A stretch of 64,000 bases of DNA from Xenococcus sp. MO_188.B8 (GTDB taxonomy: Bacteria > Cyanobacteriota > Cyanobacteriia > Cyanobacteriales > Xenococcaceae), in the NCBI GenBank assembly GCA_030065615.1, contig JASJDR010000018.1, positions 1 through 64,000 on the forward strand, read 5' to 3'. Numbering within the stretch: position 1 is the stretch's first letter; each line of letters opens with the position of its first letter. Positions 1-64,000 of the stretch are shown in pieces. A program made the translations under genes and the position numbers. The notes beneath the pieces are model-generated. The model had not been told where the DNA came from. It was given only the letters and a program-made list of their open reading frames with translations, and made no database searches.

Positions 1-8965: not shown

Positions 8966-9823
8966 ATGACACCCCTGATGGAAGCAAATATAGTACAGTT
9001 TCGAGAAATTCAGCCTGCTCTGAACTCTCACCTGACCCTTTATATGCTAGAAACCTTTGGAGCATCAATTAAATTAATTAGCCAATATTCTCCTCAGGAT
9101 TTAAGAGTTCAACTTTGGACTAACACCTTAAATAAATTCAATAGCGAAGGTTATTGGCATGCCCTAGAATTGCCCTATCATTCCCAAGAATCACAACATA
9201 TCTCTATTTTTAAAGGTTCTTTTATCCCCACCAGTGAAGGCAATTATCAATTTACTTATCGAGTAGGATTAAAACAGCAGTCTGGACAATGGCAATGGGC
9301 GGGGAAGTTTGGGGAAAACGGTTTTCTTCGTGTTGAAGCCCCTTCTGCTCAAATGATTTGGACCCAAGGTCCTAGTTACGTCGAAATTCTACCTCGGGTA
9401 TATGTTGGTAACTTTATCGCTGCGTCCAAAGCTTCTGAACTTAAGTTTGATGCTGTTCTCAACTTAGCAGAAGAATTTCTTTTGAATTTTCCTGGGGACG
9501 CTGGAATTGCTTATCAGCAACTAGGTGTCTTAGATGGAGCGGAACATCCCATCCCTACAGAAGTTCTAGAAGAAGCAATTTTTTGGATTGAGAAGCAACT
9601 TCAGCAAGGCAATAAAAAGGTTCTGATTAACTGCCGGGCGGGAATTGGCAGAAGCGGTTCTGTTGGTCTGGCTTATTGTTTTTATAAATATCCTCAATGG
9701 AGTTATCGACAAACCTTGGACTATGTTTGGAGCAAGAAAGCCGATATATATCCGCACCAACAGCTTCAGCCGAGTTTAGAACGATTGTTTCCTAGAGATC
9801 CTAGTGCGATCGCTGATCTGTAG
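8966..9823 (+). CDS. Dual-specificity phosphatase with N-terminal beta domain
   Basis: A 285-residue two-domain protein. The C-terminal half (about 138-275) is a dual-specificity/tyrosine phosphatase: signature CRAGIGRSG with nucleophile Cys223 and Arg229, and a candidate general acid Asp190 in LGVLDGAEHPIP. The N-terminal 135 residues look like an all-beta domain rich in Trp and Tyr (LRVQLWTNTLN, YWHALELPY, GNYQFTYRVG, WQWAGKFGENG). That order is reminiscent of carbohydrate-binding modules joined to phosphatases in laforin-like glucan phosphatases. The glucan link is only an inference. The gene starts 44 bases after the ABC ATPase gene and may be its last cotranscribed member. Confidence 0.8.
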   Translation: MTPLMEANIVQFREIQPALNSHLTLYMLETFGASIKLISQYSPQDLRVQLWTNTLNKFNSEGYWHALELPYHSQESQHISIFKGSFIPTSEGNYQFTYRVGLKQQSGQWQWAGKFGENGFLRVEAPSAQMIWTQGPSYVEILPRVYVGNFIAASKASELKFDAVLNLAEEFLLNFPGDAGIAYQQLGVLDGAEHPIPTEVLEEAIFWIEKQLQQGNKKVLINCRAGIGRSGSVGLAYCFYKYPQWSYRQTLDYVWSKKADIYPHQQLQPSLERLFPRDPSAIADL

Positions 9824-10253
9824 TATAGCCACGAAAACCAATATTATAAAGCCTTAAAAAGAACTAACAAACCCACCTCATCGAGTTAATCACTACATCA
9901 ATAACTCTTATTTTAAGAATTCAATCAATATAATTTGTTGGGTTTTACTCTGTGCAACCCAACCTTCTGTTCTCTCATATCATTGAAGATTGCGAGCAAC
10001 TGCAATTATTCATTCTTAAATATTTGTTCTATAATTAGCCCATCAGCTTCACTGATGAAGCATTTTGTAAGCCTATTTGATTGGTAAAGTTTCATCGAAC
10101 CGATATGTCATACCAATGTTTTGTTGATCAAACAAATATCACCTTAATCACAGCGTTCGAGAATAGTAAAATCAGACTCAATGACCTAGATATGTTCACC
10201 ACAGCCAGATTTCCTAAGAAAAATAAAATCTTTAGTTAGTTTGAAGAAATTCT
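9824..10253. other. Gene-free stretch
   Basis: AT-rich spacer ahead of the FkbM methyltransferase gene. Its only visible structure is the inverted repeat at 9937-9963. Confidence 0.5.
9937..9963. repeat. Inverted repeat GTTGGGTT/AACCCAAC
   Basis: An 8-bp perfect stem (GTTGGGTT at 9937-9944, AACCCAAC at 9956-9963) around an 11-base loop. From memory, GTTGGGTT...AACCCAAC hairpins are a common dispersed repeat between genes of many cyanobacteria. No T-run follows, so a terminator role is not favoured. Confidence 0.6.
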
Positions 10254-11387
10254 ATGATGCTGAATCGTTTTGTCAATAAACTCTTGTTCAAAATTCCTCA
10301 AGTCAAAGGAATTGTCAAAGAAAAAAAGCAAATCCAATTTGAATATCAAGCCATAGTAGAAGAACTACAAGTTCAGGAAACTCAACGACGAGATTTTATC
10401 ACTTTTCTCTATCAAAAAGTTTTGCAAAGAGAGCCACAAGAATCTGAAGTAAAACAATGGTTGAAGACAAATTATAATAATCAACAATTACTCGATTCAT
10501 TTCTCAATTCTGAAGAATATCAAGAATTAAATAAAAAACAAGTATTATTTAATAATTTAGCTAACTTACCAGGAGTTATTACCAAAGCAGAAACTATTGA
10601 TGCTTATATTGCCTATCCAGGAAGCGATCGCGTACAATTGAATTTTGCTCTCAATGGCAAGCCATTCCAACTAGATGATTTGTTAGAATGCCTAGATTTT
10701 CTAGCAGCCAAAGCTTTGATTGGTTCACAAAGAAATTGTTTTTTAGATATTGGAGCAAACATCGGATCGACATCTATTTTTGCCCTTAAAAGTAAATATT
10801 TTGAGCAAGCAATTTGCTTCGAACCTTCACAAGTAAATTATCAGTTTTTACTCTGGAATAGTCAGCTCAATAGTTTACATGATAAAATCCAATGTCTTAA
10901 ATATGGAGTAGCTAATGTTACCGGCGAACAAGAGTTAATCCGTAGTCCTAATGATTGTGGTGACTTTCGTCTAAATTTTGCGTCAACTCAGGCGACAAAT
11001 AATGATTTATTTGCCGAAACGACTTTTACTTCAGAGAAAGTTAATTTTACAACTCTCGATCATCTATTAGCCAACAAGACTTTTGAGATCGATAATATCG
11101 GTGTAATTTGGATCGATTGTCAAGGAAGTGAAGGTTTAGTTTTTGCGGGAGGGCATAACTTTTTTCAACAGTTATCAGTTCCTATCCATACAGAATTTTG
11201 GCCCTATGGCTTAAAAAGACTAAATTGTCAGGAACAATATTTCGATTTTCTGAATAATTATGGCAAAGCATTTGTGCGCTTTGTTAATAATCAACCCCAA
11301 TATCTAGATTGGCAATATTTGACCAATTATTATGAGCAAAATATTAGTACAGGAAAAGTTTGCAATATTTTAATTTTGCCTAATTAG
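10254..11387 (+). CDS. FkbM family methyltransferase with DUF4214-like N-terminus
   Basis: A 377-residue protein. Residues about 48-95 (FITFLYQKVLQREPQESEV, then LLDSFLNSEEYQ) resemble the DUF4214 helical domain often found on surface glycan proteins. The C-terminal part is a class I SAM-dependent methyltransferase of the FkbM type. It has the SAM motif FLDIGANIGSTSIFAL near residue 162, the acidic CFEPSQVNY strand end and the FkbM-typical IGVIWIDCQGSEG near residue 280. Such enzymes usually O-methylate sugars or glycan chains. Two ATG codons abut at 10254 and 10257. The nearby flippase gene fits a glycan context, although it is on the opposite strand. Confidence 0.88.
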   Translation: MMLNRFVNKLLFKIPQVKGIVKEKKQIQFEYQAIVEELQVQETQRRDFITFLYQKVLQREPQESEVKQWLKTNYNNQQLLDSFLNSEEYQELNKKQVLFNNLANLPGVITKAETIDAYIAYPGSDRVQLNFALNGKPFQLDDLLECLDFLAAKALIGSQRNCFLDIGANIGSTSIFALKSKYFEQAICFEPSQVNYQFLLWNSQLNSLHDKIQCLKYGVANVTGEQELIRSPNDCGDFRLNFASTQATNNDLFAETTFTSEKVNFTTLDHLLANKTFEIDNIGVIWIDCQGSEGLVFAGGHNFFQQLSVPIHTEFWPYGLKRLNCQEQYFDFLNNYGKAFVRFVNNQPQYLDWQYLTNYYEQNISTGKVCNILILPN

Positions 11388-11406
11388 TTAAACCAGCCAT
11401 AGTTAA

Positions 11407-12126
11407 TCAAAAATTGGCAACTCTAAAAATAACATCACTACCATTGAGATCAACATCTTGAATATTGATCTGATTTAATTCTAGTTCAAGTTTTTGCCTG
11501 ATTTTCCCGGGAGATAATCCCAATCTTTGAGATATTTCGTTAATATCAAGGCTGACATTACCAACTTTAATTTTACTATTTGAATCGAAAATTAATCTAC
11601 CATTTTGGGCTCTTGGCTGACCTTGAATGCCAATATAAACATCTTGATTTTTTAACTGAGGAAAAATATTGAATGCCTGGTCTAAAACCTTTTTTTGACT
11701 TTTTGTGAGACTTTCTGCGGGAATCTGTGAAGGAGTGATCGCAGCTCCAATTTCGATAGTGTCATCTTTAACTGTTGTCTGAATTGACTTTGCTACTTGT
11801 AAAATTTCTTTCTGATTAGAATGATCGACAAAGTTGGTAATAAGAAGCTGATTTATTTCTTGTTCATTCAACTTGATATCTACACTATTATTAGAATTAT
11901 TAGATTCTGGAGTTGACTGCTGGATTTGCTGCTGAATTTTATCAGTAATTTGGGTTTTAGCCGCTTGAATATCTGAGGTATCTTTGATGTTAATTGCTTG
12001 ATTAATACTAGAGTTTTCACTTTGATACCATTCAGGTACTTTGGTCAATTGAAGCCAGTAATGGTAAGTATAAGCAGTGCCTCCGACTAGCAGTAACGAT
12101 GAAATAATTATCAATTTTCTAACCAT
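11407..12126 (-). CDS. Membrane-anchored protein of unknown function
   Basis: A 239-residue protein with one N-terminal membrane anchor (about residues 4-24) and an otherwise soluble, presumably periplasmic body. A Gln/Asn/Ser-rich linker around residues 60-85 leads into a domain with the pattern VDIKLNEQEINQLLITNF and IEIGAAITPSQIPAESL. This looks like lipid-exposed domains of the DUF2993/LmeA sort, but I cannot claim the family. It ends 19 bases from the convergent FkbM gene and lies downstream of the flippase gene on the same strand with a gap of about 130 bases. Confidence 0.6.
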   Translation of the reverse strand: MVRKLIIISSLLLVGGTAYTYHYWLQLTKVPEWYQSENSSINQAINIKDTSDIQAAKTQITDKIQQQIQQSTPESNNSNNSVDIKLNEQEINQLLITNFVDHSNQKEILQVAKSIQTTVKDDTIEIGAAITPSQIPAESLTKSQKKVLDQAFNIFPQLKNQDVYIGIQGQPRAQNGRLIFDSNSKIKVGNVSLDINEISQRLGLSPGKIRQKLELELNQINIQDVDLNGSDVIFRVANF

Positions 12127-12255
12127 AAATTAACCTTCCCCACATCACAATGTAGCACTTAAAAAATAGGTATTTTTCTGGAATTAGCGTTGCTGCCTCT
12201 CTCATAACGAGATCACAAAAATGTAAATAACACTCACACAATGTAGAACGAACTT

Positions 12256-13608
12256 TTACAATGTAGACTGAACTTTAGATTTTGGTAACAAATTGTAAAA
12301 AATTGAGGAACGAACGCCAATATACTTCATTACTAAGACACTTAAAGCGATGTTCCACATTACCAAAGATACTGTAGTTGCAATCGCAGCTCCCACACTA
12401 CCGAAGATGGGAATTAACACTGCATTCAAGACTAAATTAATCGCTGCCGCAATTCCAAAAACCACCACTGATTGATTTTGATGTCCTGTCATAACCATTA
12501 AACAACCGACAGAGCCACATACGGCATCTAATACTCTACCCAAAACCAAGATTTTGAGTTCCCAGTCAACTGTAAGGAAATCTGTGCCAAAGATTCCTAA
12601 AATAGCCTGGGAAAAAGTCATAAATAAGAGCCCCAAGACTAAAGATGGCCAAAAAATCCAAGCAGTAACGGTGGCAACAACCTTTTGTAAACCTAGAATA
12701 TCTTCTCGATAATAGAGTGCTACAAAAGCAGGAGCAACCACTGTATTGACAGTTTGTAAAATAATACTGATTAACATGGCCGTTTTGATGGCAGCACTAT
12801 AGGTTCCTGCCTGTTCTGGGCCTAGAAAATTCCCTACCATCACAATATCGGTTTGATTCAAGATCACAATAAAGGAACCTTGAAGCAACAATACCAAGGA
12901 AATACTAAACCATTCTTTGTAGTCATAAATCGGGTCTGCAGGCTCAAATTCTCGATTTATCTTGTCTCCAATGAACCATCTTTGCCCTAAAAGCACTACT
13001 ACTAAAAGACCTGTGGCTAGAGAAATCATGGGGATGCTAGTAATGGGAATATCAGATTCGATCGCCACTAATCCCGCACACAAAATTAGTACCGGCCAAA
13101 CGATTTGGTAGGGGGCATAAGCTAAGGTAACATCTTCTAAGGCTCTGCTCGCTTCTAGGTGCAGTTGTACTAATCCCTGGAGGGGAATCAACCAGACTCC
13201 AATCAGTAAGGGAGTAGTATAGGCAAAAGTGCGCTCAGGATCTAGTAGCAACAGAATTCCTGTTCCGAATAGGGCAATTAAACAACCAGCAAGTAAGACA
13301 ATTGAGCAACTGCCCTTAAAGATACCCCGCAAACGTCCCCAGTCTTCTCGAACACGATATTCTGAGATCAAACGCAAATTAGTACGAGCCAAACCAAGCC
13401 CCGCGAAAATTCCCAGCAGGAGAGACCAGGCCATTACATATTCATAAATGCCATATTCAGTCTTCCCCATCCAGCGAGCGAGAACAACTTGCAGTAAGTA
13501 AGTAAGACTCACTCCCCCCACTTGGATAATCAAAGCTACGCCAGTATCTTTTGCTAAATTCCATAGTTGGCTAGATTCCTGGCTATTGGAGACTGAGGTT
13601 TGAGTCAT
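12256..13608 (-). CDS. Oligosaccharide flippase family protein
   Basis: A 450-residue polytopic membrane protein with about 12-14 hydrophobic helices. It matches Wzx-like polysaccharide transporters of the MATE/MOP superfamily: an N-terminal region DTGVALIIQVGGVSLTYLLQ and VLARWMGKTEYGIYEYV, and a central ILNQTDIVMVGNFLGPEQAGTYS motif with the acidic residue typical of the family. It would move lipid-linked glycans across the inner membrane. The acyl carrier protein gene lies 68 bases upstream on the same strand, so the two may be cotranscribed. Confidence 0.88.
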   Translation of the reverse strand: MTQTSVSNSQESSQLWNLAKDTGVALIIQVGGVSLTYLLQVVLARWMGKTEYGIYEYVMAWSLLLGIFAGLGLARTNLRLISEYRVREDWGRLRGIFKGSCSIVLLAGCLIALFGTGILLLLDPERTFAYTTPLLIGVWLIPLQGLVQLHLEASRALEDVTLAYAPYQIVWPVLILCAGLVAIESDIPITSIPMISLATGLLVVVLLGQRWFIGDKINREFEPADPIYDYKEWFSISLVLLLQGSFIVILNQTDIVMVGNFLGPEQAGTYSAAIKTAMLISIILQTVNTVVAPAFVALYYREDILGLQKVVATVTAWIFWPSLVLGLLFMTFSQAILGIFGTDFLTVDWELKILVLGRVLDAVCGSVGCLMVMTGHQNQSVVVFGIAAAINLVLNAVLIPIFGSVGAAIATTVSLVMWNIALSVLVMKYIGVRSSIFYNLLPKSKVQSTL

Positions 13609-13676
13609 AAATACTAACTAATTAAATTTTTGATGATAAATTATTATCTTTGACCTATAGAATAGCTGGTTTAAAT

Positions 13677-13949
13677 TTAAGAATCGACTTTTCGAGAAAT
13701 TACATCTGCTAATATTCGGAGACTGCTAAAATTTTCTGGATCTAATTCTGAATCGTCAAATTCAAGATCAAAATGTTGTTCTATGGCTGAGATAAATTCC
13801 ACAATCTGAACTGAATCTAACTCCAAGCCTCCCTCCAACAAAGGGGCATTATCATCAATATCTTCTACCTTAAGATGATCATCCTCGAAAGCTGTGATAA
13901 GAATAGTTTTGAGTTGACTGACCAATTCTGTTGAAATTGTTGTAGACAT
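13677..13949 (-). CDS. Acyl carrier protein
   Basis: A 90-residue acidic protein counted from the ATG at 13949. It has the four-helix carrier pattern and the phosphopantetheine site LELDSVQIVE, with Ser46 as the attachment residue. It is more divergent than the housekeeping AcpP (usually LGADSLD), so it probably serves a dedicated acyl pathway. Its position directly before the flippase gene suggests acylated glycan or lipid modification, which is inference. The frame continues 13 codons further upstream, but residues MSTTISTELV give the normal start for the family. Confidence 0.88.
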   Translation of the reverse strand: MSTTISTELVSQLKTILITAFEDDHLKVEDIDDNAPLLEGGLELDSVQIVEFISAIEQHFDLEFDDSELDPENFSSLRILADVISRKVDS

Positions 13950-14332
13950 AGTTTTAATCGTATGTGTTAAAAAATTAGCACTTAACAAAGATTTTCTAAA
14001 AAATTCTCAGTTGATTATCCCTTTTACTATGTAATCAGTTCTAATTCAATTAGAATGTTTTTAGATTTACTTTTGGCATCTTTCCCTATGGTGACTGTTG
14101 ATACTTCCAGAATATTTTTTCACTGAAGTACAGTTCAAACTACAATAGGTGGCAATGAGCTTCTATTAGTTCCCAATCTAATATTTGATCATAAAATCTA
14201 ATACTTGATCATAAGGAATATACCAAAATCTCTCTGAAAATATACCAAAATACCTCAAGAAGATACCAAGATCTGGATTCAGTTTAAATATCTTCATTAT
14301 TTTCTGGCTATGCAGATTGTTAAAACATTCAA
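13950..14332. other. Gene-free stretch with short direct repeats
   Basis: This region separates the acyl carrier gene from tRNA-Ser. Near 14180-14218 the motif CTAATAxTTGATCATAA occurs twice in tandem, and ATACCAAAAT occurs twice at about 14220-14255. They lie upstream of the acyl carrier gene and might be regulatory, but nothing in the sequence proves it. Confidence 0.45.
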
Positions 14333-14419
14333 CGGAGAGAGAGGGATTCGAACCCTCGAACGAGTTACCCCGTTACAGCATTTCCAGTGCTGCGCCTTCG
14401 ACCACTCGGCCATCTCTCC
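14333..14419 (-). tRNA. tRNA-Ser (GGA)
   Basis: Read on the minus strand, the 87-base sequence begins GGAGAGATGGCCGAG and ends TCTCTCC plus discriminator G, giving a 7-bp acceptor stem. The anticodon stem CAGCA/TGCTG encloses loop CTGGAAA with anticodon GGA. A long variable arm (class II) and the T-loop GTTCGAATC are present. The 3' CCA is not encoded. Confidence 0.96.
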
Positions 14420-14568
14420 AGACACCGCGATTTACAATTATACATGGCATGAGTGGGTTTTACAAATAAAGTTTAAAACGGAGGCAAGTTGGGGAAGATG
14501 AGGGAGTTAGGGAAGAAAAAGTTTCGATTCTCTATTTAATTTCACTCAGCTCCTTATATAATGATCTG

Positions 14569-14937
14569 ATGAGTAAATTACATACAGTTACAGTACGCGA
14601 TCGCAATAGAGGAACAACTCATATATTAGAAGTTCCAGAGGATCGCTATATATTACATAGTGCCGAATCACAGGGAGTTACCTTACCTTTCTCTTGTCGT
14701 AACGGAGCCTGTACCGCCTGTGCAGTGAGAATCCTCTCGGGAGAACTAGAACAACCAGAAGCAATGGGAATTTCTCCTGAACTGAAAAAACAGGGTTATG
14801 CCCTATTATGTGTTAGTTATCCCCGTTCTGATTTAGAAGTCGAAACTCAGGATGAAGACGAAGTTTACAAACTGCAATTTGGGCGTTACTTTGCCAAAGG
14901 AAAAGTTAGATTTGGGTTACCCTTAGATGAGGAATAA
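14569..14937 (+). CDS. FdC2-type [2Fe-2S] ferredoxin
   Basis: This 122-residue plant-type ferredoxin has the four cluster cysteines in place (Cys43, Cys48, Cys51, Cys81; CRNGACTAC and LLCVSYP). It carries a C-terminal extension with EVETQDEDEVYKLQFGRYF. From family knowledge that tail is typical of FdC2 ferredoxins shared by cyanobacteria and plant plastids, which differ from photosynthetic PetF. In plants FdC2 affects chlorophyll synthesis and plastid development; the bacterial partner is not established. It is followed 16 bases later by the nuclease-like lipoprotein gene. Confidence 0.92.
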   Translation: MSKLHTVTVRDRNRGTTHILEVPEDRYILHSAESQGVTLPFSCRNGACTACAVRILSGELEQPEAMGISPELKKQGYALLCVSYPRSDLEVETQDEDEVYKLQFGRYFAKGKVRFGLPLDEE

Positions 14938-14953
14938 TATTTAACATTGATCA

Positions 14954-15418
14954 GTGAAGATTCTGAGGAAGATTGTTGTTTGTAGTCTTTGTTTTTGGTT
15001 ACTTTGGGGTTGTTCTGGAGATCATGAGCCAATAAATTTGATTTCTGTTCAGGTAGAACGAGTTGTGAGTGGACAAACTCTAGAAGTAATGTTCGAAGGG
15101 AAGTTGACTAGGGCAAGAATCGTGGGTATTGTGCTGCCGAAATCTTTAGATACGTCCGCTAAAGCAGCAGCAAAAACCAAACTGATCGAGTTAGTGGGTA
15201 ATACCACAGTGCAATTGGAATTAGAAACGGAGAATCGAGATCCCTATAATCGTCTTTTGACTCATGTCTGGCATAATAATGACTTAGTAAGCGAAGAGTT
15301 ACTGAAAGAAGGCTATGTGATGGCCAATACCAAATATCCCAACAAATATAGCCAAGAACTTTTTTATGCTCAAGAATATGCTCGCATACTAGGTTATGGT
15401 ATTTGGGACAATGAATAA
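14954..15418 (+). CDS. Thermonuclease-family lipoprotein
   Basis: A GTG-started 154-residue protein with a lipoprotein signal peptide (lipobox LLWGC, Cys20) and a staphylococcal-nuclease-like fold. Family landmarks include VERVVSGQTLEV, ARIVGIVLPKS, LELETENRDPYNRLLTHVW, LVSEELLKEGYVMAN and the C-terminal AQEYARILGYGIW. In the nuclease the catalytic set is Arg, Glu and Arg with Asp calcium ligands. Here the usual D-G-D-T is SGQT and R-L-x-G-I-D-x-P is replaced by RIVGIVLP, so some catalytic or metal residues are missing and activity is doubtful. It is anchored in a membrane facing the periplasm. Confidence 0.82.
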   Translation: MKILRKIVVCSLCFWLLWGCSGDHEPINLISVQVERVVSGQTLEVMFEGKLTRARIVGIVLPKSLDTSAKAAAKTKLIELVGNTTVQLELETENRDPYNRLLTHVWHNNDLVSEELLKEGYVMANTKYPNKYSQELFYAQEYARILGYGIWDNE

Positions 15419-15431
15419 TTAATAATTAATA

Positions 15432-16247
15432 ATGAGTCAATTACAAGTATTTTTAGATATTGCTAGTGAGGCTGCCTTAGAAGCGGGGGCGATCTTACAA
15501 GATAAATTTCGTAATCTTAAAAATGTTGAAGAAAAAGGTCGCTCTGGGGACTTAGTAACTGAAGCCGATAAAGCAGCTGAAGCTTTGGTGCTCAAAGTTC
15601 TTAATCGCCATTTTCCTGAGCATCAGATTTTGGCAGAAGAATCGGGAACCTTAGGGGGAAATCAGAGTAAATATCTATGGGCAATCGATCCTTTAGATGG
15701 TACAACTAATTATGCTCATGGTTATCCTATATCAGCGGTGTCTATTGGGTTAATGATTGACGGGATTCCTCAAGTGGGAGTAGTTTATAATCCTTTTCGC
15801 AATGAATTATTTCGCGCTGCTAAGGGTTTAGGTGCAACTTGTAATCGTCGTCCCATTCAGGTTTCACAAACGGCTCAACTCAAAGATACGCTTTTAGTAA
15901 CAGGTTTTGCTTACGATAGAAGGGAAACTACCGATAATAACTATGCCGAGTTTTGTTATCTAACTCATCTTACCCAGGGAGTACGTCGTAGTGGTTCGGC
16001 TTCTCTTGATTTAACCGATGTAGCTTGTGGCAGATTGGATGGTTATTGGGAAAGAGGTTTAAGTCCTTGGGATATTACAGCGGGAATTGTTATTGTAGAA
16101 GAAGCTGGCGGCTTGGTAACTGCTTATGATAAAAGTAATATAGATATAGCATCTGGTCGTCTTTTGGTTACTAACGGTAAAATTCACGATAGTCTTAGTC
16201 AAGCACTTTTGGAAACTCCCCGTTTACCATCAGATTTGTATAATTAG
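15432..16247 (+). CDS. Inositol monophosphatase family phosphatase
   Basis: A 271-residue Mg2+-dependent sugar/inositol phosphatase. The metal-binding motifs are intact: AEESG near Glu69/Glu70, WAIDPLDGTTNYAHG (Asp86 and Asp89) and the C-terminal WDITAGIVIVEEAGG. Cyanobacterial paralogues include histidinol-phosphatase-like and inositol-phosphatase enzymes, and the sequence alone does not settle the substrate. It lies 13 bases after the nuclease-like gene and 21 before the permease gene, all on the plus strand, so the group may be one transcript. Confidence 0.9.
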   Translation: MSQLQVFLDIASEAALEAGAILQDKFRNLKNVEEKGRSGDLVTEADKAAEALVLKVLNRHFPEHQILAEESGTLGGNQSKYLWAIDPLDGTTNYAHGYPISAVSIGLMIDGIPQVGVVYNPFRNELFRAAKGLGATCNRRPIQVSQTAQLKDTLLVTGFAYDRRETTDNNYAEFCYLTHLTQGVRRSGSASLDLTDVACGRLDGYWERGLSPWDITAGIVIVEEAGGLVTAYDKSNIDIASGRLLVTNGKIHDSLSQALLETPRLPSDLYN

Positions 16248-16268
16248 AAATATAGCGATCGCGCTTTT

Positions 16269-17312
16269 ATGCTCAATTTAAATCAATTACACAATGCTTT
16301 TACTCTGTTTTTAAGTTTATTAGTCGAAGCTATCCCTTTCTTGTTATTGGGAGTATTGCTTTCTAGCTTTTTGTTATTGGTAGTTGATGAACGTAATTTA
16401 ATTGCCAAGTTCCCCAGGAATCCAGTCTTGGGAGCTTTAGTGGGAAGTTGTGTTGGTTTTCTATTTCCTGTCTGCGAATGTGGCAATGTTCCTGTGGCAA
16501 GAAGACTCTTATTAAAAGGAGTATCCCCTGCAGTTTCGATCTCGTTTTTATTGGCAGCACCGACGATTAATCCTGTGGTCATCTGGTCTACTTGGGTAGC
16601 ATTTGGAGATCGACCACAAATTGTAATTTTAAGAGTGGTCTTTTCTTTGATAATTGCTACGGTTGTCGGGATTATTTTTAGTGTCCAAAAAAATGCTCAG
16701 GGTTTGATGCAGCCTGCGTTGGCAAAACGTCTTAAATTTGCTTTTCAACCTAATAGTTTGCAGCCTGATTTATTAAATCAAGAGGAAGTTCCCTTTTTGT
16801 TACAGTCTGGAACTTTTTTGCTGAATAATACTGGCAAAACTCAACCCATGGATCAATCATTGATATCGAGTTCTTTTAATAATAATCCCTCAGGTAATTT
16901 TTTATTATCTAGAAAATGGCAACTTTTTCTAGATAATGTCAATCAGGAGTTACAAGAATTGGGAGGAATGCTTATTATCGGCAGCGCGATCGCCGCTAGT
17001 ATTCAAGTTTTTGTGCCTCGGGACATAGTTTTTAGTTTGGGACAAGATAATATCACCTCAATTCTGGCGATGATGTTATTAGCGGCAATTGTTTCTATTT
17101 GCTCTACGGTAGATTCCTTTTTTGCCTTGTCTTTTGCGGGGACTTTTACTAGTAGTTCTCTCCTAGCATTTCTGGTATTTGGCCCGACGATAGATATTAA
17201 AGCAATTGGTTTAATGTTATCGATATTTAAACCTAAAATTATTATTTATCTTTTTGCGATTGTTGCTCAATTAACTTTTTTGATGACATTTATTCATAGT
17301 TATTTATATTAA
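16269..17312 (+). CDS. YcgR/DUF318-type permease
   Basis: A 347-residue membrane protein of the DUF318 (ArsP/YraQ) permease family, about eight helices in two halves. The hallmark segment FPVCECGNVPVARRLL with paired cysteines and the motif LAAPTINPVVIWSTW are visible. The C-terminal half carries ICSTVDSFFALSFAGTF. The following gene is a TIGR03943 protein, and this pairing is the YcgR/YcgQ arrangement known from Bacillus and many cyanobacteria. A two-component transporter or metal-linked role is inferred; the substrate is unknown. Confidence 0.88.
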   Translation: MLNLNQLHNAFTLFLSLLVEAIPFLLLGVLLSSFLLLVVDERNLIAKFPRNPVLGALVGSCVGFLFPVCECGNVPVARRLLLKGVSPAVSISFLLAAPTINPVVIWSTWVAFGDRPQIVILRVVFSLIIATVVGIIFSVQKNAQGLMQPALAKRLKFAFQPNSLQPDLLNQEEVPFLLQSGTFLLNNTGKTQPMDQSLISSSFNNNPSGNFLLSRKWQLFLDNVNQELQELGGMLIIGSAIAASIQVFVPRDIVFSLGQDNITSILAMMLLAAIVSICSTVDSFFALSFAGTFTSSSLLAFLVFGPTIDIKAIGLMLSIFKPKIIIYLFAIVAQLTFLMTFIHSYLY

Positions 17313-17400
17313 GTTGCTGTGCTAAATAAATTTACTAAAGTCTATTTTAGGAGCGAGAAACTAAGATTTAGACTGATAAATATTAAATATTAAATGCTAA

Positions 17401-18294
17401 ATGAAGAGAAAAAAGCGAAATCGTTTTAATAAGTTGACCGGGGAACACCGGTCACCGCAGGCACCGTCGTCTCTTGGTGCGCGTTCCCTAGGTCGGGAGA
17501 CCCGACCGGGGTCGCACCGCTTTTACGGCGGTGTAACGGTGACTCCTTGGCTGGCAATATTGGCCATTTTAACTTGGAGCGCTTTATTATTGAACTATGC
17601 GGTAACTGGTCAGTATAAATTACTAATCCATCCTAATTATTTCTATTTAATGCTTGCTAGTAGTATTTGTTTATTGTTGCTCGGCATATTTCGTAGCTTA
17701 TTACTATTCAATTCTCCCCCAAATCAAACAGAAAAAAATGAACATATTACTTTGTTTCCTCCTGGTTTCGGAAGTCTCTTATTACTACTAGTCGCGATCG
17801 CAGGTTGGCTAATTCCCCCCAATGTTCTCAGCAGCACCGCCGCCTTACAAAGAGGAGTCGCTGAGACTTTACCTGCTACTAATTCCCAACCTCAAGCCTT
17901 TGTCACCAGTATTAAGCCCGAAGAGCGATCGCTTATAGATTGGGTCAGAACTTTAAATGCTTATCCTGAACCCGATGCTTATCAAGGGCAGCCAGCTCAT
18001 ATTACTGGATTTGTGATCGATCTACCCGAACTTCCCGACAATTACCTATTTCTGGCTCGTTTTATTATTACCTGTTGCGCGGTAGATGCCTACCCCGTCG
18101 GAATTCCCATACAATTGAATGATCCGCAAAAAAAATATCCCCCCGATACTTGGTTAGAAATCACAGGAAATATGACTACTGCTACTTTGGCAGTTCGCGA
18201 TCGCACTGAACAAATTCGGGAAAAACGGCAACTAGTTGTCTCCGCAACTACCATTAAACCAATTCCGACCCCTGCTGATCCCTATGGACATTAA
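17401..18294 (+). CDS. TIGR03943 (YcgQ-like) membrane protein with in-frame repeat insert
   Basis: A 297-residue protein partnering the preceding permease. After the N-terminus there are membrane helices near residues 48-70 and 76-98, a third near 118-135, and a C-terminal soluble domain with PAHITGFVIDLPELPDNYLFLARFIITCCAVDAYP (given here in parts) that identifies the family. Residues 14-48 are foreign: they are encoded by a 105-bp GC-rich repeat (17439-17543) flanked by TGAC. Removing those 35 codons restores MKRKKRNRFNKLT joined to PWLAILAILTW, which is a normal start for the family. The insert has no stop in this frame and is Arg/Gly/Ser-rich. A GTG at 17538 could also serve as an alternative start, avoiding the insert. 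Confidence 0.88.
   Translation: MKRKKRNRFNKLTGEHRSPQAPSSLGARSLGRETRPGSHRFYGGVTVTPWLAILAILTWSALLLNYAVTGQYKLLIHPNYFYLMLASSICLLLLGIFRSLLLFNSPPNQTEKNEHITLFPPGFGSLLLLLVAIAGWLIPPNVLSSTAALQRGVAETLPATNSQPQAFVTSIKPEERSLIDWVRTLNAYPEPDAYQGQPAHITGFVIDLPELPDNYLFLARFIITCCAVDAYPVGIPIQLNDPQKKYPPDTWLEITGNMTTATLAVRDRTEQIREKRQLVVSATTIKPIPTPADPYGH
17435..17543 (-). repeat. 105-bp GTCA-flanked nested-hairpin element inside a gene
   Basis: TGAC at 17435-17438 and TGAC at 17540-17543 bound a 105-bp element, oriented opposite to the one at 35907. Read on the minus strand it carries the outer stem GGTGCG/CGCACC, the spacer ACCCC, an inner hairpin GGTCGGG/CCCGACC, TAGGGAACG and AAGAG. Its ends are the same as those of the copy at 35907-36011, and both are exactly 105 bp long. 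It sits in the coding sequence of the TIGR03943 gene. Confidence 0.9.
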
Positions 18295-18319
18295 ATATCA
18301 AAAATTCAACATTAAATAT

Positions 18320-18508
18320 TGACGCTTGCGCAGCTCTACCCAAAGGGTCTCGACCCTGCGCCGTTGCACGGCGTTTATCCAGAGCACCGATCTGTTTACC
18401 CAGCTCCGTGTTCTGGGGACAAGCCCAGCTCCGTGTTCTGGGCTAAGGAAGCGGTGGAAGCCCGCGTCGGCGTAAGACGCAAGGGAATGTCCACCAAGAT
18501 ACGCGCGA
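18320..18508. repeat. Mosaic of dispersed GC-rich repeat modules
   Basis: It begins with GACGCTTGCG and GGTCTCGACCCTGCG and continues with a 72-bp block (18373-18444) that recurs exactly at 24899-24970. It ends with a module whose outer stem GGTGGA (18453) pairs with TCCACC (18490) around the inner hairpin GCGTC/GACGC (18464-18480). The same spacer words as in other modules (GGGAATG before and AAGA after the closing stem) are present. Open frames reading through it are artefacts. Confidence 0.82.
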
Positions 18509-18551
18509 GTTTAAGCATTGAGCACCACATCATTAGTAATTGACAAAATTA

Positions 18552-20027
18552 ATGAGGATACAAGCCATAGATAAAATAGCGATCGCATTAATTATGACCT
18601 TAAGTTGTCTGATTGGTTTTGTGGTTTGGGGAACCAATGCTTGTGGGAGCAACTGCCCTTTCCAAGTTAAACCCCAAGTCACTCAATTTAGTTGGCAAGA
18701 CAAAAAAATTGGCAGCGAAGATCGGGCATTTTTATTAACTTTTAATCGTCCGATGGATCGCGATAGCATTGAAGCTAACTTAGTCATCGAACCGCCCTTA
18801 CCAGGAAAAATCAGTTGGTCAGGGAATAAACTAGCCTATACTTTAAATGCTCCTGCACCCTATGGCGAAAACTATCGGCTCTTTATCGAAGATGGTCAAC
18901 AACAATTTACTGGTGGTAAACAATCAGGAGAGAAAATACAACCCTTTTTTGGTAAATTTCATAGTCGCGATCGCGCTTTTGCCTATATTGGGAATCAAGG
19001 AAAAGAGCAAGGGAGATTAATTCTCTATAACTGGACGCAACAAGAAAAAACTATTCTCACTCCTCCCGATCTCATCGTATTTGACTTTGAACCCTATCAC
19101 CAAAGCGATCGCATTCTCTTCTCCGCTGCGAACAAGCAAGATGGCATAGATGGCATTAGGAAATTGCAACTGTATACTGTTACCACCCAACTCAATCAAG
19201 AATCCCCCACCGAATCCAGCGCCGCGATCGAGTTAGTCTTAGACAATCAAAAATATCAAAATAATAAATTCGATCTTTCTCAAGACGGTCAGACCATTAT
19301 TGTGCAGCGGATCAACCGCCAAAAACCCGCCGATTTTGGACTTTGGAAAATTACAGCCAATAATCCTCCCCAACGCCTACCCAAATCCCAAGGAGGAGAT
19401 TTTTTATTAACTCCAGACAGTCAAACCCTTGCTGTTGCTCAGGGCGAAGGCATAGCTTTATTGCCATTGACCCCTAATGACCAACCCTTAGACTTTTTAC
19501 CGAAATTTGGGAAAGTTGTTAGCTTCTCTCCCGATGGTACAGCAGCAGCTATGATTAACTACAATACTGACAATGCCGAATTGCGATATACCAGTTCTCT
19601 GTTTTATGTCAACAATCAAGGAATCGAAAAAGAATTAATCAATCTAGAAGGCTCGATTATCGATTGTCAGTTTAATCCTAACGCAACTCATCTTTACTGC
19701 TTACTGACAGAGTTACGTTCTGAGCCAGAATTTTACGAACAACCCTATCTCGCAGAAATTAACCTCAAGACTACCGAAATTATCCCTTTACTAGCTTTAC
19801 CCCAATACCAAGATAGTAAAATAAGCGTTGCTCCTGATGGTTTGGGAGTTTTATTCGATCAAGTTTTAACCACCAATGAAGAATTAACAGAAAAGCCATC
19901 TGGTAATGGCTCATCAGATGTAATTAATAGTCGGATGTGGCTCCTCATCCCACCTACTGATCAAACTTCTATCCACCAAGTAGAGCAATTACCTCTAGTT
20001 GGTTTTCACCCTCAATGGTTACCTTGA
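18552..20027 (+). CDS. Ig-like plus beta-propeller exported protein
   Basis: A 491-residue protein counted from the ATG at 18552 (a TTG four codons earlier is also possible). Residues 5-30 are a membrane anchor or signal peptide. Residues about 45-120 resemble a bacterial Ig-like domain (AFLLTFNRPMDRDSIEANLVIEP, in parts; Big_5/SbsA-like). The rest consists of WD40/TolB-like beta-propeller blades with repeated patterns such as FDLSQDGQTIIV, FLLTPDSQTLAV and VSFSPDGTAAAM. No catalytic motif is seen, so a periplasmic binding or sensing role is an inference. It follows the YcgQ-like gene on the same strand, but the mosaic repeat lies between them. Confidence 0.78.
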   Translation: MRIQAIDKIAIALIMTLSCLIGFVVWGTNACGSNCPFQVKPQVTQFSWQDKKIGSEDRAFLLTFNRPMDRDSIEANLVIEPPLPGKISWSGNKLAYTLNAPAPYGENYRLFIEDGQQQFTGGKQSGEKIQPFFGKFHSRDRAFAYIGNQGKEQGRLILYNWTQQEKTILTPPDLIVFDFEPYHQSDRILFSAANKQDGIDGIRKLQLYTVTTQLNQESPTESSAAIELVLDNQKYQNNKFDLSQDGQTIIVQRINRQKPADFGLWKITANNPPQRLPKSQGGDFLLTPDSQTLAVAQGEGIALLPLTPNDQPLDFLPKFGKVVSFSPDGTAAAMINYNTDNAELRYTSSLFYVNNQGIEKELINLEGSIIDCQFNPNATHLYCLLTELRSEPEFYEQPYLAEINLKTTEIIPLLALPQYQDSKISVAPDGLGVLFDQVLTTNEELTEKPSGNGSSDVINSRMWLLIPPTDQTSIHQVEQLPLVGFHPQWLP

Positions 20028-20201
20028 AAAGCGTAACCTCATAATCATCATAATATTATTTTACATCTCAGCTTGTGGTAGTGCGTTTATAATATCTAAA
20101 TTACTTGATTAAGTTGACAATTAACCAATCAAAAATGTTTTTTTAATTGGATTATAATCTTTTAATTATCAACTTTCAATTTAATCTAAAACTTTTTTGT
20201 A

Positions 20202-21374
20202 ATGTCAACAATAATTAATCCTACTATTCCTTTTAGTTCATCACCTCTTCCTGGCGGAGGCTTAGAGATTGTAGGCTTTGAAGATCAAGTTAATAGACTA
20301 AATGGTTCAGAACAGGCAGACTCCATTACTGGTGGTAATCTAGGAGATCTTTTAAGCGGGTTATCTGGAGACGATACTATCGTAGGTGGACAAGGAAATG
20401 ACATCTTGCGAGGTGGAGAAGGAAATGACAATCTTGAAGGGAATGAAGGTAGTGATCTTCTAGTCGGAGATGCAGGTGCAGATACTCTCAGTGGGGGAGA
20501 AGGAGATGATACTTTAATTTCAGGTAATACTCTCGTTCTTCTTGATGGTGGTACAGGTCAAGATATGCTAGTTGCTGCGGGGGGAGGTAACACTCTCACT
20601 GGAGGTTCGGAAATAGATCAGTTTGAATTAGATCTGACCCAAAGATTAGTAGATCCCCTGGATCAAATTACCGACTATCAAACGGGAGAAAAAATTCTTG
20701 TTAAAGGGAATGTTCCGTCAGGTACAATTAGCTATGATCCAGACACAGGGATACTTTCTCTCAACGGACAAGCGATCGCCCAGCTAGCAACTGGTCTTAA
20801 CATCAACCCTAATGATGTTGAATATTTAGCAATTAATAAATTAGATGGTACAGAACAGAATGATGCGATCGCTGGTGGTGATTTAGCTGATATTATAAAC
20901 GGTTTGGCTGGCAATGATACCCTTGCTGGGAGAGCGAATAATGATACTATTCAAGGCGGATCTGGCAACGATCTGCTTCGAGGCAATACAGGAAATGATT
21001 TGCTAGTAGACGCACCTGGTAATAATACTTTAGAAGGGGGGCAAGGGAATGATACTCTCCAAGCTGGGTACCAAGATAGCCTTGGTGGGGGGAATGGAAA
21101 TGATGTTTTAATCGTTGCTGATGGAAATAGTACTCTCAGTGGGGGTACGGGTGCAGACAGTTTTCAATTTGATTTTTCCCGAAGGATACCTAATGTTGTG
21201 AATCAAATATCTGATTTCGACCCAGGAGCAGATTCTATTGTTATTCGGGGAATTGGGGAAACCAGAGATCTTAATTACGATCCCACCACTGGAATCCTTT
21301 CTCTCAACGGTCAAGCCATAATTCAACTAGGTACAGACCTTGAGATTAATGAAGATGATATCGAGTTTATCTAA
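20202..21374 (+). CDS. RTX calcium-binding repeat protein with internal duplication
   Basis: A 390-residue protein without a classical signal peptide. It contains two blocks of GGxGxDxLxGG-type nonapeptides (about residues 35-110 and 220-305), which form calcium-binding parallel beta-rolls and are usual in type I secreted proteins. Each block is followed by a near-copy of the same C-terminal module: QITDYQTGEKILVKG, YDPDTGILSLNGQAI and, in the second, QISDFDPGADSIVIRG, YDPTTGILSLNGQAI. Thus the gene is a tandem duplication of one RTX-plus-C-cap unit. Type I export is inferred from the repeat class and lack of a signal peptide; no exporter gene is adjacent. Confidence 0.88.
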   Translation: MSTIINPTIPFSSSPLPGGGLEIVGFEDQVNRLNGSEQADSITGGNLGDLLSGLSGDDTIVGGQGNDILRGGEGNDNLEGNEGSDLLVGDAGADTLSGGEGDDTLISGNTLVLLDGGTGQDMLVAAGGGNTLTGGSEIDQFELDLTQRLVDPLDQITDYQTGEKILVKGNVPSGTISYDPDTGILSLNGQAIAQLATGLNINPNDVEYLAINKLDGTEQNDAIAGGDLADIINGLAGNDTLAGRANNDTIQGGSGNDLLRGNTGNDLLVDAPGNNTLEGGQGNDTLQAGYQDSLGGGNGNDVLIVADGNSTLSGGTGADSFQFDFSRRIPNVVNQISDFDPGADSIVIRGIGETRDLNYDPTTGILSLNGQAIIQLGTDLEINEDDIEFI

Positions 21375-21484
21375 AGAAAAAAGAAAATTTTAATTGAGAT
21401 TTCTTTCCTTGATAATTGCTCAAATAAGCGAATAGTAATAGTAATTGATGTGATGCCAAATTAATTAGGGTTTACAACACATAC

Positions 21485-21665
21485 AATTTAGGTAGGGGTT
21501 AGGCACTGCCCAATCCCTATATTATAAGCACTACGTAATTTGGTTAGGACATTGGTAAATGCCCAGCCTATGATTAGTAAACTTTTGACTTCCCCTCCTC
21601 GGAGGGGTTAGGGGTGGGTGACTTGCGCGTAGCGCTATATCTGTCGCATTCTTTATTCAAATTGG
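21485..21665. repeat. Dispersed repeats between surface protein genes
   Basis: The words AATTTAGGTAGGGGTT and TTTGAATAAAGAATRCGRCAGATA (inverted here, about 21636-21665) recur near 53385-53432 and 55846-55873. A hairpin CCCCTCC/GGAGGGG (21592-21607) followed by GTTAGGGGTGGGT is also present. The last is, from memory, a common cyanobacterial intergenic repeat. Confidence 0.6.
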
Positions 21666-24600
21666 TATGACGAGGAATTACAATTAGCAGAAGTCTTGGG
21701 AACGCGATTATGTTTATTATTAGTAGGGTAAGTTGTTAAAGTAACAGTGCCATCTTCACGAATAATTACTCCTCTTGCTGGATAAATATATCCATTATCT
21801 GTTTTAAATGGTTTAATATCATCAGGAATGTAATTATAATTAAGCTCTTCTTGACTTGTCTGGTTCTCCTCTATAGTAAGAGCAGTAAGTTCTTTCTCCT
21901 TGTCTACTGTAATAGGTTTACCGTCAGGGATTAAAGCATCAGCAGTAAAAGGTGCAGTGGGTTCAGGTGGTGCGCCTCCTTTTCCCTTATAGGTTAAGCT
22001 AGTTCCTCCTCCTCTAGGAGAACAAGATTCAGTCGCAATAGTTTCTGCGGAGACGGGGTTAGTCGGTAATCTATCTGTGCGTTGAAGAGGATTGGTGTCA
22101 GGTGAATTAATAATAACAATACCATCTAAACCAAATTCAGAACTGGCATCAATATCATTAGTATCATTTAACTTACCTGCTGTACCTTTGCTTTCTACGA
22201 AGCCCAAGAGTCCCTGAGTGATAATCTTTATATTACCTCCTGTTCCTGCCACAGCATTAGCACGAATATCACTACCCAATCCTCTAGAGGGAAAACCAAT
22301 TACAAACCCAGAATCAATATTTATGTTTCCACCGTCAGCATTGTTAGTTGCTTCGGCAGAAATTGTACTGTTGTTACTGAGTATCAAATTATCTTTGACG
22401 AATAAATTAATTGTACTCAAGGAAGGAATTGCTACTTTTTGTAAACTAGTAGTAGTTGCTGAGATTGTTCCTAAATCTAAGTTGATATTTTTAGCACGAA
22501 TAGTTATTGTGCCACCACTTCCAGATCCGGCGCTATCTGCGGCAATCGTACCTTGGTTAGATAGGTTGACTTCATCGGTAAATTGAGTGGTATCCAAGTT
22601 TCCTTCTGCATCAAAAATTCCGATAGTTATGTTTCCCCCATCCCCTTGAGAGCCAGATATGGTATTGGCAAAAACCCCACTTTCAGCACTAACTGGATCA
22701 ATTGCACTAGTAGCTATAGTATTGGCTGTTTCTTCATCGATGCCCCTGTCTACTATTGCGTCCACTACTGAATTAAATCTGTCCTGAAAAGTGGGATCAC
22801 TACCATCAATAGTAATCTGATTTTTGATATTAAGATTGATATTCCCAGCACTTTCATTACTAAAAGCAGCAGCCTGAATTTGCCCCCCTCCTAATATTTC
22901 TAGGATATCTGCGTTAACTGTAATATTTCCTCCAGCAAAATCGCTGCGACTTCTAGCAGAGATAACTCCTCCATCGGACAAACTAAGTTTAGGAGTATTA
23001 ACGATAATCTCTCCACCTTGACCTCCTGCTCCAGCTTCTGTACTAGCAAGTAAGCCACTAGAAAAACCCCCTACAGTATTTTCTTCTAGTATGAGAAAAG
23101 GGGCAACTCCCGAAATATTAACAGAATCATCTGCATTGACAATAATATTGCCTGCATTACCTTGTCCAAAAGTTGAGGTACGTATTGCTCCTCCTTCTGT
23201 AAGAAATAGAGTGTTCGCGGTAATCATTACTTGACCTCCGTCCCCCTGTCCAAAAGTATTACTACGGAGAAAAGCTCCATCTTCTATGGATAAGGAACCT
23301 GCTGTAATTGTGATATCGCCGGTATTACCGATAGTTTCTGATTCTGTAAGGCTAAAAATAGCGCTGATAGACTCTTCTTTAATTCCAGATATTAGTATTT
23401 CTCCATCTACATCAATTACAACGTTACCAGCATTACCTTGACCACCTTGATTAATTGATGTCTGTATTTGTGATCCTTGTAAAAGAGATAAGGAGTTAGC
23501 TTGAATGCTAATAGTTCCCCCGTCTCCTACTGCACTACTTGCTACATTACTAAAAAGATTTCCATCTATAATCTCTGCTTGACCTTGAATATTGAGGTTA
23601 ATATTACCTGCATTACCCTGACTAAAAGTTGCTGTACTAATTCTTGCGCCATCAACGATGGAAAAAGAACTAGCTGTGATGTTAATATCACCACTGTTGC
23701 CTGTTGCCCCTCCAATAACCTGATTTAGAATAGTGCTTGCTCCACTGAGATTAACTGCCCCCGTCGCATTAATATTAATATCCCCCGCTTGTGCACCGTC
23801 AAAACCAAAATTGTCTATCTCGCTTTGTAAATTACTGGCACTCAACAACTCAAAATTATTGGCATTAATGTTAATTGAGCCACCTTCTCCATCACTAGTG
23901 AAGTCAACCCTAACTTGAGAATTATTTAAAGATACGTTTCCTCTAGGAAGATTATCAGGAAAATTTAAGCTGCCATCTTCATTTATACCGACAGTTTCTG
24001 AGGTAGATAAACCACCCAATTCAACTCTTCCACCTGGTGCAACTAATAGCGCATCGTTAAGATCGAGATTGCCCCCAATCAAGTTAATACTTTGATCTTC
24101 AGCAACTGATAACAGTGCAAAGTCAGCAACTGCAGTAGCATTTTCATTCCCATTTATTGTGATATCTCCTGGATTATCCCGAATACCCAAACCAAGAGGC
24201 GCATTTACCGTTAACAGAGGAGGATTATCCGCATCTAAGGCACTAAACTCGCCATCAGAAAAGATAATACTATCGGCAGTACTACCAAAAAACGAACCCC
24301 CAATACTTAATCGGGCACTTTCCCCAAAGATAATTCCCGCCGGATTAATTAGAAACAAATTTGCTGTACCATTAGCTCCCAAGAACCCATTGATATTGGA
24401 AATATTGCCCCCTGTAACCCGCGAAAAAATATTGACAATATCTAAAGCATTATTAAAAAAGGCTCTCCCACCATCGGGAACAGAAAATTCCTGAAAACTA
24501 TGAAATAAATTACCCCCCGCGCGATTCCCATCGTTAATTGTGCCATCAGCATCTACTGTAGTGGAGGTAGTGCCATCGGGTATAACCTGAGCAGCAACAG

Positions 24601-24667
24601 GCATTAAAACACCAAAAGCCAAAATACTTGAAGTAGTGAGGACAGACAATAATTTACTTGCAATCAT
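21653..24667 (-). CDS. Two-partner-secretion exoprotein (FHA N-terminal domain)
   Basis: A 1004-residue exported protein. Residues 1-26 form a signal peptide ending around AQVIPDG. The TPS secretion domain covers about residues 30-180, with GGNLFHSFQEFSVPDGGRAFF (in parts), the family motif NPAGIIFGESARLSIGGSF and GGNISNINGFLG. The remainder is a right-handed beta-helix of repeats such as GNAGNINLNIQGQAEI and DGGTISIQANSLSL. The C-terminus (ESCSPRGGGTSL and beyond) is a short non-repeat tail often seen in cyanobacterial members. A TpsB-type outer-membrane partner is required and is not encoded in this window. Confidence 0.93.
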   Translation of the reverse strand: MIASKLLSVLTTSSILAFGVLMPVAAQVIPDGTTSTTVDADGTINDGNRAGGNLFHSFQEFSVPDGGRAFFNNALDIVNIFSRVTGGNISNINGFLGANGTANLFLINPAGIIFGESARLSIGGSFFGSTADSIIFSDGEFSALDADNPPLLTVNAPLGLGIRDNPGDITINGNENATAVADFALLSVAEDQSINLIGGNLDLNDALLVAPGGRVELGGLSTSETVGINEDGSLNFPDNLPRGNVSLNNSQVRVDFTSDGEGGSININANNFELLSASNLQSEIDNFGFDGAQAGDININATGAVNLSGASTILNQVIGGATGNSGDINITASSFSIVDGARISTATFSQGNAGNINLNIQGQAEIIDGNLFSNVASSAVGDGGTISIQANSLSLLQGSQIQTSINQGGQGNAGNVVIDVDGEILISGIKEESISAIFSLTESETIGNTGDITITAGSLSIEDGAFLRSNTFGQGDGGQVMITANTLFLTEGGAIRTSTFGQGNAGNIIVNADDSVNISGVAPFLILEENTVGGFSSGLLASTEAGAGGQGGEIIVNTPKLSLSDGGVISARSRSDFAGGNITVNADILEILGGGQIQAAAFSNESAGNINLNIKNQITIDGSDPTFQDRFNSVVDAIVDRGIDEETANTIATSAIDPVSAESGVFANTISGSQGDGGNITIGIFDAEGNLDTTQFTDEVNLSNQGTIAADSAGSGSGGTITIRAKNINLDLGTISATTTSLQKVAIPSLSTINLFVKDNLILSNNSTISAEATNNADGGNINIDSGFVIGFPSRGLGSDIRANAVAGTGGNIKIITQGLLGFVESKGTAGKLNDTNDIDASSEFGLDGIVIINSPDTNPLQRTDRLPTNPVSAETIATESCSPRGGGTSLTYKGKGGAPPEPTAPFTADALIPDGKPITVDKEKELTALTIEENQTSQEELNYNYIPDDIKPFKTDNGYIYPARGVIIREDGTVTLTTYPTNNKHNRVPKTSANCNSSSYQFE

Positions 24668-25189
24668 AATCCTAACGAGGAAACTTTATTAATAGATATT
24701 AATCTATTAATTAATACTACATTTTATTTACTTCAATAATTGTTATTTATTCATCACTATTTTGGAGTTGAAGCGGGTCCGTGAAGTGAAAACTGGAGTT
24801 CTGAGAGAAAGGAGTCGGGAGCCAAGAGTTAGGCGTTTCAGGTTCAAAATATTGACATTTTTGAAAACTAGCGGTCGGACCCCGCGGAGGTTTCCTCCGT
24901 TTATCCAGAGCACCGATCTGTTTACCCAGCTCCGTGTTCTGGGGACAAGCCCAGCTCCGTGTTCTGGGCTTTGTAAGCAGCTAAGGAACGCGCACCAAGA
25001 GAGGGGTTTCAAAAAAGTAGATGCGGTTTGACTACAATATTGTTTGGGATGCAGTAGTCAAGAAAGTTTCTGCTCTTAATATTAAAATCAAAGGTATTTC
25101 AAAAAGGCTTAAAAAGAAGGACTAAATAGTTTAAAATTTCTGCTATATTTTCTCCTGTAGCTAGCAAATCTAATGTTTCTTCAAAGCAA
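24668..25189. other. Gene-free stretch containing a repeat mosaic
   Basis: Between the exoprotein and the anti-sigma gene. The stretch around 24868-25003 is the GC-rich repeat mosaic described separately. No gene is supported; open frames on both strands come from the repeat. Confidence 0.6.
24868..25003. repeat. GC-rich repeat mosaic sharing a 72-bp block
   Basis: Module start AGCGGTCGGACCCC, inner hairpin CGGAGG (24885-24890) / CCTCCG (24894-24899) with a TTT loop, then the 72-bp block found also at 18373-18444, then GGAACGCGCACCAAGAG. Opening stem GGTCGG and closing CGCACC do not match, so it is a recombinant or decayed copy. Confidence 0.8.
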
Positions 25190-25726
25190 CTAGTAATTAC
25201 TATCTACATCAACAGGAAAAGTGGAAATAGCTGCTTTGGGAATTGTCACAGTAGGTTGATTGAGAGTGACTGCTACCATAACTGGTTCGGACATAGTTTC
25301 TTTAATCTGAGATGCTGGGGATTTAACTGCTAACTTTAAACTATGATAATTGAAACCAGGAATTACACCAGATATAGCCGCTATGATGGTAGCAGCAATC
25401 ACGCCACCTCCCCATAAACATAATTTCCGCTGATTACGAGAGCGCTTTACTTCAGCAAATACTTGTTGCGAGATGACCTCAGGAGAGATGTCCTGGGAAA
25501 TAGGGACATCTAAACTTTGCATCTCGCTTTGTAATTTAATTAGTTGAATATAGATTTTTTTTATTTCCGGATCGTTATCGAGTAATTGTTGTACTTGTTG
25601 ACGCTCTGCTGAGGTAGCTTCGCCATCAATATAAGCACTGAGTAACTCAAAACAATCATCCTCAGTATCTTGTTGCTCAAGATTAGGTTGCCGATATTTT
25701 GCAAAATCATCAGATCTAGATGTCAT
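25190..25726 (-). CDS. Anti-sigma factor for the adjacent ECF sigma
   Basis: A 178-residue RseA/RskA-like anti-sigma factor. The N-terminal cytoplasmic domain (LLSAYIDGEATSAERQQVQQLL, in parts, about residues 28-60) is the zf-HC2-like helical anti-sigma domain without a zinc-binding His-Cys motif. One membrane helix lies at about residues 105-125 (LWGGGVIAATIIAAISGVIP, split). A C-terminal extracytoplasmic tail follows. It lies 97 bases downstream of sigG on the same strand, which is the usual sigma/anti-sigma arrangement. It presumably holds SigG at the membrane until a signal releases it. Confidence 0.86.
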   Translation of the reverse strand: MTSRSDDFAKYRQPNLEQQDTEDDCFELLSAYIDGEATSAERQQVQQLLDNDPEIKKIYIQLIKLQSEMQSLDVPISQDISPEVISQQVFAEVKRSRNQRKLCLWGGGVIAATIIAAISGVIPGFNYHSLKLAVKSPASQIKETMSEPVMVAVTLNQPTVTIPKAAISTFPVDVDSNY

Positions 25727-25822
25727 TTTGGCGTCACCACTGAGTTATAGAAAAAAACTAAGAAAATTAATACAACATAATAAAAATCAGAGATAATAAT
25801 CTCCTCTCCTATTACTAAATTA

Positions 25823-26479
25823 CTATTCATTGAGATAGTTTCGCAAGATAGATTGTAACTTCAATCTTGCTCTGGCAATTCGAGATTTTACCGTACCTAA
25901 AGATACTCCCGTCATTGCCGCTATTTCATCATAGGGCAAACCTTCAATTTCTCGCAACACGATAGTAGTACGAAAAGATTCTGGCAATTCTGCGATCGCT
26001 TGCTGTAATTTATCGTAAAATTCACTGGTTGCTAGATTATCGCTAGGACTGGGAAGATCTGATGATAATTCCCATTTCACTTCTCCATCTTTGACAGCGT
26101 GGGGAGCATCCAAAGATAAGGGTTTAGCGATCCGTTTACGTTTACGTAATTCATCATAAAATAAGTTGGTAGCAATACGACTGAGCCAGCCTCGGAACTT
26201 GGCTGGTTCTTGCAATCGCTTAATATTGCGATAAACGCGAATCCAAACTTCTTGGGCAAGATCTGCCCTCTCCTCCCAATCTGGTGCAAGATGATAGAAA
26301 AGTCTATTTACATGAGACTGATAGCGGCGCAACAGTTCAGCAAAAGCAATGGGATCTGGTTGAGCCCCTTCTTGACAGCGTAGGATCAAATCGTAATTAG
26401 AGAGTTTGTCGGTAGACTCCAATTTTTTAGTAGCGGTCACCTTAACTCCTGACCATGATACAGGAAGAGATTGATTCAT
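25823..26479 (-). CDS. sigG: SigG-type ECF RNA polymerase sigma factor
   Basis: A group 4 (ECF) sigma factor. Counted from the ATG at 26479 (MNQSLPVSWSG) it has 218 residues; an ATG at 26512 would add 11. Region 2 is seen in FAELLRRYQSHVNRLFYHL, DLAQEVWIRVYRNIKRL and FRGWLSRIATNLFYDELRK. Region 4 is ELPESFRTTIVLREIEGLP (split) then DEIAAMTGVSLGTVKSRIARARLKL. The N-terminal sequence and context match cyanobacterial SigG, a stress-responsive sigma that is essential in some species. The upstream region 26520-26749 has no clearly readable promoter. Confidence 0.92.
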   Translation of the reverse strand: MNQSLPVSWSGVKVTATKKLESTDKLSNYDLILRCQEGAQPDPIAFAELLRRYQSHVNRLFYHLAPDWEERADLAQEVWIRVYRNIKRLQEPAKFRGWLSRIATNLFYDELRKRKRIAKPLSLDAPHAVKDGEVKWELSSDLPSPSDNLATSEFYDKLQQAIAELPESFRTTIVLREIEGLPYDEIAAMTGVSLGTVKSRIARARLKLQSILRNYLNE

Positions 26480-26749
26480 GAACTTCTCCAATACAGGATT
26501 GAATATTTCCATGATCCATAGACTAAGGAAATTTGCAAAAGTTCCTCAAATTATTGATCAGTTATCAGCTGAAACAACTTGTATTAAAACTTTATATTTC
26601 TTTGCGAAGGAAATTTTAGTTATCCATCACCGGGAAAAGGGATTAGGGATTAGGTGAAATAGTTTCTTGATCGAATGATCTAGGCGCTAGCCTAAAAGCA
26701 ACCTAAACCCTAAAACCTTGTATCTTGAGGAAAGCTCAGATCATAACGA

Positions 26750-27292
26750 TTATGTATTAGCTGGTTCATAATCAGGGGCATAATCTTGTAAAAGACTACT
26801 AAGTTGACTAGCTACACCAGAGTCATCTTTTTTCTTGATCGCTTGTCTTTCTGGATAAAATTCGGGTCGATCTAAATAACGGGCGATCGCGTCTTCTACT
26901 TGATTTTTGATTAATTCCTCTAATTCTTCTCTAGCTCTTTGACGTTGATAACTAGCACCTTCTTCTGTCGTCGCATATAAAGGCGGTAGACGATTGAGTG
27001 CATAAGCTGCAATATCACCGACATCAAGGGAGATTTCACTAGTTTGTTGAATCTCGGCAACTCTGGTAATCGCATCACTAAGAACTAATTCTTCCATGAC
27101 ATTGATAAATTGCTTCCTAGGAACCGCAACTACTTCTCCTGTTAGCAAAGCCCCCATTAACTTGTCCAATGCCATATATTCTTCTACAGACAATTCTGCT
27201 GCAGCATCACAGATTCGTCCTACTTCTGCTTCCATACTAGGAGTCAAATAGCCGTCTTGTAATGCCTGTTCTACAATTTCTGTAATTCCCAT
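26750..27292 (-). CDS. ComFB-family (CdgR-like) protein
   Basis: A 180-residue protein with a C-terminal ComFB domain (DVGDIAAYALNRLPPLYATTEEG, in parts, then RQRAREELEELIKNQVEDAIARY). From family knowledge, cyanobacterial ComFB proteins bind cyclic di-nucleotide messengers; the Synechocystis homologue (CdgR) binds c-di-GMP and affects cell size and motility. The N-terminal half (about 1-85) is a helical cyanobacterial extension. It lies about 240 bases from sigG, pointing the same way; shared regulation is possible but not shown. Confidence 0.88.
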   Translation of the reverse strand: MGITEIVEQALQDGYLTPSMEAEVGRICDAAAELSVEEYMALDKLMGALLTGEVVAVPRKQFINVMEELVLSDAITRVAEIQQTSEISLDVGDIAAYALNRLPPLYATTEEGASYQRQRAREELEELIKNQVEDAIARYLDRPEFYPERQAIKKKDDSGVASQLSSLLQDYAPDYEPANT

Positions 27293-27486
27293 AGTGATTT
27301 ATCTGTTATAAAATTTCCATTCAACAAACACTTTCCGCCCTATCTTAATCTCTACCTAGATAGATCGAAAAGGACTCGAGAAATATTTAATTTTTATTAA
27401 AGTGAATTTTTTTAACAAGCTATAAACCCTAAGCTTTCAGGTTAAAGCAGCAGAGCTTATAGCTAGCAGCTAATCGTGAAGTAATT

Positions 27487-28377
27487 TTAAGGAATTTCAC
27501 CAAATCGCCAAGGAGCAGGATCTACAGCAACTCCATTAACATACAGTCCCCAATGCAAATGAGGTCCAGTGGAAGCCCCTGTAGAACCAACTGTCCCAAT
27601 TTTCTGACCTGGTTTTACTAGATCTCCTTCTTGAACATTAATATCGCGCAGATGCATAAAAACACTCACCACACCTTGACCATGATCAATACCAATTATG
27701 TTCCCATGGACCCGAAATCCTTCAGCTTCTCGACCAATTAATCGCACTTTTCCTGCTGCGGGGGCTACTACTGGTGAACCAGAACTTCCTGCATAGTCAA
27801 CTCCTTTGTGATAGTAATCATCAGCAAAAACGCCATTGTAATAACGGCGCACCCCAAAAATAGTAGAAACCCTTGCCGCATTGGGGCGAACAAAGGAACC
27901 ATTCCAATATCTTTCGGGAGTTACTAGTTTTTTGAATTCAGCAACTTTATCTAATTCTAGTTGGGTAGCGCTACTAGCGGCTTTTCCCGATAACCAAATT
28001 CTTTGAGTAGGAAAGTTGCGATTTTTGACCCAAACTCCAATATTGCTGGTTCTGTTATCACCTTGGACACGAACTGTCACTTTTCCTGGTTTATCAAGAG
28101 GAGAAGTCGGTAATAGGGCGCGATATTTATCTCCTTCACGAAATACAGGATAGGTGCTCTGTCCTACAGTAACTGTTGGCTCCGAGTTAGGATCATCCGT
28201 CTTTACGATGACAGATATGGTATCTCCTAATTCTGGAGTTGGGGGAGAAATTTCTACTTCTAAGGCTGTTACCGCAGTAGCGACTGAAAGCAAAAAGGTG
28301 GTAATAACTCCTGTTCCTGCTAACTGACGTAAACTTACTCGATCTTGATTGGCTATCAATGGAAATTTATTGAACAT
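27487..28377 (-). CDS. M23 family peptidoglycan endopeptidase
   Basis: A 296-residue exported protein counted from the ATG at 28377 (a TTG five codons earlier is possible). A hydrophobic signal segment at about residues 16-38 is followed by a beta-rich domain (EISPPTPELGDTISVIVK). The LytM/M23 zinc peptidase domain comes last: HKGVDYAG gives His190 and Asp194, VVSVFMHL supplies a third histidine and GPHLHWGLYVNG supplies the catalytic pair. Substrates are peptide cross-links of murein in the periplasm. All zinc ligands look intact. The divergent neighbour is the DUF2839 gene. Confidence 0.93.
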   Translation of the reverse strand: MFNKFPLIANQDRVSLRQLAGTGVITTFLLSVATAVTALEVEISPPTPELGDTISVIVKTDDPNSEPTVTVGQSTYPVFREGDKYRALLPTSPLDKPGKVTVRVQGDNRTSNIGVWVKNRNFPTQRIWLSGKAASSATQLELDKVAEFKKLVTPERYWNGSFVRPNAARVSTIFGVRRYYNGVFADDYYHKGVDYAGSSGSPVVAPAAGKVRLIGREAEGFRVHGNIIGIDHGQGVVSVFMHLRDINVQEGDLVKPGQKIGTVGSTGASTGPHLHWGLYVNGVAVDPAPWRFGEIP

Positions 28378-28663
28378 AGTTAGTGTATACAATTATTGTG
28401 ACCAAATATATTTGACAGTGTAATCATGGAAAAAGTTTGACGTTGATCATCTAAAGTTTGCCCTCAGATGATGAAAAAGCTCACCCTTGCTGGTTGGAGC
28501 GGTAAATTGAACCCAGACCTAACATCTAAAAATTCAATAATTGTTAAATTTGTCTAAACTGTAAACAGATCTCAACATTATGTTGTCTGATCTTTCCAGA
28601 AAGCGGTACGATCTACAGAATAGTAAAGATATTAGATAGTCAAAATTTAGTAAGAAAAGTCTC

Positions 28664-28876
28664 ATGGGCGAAGCAAAACGTCGCAAAGCAGCATTAGGAG
28701 AAAACTATGGTAGGGAAGAAACCATCTTACCCTGGTTACCAATTACTAAAACTCAAGCACAACAGTTTGTCACTTGGACTACCAGAGGCGCTTGGGTTGG
28801 TATTGGTCTAATGATTGCTCTGTGGTTTACAGTAAGATTTATTGGTCCTGCTTTTGGTTGGTGGGAAGTTTATTAA
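28664..28876 (+). CDS. DUF2839 small membrane protein
   Basis: A 70-residue cyanobacteria-specific protein. It starts MGEAKRRKAALGENYG, the usual DUF2839 beginning, and ends in one membrane helix (about residues 43-60) with FGWWEVY. Function unknown. The next gene, CPP1-like, starts 65 bases downstream on the same strand. Confidence 0.92.
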   Translation: MGEAKRRKAALGENYGREETILPWLPITKTQAQQFVTWTTRGAWVGIGLMIALWFTVRFIGPAFGWWEVY

Positions 28877-28941
28877 AAACAGATAATTATAATTAATAAT
28901 TAACAAAGTTAAGGTGGCTTAAAGATTGATAGAGGTAACTA

Positions 28942-29559
28942 ATGAGTCAAAATAATCCCTACGAATTACTTGGAGTAAGTGATAATGCTTCCTTTGATGA
29001 GATCCAGTCGGCGAAGCAGAGAATTTGTGAGGAAAATAAAAATGACGCTCAAATTTTAGAAAAGATTGAGGCTGCCTATGACGCTGTGATTATGGAGCGT
29101 CTAAAATTACGCCAAGATGGAAAAATTAAAGTTCCTGAAAGAATCCGCTTTCCAGAACGGAATAAGGTTGAGTCGGTGCCTACTCCTAATCAAGCTCCCA
29201 TGATTAGTTCTCCGAATTGGCTACAGAATTTTGTAGATAATCCTTCTCAGGGAGATATTTTAGCGCCTACAGGAATCTTTCTTGGTTTAGTCATCTTATG
29301 TTTTTTTGCTAATAATCTTCCATTATTCATGGGGTTAGGTTTTATAGCTAATCTTTATTTTTTGACTCGCAAAGAAAATCGTTTTGGTCGTTCTCTCTTG
29401 ATGACGATCATTGCTTTGGTGGTCGGTATTGGATTAGGGGCAGCGCTCACCGCTTCTTTGGCAAATAGTGGTGTTAATCTCAATTCAGATCAAATAAATG
29501 AAACGAATGCGTCTTTTACTTTCCTGTTTTTTTGGATAACTAGTTGCTTCTTTCGATAG
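28942..29559 (+). CDS. CPP1-like (J-like) membrane protein
   Basis: A 205-residue protein starting NPYELLGVSDNASFDEIQSAK, a J-domain-like fold without the HPD motif, so it should not stimulate DnaK. A linker (about residues 60-90) leads to about three C-terminal membrane helices (from 105 on). This order matches CPP1-like proteins; plant CPP1 (chaperone-like protein of POR1) stabilises protochlorophyllide oxidoreductase. A similar role in cyanobacteria is an inference. Confidence 0.88.
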   Translation: MSQNNPYELLGVSDNASFDEIQSAKQRICEENKNDAQILEKIEAAYDAVIMERLKLRQDGKIKVPERIRFPERNKVESVPTPNQAPMISSPNWLQNFVDNPSQGDILAPTGIFLGLVILCFFANNLPLFMGLGFIANLYFLTRKENRFGRSLLMTIIALVVGIGLGAALTASLANSGVNLNSDQINETNASFTFLFFWITSCFFR

Positions 29560-29595
29560 TCAATTAGGCAATAGAGAACCGGGAATAGTCAAGGA

Positions 29596-30549
29596 TTAGT
29601 TATATTTTTCGTAAGCTGCCACAATTTGTTGGACTAAGGGATGACGGATAACATCAGCTTGGCTGAGATAACAAAAAGCAATATCATCTACTGATTTGAG
29701 GATTTTACTGGCAACTATTAATCCCGAATCTTGATGGGTTGGTAAATCGGTTTGAGTGATATCTCCTGTGACTACCATTTTTGAGCCGAAGCCTAAACGG
29801 GTTAGCACCATTTTCAGTTGAGCGGGAGTGGTATTTTGGGCTTCATCTACGATCACAAAGGAGTTAGATAAAGTACGTCCGCGCATATAGGCTAGTGGGG
29901 CAACTTCAATTTTACCTCGCTCCATGAGATCGGGTATTTTCTCCGCAGCGATAAATTCATATAAGGCATCATAAAGGGGACGCAAAAACGGATTTACTTT
30001 CTGTTGCAAATCTCCTGGTAAAAAACCTAATTTTTCTCCTGCCTCTACTGCGGGACGGGTTAATATAATGCGATCACATTCGTCTTTAAGTAATGCTTGA
30101 ACGGCTAAGACTGCCGCTAAAAAGGTTTTCCCCGTTCCAGCAGGGCCAATGCCAAAGGTGATATCGTGGGTTTGAATGGCTTTGACATATTGCTTCTGTT
30201 TAAAGGTTTTCGCTCGGACTATTTCTCCTTTTCTCGTGCGAGCAAGCACATTAGTTTTTAGTTCGTCATATTCATCTGTCCGCCCAGTATCTAATGCCTG
30301 AACAGCTGTCATAATATCTGGCTCGGTGACCTGTTTTCCTGCCTCCCAAAGATATTTCAGCGATCGCACTATTTTCGCTGCTCTATCTACAGCCTTTTCT
30401 CGACCGAAAATTAACAAGTCTTGTCCCCTCAAGATGGTTTTCACCCCAGTTTGACGGGATATTAATTGCAAATTAATTTCTTTGTTGCCTGATAGAGCGA
30501 TCGCACTTTCATTGCTGGGGAAAGGAATTGTTTGAGAAAAATCGGTCAT
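29596..30549 (-). CDS. PhoH family ATPase
   Basis: A 317-residue P-loop ATPase. Walker A is GPAGTGKT (about residues 135-142), Walker B is FVIVDEAQN (about 232-240) and sensor-like VVTGDITQTDLP follows. The N-terminal 110 residues form the usual KH-like RNA-binding part of PhoH-like proteins. Such proteins are linked to RNA metabolism and ribosome maturation. Length and motifs are normal, and it appears intact. Confidence 0.93.
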   Translation of the reverse strand: MTDFSQTIPFPSNESAIALSGNKEINLQLISRQTGVKTILRGQDLLIFGREKAVDRAAKIVRSLKYLWEAGKQVTEPDIMTAVQALDTGRTDEYDELKTNVLARTRKGEIVRAKTFKQKQYVKAIQTHDITFGIGPAGTGKTFLAAVLAVQALLKDECDRIILTRPAVEAGEKLGFLPGDLQQKVNPFLRPLYDALYEFIAAEKIPDLMERGKIEVAPLAYMRGRTLSNSFVIVDEAQNTTPAQLKMVLTRLGFGSKMVVTGDITQTDLPTHQDSGLIVASKILKSVDDIAFCYLSQADVIRHPLVQQIVAAYEKYN

Positions 30550-30770
30550 ATAGCAGTTTTAGGATCAGTTTTTTAAATTGAGGATTAGGATTATTGTTTA
30601 CCACAGAATTAATGTATCTCAATTATGGAAATAGTCCTATAACACTGATTCAGTATTTATAAATTACTAGTTAGGTGAGAGGGGGGAGTGTGGGGAGAGG
30701 GGGTGGACCTAATTACTAACAGTTCGCTCTGGCATTTCCGAGAAAAAACTAGTTTTCGAGAAAAAATATC

Positions 30771-31769
30771 ATGCTTTATTTAGTCACCACTGAACTCAGC
30801 CGTATCCCCATCGACCATCAGATTGTCATGGTCGATGGAACGGTTCCTGGCTGGACTCCTCGTCCTCAAGATTTGCACTGGGATCATCACCGCCCACAAG
30901 GAGCAGATATCCAAATCGATGAAATGCCAGTACCCAGAGATACACTGATGGAAGATTTGGCGGGAGATTTACCTCCTTGTATTGTTACTCCTCAGCTTGA
31001 TGCCGATGCTTGTTGTGCCGCTGCCTGGTTTCAACTTTCTCGCTCCGATCTACAACCAGAAACTGTCAACCGACTGAGGGCGATCGCCTGGGATTGTGAC
31101 CACCTAATAGTGCCAGAAGACAAGTTATCCCCCTGGGCAGAATTTGCTGCTAAAGCTGTTATTGCCCTCAAGAGAACTGGTGCAGCAATAGTTACCGAAC
31201 TCCAGCTTCCTAGAGATAGACATATTTGGTCTCCCCAGCAGTGGGAAACTTATTTTTCCGAGGGCTTTAAGCGAGATACAGAATGGTTAATCGAAGCTGC
31301 TAAAGGTCAGCAACCCTGGCCGGGAGAGCGAGGCGAAGCCGACAATTATTGGCAAAAAATAGAGCAAGATGCTTCTCTGTTATTAGCCCAAAACCGAATT
31401 AAATTGTTTTCTACATCTCACGGAGCAGTGGCAGTCGGCGATCTTCGAGACCTGGGACACTACATCGATCCTAAGTCTTTTAACCAGGCGATCATTTCTT
31501 GGGCGAGTTTAGAACAACTTCGACCGGAAACCTTGCTGGTCCGCGAACATAAGAATGGCGGGACCCAATACACTTTGGGCTGCTTGCCCACTCATCCTCA
31601 AACCCGACAACTAGACTATACGGCTGGTACTTTTGAGCGTTTGACTCAGGCAGAATTAACTAAAAATCCTTCCTCTGAAGGTTGGGGAGGGAGACGTACC
31701 GTAGGGGGCTCGGGTTGGAACACTCCTTCCCAGCTCTCTATCGAAGAAGCGATCTTCTTGTTGGAATGA
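30771..31769 (+). CDS. Conserved protein with DHH-like motifs, function unknown
   Basis: A 332-residue soluble protein. Its N-terminal part has DLHWDHHRPQG (residues 34-44) and TPQLDADACCAAAW (73-86), plus AWDCDHLIVP near residue 100. DHH and DxDAxxAA patterns resemble metal-binding motifs of DHH phosphoesterases, but the order and spacing differ, so this is only a hint. The C-terminal region contains GAVAVGDLRDLGHYIDPKS and LVREHKNGGTQYTLG, which could be the glycine/arginine-rich DHHA1-like part. No signal peptide is present. The gene stands alone. Confidence 0.6.
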   Translation: MLYLVTTELSRIPIDHQIVMVDGTVPGWTPRPQDLHWDHHRPQGADIQIDEMPVPRDTLMEDLAGDLPPCIVTPQLDADACCAAAWFQLSRSDLQPETVNRLRAIAWDCDHLIVPEDKLSPWAEFAAKAVIALKRTGAAIVTELQLPRDRHIWSPQQWETYFSEGFKRDTEWLIEAAKGQQPWPGERGEADNYWQKIEQDASLLLAQNRIKLFSTSHGAVAVGDLRDLGHYIDPKSFNQAIISWASLEQLRPETLLVREHKNGGTQYTLGCLPTHPQTRQLDYTAGTFERLTQAELTKNPSSEGWGGRRTVGGSGWNTPSQLSIEEAIFLLE

Positions 31770-31974
31770 AACTCCTCTGATCCTCTGGATGAATTACAGG
31801 GTTTGGCGATTGTAGTTCCACGAAAATATCCTTTTGGTGCAGGTAATAAGGCGATCGCTTCATTTAAAGTTTTTTGGTTGTTTCTTTATTACTAATTAGT
31901 TATGTAGCTAAGGAAATACCATAGACATATTGTTCTTGCTCCTGGGTACACGATAGACTTTAGTGGTGAATACG

Positions 31975-32047
31975 TCAAAAGCTATAATTCTCTTTGCTAA
32001 TTTACAACGACGGTCTCGCCAGAGGCGAGGCGCTTCGCGATTGCGTT
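31975..32047. repeat. HIP1-related hairpin repeat
   Basis: GTCTCGCC-AGA-GGCGAGG followed by CGCTTCGCGATTGCG lies just before the lysS start. It resembles the HIP1-associated palindromic repeats near 39139, 39535, 39693 and 60645. Confidence 0.5.
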
Positions 32048-32068
32048 ATTTATTCAAATTAAACAACT

Positions 32069-33790
32069 ATGGCAGGAAATCAATCCCCAGATAATCAACC
32101 TAACAAATCCAACCTCGAAGAAATTCGCGCTACTAGAATCGACAAAATTGGACAAATCAAGGAATTGGGATTGAATCCTTATACTTATAAATGGGAAATC
32201 AGTCACCATGCCCAAGAATTACAAGAAAAATATGCAAATTTAGCTAGTGGTGAGGAAGTCGCAGATACTGTCTCGATCGCCGGTAGAATTATTGCTAGAA
32301 GAGTATTTGGTAAATTAGCCTTTTTTGAACTTCAAGATGAAACCGGCAAAATTCAACTCTATTTGGAGAAGAAGAAAATCAATAATAATATGTCCGATTT
32401 GGTAGGGGCATTTAATCATCTCAAGAAATTGAGTGATACAGGAGATATTCTTGGGGTCAAAGGGTCCTTAAAAAGAACTGAAAAAGGAGAACTTTCCGTT
32501 TATGTTAGTGAATATGCCATCTTAACTAAATCTTTATTACCTTTGCCCGATAAATGGCATGGTTTAACTGATACGGAAAAACGTTACCGTCAAAGATATG
32601 TTGACCTCATCGTTAATCCTCAAGTCAGACAGACTTTTCGTTATCGCGCTCAAATCACGGCGGGAATTCGTCGCTATTTAGAAACTAGAGATTTTTTAGA
32701 AATAGAAACTCCTGTCCTGCAAAGTGAAGCTGGTGGTGCGGAAGCTCGTCCTTTTGTGACCTACCATAATACTTTGGAGATGGATTTATATCTGCGAATT
32801 GCTACCGAATTACATCTCAAACGCTTAATTGTTGGTGGTTTTGAAAAAGTATTTGAGCTGGGCAGAATTTTTCGGAATGAAGGTATTTCTACGCGTCACA
32901 ATCCCGAATTTACTTCGATTGAAGTTTATCAAGCCTATGCCGATTATAACGATATGATGGTATTAACGGAAAATCTCATCAGTACTGTTACCCAAGAAGT
33001 CGTGGGAACCACTAAAGTTAATTATCAAGGAACAGAAATTGATTTAACTCCTCCCTGGCGAAGAGTAACTATGCATGAGATTGTAAAAGATGCAACAGGA
33101 ATTGATTTTGCTCAATTTGATGATTTTGCAACAGCCAAATCCGCAGCACAGGATGCAGGAATTGAAATACCAGAAGATTGTCAAACTATTGGTAAATTGC
33201 TGAATGAAGCGTTTGAACAAAAAGTTGAAGAAAACTTGATTCAACCTACTTTCATTATTGACTACCCTCTAGAAATCTCTCCTCTAGCAAAACCTCATCG
33301 CAGCAAACCAGGATTAGTAGAAAGGTTTGAATTATTTGTTGTTGGCAGAGAAACTGCTAATAGTTTTTCTGAGTTAACCGATCCTCTCGATCAAAGAGCA
33401 AGATTGGAAGCCCAAGCAGCGAAAAAAGCAGCAGGAGATGTCGAAGCTAACGATGTAGACGAGGATTTCTTAGCAGCTTTAGAATATGGAATGCCTCCGA
33501 CTGCTGGGTTAGGAATTGGGATTGATCGCCTGGTAATGTTATTAACGGATGCTCCAAGTATTCGTGATGTAATTGCTTTTCCTCTGCTCAAAAGTCAAAG
33601 CGTTGCTATAAAATCTTTTGATTATGATAGCCAGCAAGAAATACTGAAAATTGAGTTTAAGAATGGCAGTATCTATAAATATTTTGATGTGCCAGAATCA
33701 ATTTATGAAGAGTTAAAAGTAGCCCCATCTGTCGGCAAATATTTTAATAGCAAGATTCGGGATAAATTTGGTTGTGATCGCGAAATTTAA
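32069..33790 (+). CDS. lysS: Lysyl-tRNA synthetase with KTSC C-terminal domain
   Basis: A 573-residue class II lysyl-tRNA synthetase. The N-terminal OB-fold anticodon-binding domain spans about residues 60-160 ([23 protein letters not shown]). Motif 2 is [23 protein letters not shown] (in parts) and motif 3 is [15 protein letters not shown]. After the normal end ([13 protein letters not shown], about residue 511) come 62 extra residues matching the KTSC domain: [37 protein letters not shown] and [17 protein letters not shown] stands for lysyl-tRNA synthetase C-terminal, so the fusion is a known arrangement. Its role is not known. Confidence 0.96.
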
Positions 33791-33810
33791 TGACTTTTTG
33801 TTCTAAAAAA

Positions 33811-33829
33811 AGGTGGGCAATACCCACCT
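33811..33829. terminator. Bidirectional terminator between convergent genes
   Basis: AGGTGGG and CCCACCT pair over a 5-base loop. On the plus strand AATTTTAT follows, and on the minus strand a T-run follows as well (TTTTTTTAGAAC), so it can end both lysS and the DUF928 gene. Confidence 0.85.
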
Positions 33830-33833
33830 AATT

Positions 33834-34691
33834 TTATCTTACAAATAAGTTAGTAGTTTCCAGTTTAGGTAGTTCTAGATCTGCACCTTTAGCTTTAATC
33901 AATTTTTCCCAATCTGCTCTTATTGCCGAATTGTTTGGAGCGATTAAATAATAATTCAAGAAACTGTTGATCGCATCAAACCAAAGATTGTTATGAGCAT
34001 AAATCATATGAGGTGATTGCTCTTGCTGAACTTGTCGAGATAAATCTTCATTGACTTCGCTTTTTTCAATCCATCCTTGAACAAATAGAGGTGCCGAAGT
34101 ACCATCCTGTTGACAATAAACTTTAAAATACCAACGGTAAGATTTACTTATTTCTAAAGCAGGTTTAATTTCTGGAAGACTATTGCTTATATAGCCAGGA
34201 ATATTTTGAGGTTGCCAAGTTTGTCGAGAAATATCGTTGCGATCAGCATCTTGAATTACAAATTCAATTTTATCAATATCTTTTGTTGAATAGGGTACGT
34301 AAAACCAAAGTTTGGGATGAGTAGCAATGGTTTTTCCAAAATTTGAACTAGGAACTAAAGCCGTTAAAGGAAAAGATACCTCAGGACAATTCCCACGACG
34401 GGTTTCTCCTGCTGTTTGCTGACCAGAGCGACCGGTATCAGAGAAATCAAGAGGTTCTTCTTCTTTTCTAGGAGAAGTCTTTTTATGCCTATTAGGCTGA
34501 TTTTGAGTTGTTACGCTTGCCTGTTCCCTAGCGCTTGGCGGCGCGGGGTCTCTCGCCAAAAATAACTTTTGAACAGTTACTTTTTCTTCTTGAACAGACG
34601 CTTCGTCCTCAGCTGCTAAGCTAAGAGTTCCTAATGTTAAGGTTCCTATAATCAATAAAATATTTAGATAAAATGAACCCCAGAAACCCAT
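33834..34691 (-). CDS. DUF928 protein with repeat-derived insert
   Basis: A 285-residue exported protein counted from the ATG at 34691, where a signal peptide begins (MGFWGSFYLNILLIIGTL); a frame extension to 34805 lacks such features. The DUF928 domain fills the second half: RRGNCPEVSFPLTALVPSS, HPKLWFYVPYSTKDIDKIEF and SYRWYFKVYCQQ. Function unknown; these proteins often sit near CHAT-domain or surface-protein genes. Between signal peptide and domain, residues around LARDPAPPSAREQASVT are encoded by a GC-rich repeat module (34512-34557) in frame. Confidence 0.85.
   Translation of the reverse strand: MGFWGSFYLNILLIIGTLTLGTLSLAAEDEASVQEEKVTVQKLFLARDPAPPSAREQASVTTQNQPNRHKKTSPRKEEEPLDFSDTGRSGQQTAGETRRGNCPEVSFPLTALVPSSNFGKTIATHPKLWFYVPYSTKDIDKIEFVIQDADRNDISRQTWQPQNIPGYISNSLPEIKPALEISKSYRWYFKVYCQQDGTSAPLFVQGWIEKSEVNEDLSRQVQQEQSPHMIYAHNNLWFDAINSFLNYYLIAPNNSAIRADWEKLIKAKGADLELPKLETTNLFVR
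34512..34557 (-). repeat. Repeat module inside DUF928 gene
   Basis: On the minus strand it reads GAGAGACCCC, hairpin GCGC-CGCCAA-GCGC, then TAGGGAACAGG. GACCCC-stem-TAGGGAAC is the core of the nested-hairpin module seen at 4854, 17439 and 35928. Its outer stem is not clear, so the exact edges cannot be given. It keeps the reading frame of the DUF928 gene. Confidence 0.7.
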
Positions 34692-34890
34692 ACTTTGATC
34701 TTTATTCACAATTTGTAAAATCAAATATCTAAGAATAATTTTTTGATCAATAATGCTAACATGATAATCATAACAATTAAACCATAATATAATCGTAAAA
34801 CTCAATATTTCATAATATGGTTAAATTTTAACTATTAACAGTTAAGGGTTAACAGTTAATAGTAAGAAAAAACCTGACAATCCCTACTTA

Positions 34891-35607
34891 TTACTTAACT
34901 TGCTCGTAACCTTTTTCAAAAGCAAAACGAACTAATTGAGTGCGATTTTCCAGATTGAGTTTATTTAAAATACTACTGAGATGGGTTTGAACAGTTCGAG
35001 GACTAATAAATAAACGATCGCTGATTTGTTTATTGGTAAAACCTTGAATAACTTCCCAGAAAACTCTCTCTTCTGCTGGTGTTAACGGTAAAGGTTCGGG
35101 GGATAATTGAGAAGAGGTTTGATTTCGTTGATCTGATATTATTGATTCTGAGTTTTCTCTATAGACTTTTCCTGGAATATTGCTTGGCGGATGACCTGCA
35201 AACTGACTCATAAGATGCACGATTTCAGCATGAATGCGTCGAGTACGCTCGATGGCGGACTCAATTTTAGCAATTAATTCTTTGACTTCAAAGGGTTTGG
35301 TCAGATAGTCATCTGCTCCGATAGAATGCCCTTGAATCCGATCTTCAACATCGCTTCTGGCAGAAAGAAAAATAAAGGGTATTAATTGTCCTGAAGGTTG
35401 TGAGCGCAAAATACGGCAAAATTCAAATCCATCCATCTCTGGCATCGAGACATCAGACACAATCAGATCAGGAGGGTTGTCGGTAAAAGACTTTAATGCT
35501 TGAGTTCCCGAAGCCACTGTTGTTACTTGGTATCCCTGCCGCTCCAAAGTGTGCTTGAGTACTGAACGTAAGATATGATCATCATCTACGATTAAAATCT
35601 TTTTCAT
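34891..35607 (-). CDS. NarL/FixJ-type response regulator
   Basis: A 238-residue two-component response regulator. Receiver domain residues 1-120: acidic pair DDD near residue 8, phospho-acceptor Asp52 in LIVSDVSMPEMDGF, and Lys104 in DDYLTKPFEVKEL. A linker of about 55 residues leads to a LuxR-type HTH (LTPAEERVFWEVIQGFTNKQISDRL, in parts, and SPRTVQTHLSSILNKL). The arrangement resembles NarL-family regulators such as cyanobacterial Ycf29/Rre1 types; I cannot say which. No histidine kinase gene is adjacent. Confidence 0.9.
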   Translation of the reverse strand: MKKILIVDDDHILRSVLKHTLERQGYQVTTVASGTQALKSFTDNPPDLIVSDVSMPEMDGFEFCRILRSQPSGQLIPFIFLSARSDVEDRIQGHSIGADDYLTKPFEVKELIAKIESAIERTRRIHAEIVHLMSQFAGHPPSNIPGKVYRENSESIISDQRNQTSSQLSPEPLPLTPAEERVFWEVIQGFTNKQISDRLFISPRTVQTHLSSILNKLNLENRTQLVRFAFEKGYEQVK

Positions 35608-35665
35608 TTTGGGCTATTTTAACTAAGTTTATCATCGTTTATCTTAAATTTAACTGGGGTTCCGC

Positions 35666-36035
35666 CCATTGAAGACTCAGGGCTGAAGGATTGACTTTTA
35701 ACTTCTACCTTTATTTGATGTTATAAAACTATTCCCAAGTCAATTATTCTAGTTAATGAAACAAATCGTAACTTATAATTCGGGCAAAACTATTGCCGAT
35801 AAACTCTTAAAATTTTACCAGGGCTCAGTCCATTGAAGACTCAGGGCTGAAGAATTGACTTTTAACTTCTACCTTTATTTGATGTTATAAAACTATTCCC
35901 AAGTCACCGTTACACCGCCGTAAAAGCGGTGCGACCCCGATGAGTTTTACTCATCTAGGGAACGCGCACCAAGAGACGACGGTGCTTGCGGTGACCGGTG
36001 TTCCCCGGTCAATTATTCTAGTTAATGAAACAAAT
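35666..36035. repeat. 100-bp direct duplication, second copy interrupted
   Basis: Copy 1 (35666-35766) begins CCATTGAAGACTCAGGGC and runs through TATTCCCAAGTCAATTATTC to GAAACAAAT. Copy 2 (35830-36035) is the same within a base or two, except that 105 extra bases follow the GTCA. Comparison gives the exact borders of the inserted element. Confidence 0.93.
35903..36011 (+). repeat. 105-bp nested-hairpin element with GTCA ends (occupied site)
   Basis: GTCA 35903-35906 and GTCA 36008-36011 flank the element (insert 35907-36011). Outer stem GTCACCG (35903) pairs with CGGTGAC (35989). The module stem GGTGCG (35928) pairs with CGCACC (35965) around hairpin GATGAG (35939)/CTCATC (35950). A terminal hairpin GACCGG (35993)/CCGGTC (36005) closes the right end. 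The empty site at 35739-35742 has one GTCA only. Confidence 0.92.
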
Positions 36036-36116
36036 TATCACTAAAATGAGCGAAAAGCTGATAGACTCTCCGAACGTTCCAGCTTTTCAATAGCTTAAGA
36101 ATTAAATGCAATTGCC

Positions 36117-36282
36117 CCTATCCCGGCACGCTTACGCCGATATGCGCTTGCGCTTGCGCTTGCGGAGCTCTACCCGAAGGGTCTGCTCTACCCGCAGGGG
36201 CAGCTCTACCCGAAGGGGCAGCGGTATCCTTATGCGGAGCGGTACCCTTTAGGGTTAGGACGCGGAGTTTGTCCACAGGGGA
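36117..36282. repeat. CGCTTGCG/TACCCGAAGG repeat block
   Basis: Tandem CGCTTGCG words followed by three copies of CTCTACCCGMAGGG separated by short spacers, then GCGGTATCCTTATGCGGAGCGG. Related blocks occur at 4290-4370, 18320-18360 and 57971-58060. The words are partly self-complementary, which suggests hairpins. Confidence 0.7.
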
Positions 36283-36365
36283 AAAAGGGGGCTTTGATTG
36301 ATTAATTAGTTAACGTTAGTTCGACGAAGTAGATAATGATTAGAGCGCTCGTCAATGTTCAATGT

Positions 36366-36782
36366 TCAATACTTACTGTCAAGTCTTGCTTTAATTTTGT
36401 TGAGATAAGATTGATTGTCTATGGGAGACCGAGGTAGGGGTAAATCGATATTAGGCCATAGAGGAACGTCAATACAAGGACATCCAGGAGATTGTATACC
36501 CAGATCTAGTTGCGGAATCGGCATTTGACACTTAACACAGGATACAATATCCCAAGCGGGGGAAAGTAAAACATCGATGGTGGGTTCAACTCCTTCTAAG
36601 TAACAATTCTTTCCTTCCAGCGCTAGCAATTTTTGCCAACAATCTTCAAATTCTGGCGAATATTGATTGTTAATGACTACTGTTTCTAGACATATCACTT
36701 CTTTGCCATTATCAATAACTAATTTCTTGCCTAATTGAAACCAACAGGCAAGATATTGTTTTACTTTCTTGGTCGATGCCAT
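36366..36782 (-). CDS. Conserved cysteine-containing protein, unknown
   Basis: A 138-residue soluble protein I do not recognise beyond its cyanobacterial style. It has five or more cysteines, among them CVKCQMP and GCPCIDVP in its C-terminal part, which could form a metal site. The middle has the acidic EGKNCYLEGVEPTIDVLL pattern. It starts at an ATG with a short basic N-terminus (MASTKKVKQ) and has no signal peptide or membrane segment. It lies beside a repeat block, and no neighbour hints at its function. Confidence 0.6.
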   Translation of the reverse strand: MASTKKVKQYLACWFQLGKKLVIDNGKEVICLETVVINNQYSPEFEDCWQKLLALEGKNCYLEGVEPTIDVLLSPAWDIVSCVKCQMPIPQLDLGIQSPGCPCIDVPLWPNIDLPLPRSPIDNQSYLNKIKARLDSKY

Positions 36783-36875
36783 TTACGTAACCCCAAGAGA
36801 CAAAATCAAGGACAAGGAATCTCTAGCTGATAATCAGATTATTTTATATCTTCTCAATATGGAATATATTTGCTC

Positions 36876-36933
36876 GCTGAGCCAATTTTGTTCCTTCTAA
36901 TAATGCTGAGCCAATTTTGTTCCTTCTAATAAT
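36876..36933 (+). repeat. 29-bp tandem duplication
   Basis: The 29-bp unit starting GCTGAGCCAATTTTG occurs twice back to back (36876-36904, 36905-36933) without a mismatch, so it is recent. Confidence 0.9.
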
Positions 36934-37262
36934 AATGTTACATCAGGGCGACCGCCCACATCGCTTAATAGATATACAATAAATCTATAAAATATCTTAA
37001 AATATTAGAGATTCAAGGTTATTTAGTCTTGAATAGGATATTTAGCGGTTCTATCAGGTACATCGTTTTGATTCAACCAAGATCAGTGGTTCGTGACATC
37101 AACAAAGCGAATTCGATTCTAAAACAAAAATACAACTAGCTTTAGGTGATTTCTAACAAAGAACATACCATTGACGCTTGCGTAGCTCCGGGATGGGGGC
37201 TAAAGAGTGATTGATGAATTCGTATCACTAGTTAATCCTGTCTCTTGGTGCGCGTTGCGACT

Positions 37263-37288
37263 TAGGGGCGCATCGCGATGCGCCCCTA
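37263..37288. repeat. 26-bp perfect palindrome
   Basis: TAGGGGCGCATCG and its exact reverse complement meet without a loop. This is the widespread TAGGGGCG...CGCCCCTA intergenic palindrome known from many bacteria, cyanobacteria included. Confidence 0.9.
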
Positions 37289-37511
37289 CAGATGAATAAT
37301 AAATCTGATCAAAACCTGGTAAAAATATTTCTGGAAATAACCTTAGTTGCTGCATATCTACCGAAACTTGCTGTCTCAAGAAAAGATTGCCAGCTTAGGC
37401 ATTGAAAAAAAGCGATTAAAAGCTAGTTGAAATTATCGTTATTGTTATCTGGAAACTGTACTCAGTTGACTTAATATTGTTCCTCCCTACATGTTGAAAG
37501 ACCTGTAATAT

Positions 37512-37569
37512 TGACCGGGGAACACCGGTCACGCCAGGCACCGCCGTAAAAAGACGGTGTAACGGTGAC
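37512..37569 (-). repeat. Minimal 54-bp GTCA-flanked element
   Basis: TGAC at 37512-37515 and TGAC at 37566-37569 bound a 54-bp insert with the same ends (CGGGGAACACC, GGTGTAACGG) as the 105-bp copies but without the inner module. The centre is just CACCG-CCGTAAAAAGA-CGGTG. The length difference from the full copies is 51 bp. Confidence 0.88.
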
Positions 37570-37946
37570 CTGTTTGAACTACTGATGAAATAGCTGAATG
37601 ACTCAAGATTTGTTATAATCTGGGTTTCAAGCCAGCTAATTAGTTGATTACTGATAAGCTGGTGGTTCACAGTTCGTGGGACTTAATAGGTATTAGTATA
37701 GACAGCTAATACCTTTTTCTTGTTCTATTTTTTTCATCTCTAGCCCTAGGATAAAAAATTTTTCGATTAATGCCCTCCGTCAAATGACGTAACTTATTTA
37801 CGCTTATTTATCTATTAGGAAAGAGATGGGAGAGACGGAAAGATAAATAATTTTCACTAATGATTTGGCCTATTGCCTTGAAGAAGAATATGTTCTCTTA
37901 AATGAACTAGGATAAATATGTAGACTGATTGACGATTTTCGATTAC

Positions 37947-38930
37947 ATGCAATTTATTGATTTAGCAGAAATAGAGGTAGTAGCAGGGAAAGGTGGAGAT
38001 GGTATGGTAGCCTTTCGCCGGGAAAAATACGTCCCCGCAGGTGGTCCGGCTGGCGGAAATGGAGGACGTGGTGGTTCAGTGATTGTCGTTGCGACAGAAA
38101 GGTTGCAAACTTTATTAGATTTTAAATATGCTCGGACCTTTAAAGCTGAAGATGGCAAAAAAGGTGGTTCGAGTAATTGTACTGGAGCGTCAGGAAGCGA
38201 TCGCATAATTGAAGTTCCTTGCGGTACTATGATTTATGATGCGGATACTGGTGAATTAATCGGTGATTTGGTAGTTGCCGAACAAGCTCTCTGTGTTGCC
38301 CAAGGAGGTAAAGGAGGTTTAGGAAATAAGTATTTTCTCAGTAATCGCAATCGCGCTCCTGAACATGCTTTGCCAGGATTAGCAGGAGAACAAAGACGCT
38401 TACGTTTAGAGCTAAAACTAATTGCCGAGGTGGGGATTATTGGTCTACCTAATGCGGGCAAATCGACTCTAATCTCTGCTTTATCCTCTGCCAAACCGAA
38501 GATTGCTAATTATCCTTTTACTACCTTGGTACCTAATTTGGGGGTAGTAAAGAAGCCATCGGGAGATGGTACGGTATTTGCTGATATTCCAGGGTTAATT
38601 TCTGGGGCGGCAGCGGGAATTGGTTTAGGTCACGATTTTTTACGGCATATCGAACGAACTCGGTTATTACTCCATTTAATAGATGTTACTGCTGCAGATC
38701 CCATTGCCGATTATCAGACAATTCAAGAAGAATTAGAAGCTTATGGTCATGGATTATCAGAACGAACTCAGATTATTGCTTTTAATAAAATCGATTCTGC
38801 AGATCAAGAAAGTTTAGCATACGCGATCGCCGAATTAAAAACTATCACTTCTGTCCCTACGTTCACTATTTCAGCCATAACTCGTGAAGGATTAAATCCA
38901 TTACTACAAGAAATTTGGCAACATCTATAA
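37947..38930 (+). CDS. obg: Obg family GTPase
   Basis: A 327-residue Obg/CgtA GTPase, started at the ATG at 37947 (MQFIDLAEIEVVAGKGGDG); the frame continues 6 codons upstream to a TTG. The Gly-rich Obg fold fills residues 1-158 (GGPAGGNGGRGGSVIVV). The G domain shows GLPNAGKST (G1), FTTLVPNLG (G2), FADIPGLISGA (G3) and AFNKIDS (G4). It binds ribosomes and acts in 50S assembly and stress control. The optional C-terminal OCT domain is absent, as usual in cyanobacteria. Confidence 0.95.
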   Translation: MQFIDLAEIEVVAGKGGDGMVAFRREKYVPAGGPAGGNGGRGGSVIVVATERLQTLLDFKYARTFKAEDGKKGGSSNCTGASGSDRIIEVPCGTMIYDADTGELIGDLVVAEQALCVAQGGKGGLGNKYFLSNRNRAPEHALPGLAGEQRRLRLELKLIAEVGIIGLPNAGKSTLISALSSAKPKIANYPFTTLVPNLGVVKKPSGDGTVFADIPGLISGAAAGIGLGHDFLRHIERTRLLLHLIDVTAADPIADYQTIQEELEAYGHGLSERTQIIAFNKIDSADQESLAYAIAELKTITSVPTFTISAITREGLNPLLQEIWQHL

Positions 38931-39138
38931 ATACTCGACTGTTGTGATTTGAGAGAGCGATCGCTATATGGCTACTGTGCTGGTGAAATACGATGACACT
39001 CTCTTATCATCATCTGTCATGAAAATCCCCTTTATGCCACAAAAGGGGAATAAGTAATTATGACAGCAATATTATATTCACTATCTAGAAAACTTCAATT
39101 TGTAATCTGACTCTTGCCTCACTAATTGCTTGGAGGAG

Positions 39139-39200
39139 CGCGATCAGGCGAAGCCTGGAACTGCTTGGTCTGCGAAAGCAGGCGCTGCGCGATCGCTTCT
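39139..39200. repeat. HIP1-associated palindromic repeat
   Basis: GCGCGATCAGGCGAAGCCTGG...AGGCGCTGCGCGATCGC (in parts) has partly complementary ends around small hairpins. Related copies lie at about 39535-39560, 39693-39730 and 60645-60702. Confidence 0.65.
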
Positions 39201-39450
39201 ATAAGTGAAAGTATGTAAAATTTATTTTTTAGAAACTCCTATCTGTTAAGAAATCAGTAACTAGAGTTAAGTAACTAACAAAAAATTAATAAAACACAAC
39301 TAATTCTTCATCTTAACTACATCAAAAAAATTGTAATATTACGTATATTAGATATATAGAAAAAAGATTTAATACTTAACTTAAAAAAACAAATTTATAA
39401 ATAACAATTTTTTTCTCATATTATATCTATATTGTGTGTGTTAGATTTCT

Positions 39451-39478
39451 AGACTTCTCTGTTTTTATAGAGAGGTCT
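39451..39478 (+). terminator. Orphan rho-independent terminator
   Basis: AGACTTCTCT and AGAGAGGTCT pair over a 8-base loop and are followed by TTTTGTTT on the plus strand. Obg ends more than 500 bases upstream, so it may end an unannotated small RNA. Confidence 0.6.
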
Positions 39479-39530
39479 TTTGTTTAACAGAAATTAATTG
39501 TAAATAAACTTATTATTTTTAAGTGCTGTA

Positions 39531-39818
39531 TTAGCGATCGCGCAGCGCCAGCCTTCGGCTGATAGTTTTTAATCTTTGTTCGAGGTCGGAAATTTTGCGG
39601 GAATGTTGATTGATTATCTTATTTTGTTCCCGTTCCTGTTCATCCATTTGATGTAATCGCAATCGCACTTCTTCAATTTATTCTACCTTAGATACGCGAT
39701 CGCGTAGCGCCTCGCTTTGCGAGATCGCGGTACATTCACTGTATAGCCCTTCCGATTGTAAGAAATCATCGAATCTTGAAGCTAAATCAAGTAAATCACC
39801 TGAAATTTCAGACAATCG
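39531..39818 (-). pseudogene. Coiled-coil protein fragment with repeat inserts
   Basis: On the minus strand one frame reads RLSEISGDLLDLASRFDDF, then LQSEGLYSEC, then a segment encoded by a HIP1 hairpin repeat (AISQSEALRDRVSKVE), a TAA stop, and EEVRLRLHQMDEQEREQNK, INQHSRKISDLEQRLKT. A stop also lies directly upstream of the first codon. Two GCGATCGC-type hairpins lie inside, the second replacing the C-terminus. It looks like a decayed helical protein gene of unknown family that collected repeats. Confidence 0.6.
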
Positions 39819-39940
39819 CTATCCTCATTCTTAACTAGTCAATAAAATCAAATCTAAAGATTTAATTTTATTTATTCGGAAACTTTACGATCTGGATAAT
39901 ATATGTAAGAAATAATATTTCTTTGGTTGGAAAAAGTATT

Positions 39941-41209
39941 ATGCCTATTGGTAAGGATTTAATTGGTTATTGGCGGATGAATGGAGATGGCGACGAAATT
40001 GTCGATAGCTCTGGTAATGGGAATAATGGTGTACTAATCAATGGTACTAGAGGTGAGGGAATACCTACTGCAGGGGAGCCAAGCACTGGAAAAGCCATCA
40101 GTTTGACGGGAGTTGATGACTCCCATGGCAGTATCCCAGTATCAGAGAGCTTGAATAGTTACACAGATCAGTTTACGGTTTCTGCTTGGGTGTTCCCTAC
40201 AGTTCCTCCAGATGATTTTAACCCCGTTGTTTCCAGACAGACTCTCGATGTAGCACATCCAGATCAATTCTTTCTCGGTTTTGGTCCCCAAGATGGCATC
40301 CAGTATAAGTGGCATCTGTCAACCGATACTGGGATGTTAGGCGATATTTATGCTGGCACAGCAGAGTTTGATCGTTGGATACATCTAGCCGGAACCTATG
40401 ATGGGGAAATAATGAGGCTTTACGTTGATGGAGTTGAAATTGGCAATCAAGCTATCAGTGGCAATATTCCTCTAGATGATAATCCAGTTACCTTTGGTGC
40501 AGAAGAAAACGGCGACATTCCTCTAGATGTGCTTGGAGAGCTTGAGGGCTTAATTGATGAGGTTCGCATGTATAATCGTGCCCTGGATGCGGGCGAAATT
40601 CAGGAGATTTATAGTCTTGCTTCGGAGGCTTTAGTCCCCACTGGAGTCGAACCCAACAATACTATCGTCTCAGATCTAGATGGCGCTCAAGAAGTTGCTC
40701 CTGGCGATCCTGATGCCAAAGGTAAATCTGTTCTAACTCTTAATGATTTAGGTGATAGTCTCGAATATAGTCTGACAGTTTCAGGACTAGATTTTGGTGC
40801 CAATGGTTTAATAGAAAGCGGCGCACAAACAGAAGATACGAGTGATGATGTTACTCGTATCCATATCCATAACGCACCTAGAGGGGTAAATGGAGATATT
40901 GTCTTTTCAGTATTTGATGTTGTTATCCCAGAACTGGGAAATGCACTCAATATTCCAGGAAATCAAGATGAAGACTTGACAGCTACTTTGAACCAGGATG
41001 GCTCTGTGACTCTAAAAGGTATTTGGGAAGAGACAGACCTGGCAAACACTGCTTTAAGTGAATTTGTTGACGATATTCGCAATGCGGCTGTAGGGGAAGA
41101 TCTAAATCTTTACTGGAACGTTCACACTAACGAATATCCTGAAGGTGCAATTCGTGGGCAACTTATGGCTGGAGAACCGGATTTAACGACAACTTATGTC
41201 GAAATCTGA
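39941..41209 (+). CDS. LamG and CHRD domain surface protein
   Basis: A 422-residue protein started at the ATG at 39941 (MPIGKDLIGYWRMNG). Residues about 5-225 form a concanavalin-like LamG domain (LTGVDDSHGSIPVSESL, FTVSAWVFPTVPP, GLIDEVRMYNRALDAGEI). Residues about 240-410 form a CHRD domain (DLDGAQEVAPGDPDAKG, IHIHNAPRGVNGDIVFSVFD, LYWNVHTNEYPEGAIRGQL). No signal peptide is visible, so type I export or another route would be needed. A binding role on the cell surface is inferred from the domains. Confidence 0.85.
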   Translation: MPIGKDLIGYWRMNGDGDEIVDSSGNGNNGVLINGTRGEGIPTAGEPSTGKAISLTGVDDSHGSIPVSESLNSYTDQFTVSAWVFPTVPPDDFNPVVSRQTLDVAHPDQFFLGFGPQDGIQYKWHLSTDTGMLGDIYAGTAEFDRWIHLAGTYDGEIMRLYVDGVEIGNQAISGNIPLDDNPVTFGAEENGDIPLDVLGELEGLIDEVRMYNRALDAGEIQEIYSLASEALVPTGVEPNNTIVSDLDGAQEVAPGDPDAKGKSVLTLNDLGDSLEYSLTVSGLDFGANGLIESGAQTEDTSDDVTRIHIHNAPRGVNGDIVFSVFDVVIPELGNALNIPGNQDEDLTATLNQDGSVTLKGIWEETDLANTALSEFVDDIRNAAVGEDLNLYWNVHTNEYPEGAIRGQLMAGEPDLTTTYVEI

Positions 41210-41310
41210 TAAGCTTAGACGCATCTAAATTGCATCTTTGATTAATACTTTAAAACCTCTTTCTCCCCGCTGCTCTCATGTAGCCTAACAAAAAAGTTAA
41301 ATGCTAAATA

Positions 41311-41460
41311 GCTCACTTGTCAGTTGAGTAAAGCTGAAGGCTGAGTCGGTGAAATCCCGATGACGATTTCACTCTCTCCCTATGGGCGAATGTGTCAGCC
41401 TTCTAATCGAAGAGAATAAGCATCACGACTAAGCCAAGAAATTATTTCTTGGCTAATTTT
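41311..41460 (+). ncRNA. Candidate structured RNA ending in a terminator
   Basis: GAAGGCTGA (41336-41344) pairs with TCAGCCTTC (41395-41403), enclosing the hairpin GTGAAATC (41349-41356)/GATTTCAC (41365-41372) and TCCCTATGGG. About 30 bases later an 11-bp stem AGCCAAGAAAT/ATTTCTTGGCT (41432-41454) followed by AATTTTATT looks like a terminator. This could be a small RNA or a decayed riboswitch: GTCGGTGAAATCCCGA recalls the cobalamin class, but the required core is not there. It could also be a mobile-element end. Confidence 0.4.
41432..41454 (+). terminator. Terminator-like hairpin
   Basis: AGCCAAGAAAT pairs exactly with ATTTCTTGGCT around one base, followed by AATTTTATT. Confidence 0.6.
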
Positions 41461-41731
41461 ATTGATTCACGAAGTTAGAGGAAGCCAAGGGGCTGATTCC
41501 GCCGTGCGACGGCGGAACTTGTACGCACCGCTTTTACGGCGAGGTCTCTCTGACTCACATGTTGCGATTTGCTAGAGCTATTTTCCCATCAGGCATTTAG
41601 TATGGTTCAATAAACTCAAAGGTTATTGATCTTTGTCAATGAGTAGACAAATAAATTTGTCTATTTTTTAACTATAGTGACCCATCTTGCTCTCCCGATA
41701 ATTCCTATTTCCTACTCTTCAATTGTTTAAC

Positions 41732-42805
41732 ATGAATCAAGCTCGTAAATTACTTTTGATGTCGACTCCAGTTGGTGCGTTAGGTACAGGACAAGGAGGA
41801 GGGGTCGAATTAACAGTACAAAATATTGCTCAAGAATTACAACAACGAGGGCATCAATTAGAAGTTGTGGCGCCATTAGGTTCTTGTTTAAAAGATGTTC
41901 GGGTTAAAGAAATTGCAGGGAATTTCCAAGTCGCGGTGCAAACTCAATCCAAAGATGTGCCAATTACTATCCCGCGAAACTCTACTTTGGGTAATATGTG
42001 GCAATATGCTCGTCAAGTACAAACTCAATATGATTTGCTGGTAAATTTCGCCTTTGACTGGCTACCTTTTTATCTGACCCCTTTTTTCGCCACACCGATC
42101 GCACATTTTATCAGTATGGGTTCGATGACTCATGCCTTAGATGAAATTATGGAGTGGACGGCAAAACTTCATCCCGATCGCATTGGGGTTTATACTAAAT
42201 CTCAAGCCGAGACTTTTGCCTTTGCCGAAAGCTGCGAAATTCTCAGTAGCGCGATCGATTTATCTCTTTATAATTTTTGTGCTACTCCTGGCAAGAGTAT
42301 CGCTTGGTTAGGAAGAATTGCCCCAGAAAAAGCCTTAGAAGATGCTGTTGCCGCAGCTAATATAACGAAAGTTCCTCTCAAGATTTACGGCAAAATTCAA
42401 GATCGAGAATATTGGCAGCAAATTCAACAGGATTTCCCCACCGCACCGATCGAATATATGGGTTTTCTTAATACAGAATCCTTGCAACAGGAATTGGGAC
42501 AAGCCCGTGCTTTACTGATGACCCCCCGTTGGATTGAAGCCTTTGGTAATGTTGCGATCGAAGCTTTAGCCTGTGGGGTGCCAGTAATCGCCTATCGCAG
42601 AGGAGGTCCTTCAGAAATTGTCAGAGATGGCATAACGGGTTTTCTCGTTGAACCAGACAGCATTCCTGGATTAGTCACAGCTATTGAAAGTATTGATAGT
42701 CTGAGTCGTATAGCTTGTCGTCAACAAGCAGAAACCGAATATTCTCTCCCTGCTTTAGGCGATCGCTTTGAGGTCTGGTTTGATAAAATTCTGACAGCTC
42801 ATTAA
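41732..42805 (+). CDS. Family 4 glycosyltransferase (BGluT-like)
   Basis: A 357-residue GT-B glycosyltransferase, started at the ATG at 41732. The N-terminal donor-type loop (LLMSTPVGALGTGQGGGVEL) and RGHQLEVVAPLGS resemble cyanobacterial UDP-glucose:tetrahydrobiopterin glucosyltransferases. The C-terminal GT1 domain has AWLGRIAPEKALEDA, MTPRWIEAFGNVAIEALAC and GVPVIAYRRGGPSEIV with the E-x7-E nucleotide-sugar site. The pteridine acceptor is suggested by the N-terminal match, not proved. Confidence 0.82.
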   Translation: MNQARKLLLMSTPVGALGTGQGGGVELTVQNIAQELQQRGHQLEVVAPLGSCLKDVRVKEIAGNFQVAVQTQSKDVPITIPRNSTLGNMWQYARQVQTQYDLLVNFAFDWLPFYLTPFFATPIAHFISMGSMTHALDEIMEWTAKLHPDRIGVYTKSQAETFAFAESCEILSSAIDLSLYNFCATPGKSIAWLGRIAPEKALEDAVAAANITKVPLKIYGKIQDREYWQQIQQDFPTAPIEYMGFLNTESLQQELGQARALLMTPRWIEAFGNVAIEALACGVPVIAYRRGGPSEIVRDGITGFLVEPDSIPGLVTAIESIDSLSRIACRQQAETEYSLPALGDRFEVWFDKILTAH

Positions 42806-42891
42806 GTTCATTAATTACTTAATTCCTCACAATTTCTTTAAAGTTATTTTGTATTTTAGAATTGAGGGAGAGTTATCGAAAGAGGTGCGTC

Positions 42892-43113
42892 ATGGTTGCT
42901 ACCGTTGATTATTCTATTGATCAAATCAGACAAGAAGCTCGCTATTTAGTAGAAAGAGGCATTATTGATCGCCAAAATACAATCTGTATCCTTTGTGAAT
43001 TTATTCCTCCAAGAGAATGGATTTGTGTTGAATGCGAGTTAGAAAAAAACGATTATTTGCTAAGGGATCATATCAGCGATCTTTTAGCTAAAGATGAGTG
43101 GCAAGAAGATTAA
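42892..43113 (+). CDS. DUF4327 small protein
   Basis: A 73-residue cyanobacterial protein started at the ATG at 42892 (the frame extends 10 codons upstream). The motifs YSIDQIRQEARYLVERG, ICILCEFIPPREWICVECE and DHISDLLAKDEW match DUF4327. Three cysteines (LCEF, ICVEC) may bind metal. Function unknown. Confidence 0.9.
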   Translation: MVATVDYSIDQIRQEARYLVERGIIDRQNTICILCEFIPPREWICVECELEKNDYLLRDHISDLLAKDEWQED

Positions 43114-43206
43114 TTTTTGAGTGATTAGCTCAATTTTGAAGAAATAGAAATAAGAGAAATAAGGGAGACCAGGAAGATGAGGGCGAGCCCCCTTCTATCT
43201 TCCCTA

Positions 43207-44400
43207 TTACTTCTTCAAAGCAAAGATTTTTTCAATAGCATCAGCAACAACTTTATCAGGGGTTGAGGCTCCAGAAGTAACTCCCACAGTAATTTTCCCT
43301 TGAGGCAACCAATGTTCTTGGATTTCAATATCTTTTCCTAAAGGTTTATGTTCAATTGTATTATCCGATTTAATGCGATCGCTGCTGTCGATGTGATAGG
43401 ATACAAAATTATTAGCGATCGCGATTTCTTGTAAATGGGTGGTGTTAGAAGAGTTGAAACCACCAATTACCAACATCAAAGACAGATCTTCTGCGACTAG
43501 ATCGAACATCGCATCCTGTCTTTCTTGAGTCGCATCGCAAATGGTATTAAAGCTCATAAAATGGTTATTAAATTCAACAGGGCCATATTTTTTGAGCATG
43601 GTTTGTTCAAATAATTTACCAATCTGCTCCGTTTCACTTTTGAGCATGGTAGTCTGATTAGCAATTCCTACCCTTTCTAAATCCCGATCTGGATCGAATC
43701 CGATTGAATGCGCCTGGGCAAACTTAGCTAAAAACTCGGTTTTATTTCCACCATGAAGAATATAGTCAGCCACATATTGGGCTTGTTCAAGATTCAAGAC
43801 TACTAGATAGGTACCGGCAAAAGAGCTAGTGGCAACCGTCTCCTCATGTTTATATTTTCCGTGAATAATTGAGGTATAGTCGCGTTTTTTGTGCTTTTCA
43901 ACTGAATTCCAAACTTTAGATACCCAGGGGCAAGTAGTATCGACAATCGTACAACCTTTATCATTAAGGAGTTGCATCTCGGTTACACTGGCACCAAAAG
44001 CTGGCAAGATCACTACTTCTCCAGAATTAACCACTGAAAAATCTTTAACCCCATCGATTACCGGAATAAATCCCACATTCATTTCTTGAAGACGTTGATT
44101 CACAGAAGGATTATGAATAATCTCGTTAGTAATCCAAATAGTTTCTGTTGGAAAATGCTGACGGGTTTCATAAGCCATTGCAACGGCTCTTTCGACTCCC
44201 CAGCAAAAACCAAAAGCTTGGGCTAAACGGATTGTGACATCTCCCCGTTGTAAAGTGTAATTATTGTCGCGGATGGTTTGAATTAGATTGCTTTGATATT
44301 CAGTATTCAGGACTCCTGCAACTTCTACTTCATGACCAAAACCTTTGCGGTGGTAATTGTCTGATTGATTTAAGGAACGTTTAAAAGCTTTGGTATCCAT
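43207..44400 (-). CDS. ispH: 4-hydroxy-3-methylbut-2-enyl diphosphate reductase
   Basis: A 397-residue IspH, the last enzyme of the MEP isoprenoid pathway. It reduces HMBPP to IPP and DMAPP with electrons from a ferredoxin system. The three cluster cysteines are present: Cys66 in [11 protein letters not shown], Cys157 in [11 protein letters not shown] and Cys288 in [12 protein letters not shown]. His and Thr of the active site are seen in [11 protein letters not shown] and [10 protein letters not shown]. The N-terminal extension (about 50 residues) and extra length are typical of the cyanobacteria/plant type, longer than the approximately 316 residues of E. coli. Confidence 0.96.
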
Positions 44401-44889
44401 TGATAATTAATAGTTAATAATTAATAACCTGTAATTATTTTACAGCAGAGGACAGCCCACTCGCTTCAGCCGTGGGAGTAGGTCAACATCACTCGTCAAT
44501 ACTGCGTATAAAAATAAGCAAATACAATCGTTAAACTGATGCTGACCCAAAAAGCTTAGAGCTTAAGGCCAATAGTTATAGTTTAAAAGTCAATTTCACT
44601 GAATTTAGGTAATTTTCCGCAATTAATTCTTGTGCAATTTACTGATGGCAATATAGAAAAATAGCTATTAAATAGATATGATTTGAATTCATATATTAAG
44701 CAACCATAAACTAGACCACAAACTAAAACTAGACTTACACAAGATATGAACTAGTTATATAATTCGATTATCAATTTATTAAGCGTTTATTTTTTTTGTG
44801 GAGTTTATTGTTCAGTATCTTGATATTTTTCAAATCACTTTCGCTAGTTGAAGAATTTTAAGTATTTAGTTGATTGTCATTGTCGTTTT
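44401..44889. other. Gene-free stretch upstream of the giant protein gene
   Basis: At 44451-44486 a hairpin CCCAC...GTGGG in CCCACTCGCTTCAGCC is followed by AGTAGGTCAAC, resembling the end hairpin of IS200/IS605-type elements. The rest is AT-rich and presumably holds the promoter of the giant gene, which I cannot place. Confidence 0.5.
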
Positions 44890-47800
44890 ATGATTAAAGA
44901 GCAACTGGTAAATAATAGTTTGGTTACAGCTTTGTCAGCTGAGCGATCTATAGTTTTTATCGACTCCAAAGTTGATGATTATCAAATTTTAGCTAGGGGA
45001 GTTATTCCAGGTACGGAAGTCTTTATCCTCGATGCAGATCAAGATGGCGTGGCACAAATCAGTCAAATATTAAGCCAAAAACCTCAGTTATCGACTGTTC
45101 ACATCGTCTCCCACGGTTCCCCAGGCTGTTTGTATCTAGGAAACACTCAACTCAGCCTCGATACCTTAGATAAATATCAAGAAGAATTAAAAACTTGGTT
45201 CTTTTCTTCTTCTAGTATCCCCCTCTCGCCCTCGCCCTCCACACTCTTAATTTATGGCTGTAACGTCGCGGCTGGCGATGCTGGAGAAGAGCTTATCGCC
45301 AAACTGCACAACATTACTGGTGCAGAAATTGCTGCTTCTAAGACTCTGACAGGAAATCCTAACAAAGGCGGTAATTGGCATTTAGAATATAAAACTACAG
45401 AAATTAAGACTTCCCTACCTTTTACTGAAGAAATTCAACACAGCTACTCAGAAATTTTAGTCGTTACTACTAGCGGGACAGTCTTCATCGACTATAACAA
45501 CGATGGTACTCAGCAAGCTAGTAATGATGCTGAAGAAATAGCCTATGAAGGCATAACGGTTATTGCCTATGATGCCAACAATAATATTATTTCTCAAGCT
45601 ATCACAGACTCTAGTGGTAACTATTCTCTGGACACGCCCGATAATACCTCTTTAAGAATTGAGTTTGGTAATTTACCCAGTGGATTCGTTGGTAGTTCTA
45701 TTGCGGGCACTAACAGTGTTTCCGATGTTCTATTCATTGATGGAACAAGTAATGTTACTGCCAATTTTGGTATTCATCGTCCCAGTGATGTGACAACAGG
45801 GAGTGCTACCGATATCGATCTAATTACCGTTTGTTACGTTGAAGGAATTGGTACCGCAGGAGCATCGGCAATTGTCATTCATGATTATAACGATGCGGGA
45901 ACAGACCCTTATACCGCTCTGGTAGATGTCGATGAAATCGGTACGGTAAATGGTCTGGCATATCATCGAGAAAGCAGTACTTTATTTGCTGGTAGCTTTT
46001 ACAAGCGTCATTCTGCTCTTTTAGGCACAATTGAATATACCAATAGTAATGGTACTGATACTAGCTCCTTTAGTAATGATGCTAATGGTGCTGCTTATAC
46101 CAGCATTATCTATTCTATTGATAACGCGGGAAATGTTACGGAATTTGCTCGTTTAGATGATGTTGTAGACCCTCGTGGAGCACTTAACAACAGTACTGCT
46201 ACCTATTGGGAAATAGATAATGGCGTAGATGGAACAACAGCAAAAGCGAATGAAATATTTGATTCTATTGGCAAAATTGGCTTGGGAGATGTGGAGCTAT
46301 CAGAAGATGGTCGGACTCTTTGGGCAGTTAATCTTAATGATAATAAGCTGTACGAGCTTCCTGTGGGAGATAATAGTAATCCTTTAACCCCGAATGCTCC
46401 TGCTACGAGCGACATTAATAGCTATGACATCATTACTCAAATTATTAACAGTGGTGACGAGTTAGGCGTAAATCCTCAGCAGAATATTCGTCCTTTTGCT
46501 CTTGCTGCCAGAAATGGCTTGGTTTACGTAGGGATGGTTAATACGGCACAATACGATGCTGCTGGTGTTGAAGGTAATTTAACTGCTGACGATCTTCAAG
46601 CTTTTGTCTATACTTTCGATCCCAATAATCCCAGTGCTGCACCTATTCAAGTATTAGATATTCCTCTCAACTACGAACGAGATCACGCTTTATCTAATAA
46701 TACTTCGACTTTCATTTCTGGAAATTGGAATCCTTGGACTGGAACTTTTCCTAGTGGTCTGACTACTTTATTTACTAATAATGAATCTGCTTATGCTCAA
46801 CCCATACTGAGCGATATTGACTTTGACTCAGATGGGAACATGATTCTGGGATTTCGCGATCGCTGGGGGGACCAGGTCGGCTATCAAGTACGAGATCCTA
46901 ACGATACCGATAATTACTCAGCTGACACTGCTGGAGACATTCTCCAAGCTATCTATGATAAAGATAATGGTACTTGGACCGTAGAAACTCATGTTACTAC
47001 AGATGGCATTGATGGCAATAGCGACCCTGATGGTGAATTCTTCCGCAACGAATTTTTAGAAGAAGGCGCGCCCAACGATAGTTCAGCAACTCACGCCGAA
47101 ACCGCACAAGGTGGTTTAACTATTGTTCCTGGATTTACCGAGGCAGTTACAACTGCTCTAGACCCTATCAGAGCTTTTTCTGGTGGCTATGAGTGGTTTG
47201 ACACTACAGATGGTAGTCTTTCAGGTCATACTGCTACATCAGATCCTTTCTTTAATGTTTTCACAAGTGGTACGATTACTGCTAGTGGATTAGAAATTTT
47301 TCTTAGTCGAAATCCTGATAATGCAAATGATGTCGATGCTGGTACTGTTGCTAAGGCTAATGGACTAGGAGACGTAGAATTTATTGCTGCTGCTGCTACC
47401 CTAGAAATCGGTGACAGGATTTGGTTTGACACAGATCAAGATGGGATTCAAGATGTCGGGGAAGGAAATGTTCCCGATGGAGTAAACGTAGAACTCTACG
47501 CCAGTGGCGGTACTACTGCTCTGCAAACTACTACTACTACTACTAACGGGAACTATTACTTTGCTGGTCTAGATCCTCTCACTGATTACGAAGTCCGCTT
47601 AGTTGCTAGCGATTTCGGTACTGGTCAACCACTAGTAGGCTATCAATCAACTCTGCAAAATGCGGGTAGCAATGATGACTTAGATTCCGATGCTGCTGAT
47701 AGTGGTGGCGTTCCCGTTATCTTTCTAACTACTGGAAGTTCTGGTACAAACGACCACAGTTTTGATATTGGTTTAACTAATACTCCTACTTATGACTATG

Positions 47801-50800
47801 GTGATGCTCCCGATGCTGCTGCTTCTACAAGTACGGGTAACTATCAAACCACTGATAGCGATGGGGGTGCTAAACATATTCTCGGTAGTGGTTTAACTAT
47901 TGGTAGTGGCATTACCGCCGATGATGGTACACTACAAAATGTTAGTGCAACTGCGGATACTGACGATGGGGTTACTTTTACCGAAACCCTAGAAACTGGC
48001 GATTCTTCTTTCAGTGTTAGCGTTGACGTTAATTTACCCGGTACTATAAGCTCGGCTAATTTAGCAGGTTGGATAGATTTCAACCAAGATGGAGCATTTA
48101 ACGCTAATGAAGCAGTTAGGACGACAGTTAATAGTAGCGGGGCGACCACTCTAACGTGGAATTCTTTTCCTGGAATTGTTGATGGTACGACCTATGCTCG
48201 TTTCCGTCTCAGTACTGCTTCTGCTTTAGATGCTATAGATAATGATGCTGACTCTATTGGAGAATTTAGCGACGGTGAAGTTGAAGACTATCAAATTACT
48301 ATTGGTAGAGATTATGGTGATGCAGTTGATACTGGTAATTCTCCCTCAACGGGAACGGGTAACTATCAAACTACATCCAGTGATAGTGGAGCGAGTCACG
48401 GAATTCTCAACGGCTTGAGTATTGGTAGCATAATAGATGCTGATAGTGGTACATTGCAAGATGTTGATGCCAGTCAAGATGATACAGATGGTGATGATGA
48501 TGAAGATGGGGTTACTTTCAGTACTACTTTATCTGCTTCAGACACATCTTATAGTGTTGCAGTAGATGTCACTAATACTACTGGTAGCGATGCGCTTCTC
48601 AGTGGTTGGATTGATTTTAACCAAGATGGTGTATTTGATAATACCACCGAAAGAACAAGTACTGTTTTCTCTAGTAGTGGCACACAAAATCTTATTTGGG
48701 GTTCTCTTCCTGGTTTAGTCGAAGGAACTACCTACGCTCGTTTCCGCCTCAGTACTGACTTTACCCCTGCTGGTACTAGCACTATTTATTCCGAAGATTT
48801 TGAAGGTATTACTGACTGGAGAACAGATGGTTCATTAAATATCGGAAATACTGCAAGTGCTGGTGATTGGGCAATTGGCGACCCAACTGTCAATACAGTT
48901 GGTGGAACTACCATGCAGCCAGAGGATGCTAATGGTGGAACAAATGCTTTAATAAGTGATCTAAGTACAGCAGACATTGATGCAGGTTCAATTACTTCTC
49001 GCTCAGATACTTTTACTTTAGATAGTGGTTCGGGAACTCATAGTGTTACATTCTCTTATTTCTTATCATCTTTTACTTCTAACGTTACTGACGAATTTAC
49101 GGTAGATATTGTCAATAATACAAACAGTAGTGACAGAGAAACTATCTTTACTGACACGGTAGGTTCTGGAGCAACTCAAGCTGCTGTTTGGACTCAAATT
49201 ACCCAAGCCATTAATACTAGCTTTAATGGTAAAACCGTTTACTTAGAATTTACTGCCCAAGATGGTGGTGGTGATGATACGGTTGAAGCTGGTGTTGATG
49301 ATATTACTGTTACCTATACCTCAGAATTAGTTCCTTTAGATTCTACAGGGGCATTAAATGATGGTGAAGTTGAAGATTATGTTGTAAACGTCAGCGAGAG
49401 AGACTATGGTGATGCTCCTGATACTACTGCTAGTGAAGCTACAGGAGATTATCAAACTACGGTTGATAACGGTGGTGCGAGTCACATTATTGACAGCAAT
49501 CTTAAAATTGGTAGCCTGACAGATGCCGATAGTGGCACGTTGCAAAATGATGATGCGAATGCAGATGATACAGATAACAGCGATGATGAAGACGGCGTTA
49601 CGTTTAATTCTGGCTTAGATGTTAATACCACTAGCTACAGTACGACCGTAACAGTTACTAACAATACTGGTAGTGCTGCAACTTTAGTTGGTTGGGTTGA
49701 CTTTAACCAAAATGGTGTTTTTGAATCTGCTGAAGCAGTTGTTGCCAATGTTCCTGATGGAAATACCGATGCGAGTGTCACCTTAACTTGGGATGATAAC
49801 GCTGGTAACAATACCTCTACCAACGACTTAAGCGGTAACAGCGACTTACCTGGTACTGGTGCATTATCAGCAGAAACTTTGGCGACAGGTACTACTTATG
49901 CTCGCTTCCGTTTGACTACCGATAGTAACTTCGATGGTGATGACGCTCTCGGTGCAGCAGATGATGGTGAAGTTGAAGATTATAAACTCACTGTTAACCT
50001 TGATTATGGTGATGCTCGCGATACTGGAGTAGGTACGGGTACAAGTAATTACAACACTACTGCTGAAGATAACGGTGCAAGTCATATCATAGTTAGTAAT
50101 GCTAACCAATTAACTATCGGTGACACAGTAGATGCAGACGATGGGACATTACAAAATGCTGATGCTGATGCTGATGATAGCGACGGTACCGATGACGAGA
50201 CTGGTATTAGTTCCTTCTCCACCCTGCAAACTGATGATGATACCTATAGCCTTGATGTTGCAGTTACCAACAGCACGGGAAGTACTGCCACCTTAGTTGG
50301 TTGGATCGATTTCGATCAATCTGGTACTTTTGACTCTGATGAAGCCGTTATTAATACATCAGTTCTTGACGGTACGACTACTGCATCCCCGATCAATCTG
50401 AACTGGACTATACCAGAAGATATTACCGACGGTATCACTTACGCTCGTTTCCGCTTGAGTACTGATGGCGATTTAACTACCAGCTTTGCCACTGGTCAAC
50501 TAAGTGATGGAGAAGTTGAAGATTACACAATTGATATTGAAGGAGTAGATTACGGTGACGCTCCTGATGCTGCTGCTTCTACAGGAACAGGCAATTATCA
50601 AACCACTCAAGACGATAGTGGTGCGAGTCATATTATTGTTAGCGGTTTAAAACTCGGTGCTACCGTAGATGCAGAAAATGGTACATTACAAAACACTGCT
50701 GCTGATGCCGATGACTTAGCAAACAATAACGATGACGATGATGAAGATGGTATTAGCTTTCCTAATACTCTTTCTGTAAGTGATGCTGGTGGAACTTACA

Positions 50801-52068
50801 CGGCAACTATAGATACCCTGACCAATAACACTGGTAGCGGTAACGATGCTAGAGTTATCGGCTGGATTGACTTCGACCAAGATGGTGTTTTTGAAGCTAG
50901 TGAAGCTGCTATAGCCGATTCTGATACGGGAACGGCTGGTCAACAAGATTTTTCTCCTAGTGTTTTTGATATTGACGATACAAGCATTACTTGGGATCTT
51001 AGTGGATTTACTTCTGGAGTCGATATTGTTAGTGGTGCAACTTATGCTCGTTTCCGTATTGTTAGTGATGTTAGTGGCGATCTAGCAAGCTTAACTACTT
51101 CTGCTTCGACAGGTGCGTTTGGTAGTGGAGAAGTAGAAGATTATCAAATTACCATAGAAGGCGGTAGTGACTACGGTGATGCCAGTACAGGTAGCGACAG
51201 TTATCTAGCAACTACTACAAGTCATTCCATTGCTGCTGGCTTAAATCTAGGCAGCTTAGTCGATAGTGAAACTTCTCCCACAGCGAATAGTAATGCTGAT
51301 GCTGATGACACCACTGGACAAGATGATGAAGATGGAGTTACTTTTAATTCAGTTCTTACCAGTTCCCATACTACTTATAGCGTTACTGTTGATGTCGTTA
51401 ATACCACTGGTAGCGATGCAGAGGTAATCGGTTGGATTGACTTCGACGGCAATGGTACATTTGATACTGATGAAGCATCTGAGGTGGTTACTGTTTCTGC
51501 TAGCGGTCAAATTACTCTTGACTGGACGAGTATTCCTTCTGGGACTCAGGTTGGTGATACTTACGCTCGTTTCCGACTCAATAGCAATCCCACTAATCTA
51601 ACTACTAGCACTGCTACGGGTACGTTAGATGGTGGTGAAGTTGAAGACTATCTAATCAGTATTAAAAACGAGGTTTCTGGGACTGGTAGCTCTGAAGTAA
51701 TTAATACGAGTTCTTCCGACCCCACCACTGCGGGAGATGACTTTATCACTGGTAGTTCAGGACAAGACACTATTACAGGAGGGGGGGGAGATGATTGTTT
51801 TCACTTCAATCGGACCAGTGACGGAGTAGACGTCATTACGGACTTTAGTAGCGGCGACAGAATAGACTTGAGCGATTTCTTTGCTACGGGAGGTGAATTA
51901 GCAGGAATTACCAATCCTTTTGGGACTTACGTTGAAGCAGTTACCATTGGTTCTTCTGGTACATTAATTCAGATAGATTTCGAGCCGAATGACAGTTTAT
52001 ATAACAAAAATCTTGTCTATCTAGAAGGTTATACAACTACTATGACTGCTGCTGATTTTATTTTCTAA
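44890..52068 (+). CDS. Giant GEVED-repeat secreted surface protein
   Basis: 2392 residues from the ATG at 44890 (a TTG at 44848 is possible; no clear ribosome-binding site decides). Residues 10-165 form a DUF4347 domain (ILDADQDGVAQISQIL, VHIVSHGSPGCLYLG), a cyanobacterial N-terminal domain of large exported proteins. An SdrD-B-like domain lies at about 192-300, a region of uncertain fold at 300-835, and a second SdrD-B-like domain at 838-963. Six GEVED units follow (from about 967, 1141, 1505, 1705, 1887 and 2094), each starting DYGDA and ending GEVEDY. Unit 2 contains an extra domain (1295-1482). The C-terminus has one RTX-type motif (TGGGGDDCFHFN) and a type I secretion-like tail. Cell adhesion is an inference. 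Confidence 0.9.
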   Translation: MIKEQLVNNSLVTALSAERSIVFIDSKVDDYQILARGVIPGTEVFILDADQDGVAQISQILSQKPQLSTVHIVSHGSPGCLYLGNTQLSLDTLDKYQEELKTWFFSSSSIPLSPSPSTLLIYGCNVAAGDAGEELIAKLHNITGAEIAASKTLTGNPNKGGNWHLEYKTTEIKTSLPFTEEIQHSYSEILVVTTSGTVFIDYNNDGTQQASNDAEEIAYEGITVIAYDANNNIISQAITDSSGNYSLDTPDNTSLRIEFGNLPSGFVGSSIAGTNSVSDVLFIDGTSNVTANFGIHRPSDVTTGSATDIDLITVCYVEGIGTAGASAIVIHDYNDAGTDPYTALVDVDEIGTVNGLAYHRESSTLFAGSFYKRHSALLGTIEYTNSNGTDTSSFSNDANGAAYTSIIYSIDNAGNVTEFARLDDVVDPRGALNNSTATYWEIDNGVDGTTAKANEIFDSIGKIGLGDVELSEDGRTLWAVNLNDNKLYELPVGDNSNPLTPNAPATSDINSYDIITQIINSGDELGVNPQQNIRPFALAARNGLVYVGMVNTAQYDAAGVEGNLTADDLQAFVYTFDPNNPSAAPIQVLDIPLNYERDHALSNNTSTFISGNWNPWTGTFPSGLTTLFTNNESAYAQPILSDIDFDSDGNMILGFRDRWGDQVGYQVRDPNDTDNYSADTAGDILQAIYDKDNGTWTVETHVTTDGIDGNSDPDGEFFRNEFLEEGAPNDSSATHAETAQGGLTIVPGFTEAVTTALDPIRAFSGGYEWFDTTDGSLSGHTATSDPFFNVFTSGTITASGLEIFLSRNPDNANDVDAGTVAKANGLGDVEFIAAAATLEIGDRIWFDTDQDGIQDVGEGNVPDGVNVELYASGGTTALQTTTTTTNGNYYFAGLDPLTDYEVRLVASDFGTGQPLVGYQSTLQNAGSNDDLDSDAADSGGVPVIFLTTGSSGTNDHSFDIGLTNTPTYDYGDAPDAAASTSTGNYQTTDSDGGAKHILGSGLTIGSGITADDGTLQNVSATADTDDGVTFTETLETGDSSFSVSVDVNLPGTISSANLAGWIDFNQDGAFNANEAVRTTVNSSGATTLTWNSFPGIVDGTTYARFRLSTASALDAIDNDADSIGEFSDGEVEDYQITIGRDYGDAVDTGNSPSTGTGNYQTTSSDSGASHGILNGLSIGSIIDADSGTLQDVDASQDDTDGDDDEDGVTFSTTLSASDTSYSVAVDVTNTTGSDALLSGWIDFNQDGVFDNTTERTSTVFSSSGTQNLIWGSLPGLVEGTTYARFRLSTDFTPAGTSTIYSEDFEGITDWRTDGSLNIGNTASAGDWAIGDPTVNTVGGTTMQPEDANGGTNALISDLSTADIDAGSITSRSDTFTLDSGSGTHSVTFSYFLSSFTSNVTDEFTVDIVNNTNSSDRETIFTDTVGSGATQAAVWTQITQAINTSFNGKTVYLEFTAQDGGGDDTVEAGVDDITVTYTSELVPLDSTGALNDGEVEDYVVNVSERDYGDAPDTTASEATGDYQTTVDNGGASHIIDSNLKIGSLTDADSGTLQNDDANADDTDNSDDEDGVTFNSGLDVNTTSYSTTVTVTNNTGSAATLVGWVDFNQNGVFESAEAVVANVPDGNTDASVTLTWDDNAGNNTSTNDLSGNSDLPGTGALSAETLATGTTYARFRLTTDSNFDGDDALGAADDGEVEDYKLTVNLDYGDARDTGVGTGTSNYNTTAEDNGASHIIVSNANQLTIGDTVDADDGTLQNADADADDSDGTDDETGISSFSTLQTDDDTYSLDVAVTNSTGSTATLVGWIDFDQSGTFDSDEAVINTSVLDGTTTASPINLNWTIPEDITDGITYARFRLSTDGDLTTSFATGQLSDGEVEDYTIDIEGVDYGDAPDAAASTGTGNYQTTQDDSGASHIIVSGLKLGATVDAENGTLQNTAADADDLANNNDDDDEDGISFPNTLSVSDAGGTYTATIDTLTNNTGSGNDARVIGWIDFDQDGVFEASEAAIADSDTGTAGQQDFSPSVFDIDDTSITWDLSGFTSGVDIVSGATYARFRIVSDVSGDLASLTTSASTGAFGSGEVEDYQITIEGGSDYGDASTGSDSYLATTTSHSIAAGLNLGSLVDSETSPTANSNADADDTTGQDDEDGVTFNSVLTSSHTTYSVTVDVVNTTGSDAEVIGWIDFDGNGTFDTDEASEVVTVSASGQITLDWTSIPSGTQVGDTYARFRLNSNPTNLTTSTATGTLDGGEVEDYLISIKNEVSGTGSSEVINTSSSDPTTAGDDFITGSSGQDTITGGGGDDCFHFNRTSDGVDVITDFSSGDRIDLSDFFATGGELAGITNPFGTYVEAVTIGSSGTLIQIDFEPNDSLYNKNLVYLEGYTTTMTAADFIF

Positions 52069-52192
52069 TTTTTCTCCGGGGGCAAAATACTGAGAGACTT
52101 TGGACTTCACTCAAGCAAAGTTTACCTAAATTATGCAATAGGTCTAGGTATTGCCCCACAAATGCTAATTTTTTATCCCTAAATCAATAACT

Positions 52193-53200
52193 ATGATTTT
52201 ATCTTTTCTTACTAAATCTGTACCTAATATTGCTAGCATTCTAGGCTTAGTAACTATTAGCAATCTGCTCCTTATTAACTCTGTTGATGCTTTTAGCGTC
52301 ACATTTGAAAATGGGGGTTTTGAAAGTGAAATAGTTGGTTCTCAGAATGGTTGGAATACTATTGGTGATGTTACAATTACCCCCACAATAGATGGTATTG
52401 CCCCTCTTAGTGGTTCTAACCAAGCAATTATCACTACAGGATATATTGAAGGAACCTATGGCGATCCTGTAGGCAATAGAAATGATGATAGTAGTAATAT
52501 TTTTAATCAATCAAGTATTAACCCTGTTAGTGCAGATACGAATCCTAATGCAGATAATCTGCAAGAGCACTTTGGTTTGAGTTCTGATGCTTTTAGTATT
52601 GACAGATCTTCGGGAATAGATTCTGCTTTTGGTCCGAGAACATCAAAAGAAGGCTCTGGAATGTATCAAGAGTTTAGTGTGACTCTTGGCTCTGGAGAAG
52701 ATGGCTTTACCGTTAGTTTTGACTGGTCATACCTCACAAATGATGGCTCTAATAGCACTTTTGGAGAGCAAGATTTCGGTTTCTGGAGCTTAGGTCAAGT
52801 TAATGGTACTACTTATAATACTGCATTTGATGGTTCAGAAGACGGTTTGCCAAACACCAATGAAATAGCGGTTTTACAAAGTAGTAGTGGAACTATTAGT
52901 TCTCCAACTGGAAATAATAATTATGTAACTGGTTTTGATTACAGTACTAATGGTCGCTATAGTCATACAGTCAGTGGTCTTTCTGAAGGAACCTATACTT
53001 ATCGAGTAGGATTTGGAGTAGTCGATGTGGATAACTTGGAAAGTACTTCTGCTTTACTGATTGATGATTTTAATGTTCAAGAAGTTCCTTTTGAGTTTTC
53101 TCCTACAGCGGGAATTGCTTTAGTGCTAGGTTTTTGGGGATGCGATCGCCTGCGTCGTCGAATGAAGATTAAAGATCAGGTAAGTAGCTGCACAAAATGA
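52193..53200 (+). CDS. PFE-CTERM exosortase-sorted exoprotein
   Basis: A 335-residue exported protein. The signal peptide covers about residues 1-34. The body (FENGGFESEIVGSQNGWNTIG onwards, in parts) is a jelly-roll-like choice-of-anchor domain. The C-terminal sorting signal is clear: VPFEFSPTAGIALVLGF, a membrane stretch, then RLRRRMK. This PFEFSPT motif is the cyanobacterial exosortase recognition signal, so the protein is probably cut and anchored by a cyanoexosortase encoded elsewhere. It lies 124 bases behind the giant gene, suggesting a surface-protein group. Confidence 0.88.
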   Translation: MILSFLTKSVPNIASILGLVTISNLLLINSVDAFSVTFENGGFESEIVGSQNGWNTIGDVTITPTIDGIAPLSGSNQAIITTGYIEGTYGDPVGNRNDDSSNIFNQSSINPVSADTNPNADNLQEHFGLSSDAFSIDRSSGIDSAFGPRTSKEGSGMYQEFSVTLGSGEDGFTVSFDWSYLTNDGSNSTFGEQDFGFWSLGQVNGTTYNTAFDGSEDGLPNTNEIAVLQSSSGTISSPTGNNNYVTGFDYSTNGRYSHTVSGLSEGTYTYRVGFGVVDVDNLESTSALLIDDFNVQEVPFEFSPTAGIALVLGFWGCDRLRRRMKIKDQVSSCTK

Positions 53201-53384
53201 ATCTCTATCTTTTCTGCTACAAGTTCACTAAGCATCTATTGATTCTGGGGCTGCTTGTTTAGTTTTTTTTATAAGCGTAATTTTCCCTATCCCGGCATCT
53301 TTAGGCGAAGAAACATCGCCTTCAATCTCTTTCGCAGCCTTGGGGTCGCTCGTTGAAGTGTAATATCAATTTAAATTAAAAATA

Positions 53385-53432
53385 CGACAGATAAGTTAGG
53401 GGTTTGGCACTGCTAAACCCCTACCTAAATTG
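53385..53432 (-). repeat. Dispersed GGTAGGGGTT repeat
   Basis: The minus strand reads GCAATTTAGGTAGGGGTTTAGC, nearly the same as the plus-strand sequence at 21485-21530. The neighbouring ATACGACAGATAAG also recurs at 55846-55873 and 21636-21665. Confidence 0.6.
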
Positions 53433-53437
53433 CATTT

Positions 53438-53709
53438 TTAGTCTTCGGTCAGGTTAATTAATATGATTAACGCTTGGCGGAATTGCACCAAAGCTACTTG
53501 AGAAAAAGGAGCTTTTACACAGTCGAGACAATCCACCACCAACTACCAACGCTGAGCTATTGTCAGAGCTTCAATGATTTCAGCATCCCAAGCCTTGGTA
53601 TAAGCTTGTAAAATTAATGAGTAGTTTCTAGATCGTTCTTCAGTCTTTGTCTGGCTTGATCTGTGCTATTTCCTGGTAATTTTATTTCTTCTATGAGGGA
53701 GCAGAGCAT
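53438..53709 (-). pseudogene. Decayed gene with frameshift and stop
   Basis: On the minus strand MLCSLIEEIKLPGNSTDQAR starts at 53709. A frameshift then leads into EERSRNYSLILQAYTKAWD and EIIEALTIAQRW, a TAG stop, and LVVDCLDCVKAPFSQVALVQF in the same frame down to 53438. The helical, acidic pattern looks like a once-real protein of about 90 residues; the family is not recognised. Confidence 0.55.
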
Positions 53710-54067
53710 TTGTTGATTCTGAGGCTAATTTTTAAATTTTTCTAATGAGGTAGCTGGTAATAATTTTTTAAGAATTTGTCTTCATTTATGAAAGATACCG
53801 TTAACTTCGGCATTGGAAATGCCAAATTGTATTCGGCCAAAAGCAAATATTGGTATTTGTCTGAAATAAAATAAACATAAACCAATCTCTTCTTTAACAC
53901 TATCAAATACAGACTTTTGTCCAAATATTAAGTTTAATTTTGTAGATCATTTCTACAGACAAATTTAAATAACTGTATTTTAATACAAGTTGCACAATCT
54001 TTTTCTGGCTTTGTATTTTTCCTTTCTACTGCTTAGTTAACTTGAAATTACCGATTCGGCAAGAAAG

Positions 54068-55819
54068 ATGATAAATCTAAACTCCCTACCCACCAATCTA
54101 TTTGAGCTTACTCAAGGGTTGGTTGTCCTAGAGTCATTCGGACTCATACCTGGTACTCCTGGCAGTGATGCATATATTGTCGGTCGACCTAACAAAAATG
54201 ATACCCTTTTAGCTCGCCAAGGAAACGATACGCTGCTTGCTGTCGATCCTAGTGCTGCTAATCCTGGGCAAGGAGAAATTGATACTCTTGCTGGTGATCG
54301 AGATATTCTTGAGGTATTTTTTGAGATATTTCTACCTGAGAGCTTTCTAACTGGTATGACGCTGTCGGAAGAACGCAGTTGGCAAGACAGATTTATTATT
54401 GGTGATGAGCGACAGCCCTACTATATCGGTTCTGGAGAGAGCGACTATGCTTCAATTTTAGACTTCAACCCTGAGCAGGATAGGATTCAGCTTCACGGCA
54501 CGCCAGAAGACTATCAATTAGTTGAATCTTCTGATGGCACAGCAATATATTGGCAGCAAAAAGACGAACGCGATCTTGTTGCCTTGTTGTCTGAAGTTTC
54601 TGATTTGAGTCTGACAGAAGATTACTTTAAGTTTGCGACAGCAATCTCTCTGCAAGAACCAGTTTTTAGAGAGATCAAGCAGTTGGGAACTGCCGGTGTT
54701 GACTTTTCTCTTGGTGTTGCCACGGGTAATTCTGACGAAGTCTACCTGACCGGAACCTCAGGCAAGAGTTGGATAGCTAAGTATAACAACACTGGCGATC
54801 AACAGTGGCTAGAGCAGTCACCATCTACCTGGGGTATCGACACCGATAACTTTGGCAATGTTTACGTAGGAGGAGGATTTGGAAATGTTGCAGTAGAAAA
54901 GTATGATAGCGAAGGCAACCAACAGTGGACAAAATCCCTAGGGACTATAACGCTTGATAATTCTTTCAATCTTGACGTTGATGACTCTGGTAATGTCTAC
55001 CTAACAGGATACACTCTAGGCGACTTAGAAGGAACAAATGCAGGTGAATTAAAGGTTGGTTCTATTCCCATAACTTCTACCGATAACTGGATAGTTAAGT
55101 ATGACGCCGAAGGCAATCAGCAGTGGCTGACGCAGTTTGGTTCTGACAATTTTGACGAAGCTTTTGCGATCACCATTGATAGCAATGGTAACGCTTACAC
55201 TACTGGATGGACCTTGGGTGACTTAGGAGATACTAATGCCGGGTTTTATGATGTCTGGGTAGCTAAGCATGACAAAGATGGCAACCAACAGTGGCTGAAA
55301 CAGTTTGGGACTGAAGATTACGATTGGTCTTGGGATGCTACTACTGACAGTGAAGATAATGTATATGTAACTGGCTGGACTTTGGGGGACTTAGGAGGAG
55401 CTAATGCTGGGTCTTATGATGGTTGGGTAGCTAAGTATGATAGTGATGGCAATCAACAATGGCTAAAACAGTTTGGGACTGAAGGGGATGATGCTGCCCG
55501 GAGCATAGATTTCGACGACTTAGGCAATTTTTACCTGACTGGTTACACAGATGCCGATTTCGGGGGGTCTCATGCTGGATCTTATGATACTTGGGTGGCT
55601 AAATATGATAGTGATGGTAACCAACAGTGGAAGCAACAGTTTGGAACCTCTGAGATTGACAAGCCTTTTGACCTTGCTGTCAACAGTATCGGTCAGGTTT
55701 TTGTTACCGGATTTACCGAAGGTTCTTTGGGAGACATCAATGCCGGGTCTTATGACGCTTGGGTAGCTAAACTCGACGCTGTGTCGGGAACCCTGCAAGA
55801 ATTTACTGGTTTGGGTTAA
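54068..55819 (+). CDS. SBBP beta-propeller repeat protein
   Basis: A 583-residue protein without a classical signal peptide. The first 200 residues contain RTX-like words (GRPNKNDTLLARQGNDTLLA) and a beta-rich region with DRIQLHGTPEDYQLV. From about residue 205 there are SBBP units of roughly 55-58 residues (GNVYLTGYTLGDLEGTNAG, then AKYDSDGNQQWLKQFGT). The last units are nearly identical at DNA level, so they duplicated recently. Such repeats form beta-propellers. Secretion is likely by type I given the N-terminal RTX flavour, which is inference. Confidence 0.85.
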   Translation: MINLNSLPTNLFELTQGLVVLESFGLIPGTPGSDAYIVGRPNKNDTLLARQGNDTLLAVDPSAANPGQGEIDTLAGDRDILEVFFEIFLPESFLTGMTLSEERSWQDRFIIGDERQPYYIGSGESDYASILDFNPEQDRIQLHGTPEDYQLVESSDGTAIYWQQKDERDLVALLSEVSDLSLTEDYFKFATAISLQEPVFREIKQLGTAGVDFSLGVATGNSDEVYLTGTSGKSWIAKYNNTGDQQWLEQSPSTWGIDTDNFGNVYVGGGFGNVAVEKYDSEGNQQWTKSLGTITLDNSFNLDVDDSGNVYLTGYTLGDLEGTNAGELKVGSIPITSTDNWIVKYDAEGNQQWLTQFGSDNFDEAFAITIDSNGNAYTTGWTLGDLGDTNAGFYDVWVAKHDKDGNQQWLKQFGTEDYDWSWDATTDSEDNVYVTGWTLGDLGGANAGSYDGWVAKYDSDGNQQWLKQFGTEGDDAARSIDFDDLGNFYLTGYTDADFGGSHAGSYDTWVAKYDSDGNQQWKQQFGTSEIDKPFDLAVNSIGQVFVTGFTEGSLGDINAGSYDAWVAKLDAVSGTLQEFTGLG

Positions 55820-55953
55820 TCTAACCCAGATTGGGAGTCATCCAAATTTGAATAAAGAATACGGCAGATAATATGTAGTATAAGATTTTAGCGGTGCCGA
55901 GCACCTAAATCAATTGTATGTATCGCAAACATTATAGAATCCTAAAGCCAAAA

Positions 55954-56022
55954 CCCACGTCTTCTTGCTCCGTCTTTACGCCGAGGTTCCCTCGGCACAG
56001 GCGGTGCGCTTTCAAGCGTGGG
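55954..56022. repeat. Hairpin with nested module at its apex
   Basis: CCCACG (55954) pairs with CGTGGG (56017). Inside lies the perfect hairpin CCGAGG-TTC-CCTCGG (55981-55995), the same type of stem-loop as in the nested-hairpin modules. Confidence 0.65.
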
Positions 56023-56151
56023 ATGTAGGCTAAGCACCTTTTAAGGTGCCGTATAAAATTTTAAAATAAAACATTTCATAACCAGGTATACTACTAACAC
56101 AGATAAAAACCAAGTCTGTATCAGTACCTCGACAAGTGAATATATAGGGTT

Positions 56152-56542
56152 CCACTCACAAGTGTTTGAGTGGGTAAAATATTCAAACCACGAAGTTAGA
56201 CGAGCGACCCCGCGACGACGAAAGTCGCAAGCGGTCAGACCCCGCGCCGCCGAAAGGCGTTTACCCAGCTCCGTGTTCTGGGCAAGGGAATGCTGACCAA
56301 GAGAGGGAATGCGCGAGGAAGTTTTTCTTCGCTGTAGGGCAGGGCTTGCCCGAACAGGCTAGTTGCAAGACTAGTAAAAAGCGATGCAGCGCGGTCTTGG
56401 GGGTTCACCCCATGAGCGACTGCATCAAGAAGCTTGTGGATCAAGCTCTGGCGGGGGTGTGTCTTCACTTTCAATAGTGTTCTCATTTAGTCAACTTGGG
56501 ATGAAGCAAGAATCCAACGATTTGAAATCGTTGGAGTGTCAA
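56152..56542. mobile_element. IS200/IS605-type remnant without transposase
   Basis: A left hairpin CCACTCA (56152)/TGAGTGG (56167) and a right hairpin CCAACGATTT-G-AAATCGTTGG (56514-56534) followed by AGTGTCAA. GAAGCAAGAATCC...AGTGTCAA is, from memory, the usual right end of cyanobacterial IS605-family elements. No tnpA or tnpB remains can be read; the roughly 390 bases between are mostly repeat DNA, so this is at most a non-autonomous derivative. Confidence 0.5.
56204..56300 (+). repeat. Nested-hairpin module pair
   Basis: A first module GCGACCCC with hairpin GCGAC-GACGAAA-GTCGC is followed by a second whose outer stem GGTCAG (56233-56238) pairs with CTGACC (56293-56298). Inside are CGCC-GAAA-GGCG and CCCAG...CTGGG. 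AAGAG follows, as in other copies. Confidence 0.8.
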
Positions 56543-56652
56543 TTCTAAACAATTACGAACACAGCCCAAGAACTTATTTTTAGCCAAGATTGATAAGGAT
56601 GTTTTAAGTCGCTCACATCGATATAATGTTGTCAATGACTTGAGCAAATTAC

Positions 56653-57852
56653 ATGGAAATAAGAAAAGTACCTGTGATTAATAAACGAGATGCGATCGCT
56701 TGGTTACAAAAAAATCTTTTCAGTACTTGGTATAACACCATCCTGACAGTTGTTAGTTTGGGTTTTATTTACTGGATAGGCAAAGGGTTTATTCAGTGGG
56801 CAATAACCGAAGCTCAATGGGAAGTAATTGAGTCTAACTTTCGTCTATTTTTTGTGGGATTTTATCCTATAAAACCAAATAATTTATTATGGCGACCTTG
56901 GCTAACTTTAGGGATTATCATGTCAATGGGAGGTCTTTCTTGGGGAATATTATCTCACCCCAAAACAAATTTATTCAATACTAAAAATTTGGTATTTTTT
57001 AGTATTATTGCTCTTATTTTTTCTTTAATTTCTATTCCTAGTAATATTTCCTCTAGCATTATTCTTTTAAGTTTTTTTCTGCTATTAATTATTGGGGCAA
57101 TTCTTGGCAAGAAAATTGGTAAAGAAATTCCTAACTTAATTCGTTGGCTCCCCCTATTATGGATCGGGATCTTTTTTATTAATCTTTGGATTTTACTGGG
57201 AACAAAATACGTTAGGCTGGATAACCTTAGTGGTTTAATCTTAAATATTTTAGTCGCTGTAGTTAGTATTAGTCTTTGCTTTCCTTTGGGAGTATTATTA
57301 GCTTTAGGAAGACAAAGTAAATTGCCAGTAATTCGTTGGTTATCTATTGCTTATATCGAAATAATTCGCGCTTTACCATTAATTGGTATTATCTTTATGG
57401 CTCAGGTAATGTTACCTTTAGTTCTACCCGCAACTTTTAGACCAGATCGAGTTATCAGAGTAATTGCTGCTTTTACTATTTTTAGTTCTGCTTATTTAGC
57501 TGAAAATGTTCGCGGTGGCTTACAAGCTGTTCCTCAAGGTCAAGTGGAAGCGGCTAAAGCTTTAGGTTTAAATCCGTTTTATACTCTTGGTTTTATAGTT
57601 TTACCCCAAGCAATTAGGGCAGTAATTCCTAGTATTGTGGGACAATTTATTAGTTTATTCAAAGACACTTCTCTATTGGCTATTGTCGGTTTAGTAGATC
57701 TACTCGGTATAGCAGAAAAGATCGTTAAAGGGAATCAAAAGTTTGTCGGAGATTATCAGGAAGCATATATTTTTATTGCTCTAATCTTTTGGCTCATTTG
57801 TTATTCAATGTCTTTAGTAAGTAGAAAACTAGAAAGCAAAAGTAATAGTTAA
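56653..57852 (+). CDS. Amino-acid ABC transporter permease (NatH/AapM-like)
   Basis: A 399-residue polar amino-acid permease of the HisM/GlnP type. The N-terminal 190 residues with several helices (STWYNTILTVVSLGFIYW) are the long form seen in NatH/AapM. The C-terminal half contains the EAA loop EAAKALGLNPFYTLGFIVLPQA. Usually a second permease, a binding protein and an ATPase gene accompany it; none is in this window. The upstream DNA is a mobile-element remnant and repeats, so the operon may have been split, or the partners may lie elsewhere as in other cyanobacteria. Confidence 0.9.
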   Translation: MEIRKVPVINKRDAIAWLQKNLFSTWYNTILTVVSLGFIYWIGKGFIQWAITEAQWEVIESNFRLFFVGFYPIKPNNLLWRPWLTLGIIMSMGGLSWGILSHPKTNLFNTKNLVFFSIIALIFSLISIPSNISSSIILLSFFLLLIIGAILGKKIGKEIPNLIRWLPLLWIGIFFINLWILLGTKYVRLDNLSGLILNILVAVVSISLCFPLGVLLALGRQSKLPVIRWLSIAYIEIIRALPLIGIIFMAQVMLPLVLPATFRPDRVIRVIAAFTIFSSAYLAENVRGGLQAVPQGQVEAAKALGLNPFYTLGFIVLPQAIRAVIPSIVGQFISLFKDTSLLAIVGLVDLLGIAEKIVKGNQKFVGDYQEAYIFIALIFWLICYSMSLVSRKLESKSNS

Positions 57853-57970
57853 TTGATAAGAAGGGAAAATAATTAAAAGTAAATATAGCCTTTCTCGTAT
57901 TAGTGAGGTACAGCTTGTCAAGATTAGGCTCTGGGCTCTAGGCTCTGGGCTCTAAAGATTTCAGCGTTTT

Positions 57971-58100
57971 TGACGCTTGCGCAGCTGGTCTCGACCCTGC
58001 GGGGCGACCCCGAGACCCTTCGGGTAGAGCTGCCCCTTCGGGTAGAGCTTCGCAAGCGCAAGGAGTTTTACTCATCTAGCGGTCAGACCCCGCGTTATCC
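57971..58100. repeat. CGCTTGCG repeat with nested palindromes
   Basis: CGCTTGCG...CGCAAGCG ends enclose GGTCTCG...CGAGACC and two CCCTTCGGGTAGAGCT words. The block then runs into GGAGTTTTACTCATC and AGCGGTCAGACCCCGCG, the words of the nested-hairpin module family. It lies just downstream of the pentapeptide-repeat gene. Confidence 0.72.
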
Positions 58101-58130
58101 TAAAGGACTATCTTCTTTTATCTGAAGAGT

Positions 58131-60269
58131 TTAAAGTCCTAACAGAGAAGAAATATGAGGAGCAATTTCTTTAAAGATGGTGATAAAAGCTGCTCCTGCC
58201 GGTAATAATTTAACAATTCTCTCTAAATTCCTCAGAGCTTTACTTGCTTTTTCCTTTTGAATGACAATATCTTTCTCTTGGCTAGCCGTGGTCAAATTAT
58301 CAATTGCATCGAGGCTATCTTGTTTATCTTCTGAGGGGAAATTGGCATCGTTTTCAATGGCTTCTATTAATTTACCAAGTAGCTGCTGGAGATTGAGTTT
58401 ACTATAATCGGTTGAAGCTGTTCGTTGATTGAGATTATTGGCAACAGTTCCCTGGATATCTCCTTGATTAAAAGAACCTGCACCAGAGGCATTTACTGTA
58501 CTATTTTTAATATTAATATTTCGGCTTTGGTTAATTTCTTTCACAGTCTTCTCATCCATATGTTCTTGATGGGCTAGAAATATATTATCTGATTCTTTTT
58601 GTGCTAGAACCATAGCGATTTCTTTAATATCCTTAATTCTCTCATCTTTTTCTTCTAACTTACCTTCTAATTTTGCTTGTTCTTTAGCTGCTTCTAATCT
58701 CGCTTCATAGTTTTCTAAAAAATTATGTTCAACTTCAGCTTTATCTGTATCTTCGGTGACTTCTAAAGTTAATAAAACATCTTCTCCTTTTCTTTCAATA
58801 CCTTTAATTGAATCGGGATTAATATTAGAATTCTCTGCCATGAGTTGCTGAAATGCTTGATGGAATGCTTCTGGATTAGCTCCTTTGCGTAATAAAATCT
58901 CTACAGTGTTGATAACTTCCTGATAGAGTTTGGTGAAATCTCCTGATTGAAAAACCTTTTCTGGATCGTGGGGACGACGTTCCCGACTTCCTAAGTCGTT
59001 AGCATTTTCTAAGAGAAAAATATATTGACAATCAACTTTGTCTAATTTGGTTGTATGGTCGATATTCCAAGATTCTAAACAGGCTCCTGTGAGATAAGCG
59101 GTCGTGAAATCTGTACCAACTGCTTGGACTTTTGTTAAATTAGCATCTTTTAAATGAGCATTAGTTAAGGTTGCTTCGCTGAGATTGGCATATTTTAAAT
59201 TAGCTTGTTCCAGATTCACTCCTGCCAGATTTGCTCCTCGTAAATTAGCATTTTGATAGGATTTTTTATAACCATCTTTAGTGATTAATAATTCCCTGAC
59301 ATTGGCTTGAGATAATATGGTATTTCCTAACCTTGCTAGATCGAGTTTTTCAGCAGATGACCAACAAGTATGGGTTAAACTATTTGCCCTAAGATCGGTA
59401 TTTTTGAGTGTTGCTTCGGTAAAATTGGCACCAGAAAGCTCCGCATCATAAAAACTTGTCCCTCCCATTGTCCCAAAAGCGACTCCCACTGAGCGAATCC
59501 AAGGATCTCGGAGATCTCCTTTAAAACTGCGCCAACCAAGATAAGCTCCCAATAACGCAACAGCGACAGCGACAGCGACAGCAGCGAGAGCGACAACGAG
59601 AGCGACAACGAGAGCGACAGCGACAGCGAGAGCGACAACTCCAGCTCCAGCGACAGCGAGAGCGACAACTCCAGCTCCAGCGACAGCGAGAGCGACAGCT
59701 CCTGCGACAGCTCCTGCGACAGCTCCTGCGACAGCGACAACTCCAGCTCCTGCGACAGCGACAGCGAGAGCGACAGCTCCTGCGACAGCTCCTGCGAGAG
59801 CGACAGCGACAGCTCCTGCGACAGCTCCTGCGAGAGCGACAGCAACAGCTCCTGCGACAAAACCCTTACGCAGAGTATAAAAGAGAAAAACAACTAACAC
59901 AATTAAAGAAACAATCCCTGCAACAAAATTTGTTGTATCGCTAGGAGCTGAAAATAATGTCATTAAAAAAGCTATCCAGATTGAGAAAAATCCCGCTATC
60001 GCTGAAAAGAAAAGAGAAAGGATTACTAATAAGATTTTCCACCGTTTCTGTAATCCTGCTGTTGCATTAGTAAAATTTGCTCCTGCTAGCTGAGCTTCTT
60101 TAAAATTAGTCCCTCGAATATCTGCATGGCTAAAATTAAAACCTTCGAGATGCTTTGCTTGCAAATTCGCTCCCCTAAGATCTGGTTTAACAGTATGATT
60201 AGCTGCTCGCCATTGATTCCAAGCCTCTTTTCCCTGTTCTAGTTTGGCAAGATGTCGCTTATTTGCCAT
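58131..60269 (-). CDS. Pentapeptide-repeat membrane protein with Ala/Val/Gly tract
   Basis: A 712-residue protein. Pentapeptide repeats (A(D/N)LxX) occur at about residues 31-72 and again at 278-300 and 340-410 (NLRGANLAGVNLEQANLKY, in parts). Two normal membrane helices lie near 76-100 and 113-133. Then comes a striking tract of about 110 residues (138-248) made almost only of Ala, Val, Gly and Leu (AGAVAGAVAVALAGAV and similar), encoded by hexanucleotide-like DNA repeats at 59556-59860. The C-terminal 300 residues are charged and coiled-coil-like, with INIKNSTVNASGAGSFNQGD near 600. Function unknown. Confidence 0.85.
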   Translation of the reverse strand: MANKRHLAKLEQGKEAWNQWRAANHTVKPDLRGANLQAKHLEGFNFSHADIRGTNFKEAQLAGANFTNATAGLQKRWKILLVILSLFFSAIAGFFSIWIAFLMTLFSAPSDTTNFVAGIVSLIVLVVFLFYTLRKGFVAGAVAVALAGAVAGAVAVALAGAVAGAVALAVAVAGAGVVAVAGAVAGAVAGAVALAVAGAGVVALAVAGAGVVALAVAVALVVALVVALAAVAVAVAVALLGAYLGWRSFKGDLRDPWIRSVGVAFGTMGGTSFYDAELSGANFTEATLKNTDLRANSLTHTCWSSAEKLDLARLGNTILSQANVRELLITKDGYKKSYQNANLRGANLAGVNLEQANLKYANLSEATLTNAHLKDANLTKVQAVGTDFTTAYLTGACLESWNIDHTTKLDKVDCQYIFLLENANDLGSRERRPHDPEKVFQSGDFTKLYQEVINTVEILLRKGANPEAFHQAFQQLMAENSNINPDSIKGIERKGEDVLLTLEVTEDTDKAEVEHNFLENYEARLEAAKEQAKLEGKLEEKDERIKDIKEIAMVLAQKESDNIFLAHQEHMDEKTVKEINQSRNINIKNSTVNASGAGSFNQGDIQGTVANNLNQRTASTDYSKLNLQQLLGKLIEAIENDANFPSEDKQDSLDAIDNLTTASQEKDIVIQKEKASKALRNLERIVKLLPAGAAFITIFKEIAPHISSLLGL
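59556..59860 (-). repeat. Hexanucleotide-type low-complexity coding tract
   Basis: About 300 bases built from GCGACA, GCGAGA, GCTCCT and ACAACT words on the plus strand. On the minus strand this encodes Ala/Val/Gly/Leu residues; another minus frame is also open and reads SLSLSQELSQEL. Such tracts change length easily by slippage. Confidence 0.9.
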
Positions 60270-60793
60270 TCCCTCAACTACCCAATCCCCATTACCTTTG
60301 TATAGATTTTAATATGGATATTGAGAAAGCCGATCTTTTTTTTCCACCCGATCTGCACTGGGTTATTTCATTGTCTAAAAAATAGATAGAAATATGTATA
60401 AAGAGGGAATTTTAGAAAAGAAGAAAATAGCGATTGTTATTATCCAGAATGAGCATGAGATAACCTAAATTCTCTACAAGATAATTCTTTTTTTATTAAC
60501 TTTTATTAACAAAAAAATTTATATTTGAGAAATGCTTGGAAATCATTTTAATCTGTGATATTATTTATTTCATAATGGGAATAGTGACGTTTACTAATAA
60601 GATCAACCACTCCGATTATGAAGAATTAGAAGTATAATACCATCAGCGATCGCGCAGCGCCTCGCTTTGCGAGACCACGCAGTGCCAGCTTCGCTGATCG
60701 CCAAATTCAACCCCCTATTTATTAAAGAAAAATTAAGTAAAAAATAATTGGTTAATTGTAGGTTTATTTGATTAAAATATTACAGCTTGTTAA
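60270..60793. other. Gene-free stretch with a hairpin repeat
   Basis: AT-rich spacer. At 60645-60702 it holds a HIP1-type hairpin repeat (CAGCGATCGCGCAGCGCC...GCTTCGCTGATCGCC). Confidence 0.6.
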
Positions 60794-61921
60794 TTAATTT
60801 ATCTTCAAGAATTCTGGTAAATCCAAAACGCTATCTAAAATCACATCACAACCTAAACTTATTAACATTTCGCCTTTTTTTTGCCTAGCTTCACCTTCAG
60901 CAAAACCAGTCAATACTCCAATAGAAAATACTCCTGCTTTTTTTGCAGCTACCACATCACTTCCCGCATCGCCGATATAAGCAATAGTTTCAGGATTAGA
61001 GATTTTAAACTTATCACTAGATAAACTTTCCACAGATTCTTGCGGATAAATTGCTTTGTATAAAATAAAGGGATGAGGTTTGCCTAACTTTATTTTATTG
61101 TCATTCGCTATTATAGATTCTGCTGCTATTACCTCATCATAAGTGACAATACGAGTCTCATCAAAATATTTTAGGATACCTAATGTTGTTAATGGTTCGA
61201 TGACTTCATTACGAGGTCTGCCTGTTGCGATCGCCAATATAAATCTACCTGAATTAGACAATACTTTTAAAGTTTTATCAATACTTGCTAAATCGATTAC
61301 AGTCTCGTCATCGGGTAAATCATAGCCTTTTTTTCCTTCATACCAGGCTTGAAAGTTATAATAACAAAGTTGCCATAGTTCGCCTTTGGGGTCAAAGAAT
61401 GAGAAGTGCTGACCTAATTTTTTAGTGATAAAAGTATTAACATAATTAAGGACAGCTGCCCCGGTTAAGGATTTAGTTTCTGCCCAAAATTCAGCGATCG
61501 CGTTCTCACTTATCTGGCTTTGATAATTACTTGATTGGAATAATTGCCCTATAGCTTGTAGTTGTTGTTTGAGAGTTAAATTATTATTTTGCAGAATATT
61601 AGATAAGTTTTCAGTCTGTTCTTGCTGAATTGCTTTAAAAATACCTACAAAATGAAGACAGCAAACAAAAAATGTTAAATCCCAGTTGGAATTAATGGCA
61701 CGGCTTTTTAATTCATAGATAAAACTTTTAGGAATAATATTATCTCCAACGTCTGTGAGTCTAGTTGCGACATCAGGACTATCACCAAAATAGTTAGTTA
61801 ATCCTAAATAATTGCGATCGCATATTAATTCCCAAGCAGTTAAACGCGAAGTGTTCCAGTATTTTGTTTCACTGGTAATCACGCCATCTAAGTCAAATAT
61901 TAAAGTATTAATTGATTGCAT
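60794..61921 (-). CDS. HAD-family phosphatase
   Basis: A 375-residue haloacid-dehalogenase-type hydrolase, started at the ATG at 61921. Motif 1 LIFDLDGVIT holds the nucleophile Asp and acid/base Asp. Motif 2 is ILAIATGRP, motif 3 is the Lys in IKLGKPHPFIL and motif 4 is AYIGDAGSDVVAAKKAG. The cap insertion between motifs 1 and 2 is large (about 200 residues) and helical, so the enzyme is longer than phosphoglycolate phosphatases (220-250). Substrate unknown. The kinase gene 170 bases upstream may share its transcript. Confidence 0.85.
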   Translation of the reverse strand: MQSINTLIFDLDGVITSETKYWNTSRLTAWELICDRNYLGLTNYFGDSPDVATRLTDVGDNIIPKSFIYELKSRAINSNWDLTFFVCCLHFVGIFKAIQQEQTENLSNILQNNNLTLKQQLQAIGQLFQSSNYQSQISENAIAEFWAETKSLTGAAVLNYVNTFITKKLGQHFSFFDPKGELWQLCYYNFQAWYEGKKGYDLPDDETVIDLASIDKTLKVLSNSGRFILAIATGRPRNEVIEPLTTLGILKYFDETRIVTYDEVIAAESIIANDNKIKLGKPHPFILYKAIYPQESVESLSSDKFKISNPETIAYIGDAGSDVVAAKKAGVFSIGVLTGFAEGEARQKKGEMLISLGCDVILDSVLDLPEFLKIN

Positions 61922-62094
61922 TTTCAATTTTTAGTTATTCAATTTATTTCAATAATTTCGAAATAGTTTATTCTGATTATGATTCACCAAGAAATCAATT
62001 TCTTGGCTCAGATCTCAAGTCCGTTTAAACGGACTTTGTATAAAAGATGCGAGAATTTATTCTCTGGCTTCTGGCTTCTGAGAATTAAATAGCC

Positions 62095-63327
62095 TCATCT
62101 ATCAATAATCCGATCCAATTCCCAATCTAATAAACTCTGTTTTTTATTAATACTGCTGCTTCCCATCTCTACAGACATGCATAAACCAAGTAAAGTTATT
62201 TCTGGAGGAAACTTTTTGTGATCGCTCAAATTCATGGTCAAGAAAGGACAACAGAATAAAGCAAGCTTGAGATATTGTCGCCAATTATCTGGTAATTGAT
62301 TCTGAGATTGTAAAAGTTTTAATAATGGTTTTAATACTCTAGATAATTTAGAACGAAGAAAGGCAATTCTGATATCTGAGGGGACAAAATTATGATTAAC
62401 TATTATCTGATTATCTTTGATTTCCCAAGTAATATTTAGTTCCTGGGCAACTTCTTGAGGGAAATACATCCAGATCGCAAATACATTATGAAATAGAGGT
62501 TTAGTTAAATCGAGAAAAGGCGAATGGCGACCAGCAAAAGCAGGGTCAAAATAGATTAAATTACTATTTGGCTCATCAACAAAAACATTGCCATTATGAG
62601 CATCGCCATGACCAACTATAGAAATAGTATCACTGCCATTAGGATTAAGATATTCACTAGCCAAGGTTACTAATTCCTCTAAACTATCTTGGAACTCAAT
62701 ACCATTAATAACCCATCGCATTTTTGACAAGTTATTATAGTTAATTGCTTGTCCAGGTAGACTTAATTCTGTATCTTGATAAAAATTAGTAAAACGTCCT
62801 CCTGTTAATCGATGATAAAACAATTGATGAATCGGTGAATCACTATGTTCTTTAGCAGTTAAAGGCTGAAGAGTGTTCTGATAAATCGACCATAAATCGC
62901 TATCCGATTTTTGTTGGATAGCAACTATTTGCTCAGCATTATTTTTTAGATTAGTTTCGATTTCCCTAGCGACATCAAAAAGAGAAGGAAAATCGAAAAA
63001 TTTATAAATTAATAATTGTTTACCCCATTCAGTCGAACTAAATATTGGCTGAATAACAGGATAATCGGCATCAGCTAAAATTTGCGAATTATAATATTCA
63101 CTAATAATACTTTGCGGTTCGACATGGGTCTTAAAAAATAATTTTTCTTCTTCTTCGGTAACAATAATTCCGTTGATTGAATTAAGAGAAACCGCTAAAG
63201 GTCGGAGATTTACCGTTTTGACATTAAAAGGTAAATTATTTTTGAAAAAATCTTTTAGTAATTGATTAGCAGCTTCGAGATCTGTAAATTGAAGCGATTG
63301 AATTTCTTGTAAATCTTTATCAGACAA
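62095..63327 (-). CDS. APH/choline-kinase-like phosphotransferase
   Basis: A 410-residue protein kinase-fold phosphotransferase. The catalytic loop VGHGDAHNGNVFVDE holds the catalytic Asp and metal Asn, and LIYFDPAFAGRHSPFLDL holds the metal Asp. The start is a TTG at 63327 with a good Shine-Dalgarno-like GAGGG about 8 bases before it; no ATG exists within the first 180 codons. The substrate is unknown. Adjacent to a HAD phosphatase gene on the same strand, so together they may act on one phosphorylated small molecule. Confidence 0.8.
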   Translation of the reverse strand: MSDKDLQEIQSLQFTDLEAANQLLKDFFKNNLPFNVKTVNLRPLAVSLNSINGIIVTEEEEKLFFKTHVEPQSIISEYYNSQILADADYPVIQPIFSSTEWGKQLLIYKFFDFPSLFDVAREIETNLKNNAEQIVAIQQKSDSDLWSIYQNTLQPLTAKEHSDSPIHQLFYHRLTGGRFTNFYQDTELSLPGQAINYNNLSKMRWVINGIEFQDSLEELVTLASEYLNPNGSDTISIVGHGDAHNGNVFVDEPNSNLIYFDPAFAGRHSPFLDLTKPLFHNVFAIWMYFPQEVAQELNITWEIKDNQIIVNHNFVPSDIRIAFLRSKLSRVLKPLLKLLQSQNQLPDNWRQYLKLALFCCPFLTMNLSDHKKFPPEITLLGLCMSVEMGSSSINKKQSLLDWELDRIIDR

Positions 63328-63345
63328 TTTTGTTCCCTCGATCTA

Positions 63346-63412
63346 TTGGGTGTTAGGGTTTAGGTGTTAGGGTTTAGGTGTTGGGTGTTAGGGGTTGGGG
63401 ATTAGGGGTCAG
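63346..63412. repeat. Degenerate GTGTTAGGGTTTAG tandem repeat
   Basis: About four imperfect units of GTGTTAGGGTTTAG or GGTTAGGGG lie in tandem just upstream of the kinase gene. It looks like slippage-derived low complexity. Confidence 0.7.
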
Positions 63413-63499
63413 CTTTGATAAGAGATGAAGGATGAAGACTACAAAAAATCTTATACCTACAGATAGACTCCCCAGTTATGCAATAAACTAGCAAACTAG

Positions 63500-63562
63500 T
63501 GCGGCAGGGGCTTGGGGAGGTCGCAACGTCCCCAAGGGGGGTCTGGGGGCTAGCCCCCAGAA
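63500..63562. repeat. G-rich hairpin repeat
   Basis: Inverted repeats CTTGGGGA...TCCCCAAG and CTGGGGGCTAGCCCCCAG form strong hairpins at about 63510-63562 upstream of hisD's stop. The last is an 18-base perfect palindrome. Confidence 0.75.
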
Positions 63563-63610
63563 TAAGTTATGGATTTGATCGATAAATTATAAAAAACCGA
63601 GATTGATTAA

Positions 63611-64000
63611 TTATTTCCAAAGCTCATCACGTTCTTTAACCGCCATCGCATGAGCAGAAAAACCCTCATAATCTGCCAAAGTAAAAGCCGTTTTCTTCAA
63701 CTTATCGAAACCAGCCTTAGTTAAATAACCAATTCCAGAACGCTTCAAGAAATCAAAAACCGACACCGCAGAATAGGAACGAGCAAAACCACCAGTAGGC
63801 AAAATCGCATTAACCCCTAAACAATAATTCGCAGTCGGAATGGGTGTATATTCACCAAGTAAAATCTCTCCTGCATTAACAATATCGCCTAAAACACTGA
63901 AAGGATCTTCAACTAAAACCTCCAAATGTTCCGGCGCATAATCATTAACAAAGGCGATCGACTCCTCTACACTAGAAGTCAAGATAATTCCACCATAGGA
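63611..64000 (-). CDS. hisD: Histidinol dehydrogenase, C-terminal part
   Basis: The 3' part of hisD, cut by the window edge: the frame is open through 64000 and begins upstream of what is seen. The seen 130 residues include YAPEHLEVLVEDP, GEILLGEYTPIPTANYCLGVNAILPTGG (in parts) and VSVFDFLKRSGIGYL, which match the C-terminal half of histidinol dehydrogenases, the last step of histidine synthesis. In the conserved metal/substrate segment, PTANYCLGVNAILPTG replaces the more usual GDYxAGPNHVLPTG; His appears changed to Ala, a possible sign of a divergent paralogue. Confidence 0.85.
   Translation of the reverse strand, partial: SYGGIILTSSVEESIAFVNDYAPEHLEVLVEDPFSVLGDIVNAGEILLGEYTPIPTANYCLGVNAILPTGGFARSYSAVSVFDFLKRSGIGYLTKAGFDKLKKTAFTLADYEGFSAHAMAVKERDELWK

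Follow-up and report, generated by a model that had tools for sequence, protein, structure and literature searches.

The movement of micro-repeats of the REP, SDR and RPE types has long resisted explanation, in part since the exact edges and empty sites of such repeats are hard to obtain. The SDRs of Nostoc, which Elhai et al. described in 2008, are reportedly 21-27 nt long and confined to a subgroup of Nostoc. They are said to be tiny and structured, to show compensatory changes and to be nested in themselves and in other repeats, and RNA intermediates were reportedly proposed for them. REPs carry GTAG or CGTC tags and can sit in genes, and some are nested in other repeats (PMC3733652). RPEs are palindromic repeats that lie in frame in protein genes of Rickettsia, some of them belonging to the CGTC class (PMC3733652). 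IS200/IS605 elements use guides at the foot of a hairpin to recognise a target tetranucleotide in the flank as well as their terminal tetranucleotide (PMC6006769).

In the 64,000-nucleotide stretch of Xenococcus sp. MO_188.B8 DNA analysed here (the window; the source genome comprises 8.26 Mb in 354 contigs), a tandem repeat holds one empty and one occupied site of a small inserted element. Tandem copy 1 (35646-35791, + strand) represents a paralogous empty site with a lone GTCA at 35739-35742, whereas copy 2 is divided, as placed by alignment of the two, into a left flank that ends in ...CCCAA (35810-35902, +) and a right flank (36012-36042, +). When the insert is removed, the alignment of 35646-35791 with 35810-35902 plus 36008 onward contains 129 identical columns of 146, and the 83 columns that surround the junction (35689-35771) contain no mismatch. 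The occupied copy carries GTCA at both 35903-35906 and 36008-36011, in contrast to the single GTCA of the empty copy, and the net gain between its flanks is exactly 105 bases (35903-36007, +). The original prediction of a tandemly duplicated sequence whose second copy holds 105 extra bases is thus borne out by the alignment and its 83-bp identical stretch; all of the edges that it gave are exact, as is its count of one GTCA in the empty copy and two in the occupied copy. Just to the right of the element, at 36120-36260, CTACCCGAAGGGGCAG-like units of 18 bp lie in tandem, together with repeats of the CCTTTAGGG type.

The insert had been regarded as a single element of 105 bp. It is real, but it is in fact two nested elements, a 54-bp element (the shell) that contains a 51-bp element (the module), and empty 58-bp versions of the shell are common. 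With both GTCAs counted, the 109-bp unit is composed of the 58-bp shell GTCACCGTTACACCGCCGTAAAA^CGACGGTGCCTGCGGTGACCGGTGTTCCCCGGTCA (54 bp net) and the 51-bp module at ^. The left part of the shell, GTCACCGTTACACCGCCGTAAAA, spans 35903-35925 (+) and starts with the 5' GTCA (35903-35906, +); the module occupies the shell loop (AAAA^CGAC) at 35926-35976 (+); and the right part of the shell (35977-36007, +) contains an internal, guide-like TGAC at 35992-35995 (+) and is followed by the second GTCA (36008-36011, +). Shells that lack the module but match this copy exactly around its insertion point are common both in this genome (L142, L152, L159) and in relatives. Modules in turn occur by themselves, nested in one another, and in the opposite orientation at another position within shells (4829-5210, L017, L020, L012). 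Shell and module therefore each have their own empty and occupied sites. In our reading, the 51-bp module is a hairpin element in its own right, which jumped into the loop of the shell.

BLAST matches the insert at least 47 times in the same genome; the copy counts given here are minima, as a limited number of candidates is scored in each genome. The window itself contains an empty 58-bp shell that is slightly diverged from the one above, lacks the module and has GTCA at both ends (37512-37569, -), a second 109-bp copy of shell plus module (17435-17543, -), and a 382-bp copy with GTCA at both ends in which the shell holds three mutually nested modules, opposite-strand module sequence and other repeats (4829-5210, +). 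The innermost module of this last stack lies at 4921-4971 (+), and another module lies outside any shell at 18451-18501 (+). A 52-bp shell subfamily that likewise has GTCA at both ends is present in other genomes. Two further shells (L021 and L031) have grown to 665 and 327 bp, repeat after repeat having been inserted into them, with left GTCA and right GTNA kept. Additionally, the module at 56231-56304 (+) carries a 23-bp insert in its hairpin. This 23-bp hairpin repeat, TTTACCCAGCTCCGTGTTCTGGGC, and its variants occur inside modules (74 = 51 + 23 bp) as a third, SDR-sized mobile layer, with sites at 56231-56304 and 24870-25002 of the window and at about 4060-4200 of L048.

The target of the shell was examined in 67 distinct insertions from this genome and its relatives. 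The check that had been proposed, whether GTCA flanks all copies, gives GTCA in 66 of 67 insertions on the left, but on the right only 53 of 67 have GTCA, and the rest mostly have GTAA or GTTA. The 14 right departures comprise GTAA (7), GTTA (4), GTGA (1) and two others, 12 of them at the third base, and the difference between the two sides (1/67 left, 14/67 right) is significant (Fisher p 0.0005). The base at -1 is a purine in 65 of the 67 insertions, and that at +1 is A or G in 63 (57 with A, 6 with G). Empty sites, in the tandem paralogue as well as in ungapped orthologs, have the tetranucleotide position once and never duplicated. Such orthologs were found for several copies: the empty site in G014 opposite G000:C83 has GTCA once; the empty sites opposite G011:C176 in four genomes are ungapped and read GTCA in two and GCAA or GCCA in the other two; the same-genus genome G001 is ungapped opposite G000:C344 and reads GCGA; and the same-genus ortholog of the copy at 17435-17543 runs without a gap through ordinary protein sequence across the site.

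One locus distinguishes the two tetranucleotides directly. L078 (genome G021) has GTCA on the left but GTTA on the right, and in each of four orthologs the empty site is GTTA or ATTA. A second differing locus, with GTAA on the right and CTAG in the ortholog, is consistent with a target-borne right copy. On comparison of these sequences, the right tetranucleotide is that of the target and the left is that of the element, the decisive evidence being this one locus with its four orthologs together with the copy statistics, in which the left GTCA stays near-invariant though the target varies. GTCA had been suggested to be either a sequence-specific target or a part of the element; it is both, one copy of each. 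Target-site duplication would yield two identical copies, and it is rejected on the left/right asymmetry (1 versus 14 of 67) and the L078 orthologs. Insertion of the shell is thus, as far as the sites compared indicate, site-specific and without target duplication.

The same observations bear on two other origins. If the shell were a MITE, moved by a DDE transposase that duplicates 4 bp of target and prefers GTCA, this would account for the GTCA present at both ends of most copies and for a small, non-coding, repeated element. However, the shell has no terminal inverted repeats (its ends are GTCACCG.. and ..CCCCG), the left and right tetranucleotides differ systematically, and at L078, where empty sites are GTTA or ATTA, the right copy is GTTA but the left is GTCA, which makes this origin improbable. 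An origin without mobility, by tandem duplication, inter-repeat recombination or hairpin-templated repair, would fit the position of the element in one of two tandem copies and the scrambled repeats of some copies. It is very improbable in view of the exact insertions at unrelated sites in many genera, the constant target rule and the ungapped empty orthologs; as a general explanation it is refuted by the exact insertions and these orthologs.

The stems and the nested hairpin module that had been noted in the insert are supported by folding, which surpasses shuffles, and by the occurrence of the module as a separate dispersed repeat. The insert folds as RNA with -50.6 kcal/mol (z -5.3 versus shuffles), and as DNA with z -3.9 versus shuffles. 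Double-sided changes are present in 12 of 16 pairs of the module, with a covariation score of 0.557 versus 0.144 for shuffles and at most 0.12 for slid controls, in an alignment (A1) for which pairing of the outer stem was one of the selection criteria, so that this helix is inflated. When modules are selected by motif alone, with the three variable stem positions left free, they are of the same kind, all of 51 bp except those with further inserts. For the shell, the covariation score is 0.149 versus 0.044, and four pairs have double-sided changes. The internal TGAC pairs with the 5' end of the element, and covariation is seen in this helix. Its pairing with the target is mostly conserved, and the 3' hairpin that would hold the target has little covariation beyond shuffles. 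In three copies with an altered left end (GTTA, GTCG and GTCG), the internal TGAC is altered to match (TAAC, CGAC and CGAC), and two of these copies (L174, L334) retain the right GTCA. Since this TGAC is paired to the 5' end of the element and is able to pair to the target as well, it probably acts as a guide.

The strong, length-conserved secondary structure with compensatory changes would also suit an RNA route, in which the element is copied from a structured transcript, insertion is the work of a reverse transcriptase or of reverse splicing, and TGAC pairs with the target as an RNA guide; the lack of linkage to the Y1 transposase genes examined agrees with such a route, as does the nested insertion of small elements reported for Nostoc SDRs. 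However, G-U pairs are very rare, being found in 5 of 488 paired cells of the module and 6 of 437 of the shell, which is no less compatible with pairing of DNA and which we take to favour, mildly, pairing at the DNA level in both elements. Additionally, an Rfam search of the window and the element gave nothing but a tRNA and, below threshold, a microRNA family, and no Rfam family matches shell or module above its gathering score. The RNA route is considered unlikely.

Single-strand transposition of the Y1 type is put first because the geometry of the opposite strand matches that of IS200/IS605 elements. In the proposed mechanism, to which we give about even confidence, shell and module are nested, non-coding and non-autonomous micro-elements, and the shell, starting with GTCA, would insert immediately 5' of an R^GTNA-R target, GTCA being preferred, with neither target-site duplication nor terminal inverted repeats. 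This would leave GTCA at both ends, the left from the element and the right from the target. The internal TGAC, 5' of a small 3' hairpin, would pair with the 5' end of the element and could pair with the target, so that the two ends could share a single internal guide. On the complementary strand, insertion would occur 3' of TNAC with the element ending in TGAC, and the folded single strand would be excised and inserted in trans by a transposase of the HUH/Y1 type. The shell resembles IS200/IS605 elements in the lack of terminal inverted repeats and target-site duplication, the fixed tetranucleotide retained in the flank, the fixed terminal tetranucleotide, the subterminal hairpin and possibly the guide-like complementarity (rules of PMC6006769). 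It differs in that it is 58 bp in all and has one putative internal guide for both ends; this single guide and a hairpin that abuts the target also set it apart from the IS608 type.

With regard to the enzyme, no shell ends were found beside the approximately 29 Y1 loci examined (in G000, G006, G011, G008, G009, G021 and G024), among which no transposase element shares the ends of the shell, and no ORF bounded by shell ends, as expected of an autonomous element, was detected within 6 kb in the DNA examined. Since none of these Y1 transposases is linked to shells, the enzyme is one that we infer. Genome G008 has at least 16 shells yet two weak Y1_Tnp matches only. The Y1-like proteins of G008 and G024 (L234, L235, L316) are all divergent, 180-200 aa long and barely match PF01797. 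The original hint at IS200/IS605 or REP-like systems is upheld in geometry, while membership in either stays putative.

Mobilisation of the shell as a REP by a RAYT, with GTCA at the hairpin foot as a variant of the GTAG/GTRG tag, would explain the tetranucleotide 5' of a hairpin, the high copy number and the intragenic copies, all features of REPs (PMC3733652, PMC6006769), and shell-bearing genomes do have divergent Y1 proteins of RAYT length. However, the tag is GTCA (66/67) rather than GT[AG]G or CGTC, none of the examined Y1 genes is flanked by shells, and the description of REPs in these two papers does not include a fixed tetranucleotide in the far-side target. This origin is doubtful, and a little more so than the RNA route. 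Like REPs, the shell is a small palindromic repeat whose hairpin bears a tetranucleotide tag at its foot, and the two also share a high copy number, an occasional intragenic position and nesting, but the shell has in addition a matching tetranucleotide in the far-side target. Like the RPEs, it is palindromic and inserted in frame in real genes; in contrast to them, it is cyanobacterial, has another sequence and has a defined target, GTNA. Both shell and module share with Nostoc SDRs, as these are reported, a tiny size, structure, compensatory changes and nesting, whereas the present elements are 51 and 52-58 nt long and occur in Xenococcaceae and many other families. Shell and module appear to be of the same kind as REPs, RPEs and SDRs, but are not filed as members of any, because they differ from these repeats in tag, size and target rule.

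The module model (R1) detects modules in 26 of 27 genomes of the family and in 81 of 342 Cyanobacteriales genomes, representing 36 of 136 genera; named carriers are Xenococcaceae MAGs, Waterburya and a Crocosphaera MAG. The shell model (R2) detects shells in 46 of the 342 genomes, from 21 genera. No match to the element was found in plasmid and phage collections, and no shells were found at four loci from named organisms (L097-L100).

The original prediction overlooked that both shell and module are inserted in frame into genes. Coding insertions were defined by ORFs of at least 130 codons with at least 20 codons on each side. With the flanks joined, 27 shells lie inside ORFs; the frame runs across the element to an unchanged stop in 24 of these ORFs, and the net length is a multiple of three in 26. 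Among the initial 67 insertions, 16 of 18 coding ones are in frame versus 26 of 49 others (Fisher p 0.009). The hosts of shells include a CheA-like kinase, an ABC transporter, a Ser/Thr kinase and a FIST-GGDEF protein, as judged from the Pfam domains of ten hosts. The copy at 17435-17543 lies in frame in a DUF1980 gene (17401-18294, +), where it adds 35 residues after residue 12 that are absent from the same-genus ortholog. SPLHRRKTTVPAVTGVPRS is an example of an inserted peptide predicted from the reading frame. Shells of two genomes (L008, L335) lie in frame in a similar HATPase-domain stretch of hybrid histidine kinases. Modules in ORFs read through in 18 of 20 cases, and several of their host genes are, from the translations, TnpB and other transposases. 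At L089, L106, L110, L114 and L128, the module is inserted in frame, at several different points of TnpB-like genes and also in a further gene that resembles a transposase; such insertions suggest that the module may hitch-hike on transposons.

For the shell, the edges, the target rule and the origin of each tetranucleotide, from element or target, can be read from orthologous empty sites, which makes the enzyme and the guide idea directly testable. Tentatively, and with limited confidence, the shell may be a self-addressing element of approximately 54 bp, in which one tetranucleotide pairs with both its own end and the target, and which with the modules would form a widespread class of guide-paired micro-elements in cyanobacteria, inserted in frame into proteins. 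If so, altering the internal tetranucleotide would retarget the shell. The in-frame peptides of 16-35 residues, and longer ones, in kinases, transporters and transposases suggest that micro-elements are a widespread source of added protein sequence in cyanobacteria.

Follow-up and report, generated by a model that had tools for sequence, protein, structure and literature searches.

Small hairpin elements of 54 and 51 bp that nest in one another and probably move as single-stranded DNA in a Xenococcus genome

The window analysed here is a 64,000-nucleotide stretch of Xenococcus sp. MO_188.B8 (contig JASJDR010000018.1, assembly GCA_030065615.1, positions 1 to 64,000), and at 37512-37569 it carries TGAC followed by a 54-bp unit whose last letters are again TGAC, much as the original prediction had described it. 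The full pattern of this core element occurs once in the window and its left end, TGACCGGGGAACACCGGTCA, four times, each with an expectation of 0.00 in shuffled sequence (100 shuffles for the full pattern). With up to three mismatches, TGACCGGGGAACACCGGTCA is found at 42 places in the 8.26-Mb genome, one of them entered on both strands. The 37512-37569 copy is a slightly decayed minimal form: it has CACGCC in place of the usual CACCGC, a change that weakens its lower stem. Its hairpin loop, the chief landing site of further inserts in other copies, reads TAAAA in place of TTTTA and is thus inverted relative to the ends, as had been proposed; the same inversion is present in two more copies (L016 and L018), making three of the 11 copies of 53-54 bp, and is compatible with a ‘hairpin flip’. 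The features of the window are collected in Table 1.

Table 1. Hairpin elements and related features in the window (positions of the whole stretch).
Feature	Position	Strand	Basis or remark
Left TGAC, target tetranucleotide, probably host-derived	37512-37515	+	varies among copies (TGAC, TAAC, TTAC ...), right one constant
54-bp minimal core element	37516-37569	+	sequence, copy survey, shuffle test
Left hairpin TGACCGG-GGAACA-CCGGTCA	37512-37531	+	DNA fold
GTCA inside left hairpin, able to pair with left or right TGAC	37528-37531	+	
Core hairpin CACCG...CGGTG, inverted loop	37539-37559	+	sequence
Right TGAC, most likely the element's own	37566-37569	+	TGAC in 31/31 own and 51/51 relatives' copies with a right end
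105-bp form with left TGAC; one module (17470-17520) in core loop	17435-17543	+	
105-bp form with its TGAC; module 35926-35976	35903-36011	-	
Empty-site duplicate of the 35903-36011 flanks, single GTCA at 35739-35742	35646-35790	+	
378-bp composite, 225 bp once modules are removed; holds other inserts besides three nested 51-bp modules, of which 4921-4971 is intact	4829-5210	-	
51-bp module outside core	18451-18501	-	covariance model, 63.8 bits
51-bp module head; remainder interrupted by further hairpin sequence	24985-25002	-	
51-bp module head; remainder interrupted by another hairpin (CCCAGAACACGGAGCTGGG)	56287-56304	-	

Homology to Xenococcus PCC 7305 starts at 37574, just to the right of the element; the left flank is not conserved, and no clean empty site for this copy was found against that genome. 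The adjoining segment (37574-37810) is noncoding, lies upstream of obg, has no Rfam match and is 87% identical to Xenococcus PCC 7305, which its neighbours are not; it is possibly a conserved leader or small RNA. A 46-bp hairpin at 37241-37288 starts like the 51-bp module described below (TCTCTTGGTGCGCGTT) and continues with a different stem. Another short-repeat family (GCTCTACCCGAAGGG) lies near these elements at 36153-36250, 4313-4342 and 58016-58062, and seventeen overlapping repeat copies, set 12 or 18 bp apart and probably coding, occupy 59530-59889.

Forty-one core copies of the genome were read, 31 of them with a recognisable right end and 10 without. Counted without the left TGAC, the lengths of the former fall into a few classes, namely 54 bp (seven copies), 53 bp (four), 105 bp (eight) and 156 bp (three), with single copies of 57, 164, 165, 190, 194, 276, 323, 378 and 661 bp. 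The ladder of 54-, 105- and 156-bp forms, which the original prediction had named as its own check, was thus recovered from the genome. The 105- and 156-bp forms are the minimal form with one or two insertions of exactly 51 bp, and removal of these modules in silico, under an excision score and threshold chosen after the first modules had been seen, returns all eight 105-bp and all three 156-bp copies to 54-bp cores that are nearly alike in sequence; the 276- and 378-bp composites both reduce to 225 bp. Modules enter the core loop at CCGTCG^TTTTAC, an internal loop of the core on the other strand at GGTGCC^TGCGGT, and other modules at TGCGCG^TTCCCT and GTTCCC^TAGGTC, at Ts that are unpaired in the fold. 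Two copies (L005 and L019) share flanks and core and carry the module at different points. The ladder and the collapse to the 54-bp core bear out the idea that longer forms grew as modules entered the loop of a minimal one.

Two other histories of the ladder were weighed. The short form could be a remnant, the long composites being ancestral and their modules lost by precise excision, which would leave the same clean 51-bp difference, and L042 and the 43-, 57- and 71-bp forms do look like deletion remnants. Against this, 53-54 bp is the commonest size class both here (11 of 31) and in relatives (19 of 51), and the modules enter at several points, which requires insertion, so that this history is highly improbable; nor is the short form a deletion of one particular long copy, since minimal cores lie at 11 different sites. 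Alternatively, the ladder could reflect tandem-repeat slippage of units of about 51 bp with no module being mobile. Modules can indeed sit head to tail (two in tandem in L035), but most are nested or solitary at unrelated sites, some are reversed, and a module-bearing gene has paralogs that lack exactly one unit; slippage was rejected for most copies on the grounds of nested, reversed and solitary modules, and as a general account it is scarcely credible. Growth by insertion is the reading retained here.

The same core occurs in relatives, in which 60 of the approximately 84 copies counted in six genomes were read. Among the 51 with a right end, 18 are 54 bp long (19 in the 53-54 bp class) and eight are 99 bp, the latter mostly through a different 45-bp insert; lengths of 105, 150 and 156 bp and others are also present. 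This second insert type of about 45 bp (GAGGGGCTGTC ... GCCCCGT), which yields 99-bp elements, was seen in L348, L358, L362, L366, L379 and L389. Over both sets, 64 of 82 lengths are multiples of three, as are 19 of 33 distinct lengths (p = 0.004), an excess that is only suggestive in lengths sharing ancestry; throughout, copies are related by descent and counts do not represent independent events.

The original prediction had treated the 51-bp sequence as a module in the loop of the core, and it does enter there; what had been missed is that the module is mobile in its own right and far outstrips the core in number, and exceeds it in range as well. With a covariance model derived from 17 copies, 150 of 2155 first-look candidates were scored, and the genome holds at least 152 matches. 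Of 26 further genomes in the family 25 carry the module, mostly without the core; it also occurs in seven of 33 genomes from other families of the order. The core is patchier, being found in this genome and in six of the same 26; a genome of the same genus (G001) lacks it and has 90 module matches, and the single two-mismatch core matches in each of four distant genomes are at about the level of a reversed-pattern control. The 51-bp module is therefore an element independent of the core. The genome, of the Pleurocapsales, stands near Xenococcus sp. PCC 7305 (Obg protein 88% identical) and Hyellaceae, and plasmid and phage collections gave no element match. In one genome of another family (G039), module copies (L164, L294, L296, L298, L300 and others) share two flanking contexts and therefore probably ride on a larger repeated element.

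The two elements differ in their ends and targets. The core inserts 3′ of TNAC. On the left, 31 of 41 own copies and 42 of 60 copies from relatives have TGAC, the others mostly TAAC or TTAC (28 of 101 departing from TGAC, 10 own and 18 from relatives); on the right, all 82 copies in which that end is recognisable have TGAC (Fisher p = 9e-9, for copies that are not independent). Because the left tetranucleotide varies and the right one is constant, the left is most likely target and the right part of the element. Directly 5′ of the main hairpin, at its foot, stands GTCA, which pairs with the left TGAC in the single-strand DNA fold of the 54-bp element; in the minimum free energy fold of both 105-bp forms its partner is the right TGAC. 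This layout matches the guide logic of IS200/IS605 elements and, by analogy, of REP sequences (PMC8266576), GTCA being the putative guide of the core. The module has the architecture TNTCTT-stem-loop-GC, with a foot TCTT that is invariant in 17 of 17 copies; it inserts at C/T^T, including the loops of the core and of other modules, and its right end reads GC^T. A target duplication of its second letter was considered and rejected as not consistent.

Movement of both elements is visible in comparisons of filled and empty sites. A tandem duplication within the window holds the 105-bp element at 35903-36011 in one copy and no core in the other, and at this single site the empty copy keeps one GTCA and there is no target duplication. 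For the module, a TnpB gene (L070) carries an in-frame copy, and its paralogs L285, L289 and L282, two of them in this genome and the third in G006, are a net 51 bp shorter there, with the frame open in all. Mobility of core and module is supported by this core-empty duplicate and these paralogs. Orthologous empty sites sought in G001 with a 20-kb query met broken synteny, and no close homolog without the insert was found for a FIST gene bearing a core (L033).

From these observations a joint model can be drawn that we consider probable: a non-autonomous 54-bp hairpin, likely moved as single-stranded DNA by a Y1 transposase, and a second, nesting 51-bp hairpin. The core would insert 3′ of TNAC without target duplication; its transfer would most likely proceed on a single DNA strand, with a Y1 (HUH) transposase acting in trans and the foot tetranucleotide GTCA serving as a putative guide to both TGAC cleavage sites, as in IS200/IS605. 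The second mobile hairpin, with its C/T^T target, would enter Ts left unpaired in the core loop or in other modules, and because modules insert into both, repeated insertion would produce the series 54, 105 and 156 bp. With both unit lengths divisible by three and several frames free of stops, insertions in genes could be translated through and tolerated by host proteins.

The Y1 transposase remains a presumed partner, since GTCA-stem-TGAC ends were seen at none of the 25 Y1 loci whose end anatomy was inspected (L043-L057, L312-L321). A module match by the covariance model lies at just two of the 15 Y1 loci of this genome, one of them weak. Compared with its paralog L044, the Y1 transposase gene in L045 (1265-1717) has 17 extra residues in frame close to its start, derived from a different hairpin sequence, and a 51-bp module lies directly past the end of the ORF; this module is taken as an ordinary insertion. 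An association in G013 (97 module matches, seven Y1 genes), with two Y1 genes within about 1 kb of modules, is not convincing, and no Y1 type obviously tracks modules across four genomes, module-rich or module-free, compared by scores and ORF lengths. That the same elements are moved by another enzyme (a DDE transposase, a serine or tyrosine recombinase, or IS proteins acting on short ends) would accord with the lack of a Y1 gene with matching ends and of a Y1 type tracking the modules. Such an enzyme has an outside chance of being responsible, but the lack of a target duplication at the empty site, the one-sided TNAC target, the tetranucleotide at the hairpin foot and the insertion at an unpaired T are features that single-strand transposition typically shows. 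Within the Y1 reading, the guide logic, judged by sequence, suits the core and not obviously the module: the foot TCTT is not complementary to the presumed cleavage site and has no pairing with CT. A TnpA-REP-like enzyme would be plausible for the module because TnpA-REP is described as cleaving at CT (PMC8266576).

The stems of the modules carry information on the level at which the hairpins act. In the 17-copy set, in which the outer stem but not the inner stem had served as a selection criterion, 12 of 16 pairs change on both sides, with 65 cells changed on two sides and two on one side. In a larger set, for which 91 distinct modules were selected solely by their head and tail, inner stem cells comprise 839 Watson-Crick, 6 G-T and 65 mismatched pairs, and the outer variable pairs 361, 0 and 3, respectively, against 116 Watson-Crick, 85 G-T and 436 mismatched in a slid control; earlier stem statistics, for which modules had partly been chosen by pairing, were set aside. 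RNA helices are expected to show G-U intermediates. Because G-T intermediates are nearly absent here, the counts point to hairpins at the DNA rather than the RNA level. This bears on a further explanation, that the repeats are regulatory RNA hairpins such as terminators or attenuators, held by selection and spread by recombination. A T-run often follows the module hairpin and is terminator-like; yet G-T pairs make up only 6 of 845 paired inner cells and 0 of 361 outer ones, Rfam has no match in 35600-38100 at E values up to 1, and many copies lie within coding sequence, and a role as regulatory RNA is accordingly very unlikely. Thirty inner arms were found with ten outer stems; since six inner arms recur with two or more different outer stems, hairpin tips and bases appear to have been exchanged between modules.

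Many of these elements lie inside genes. Module placements were taken from the part of the 152 matches that was read (30 loci plus 60 stretches) and from the core loci, and 25 of 98 distinct placements fall within ORFs of at least 110 aa with at least 25 aa on either side; some of these ORFs, situated in clusters of repeats, may not be genuine. Module-bearing ORFs with Pfam support are TnpB (L070, L081, L119), IS transposases (L069, L077, L082), a GIY-YIG protein (L127), an ABC transporter (L136), an AMP-binding enzyme (L145) and a member of the ATP synthase gamma family (L067); in several in-frame placements Pfam domains stand on both sides of the insert, and one of the 14 module-bearing proteins scanned (L129) had no Pfam match. 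Short core elements lie within ORFs of at least 130 aa in 17 of 67 cases, every one with a length divisible by three. Ten core-bearing ORFs were scanned: the insert lies within the FIST (L033), GAF (L375) and CHASE6_C (L366) domains, a match to a histidine kinase domain begins directly after it in another, and L385 had no Pfam match. Two of the six module frames are nearly always free of stops (76 and 67 of 78); a general selection for open frames is unsupported, two of the six being less open than shuffled sequence.

Taken with the nesting and the stem counts, these placements allow a broader picture that we offer as tentative, somewhat short of an even chance: ‘matryoshka’ transposons, that is, single-stranded DNA hairpins of 45-54 bp that would land by preference in unpaired loops of other hairpins, grow recursively by multiples of three, remain translatable within genes, swap their tips and have their arms kept complementary by hairpin-templated correction of DNA.

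Several known systems resemble these elements in part. IS200/IS605 elements and their derivatives likewise insert 3′ of a short target without duplication and combine a foot tetranucleotide on a hairpin with a target motif on the left and their own cleavage motif on the right, a guide logic described in PMC8266576. The core here differs in its size of just 54 bp, in a single main hairpin that would act for both ends, in the complete complementarity of its putative guide GTCA to TGAC, in carrying no gene for an enzyme and in the nested modules. REP/BIME/REPIN sequences, TnpA-REP (RAYT) systems and GTAG- or CGTC-tagged palindromes (PMC3733652, PMC3116915, PMC8266576) share the short palindromes, the unpaired foot motif and the high copy number, and the CT site reported for TnpA-REP is similar to the right end GC^T of the module and to its C/T^T targets. 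Unlike REP, the foot motif is TCTT (module) or GTCA (core), neither GTAG nor CGTC, and whole 51-bp units are inserted precisely and recursively nested. REP sequences are mostly extragenic; here many copies lie in coding sequence, with 25 of 98 module and 17 of 67 short core placements inside long ORFs. Rickettsia palindromic elements are also palindromes in frame in protein genes, but as described in PMC10969869 they are set apart by a length of about 150 bp, compared with the self-nesting, cyanobacterial elements of 54 and 51 bp. The small dispersed repeats of cyanobacteria (SDR, Elhai et al. 2008), as described in papers citing that work, are likewise very small mobile repeats with precise insertion points, such as SDR5, which inserts between nucleotides 3 and 4 of HIP1 (PMC4390886); the target found here differs from this one. 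Judged by titles and abstracts, literature matches to words of the element sequence fell solely in human-gene papers, and searches of the literature on in-frame palindromes and SDRs in cyanobacteria, with Elhai et al. 2008 represented by citing papers, turned up no nested element of this kind. The elements thus likely represent a new form of small mobile palindrome, with an IS200/IS605- or REP-like action, that sits in genes as Rickettsia palindromic elements do, and for which membership in none of these groups is shown.

Short palindromic repeats are common in bacteria, and their movement is seldom visible in sequence. With its clean empty sites, exact size ladder and one-sided target, this system opens the movement of REP-like repeats to direct test. 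That stems so variable hold hardly any G-T intermediates is a strong sign, read from sequence, that selection or correction acts on the DNA itself, and insertions, where translated, would add stretches of 17 or 18 residues to host proteins, a possible route to new protein segments.
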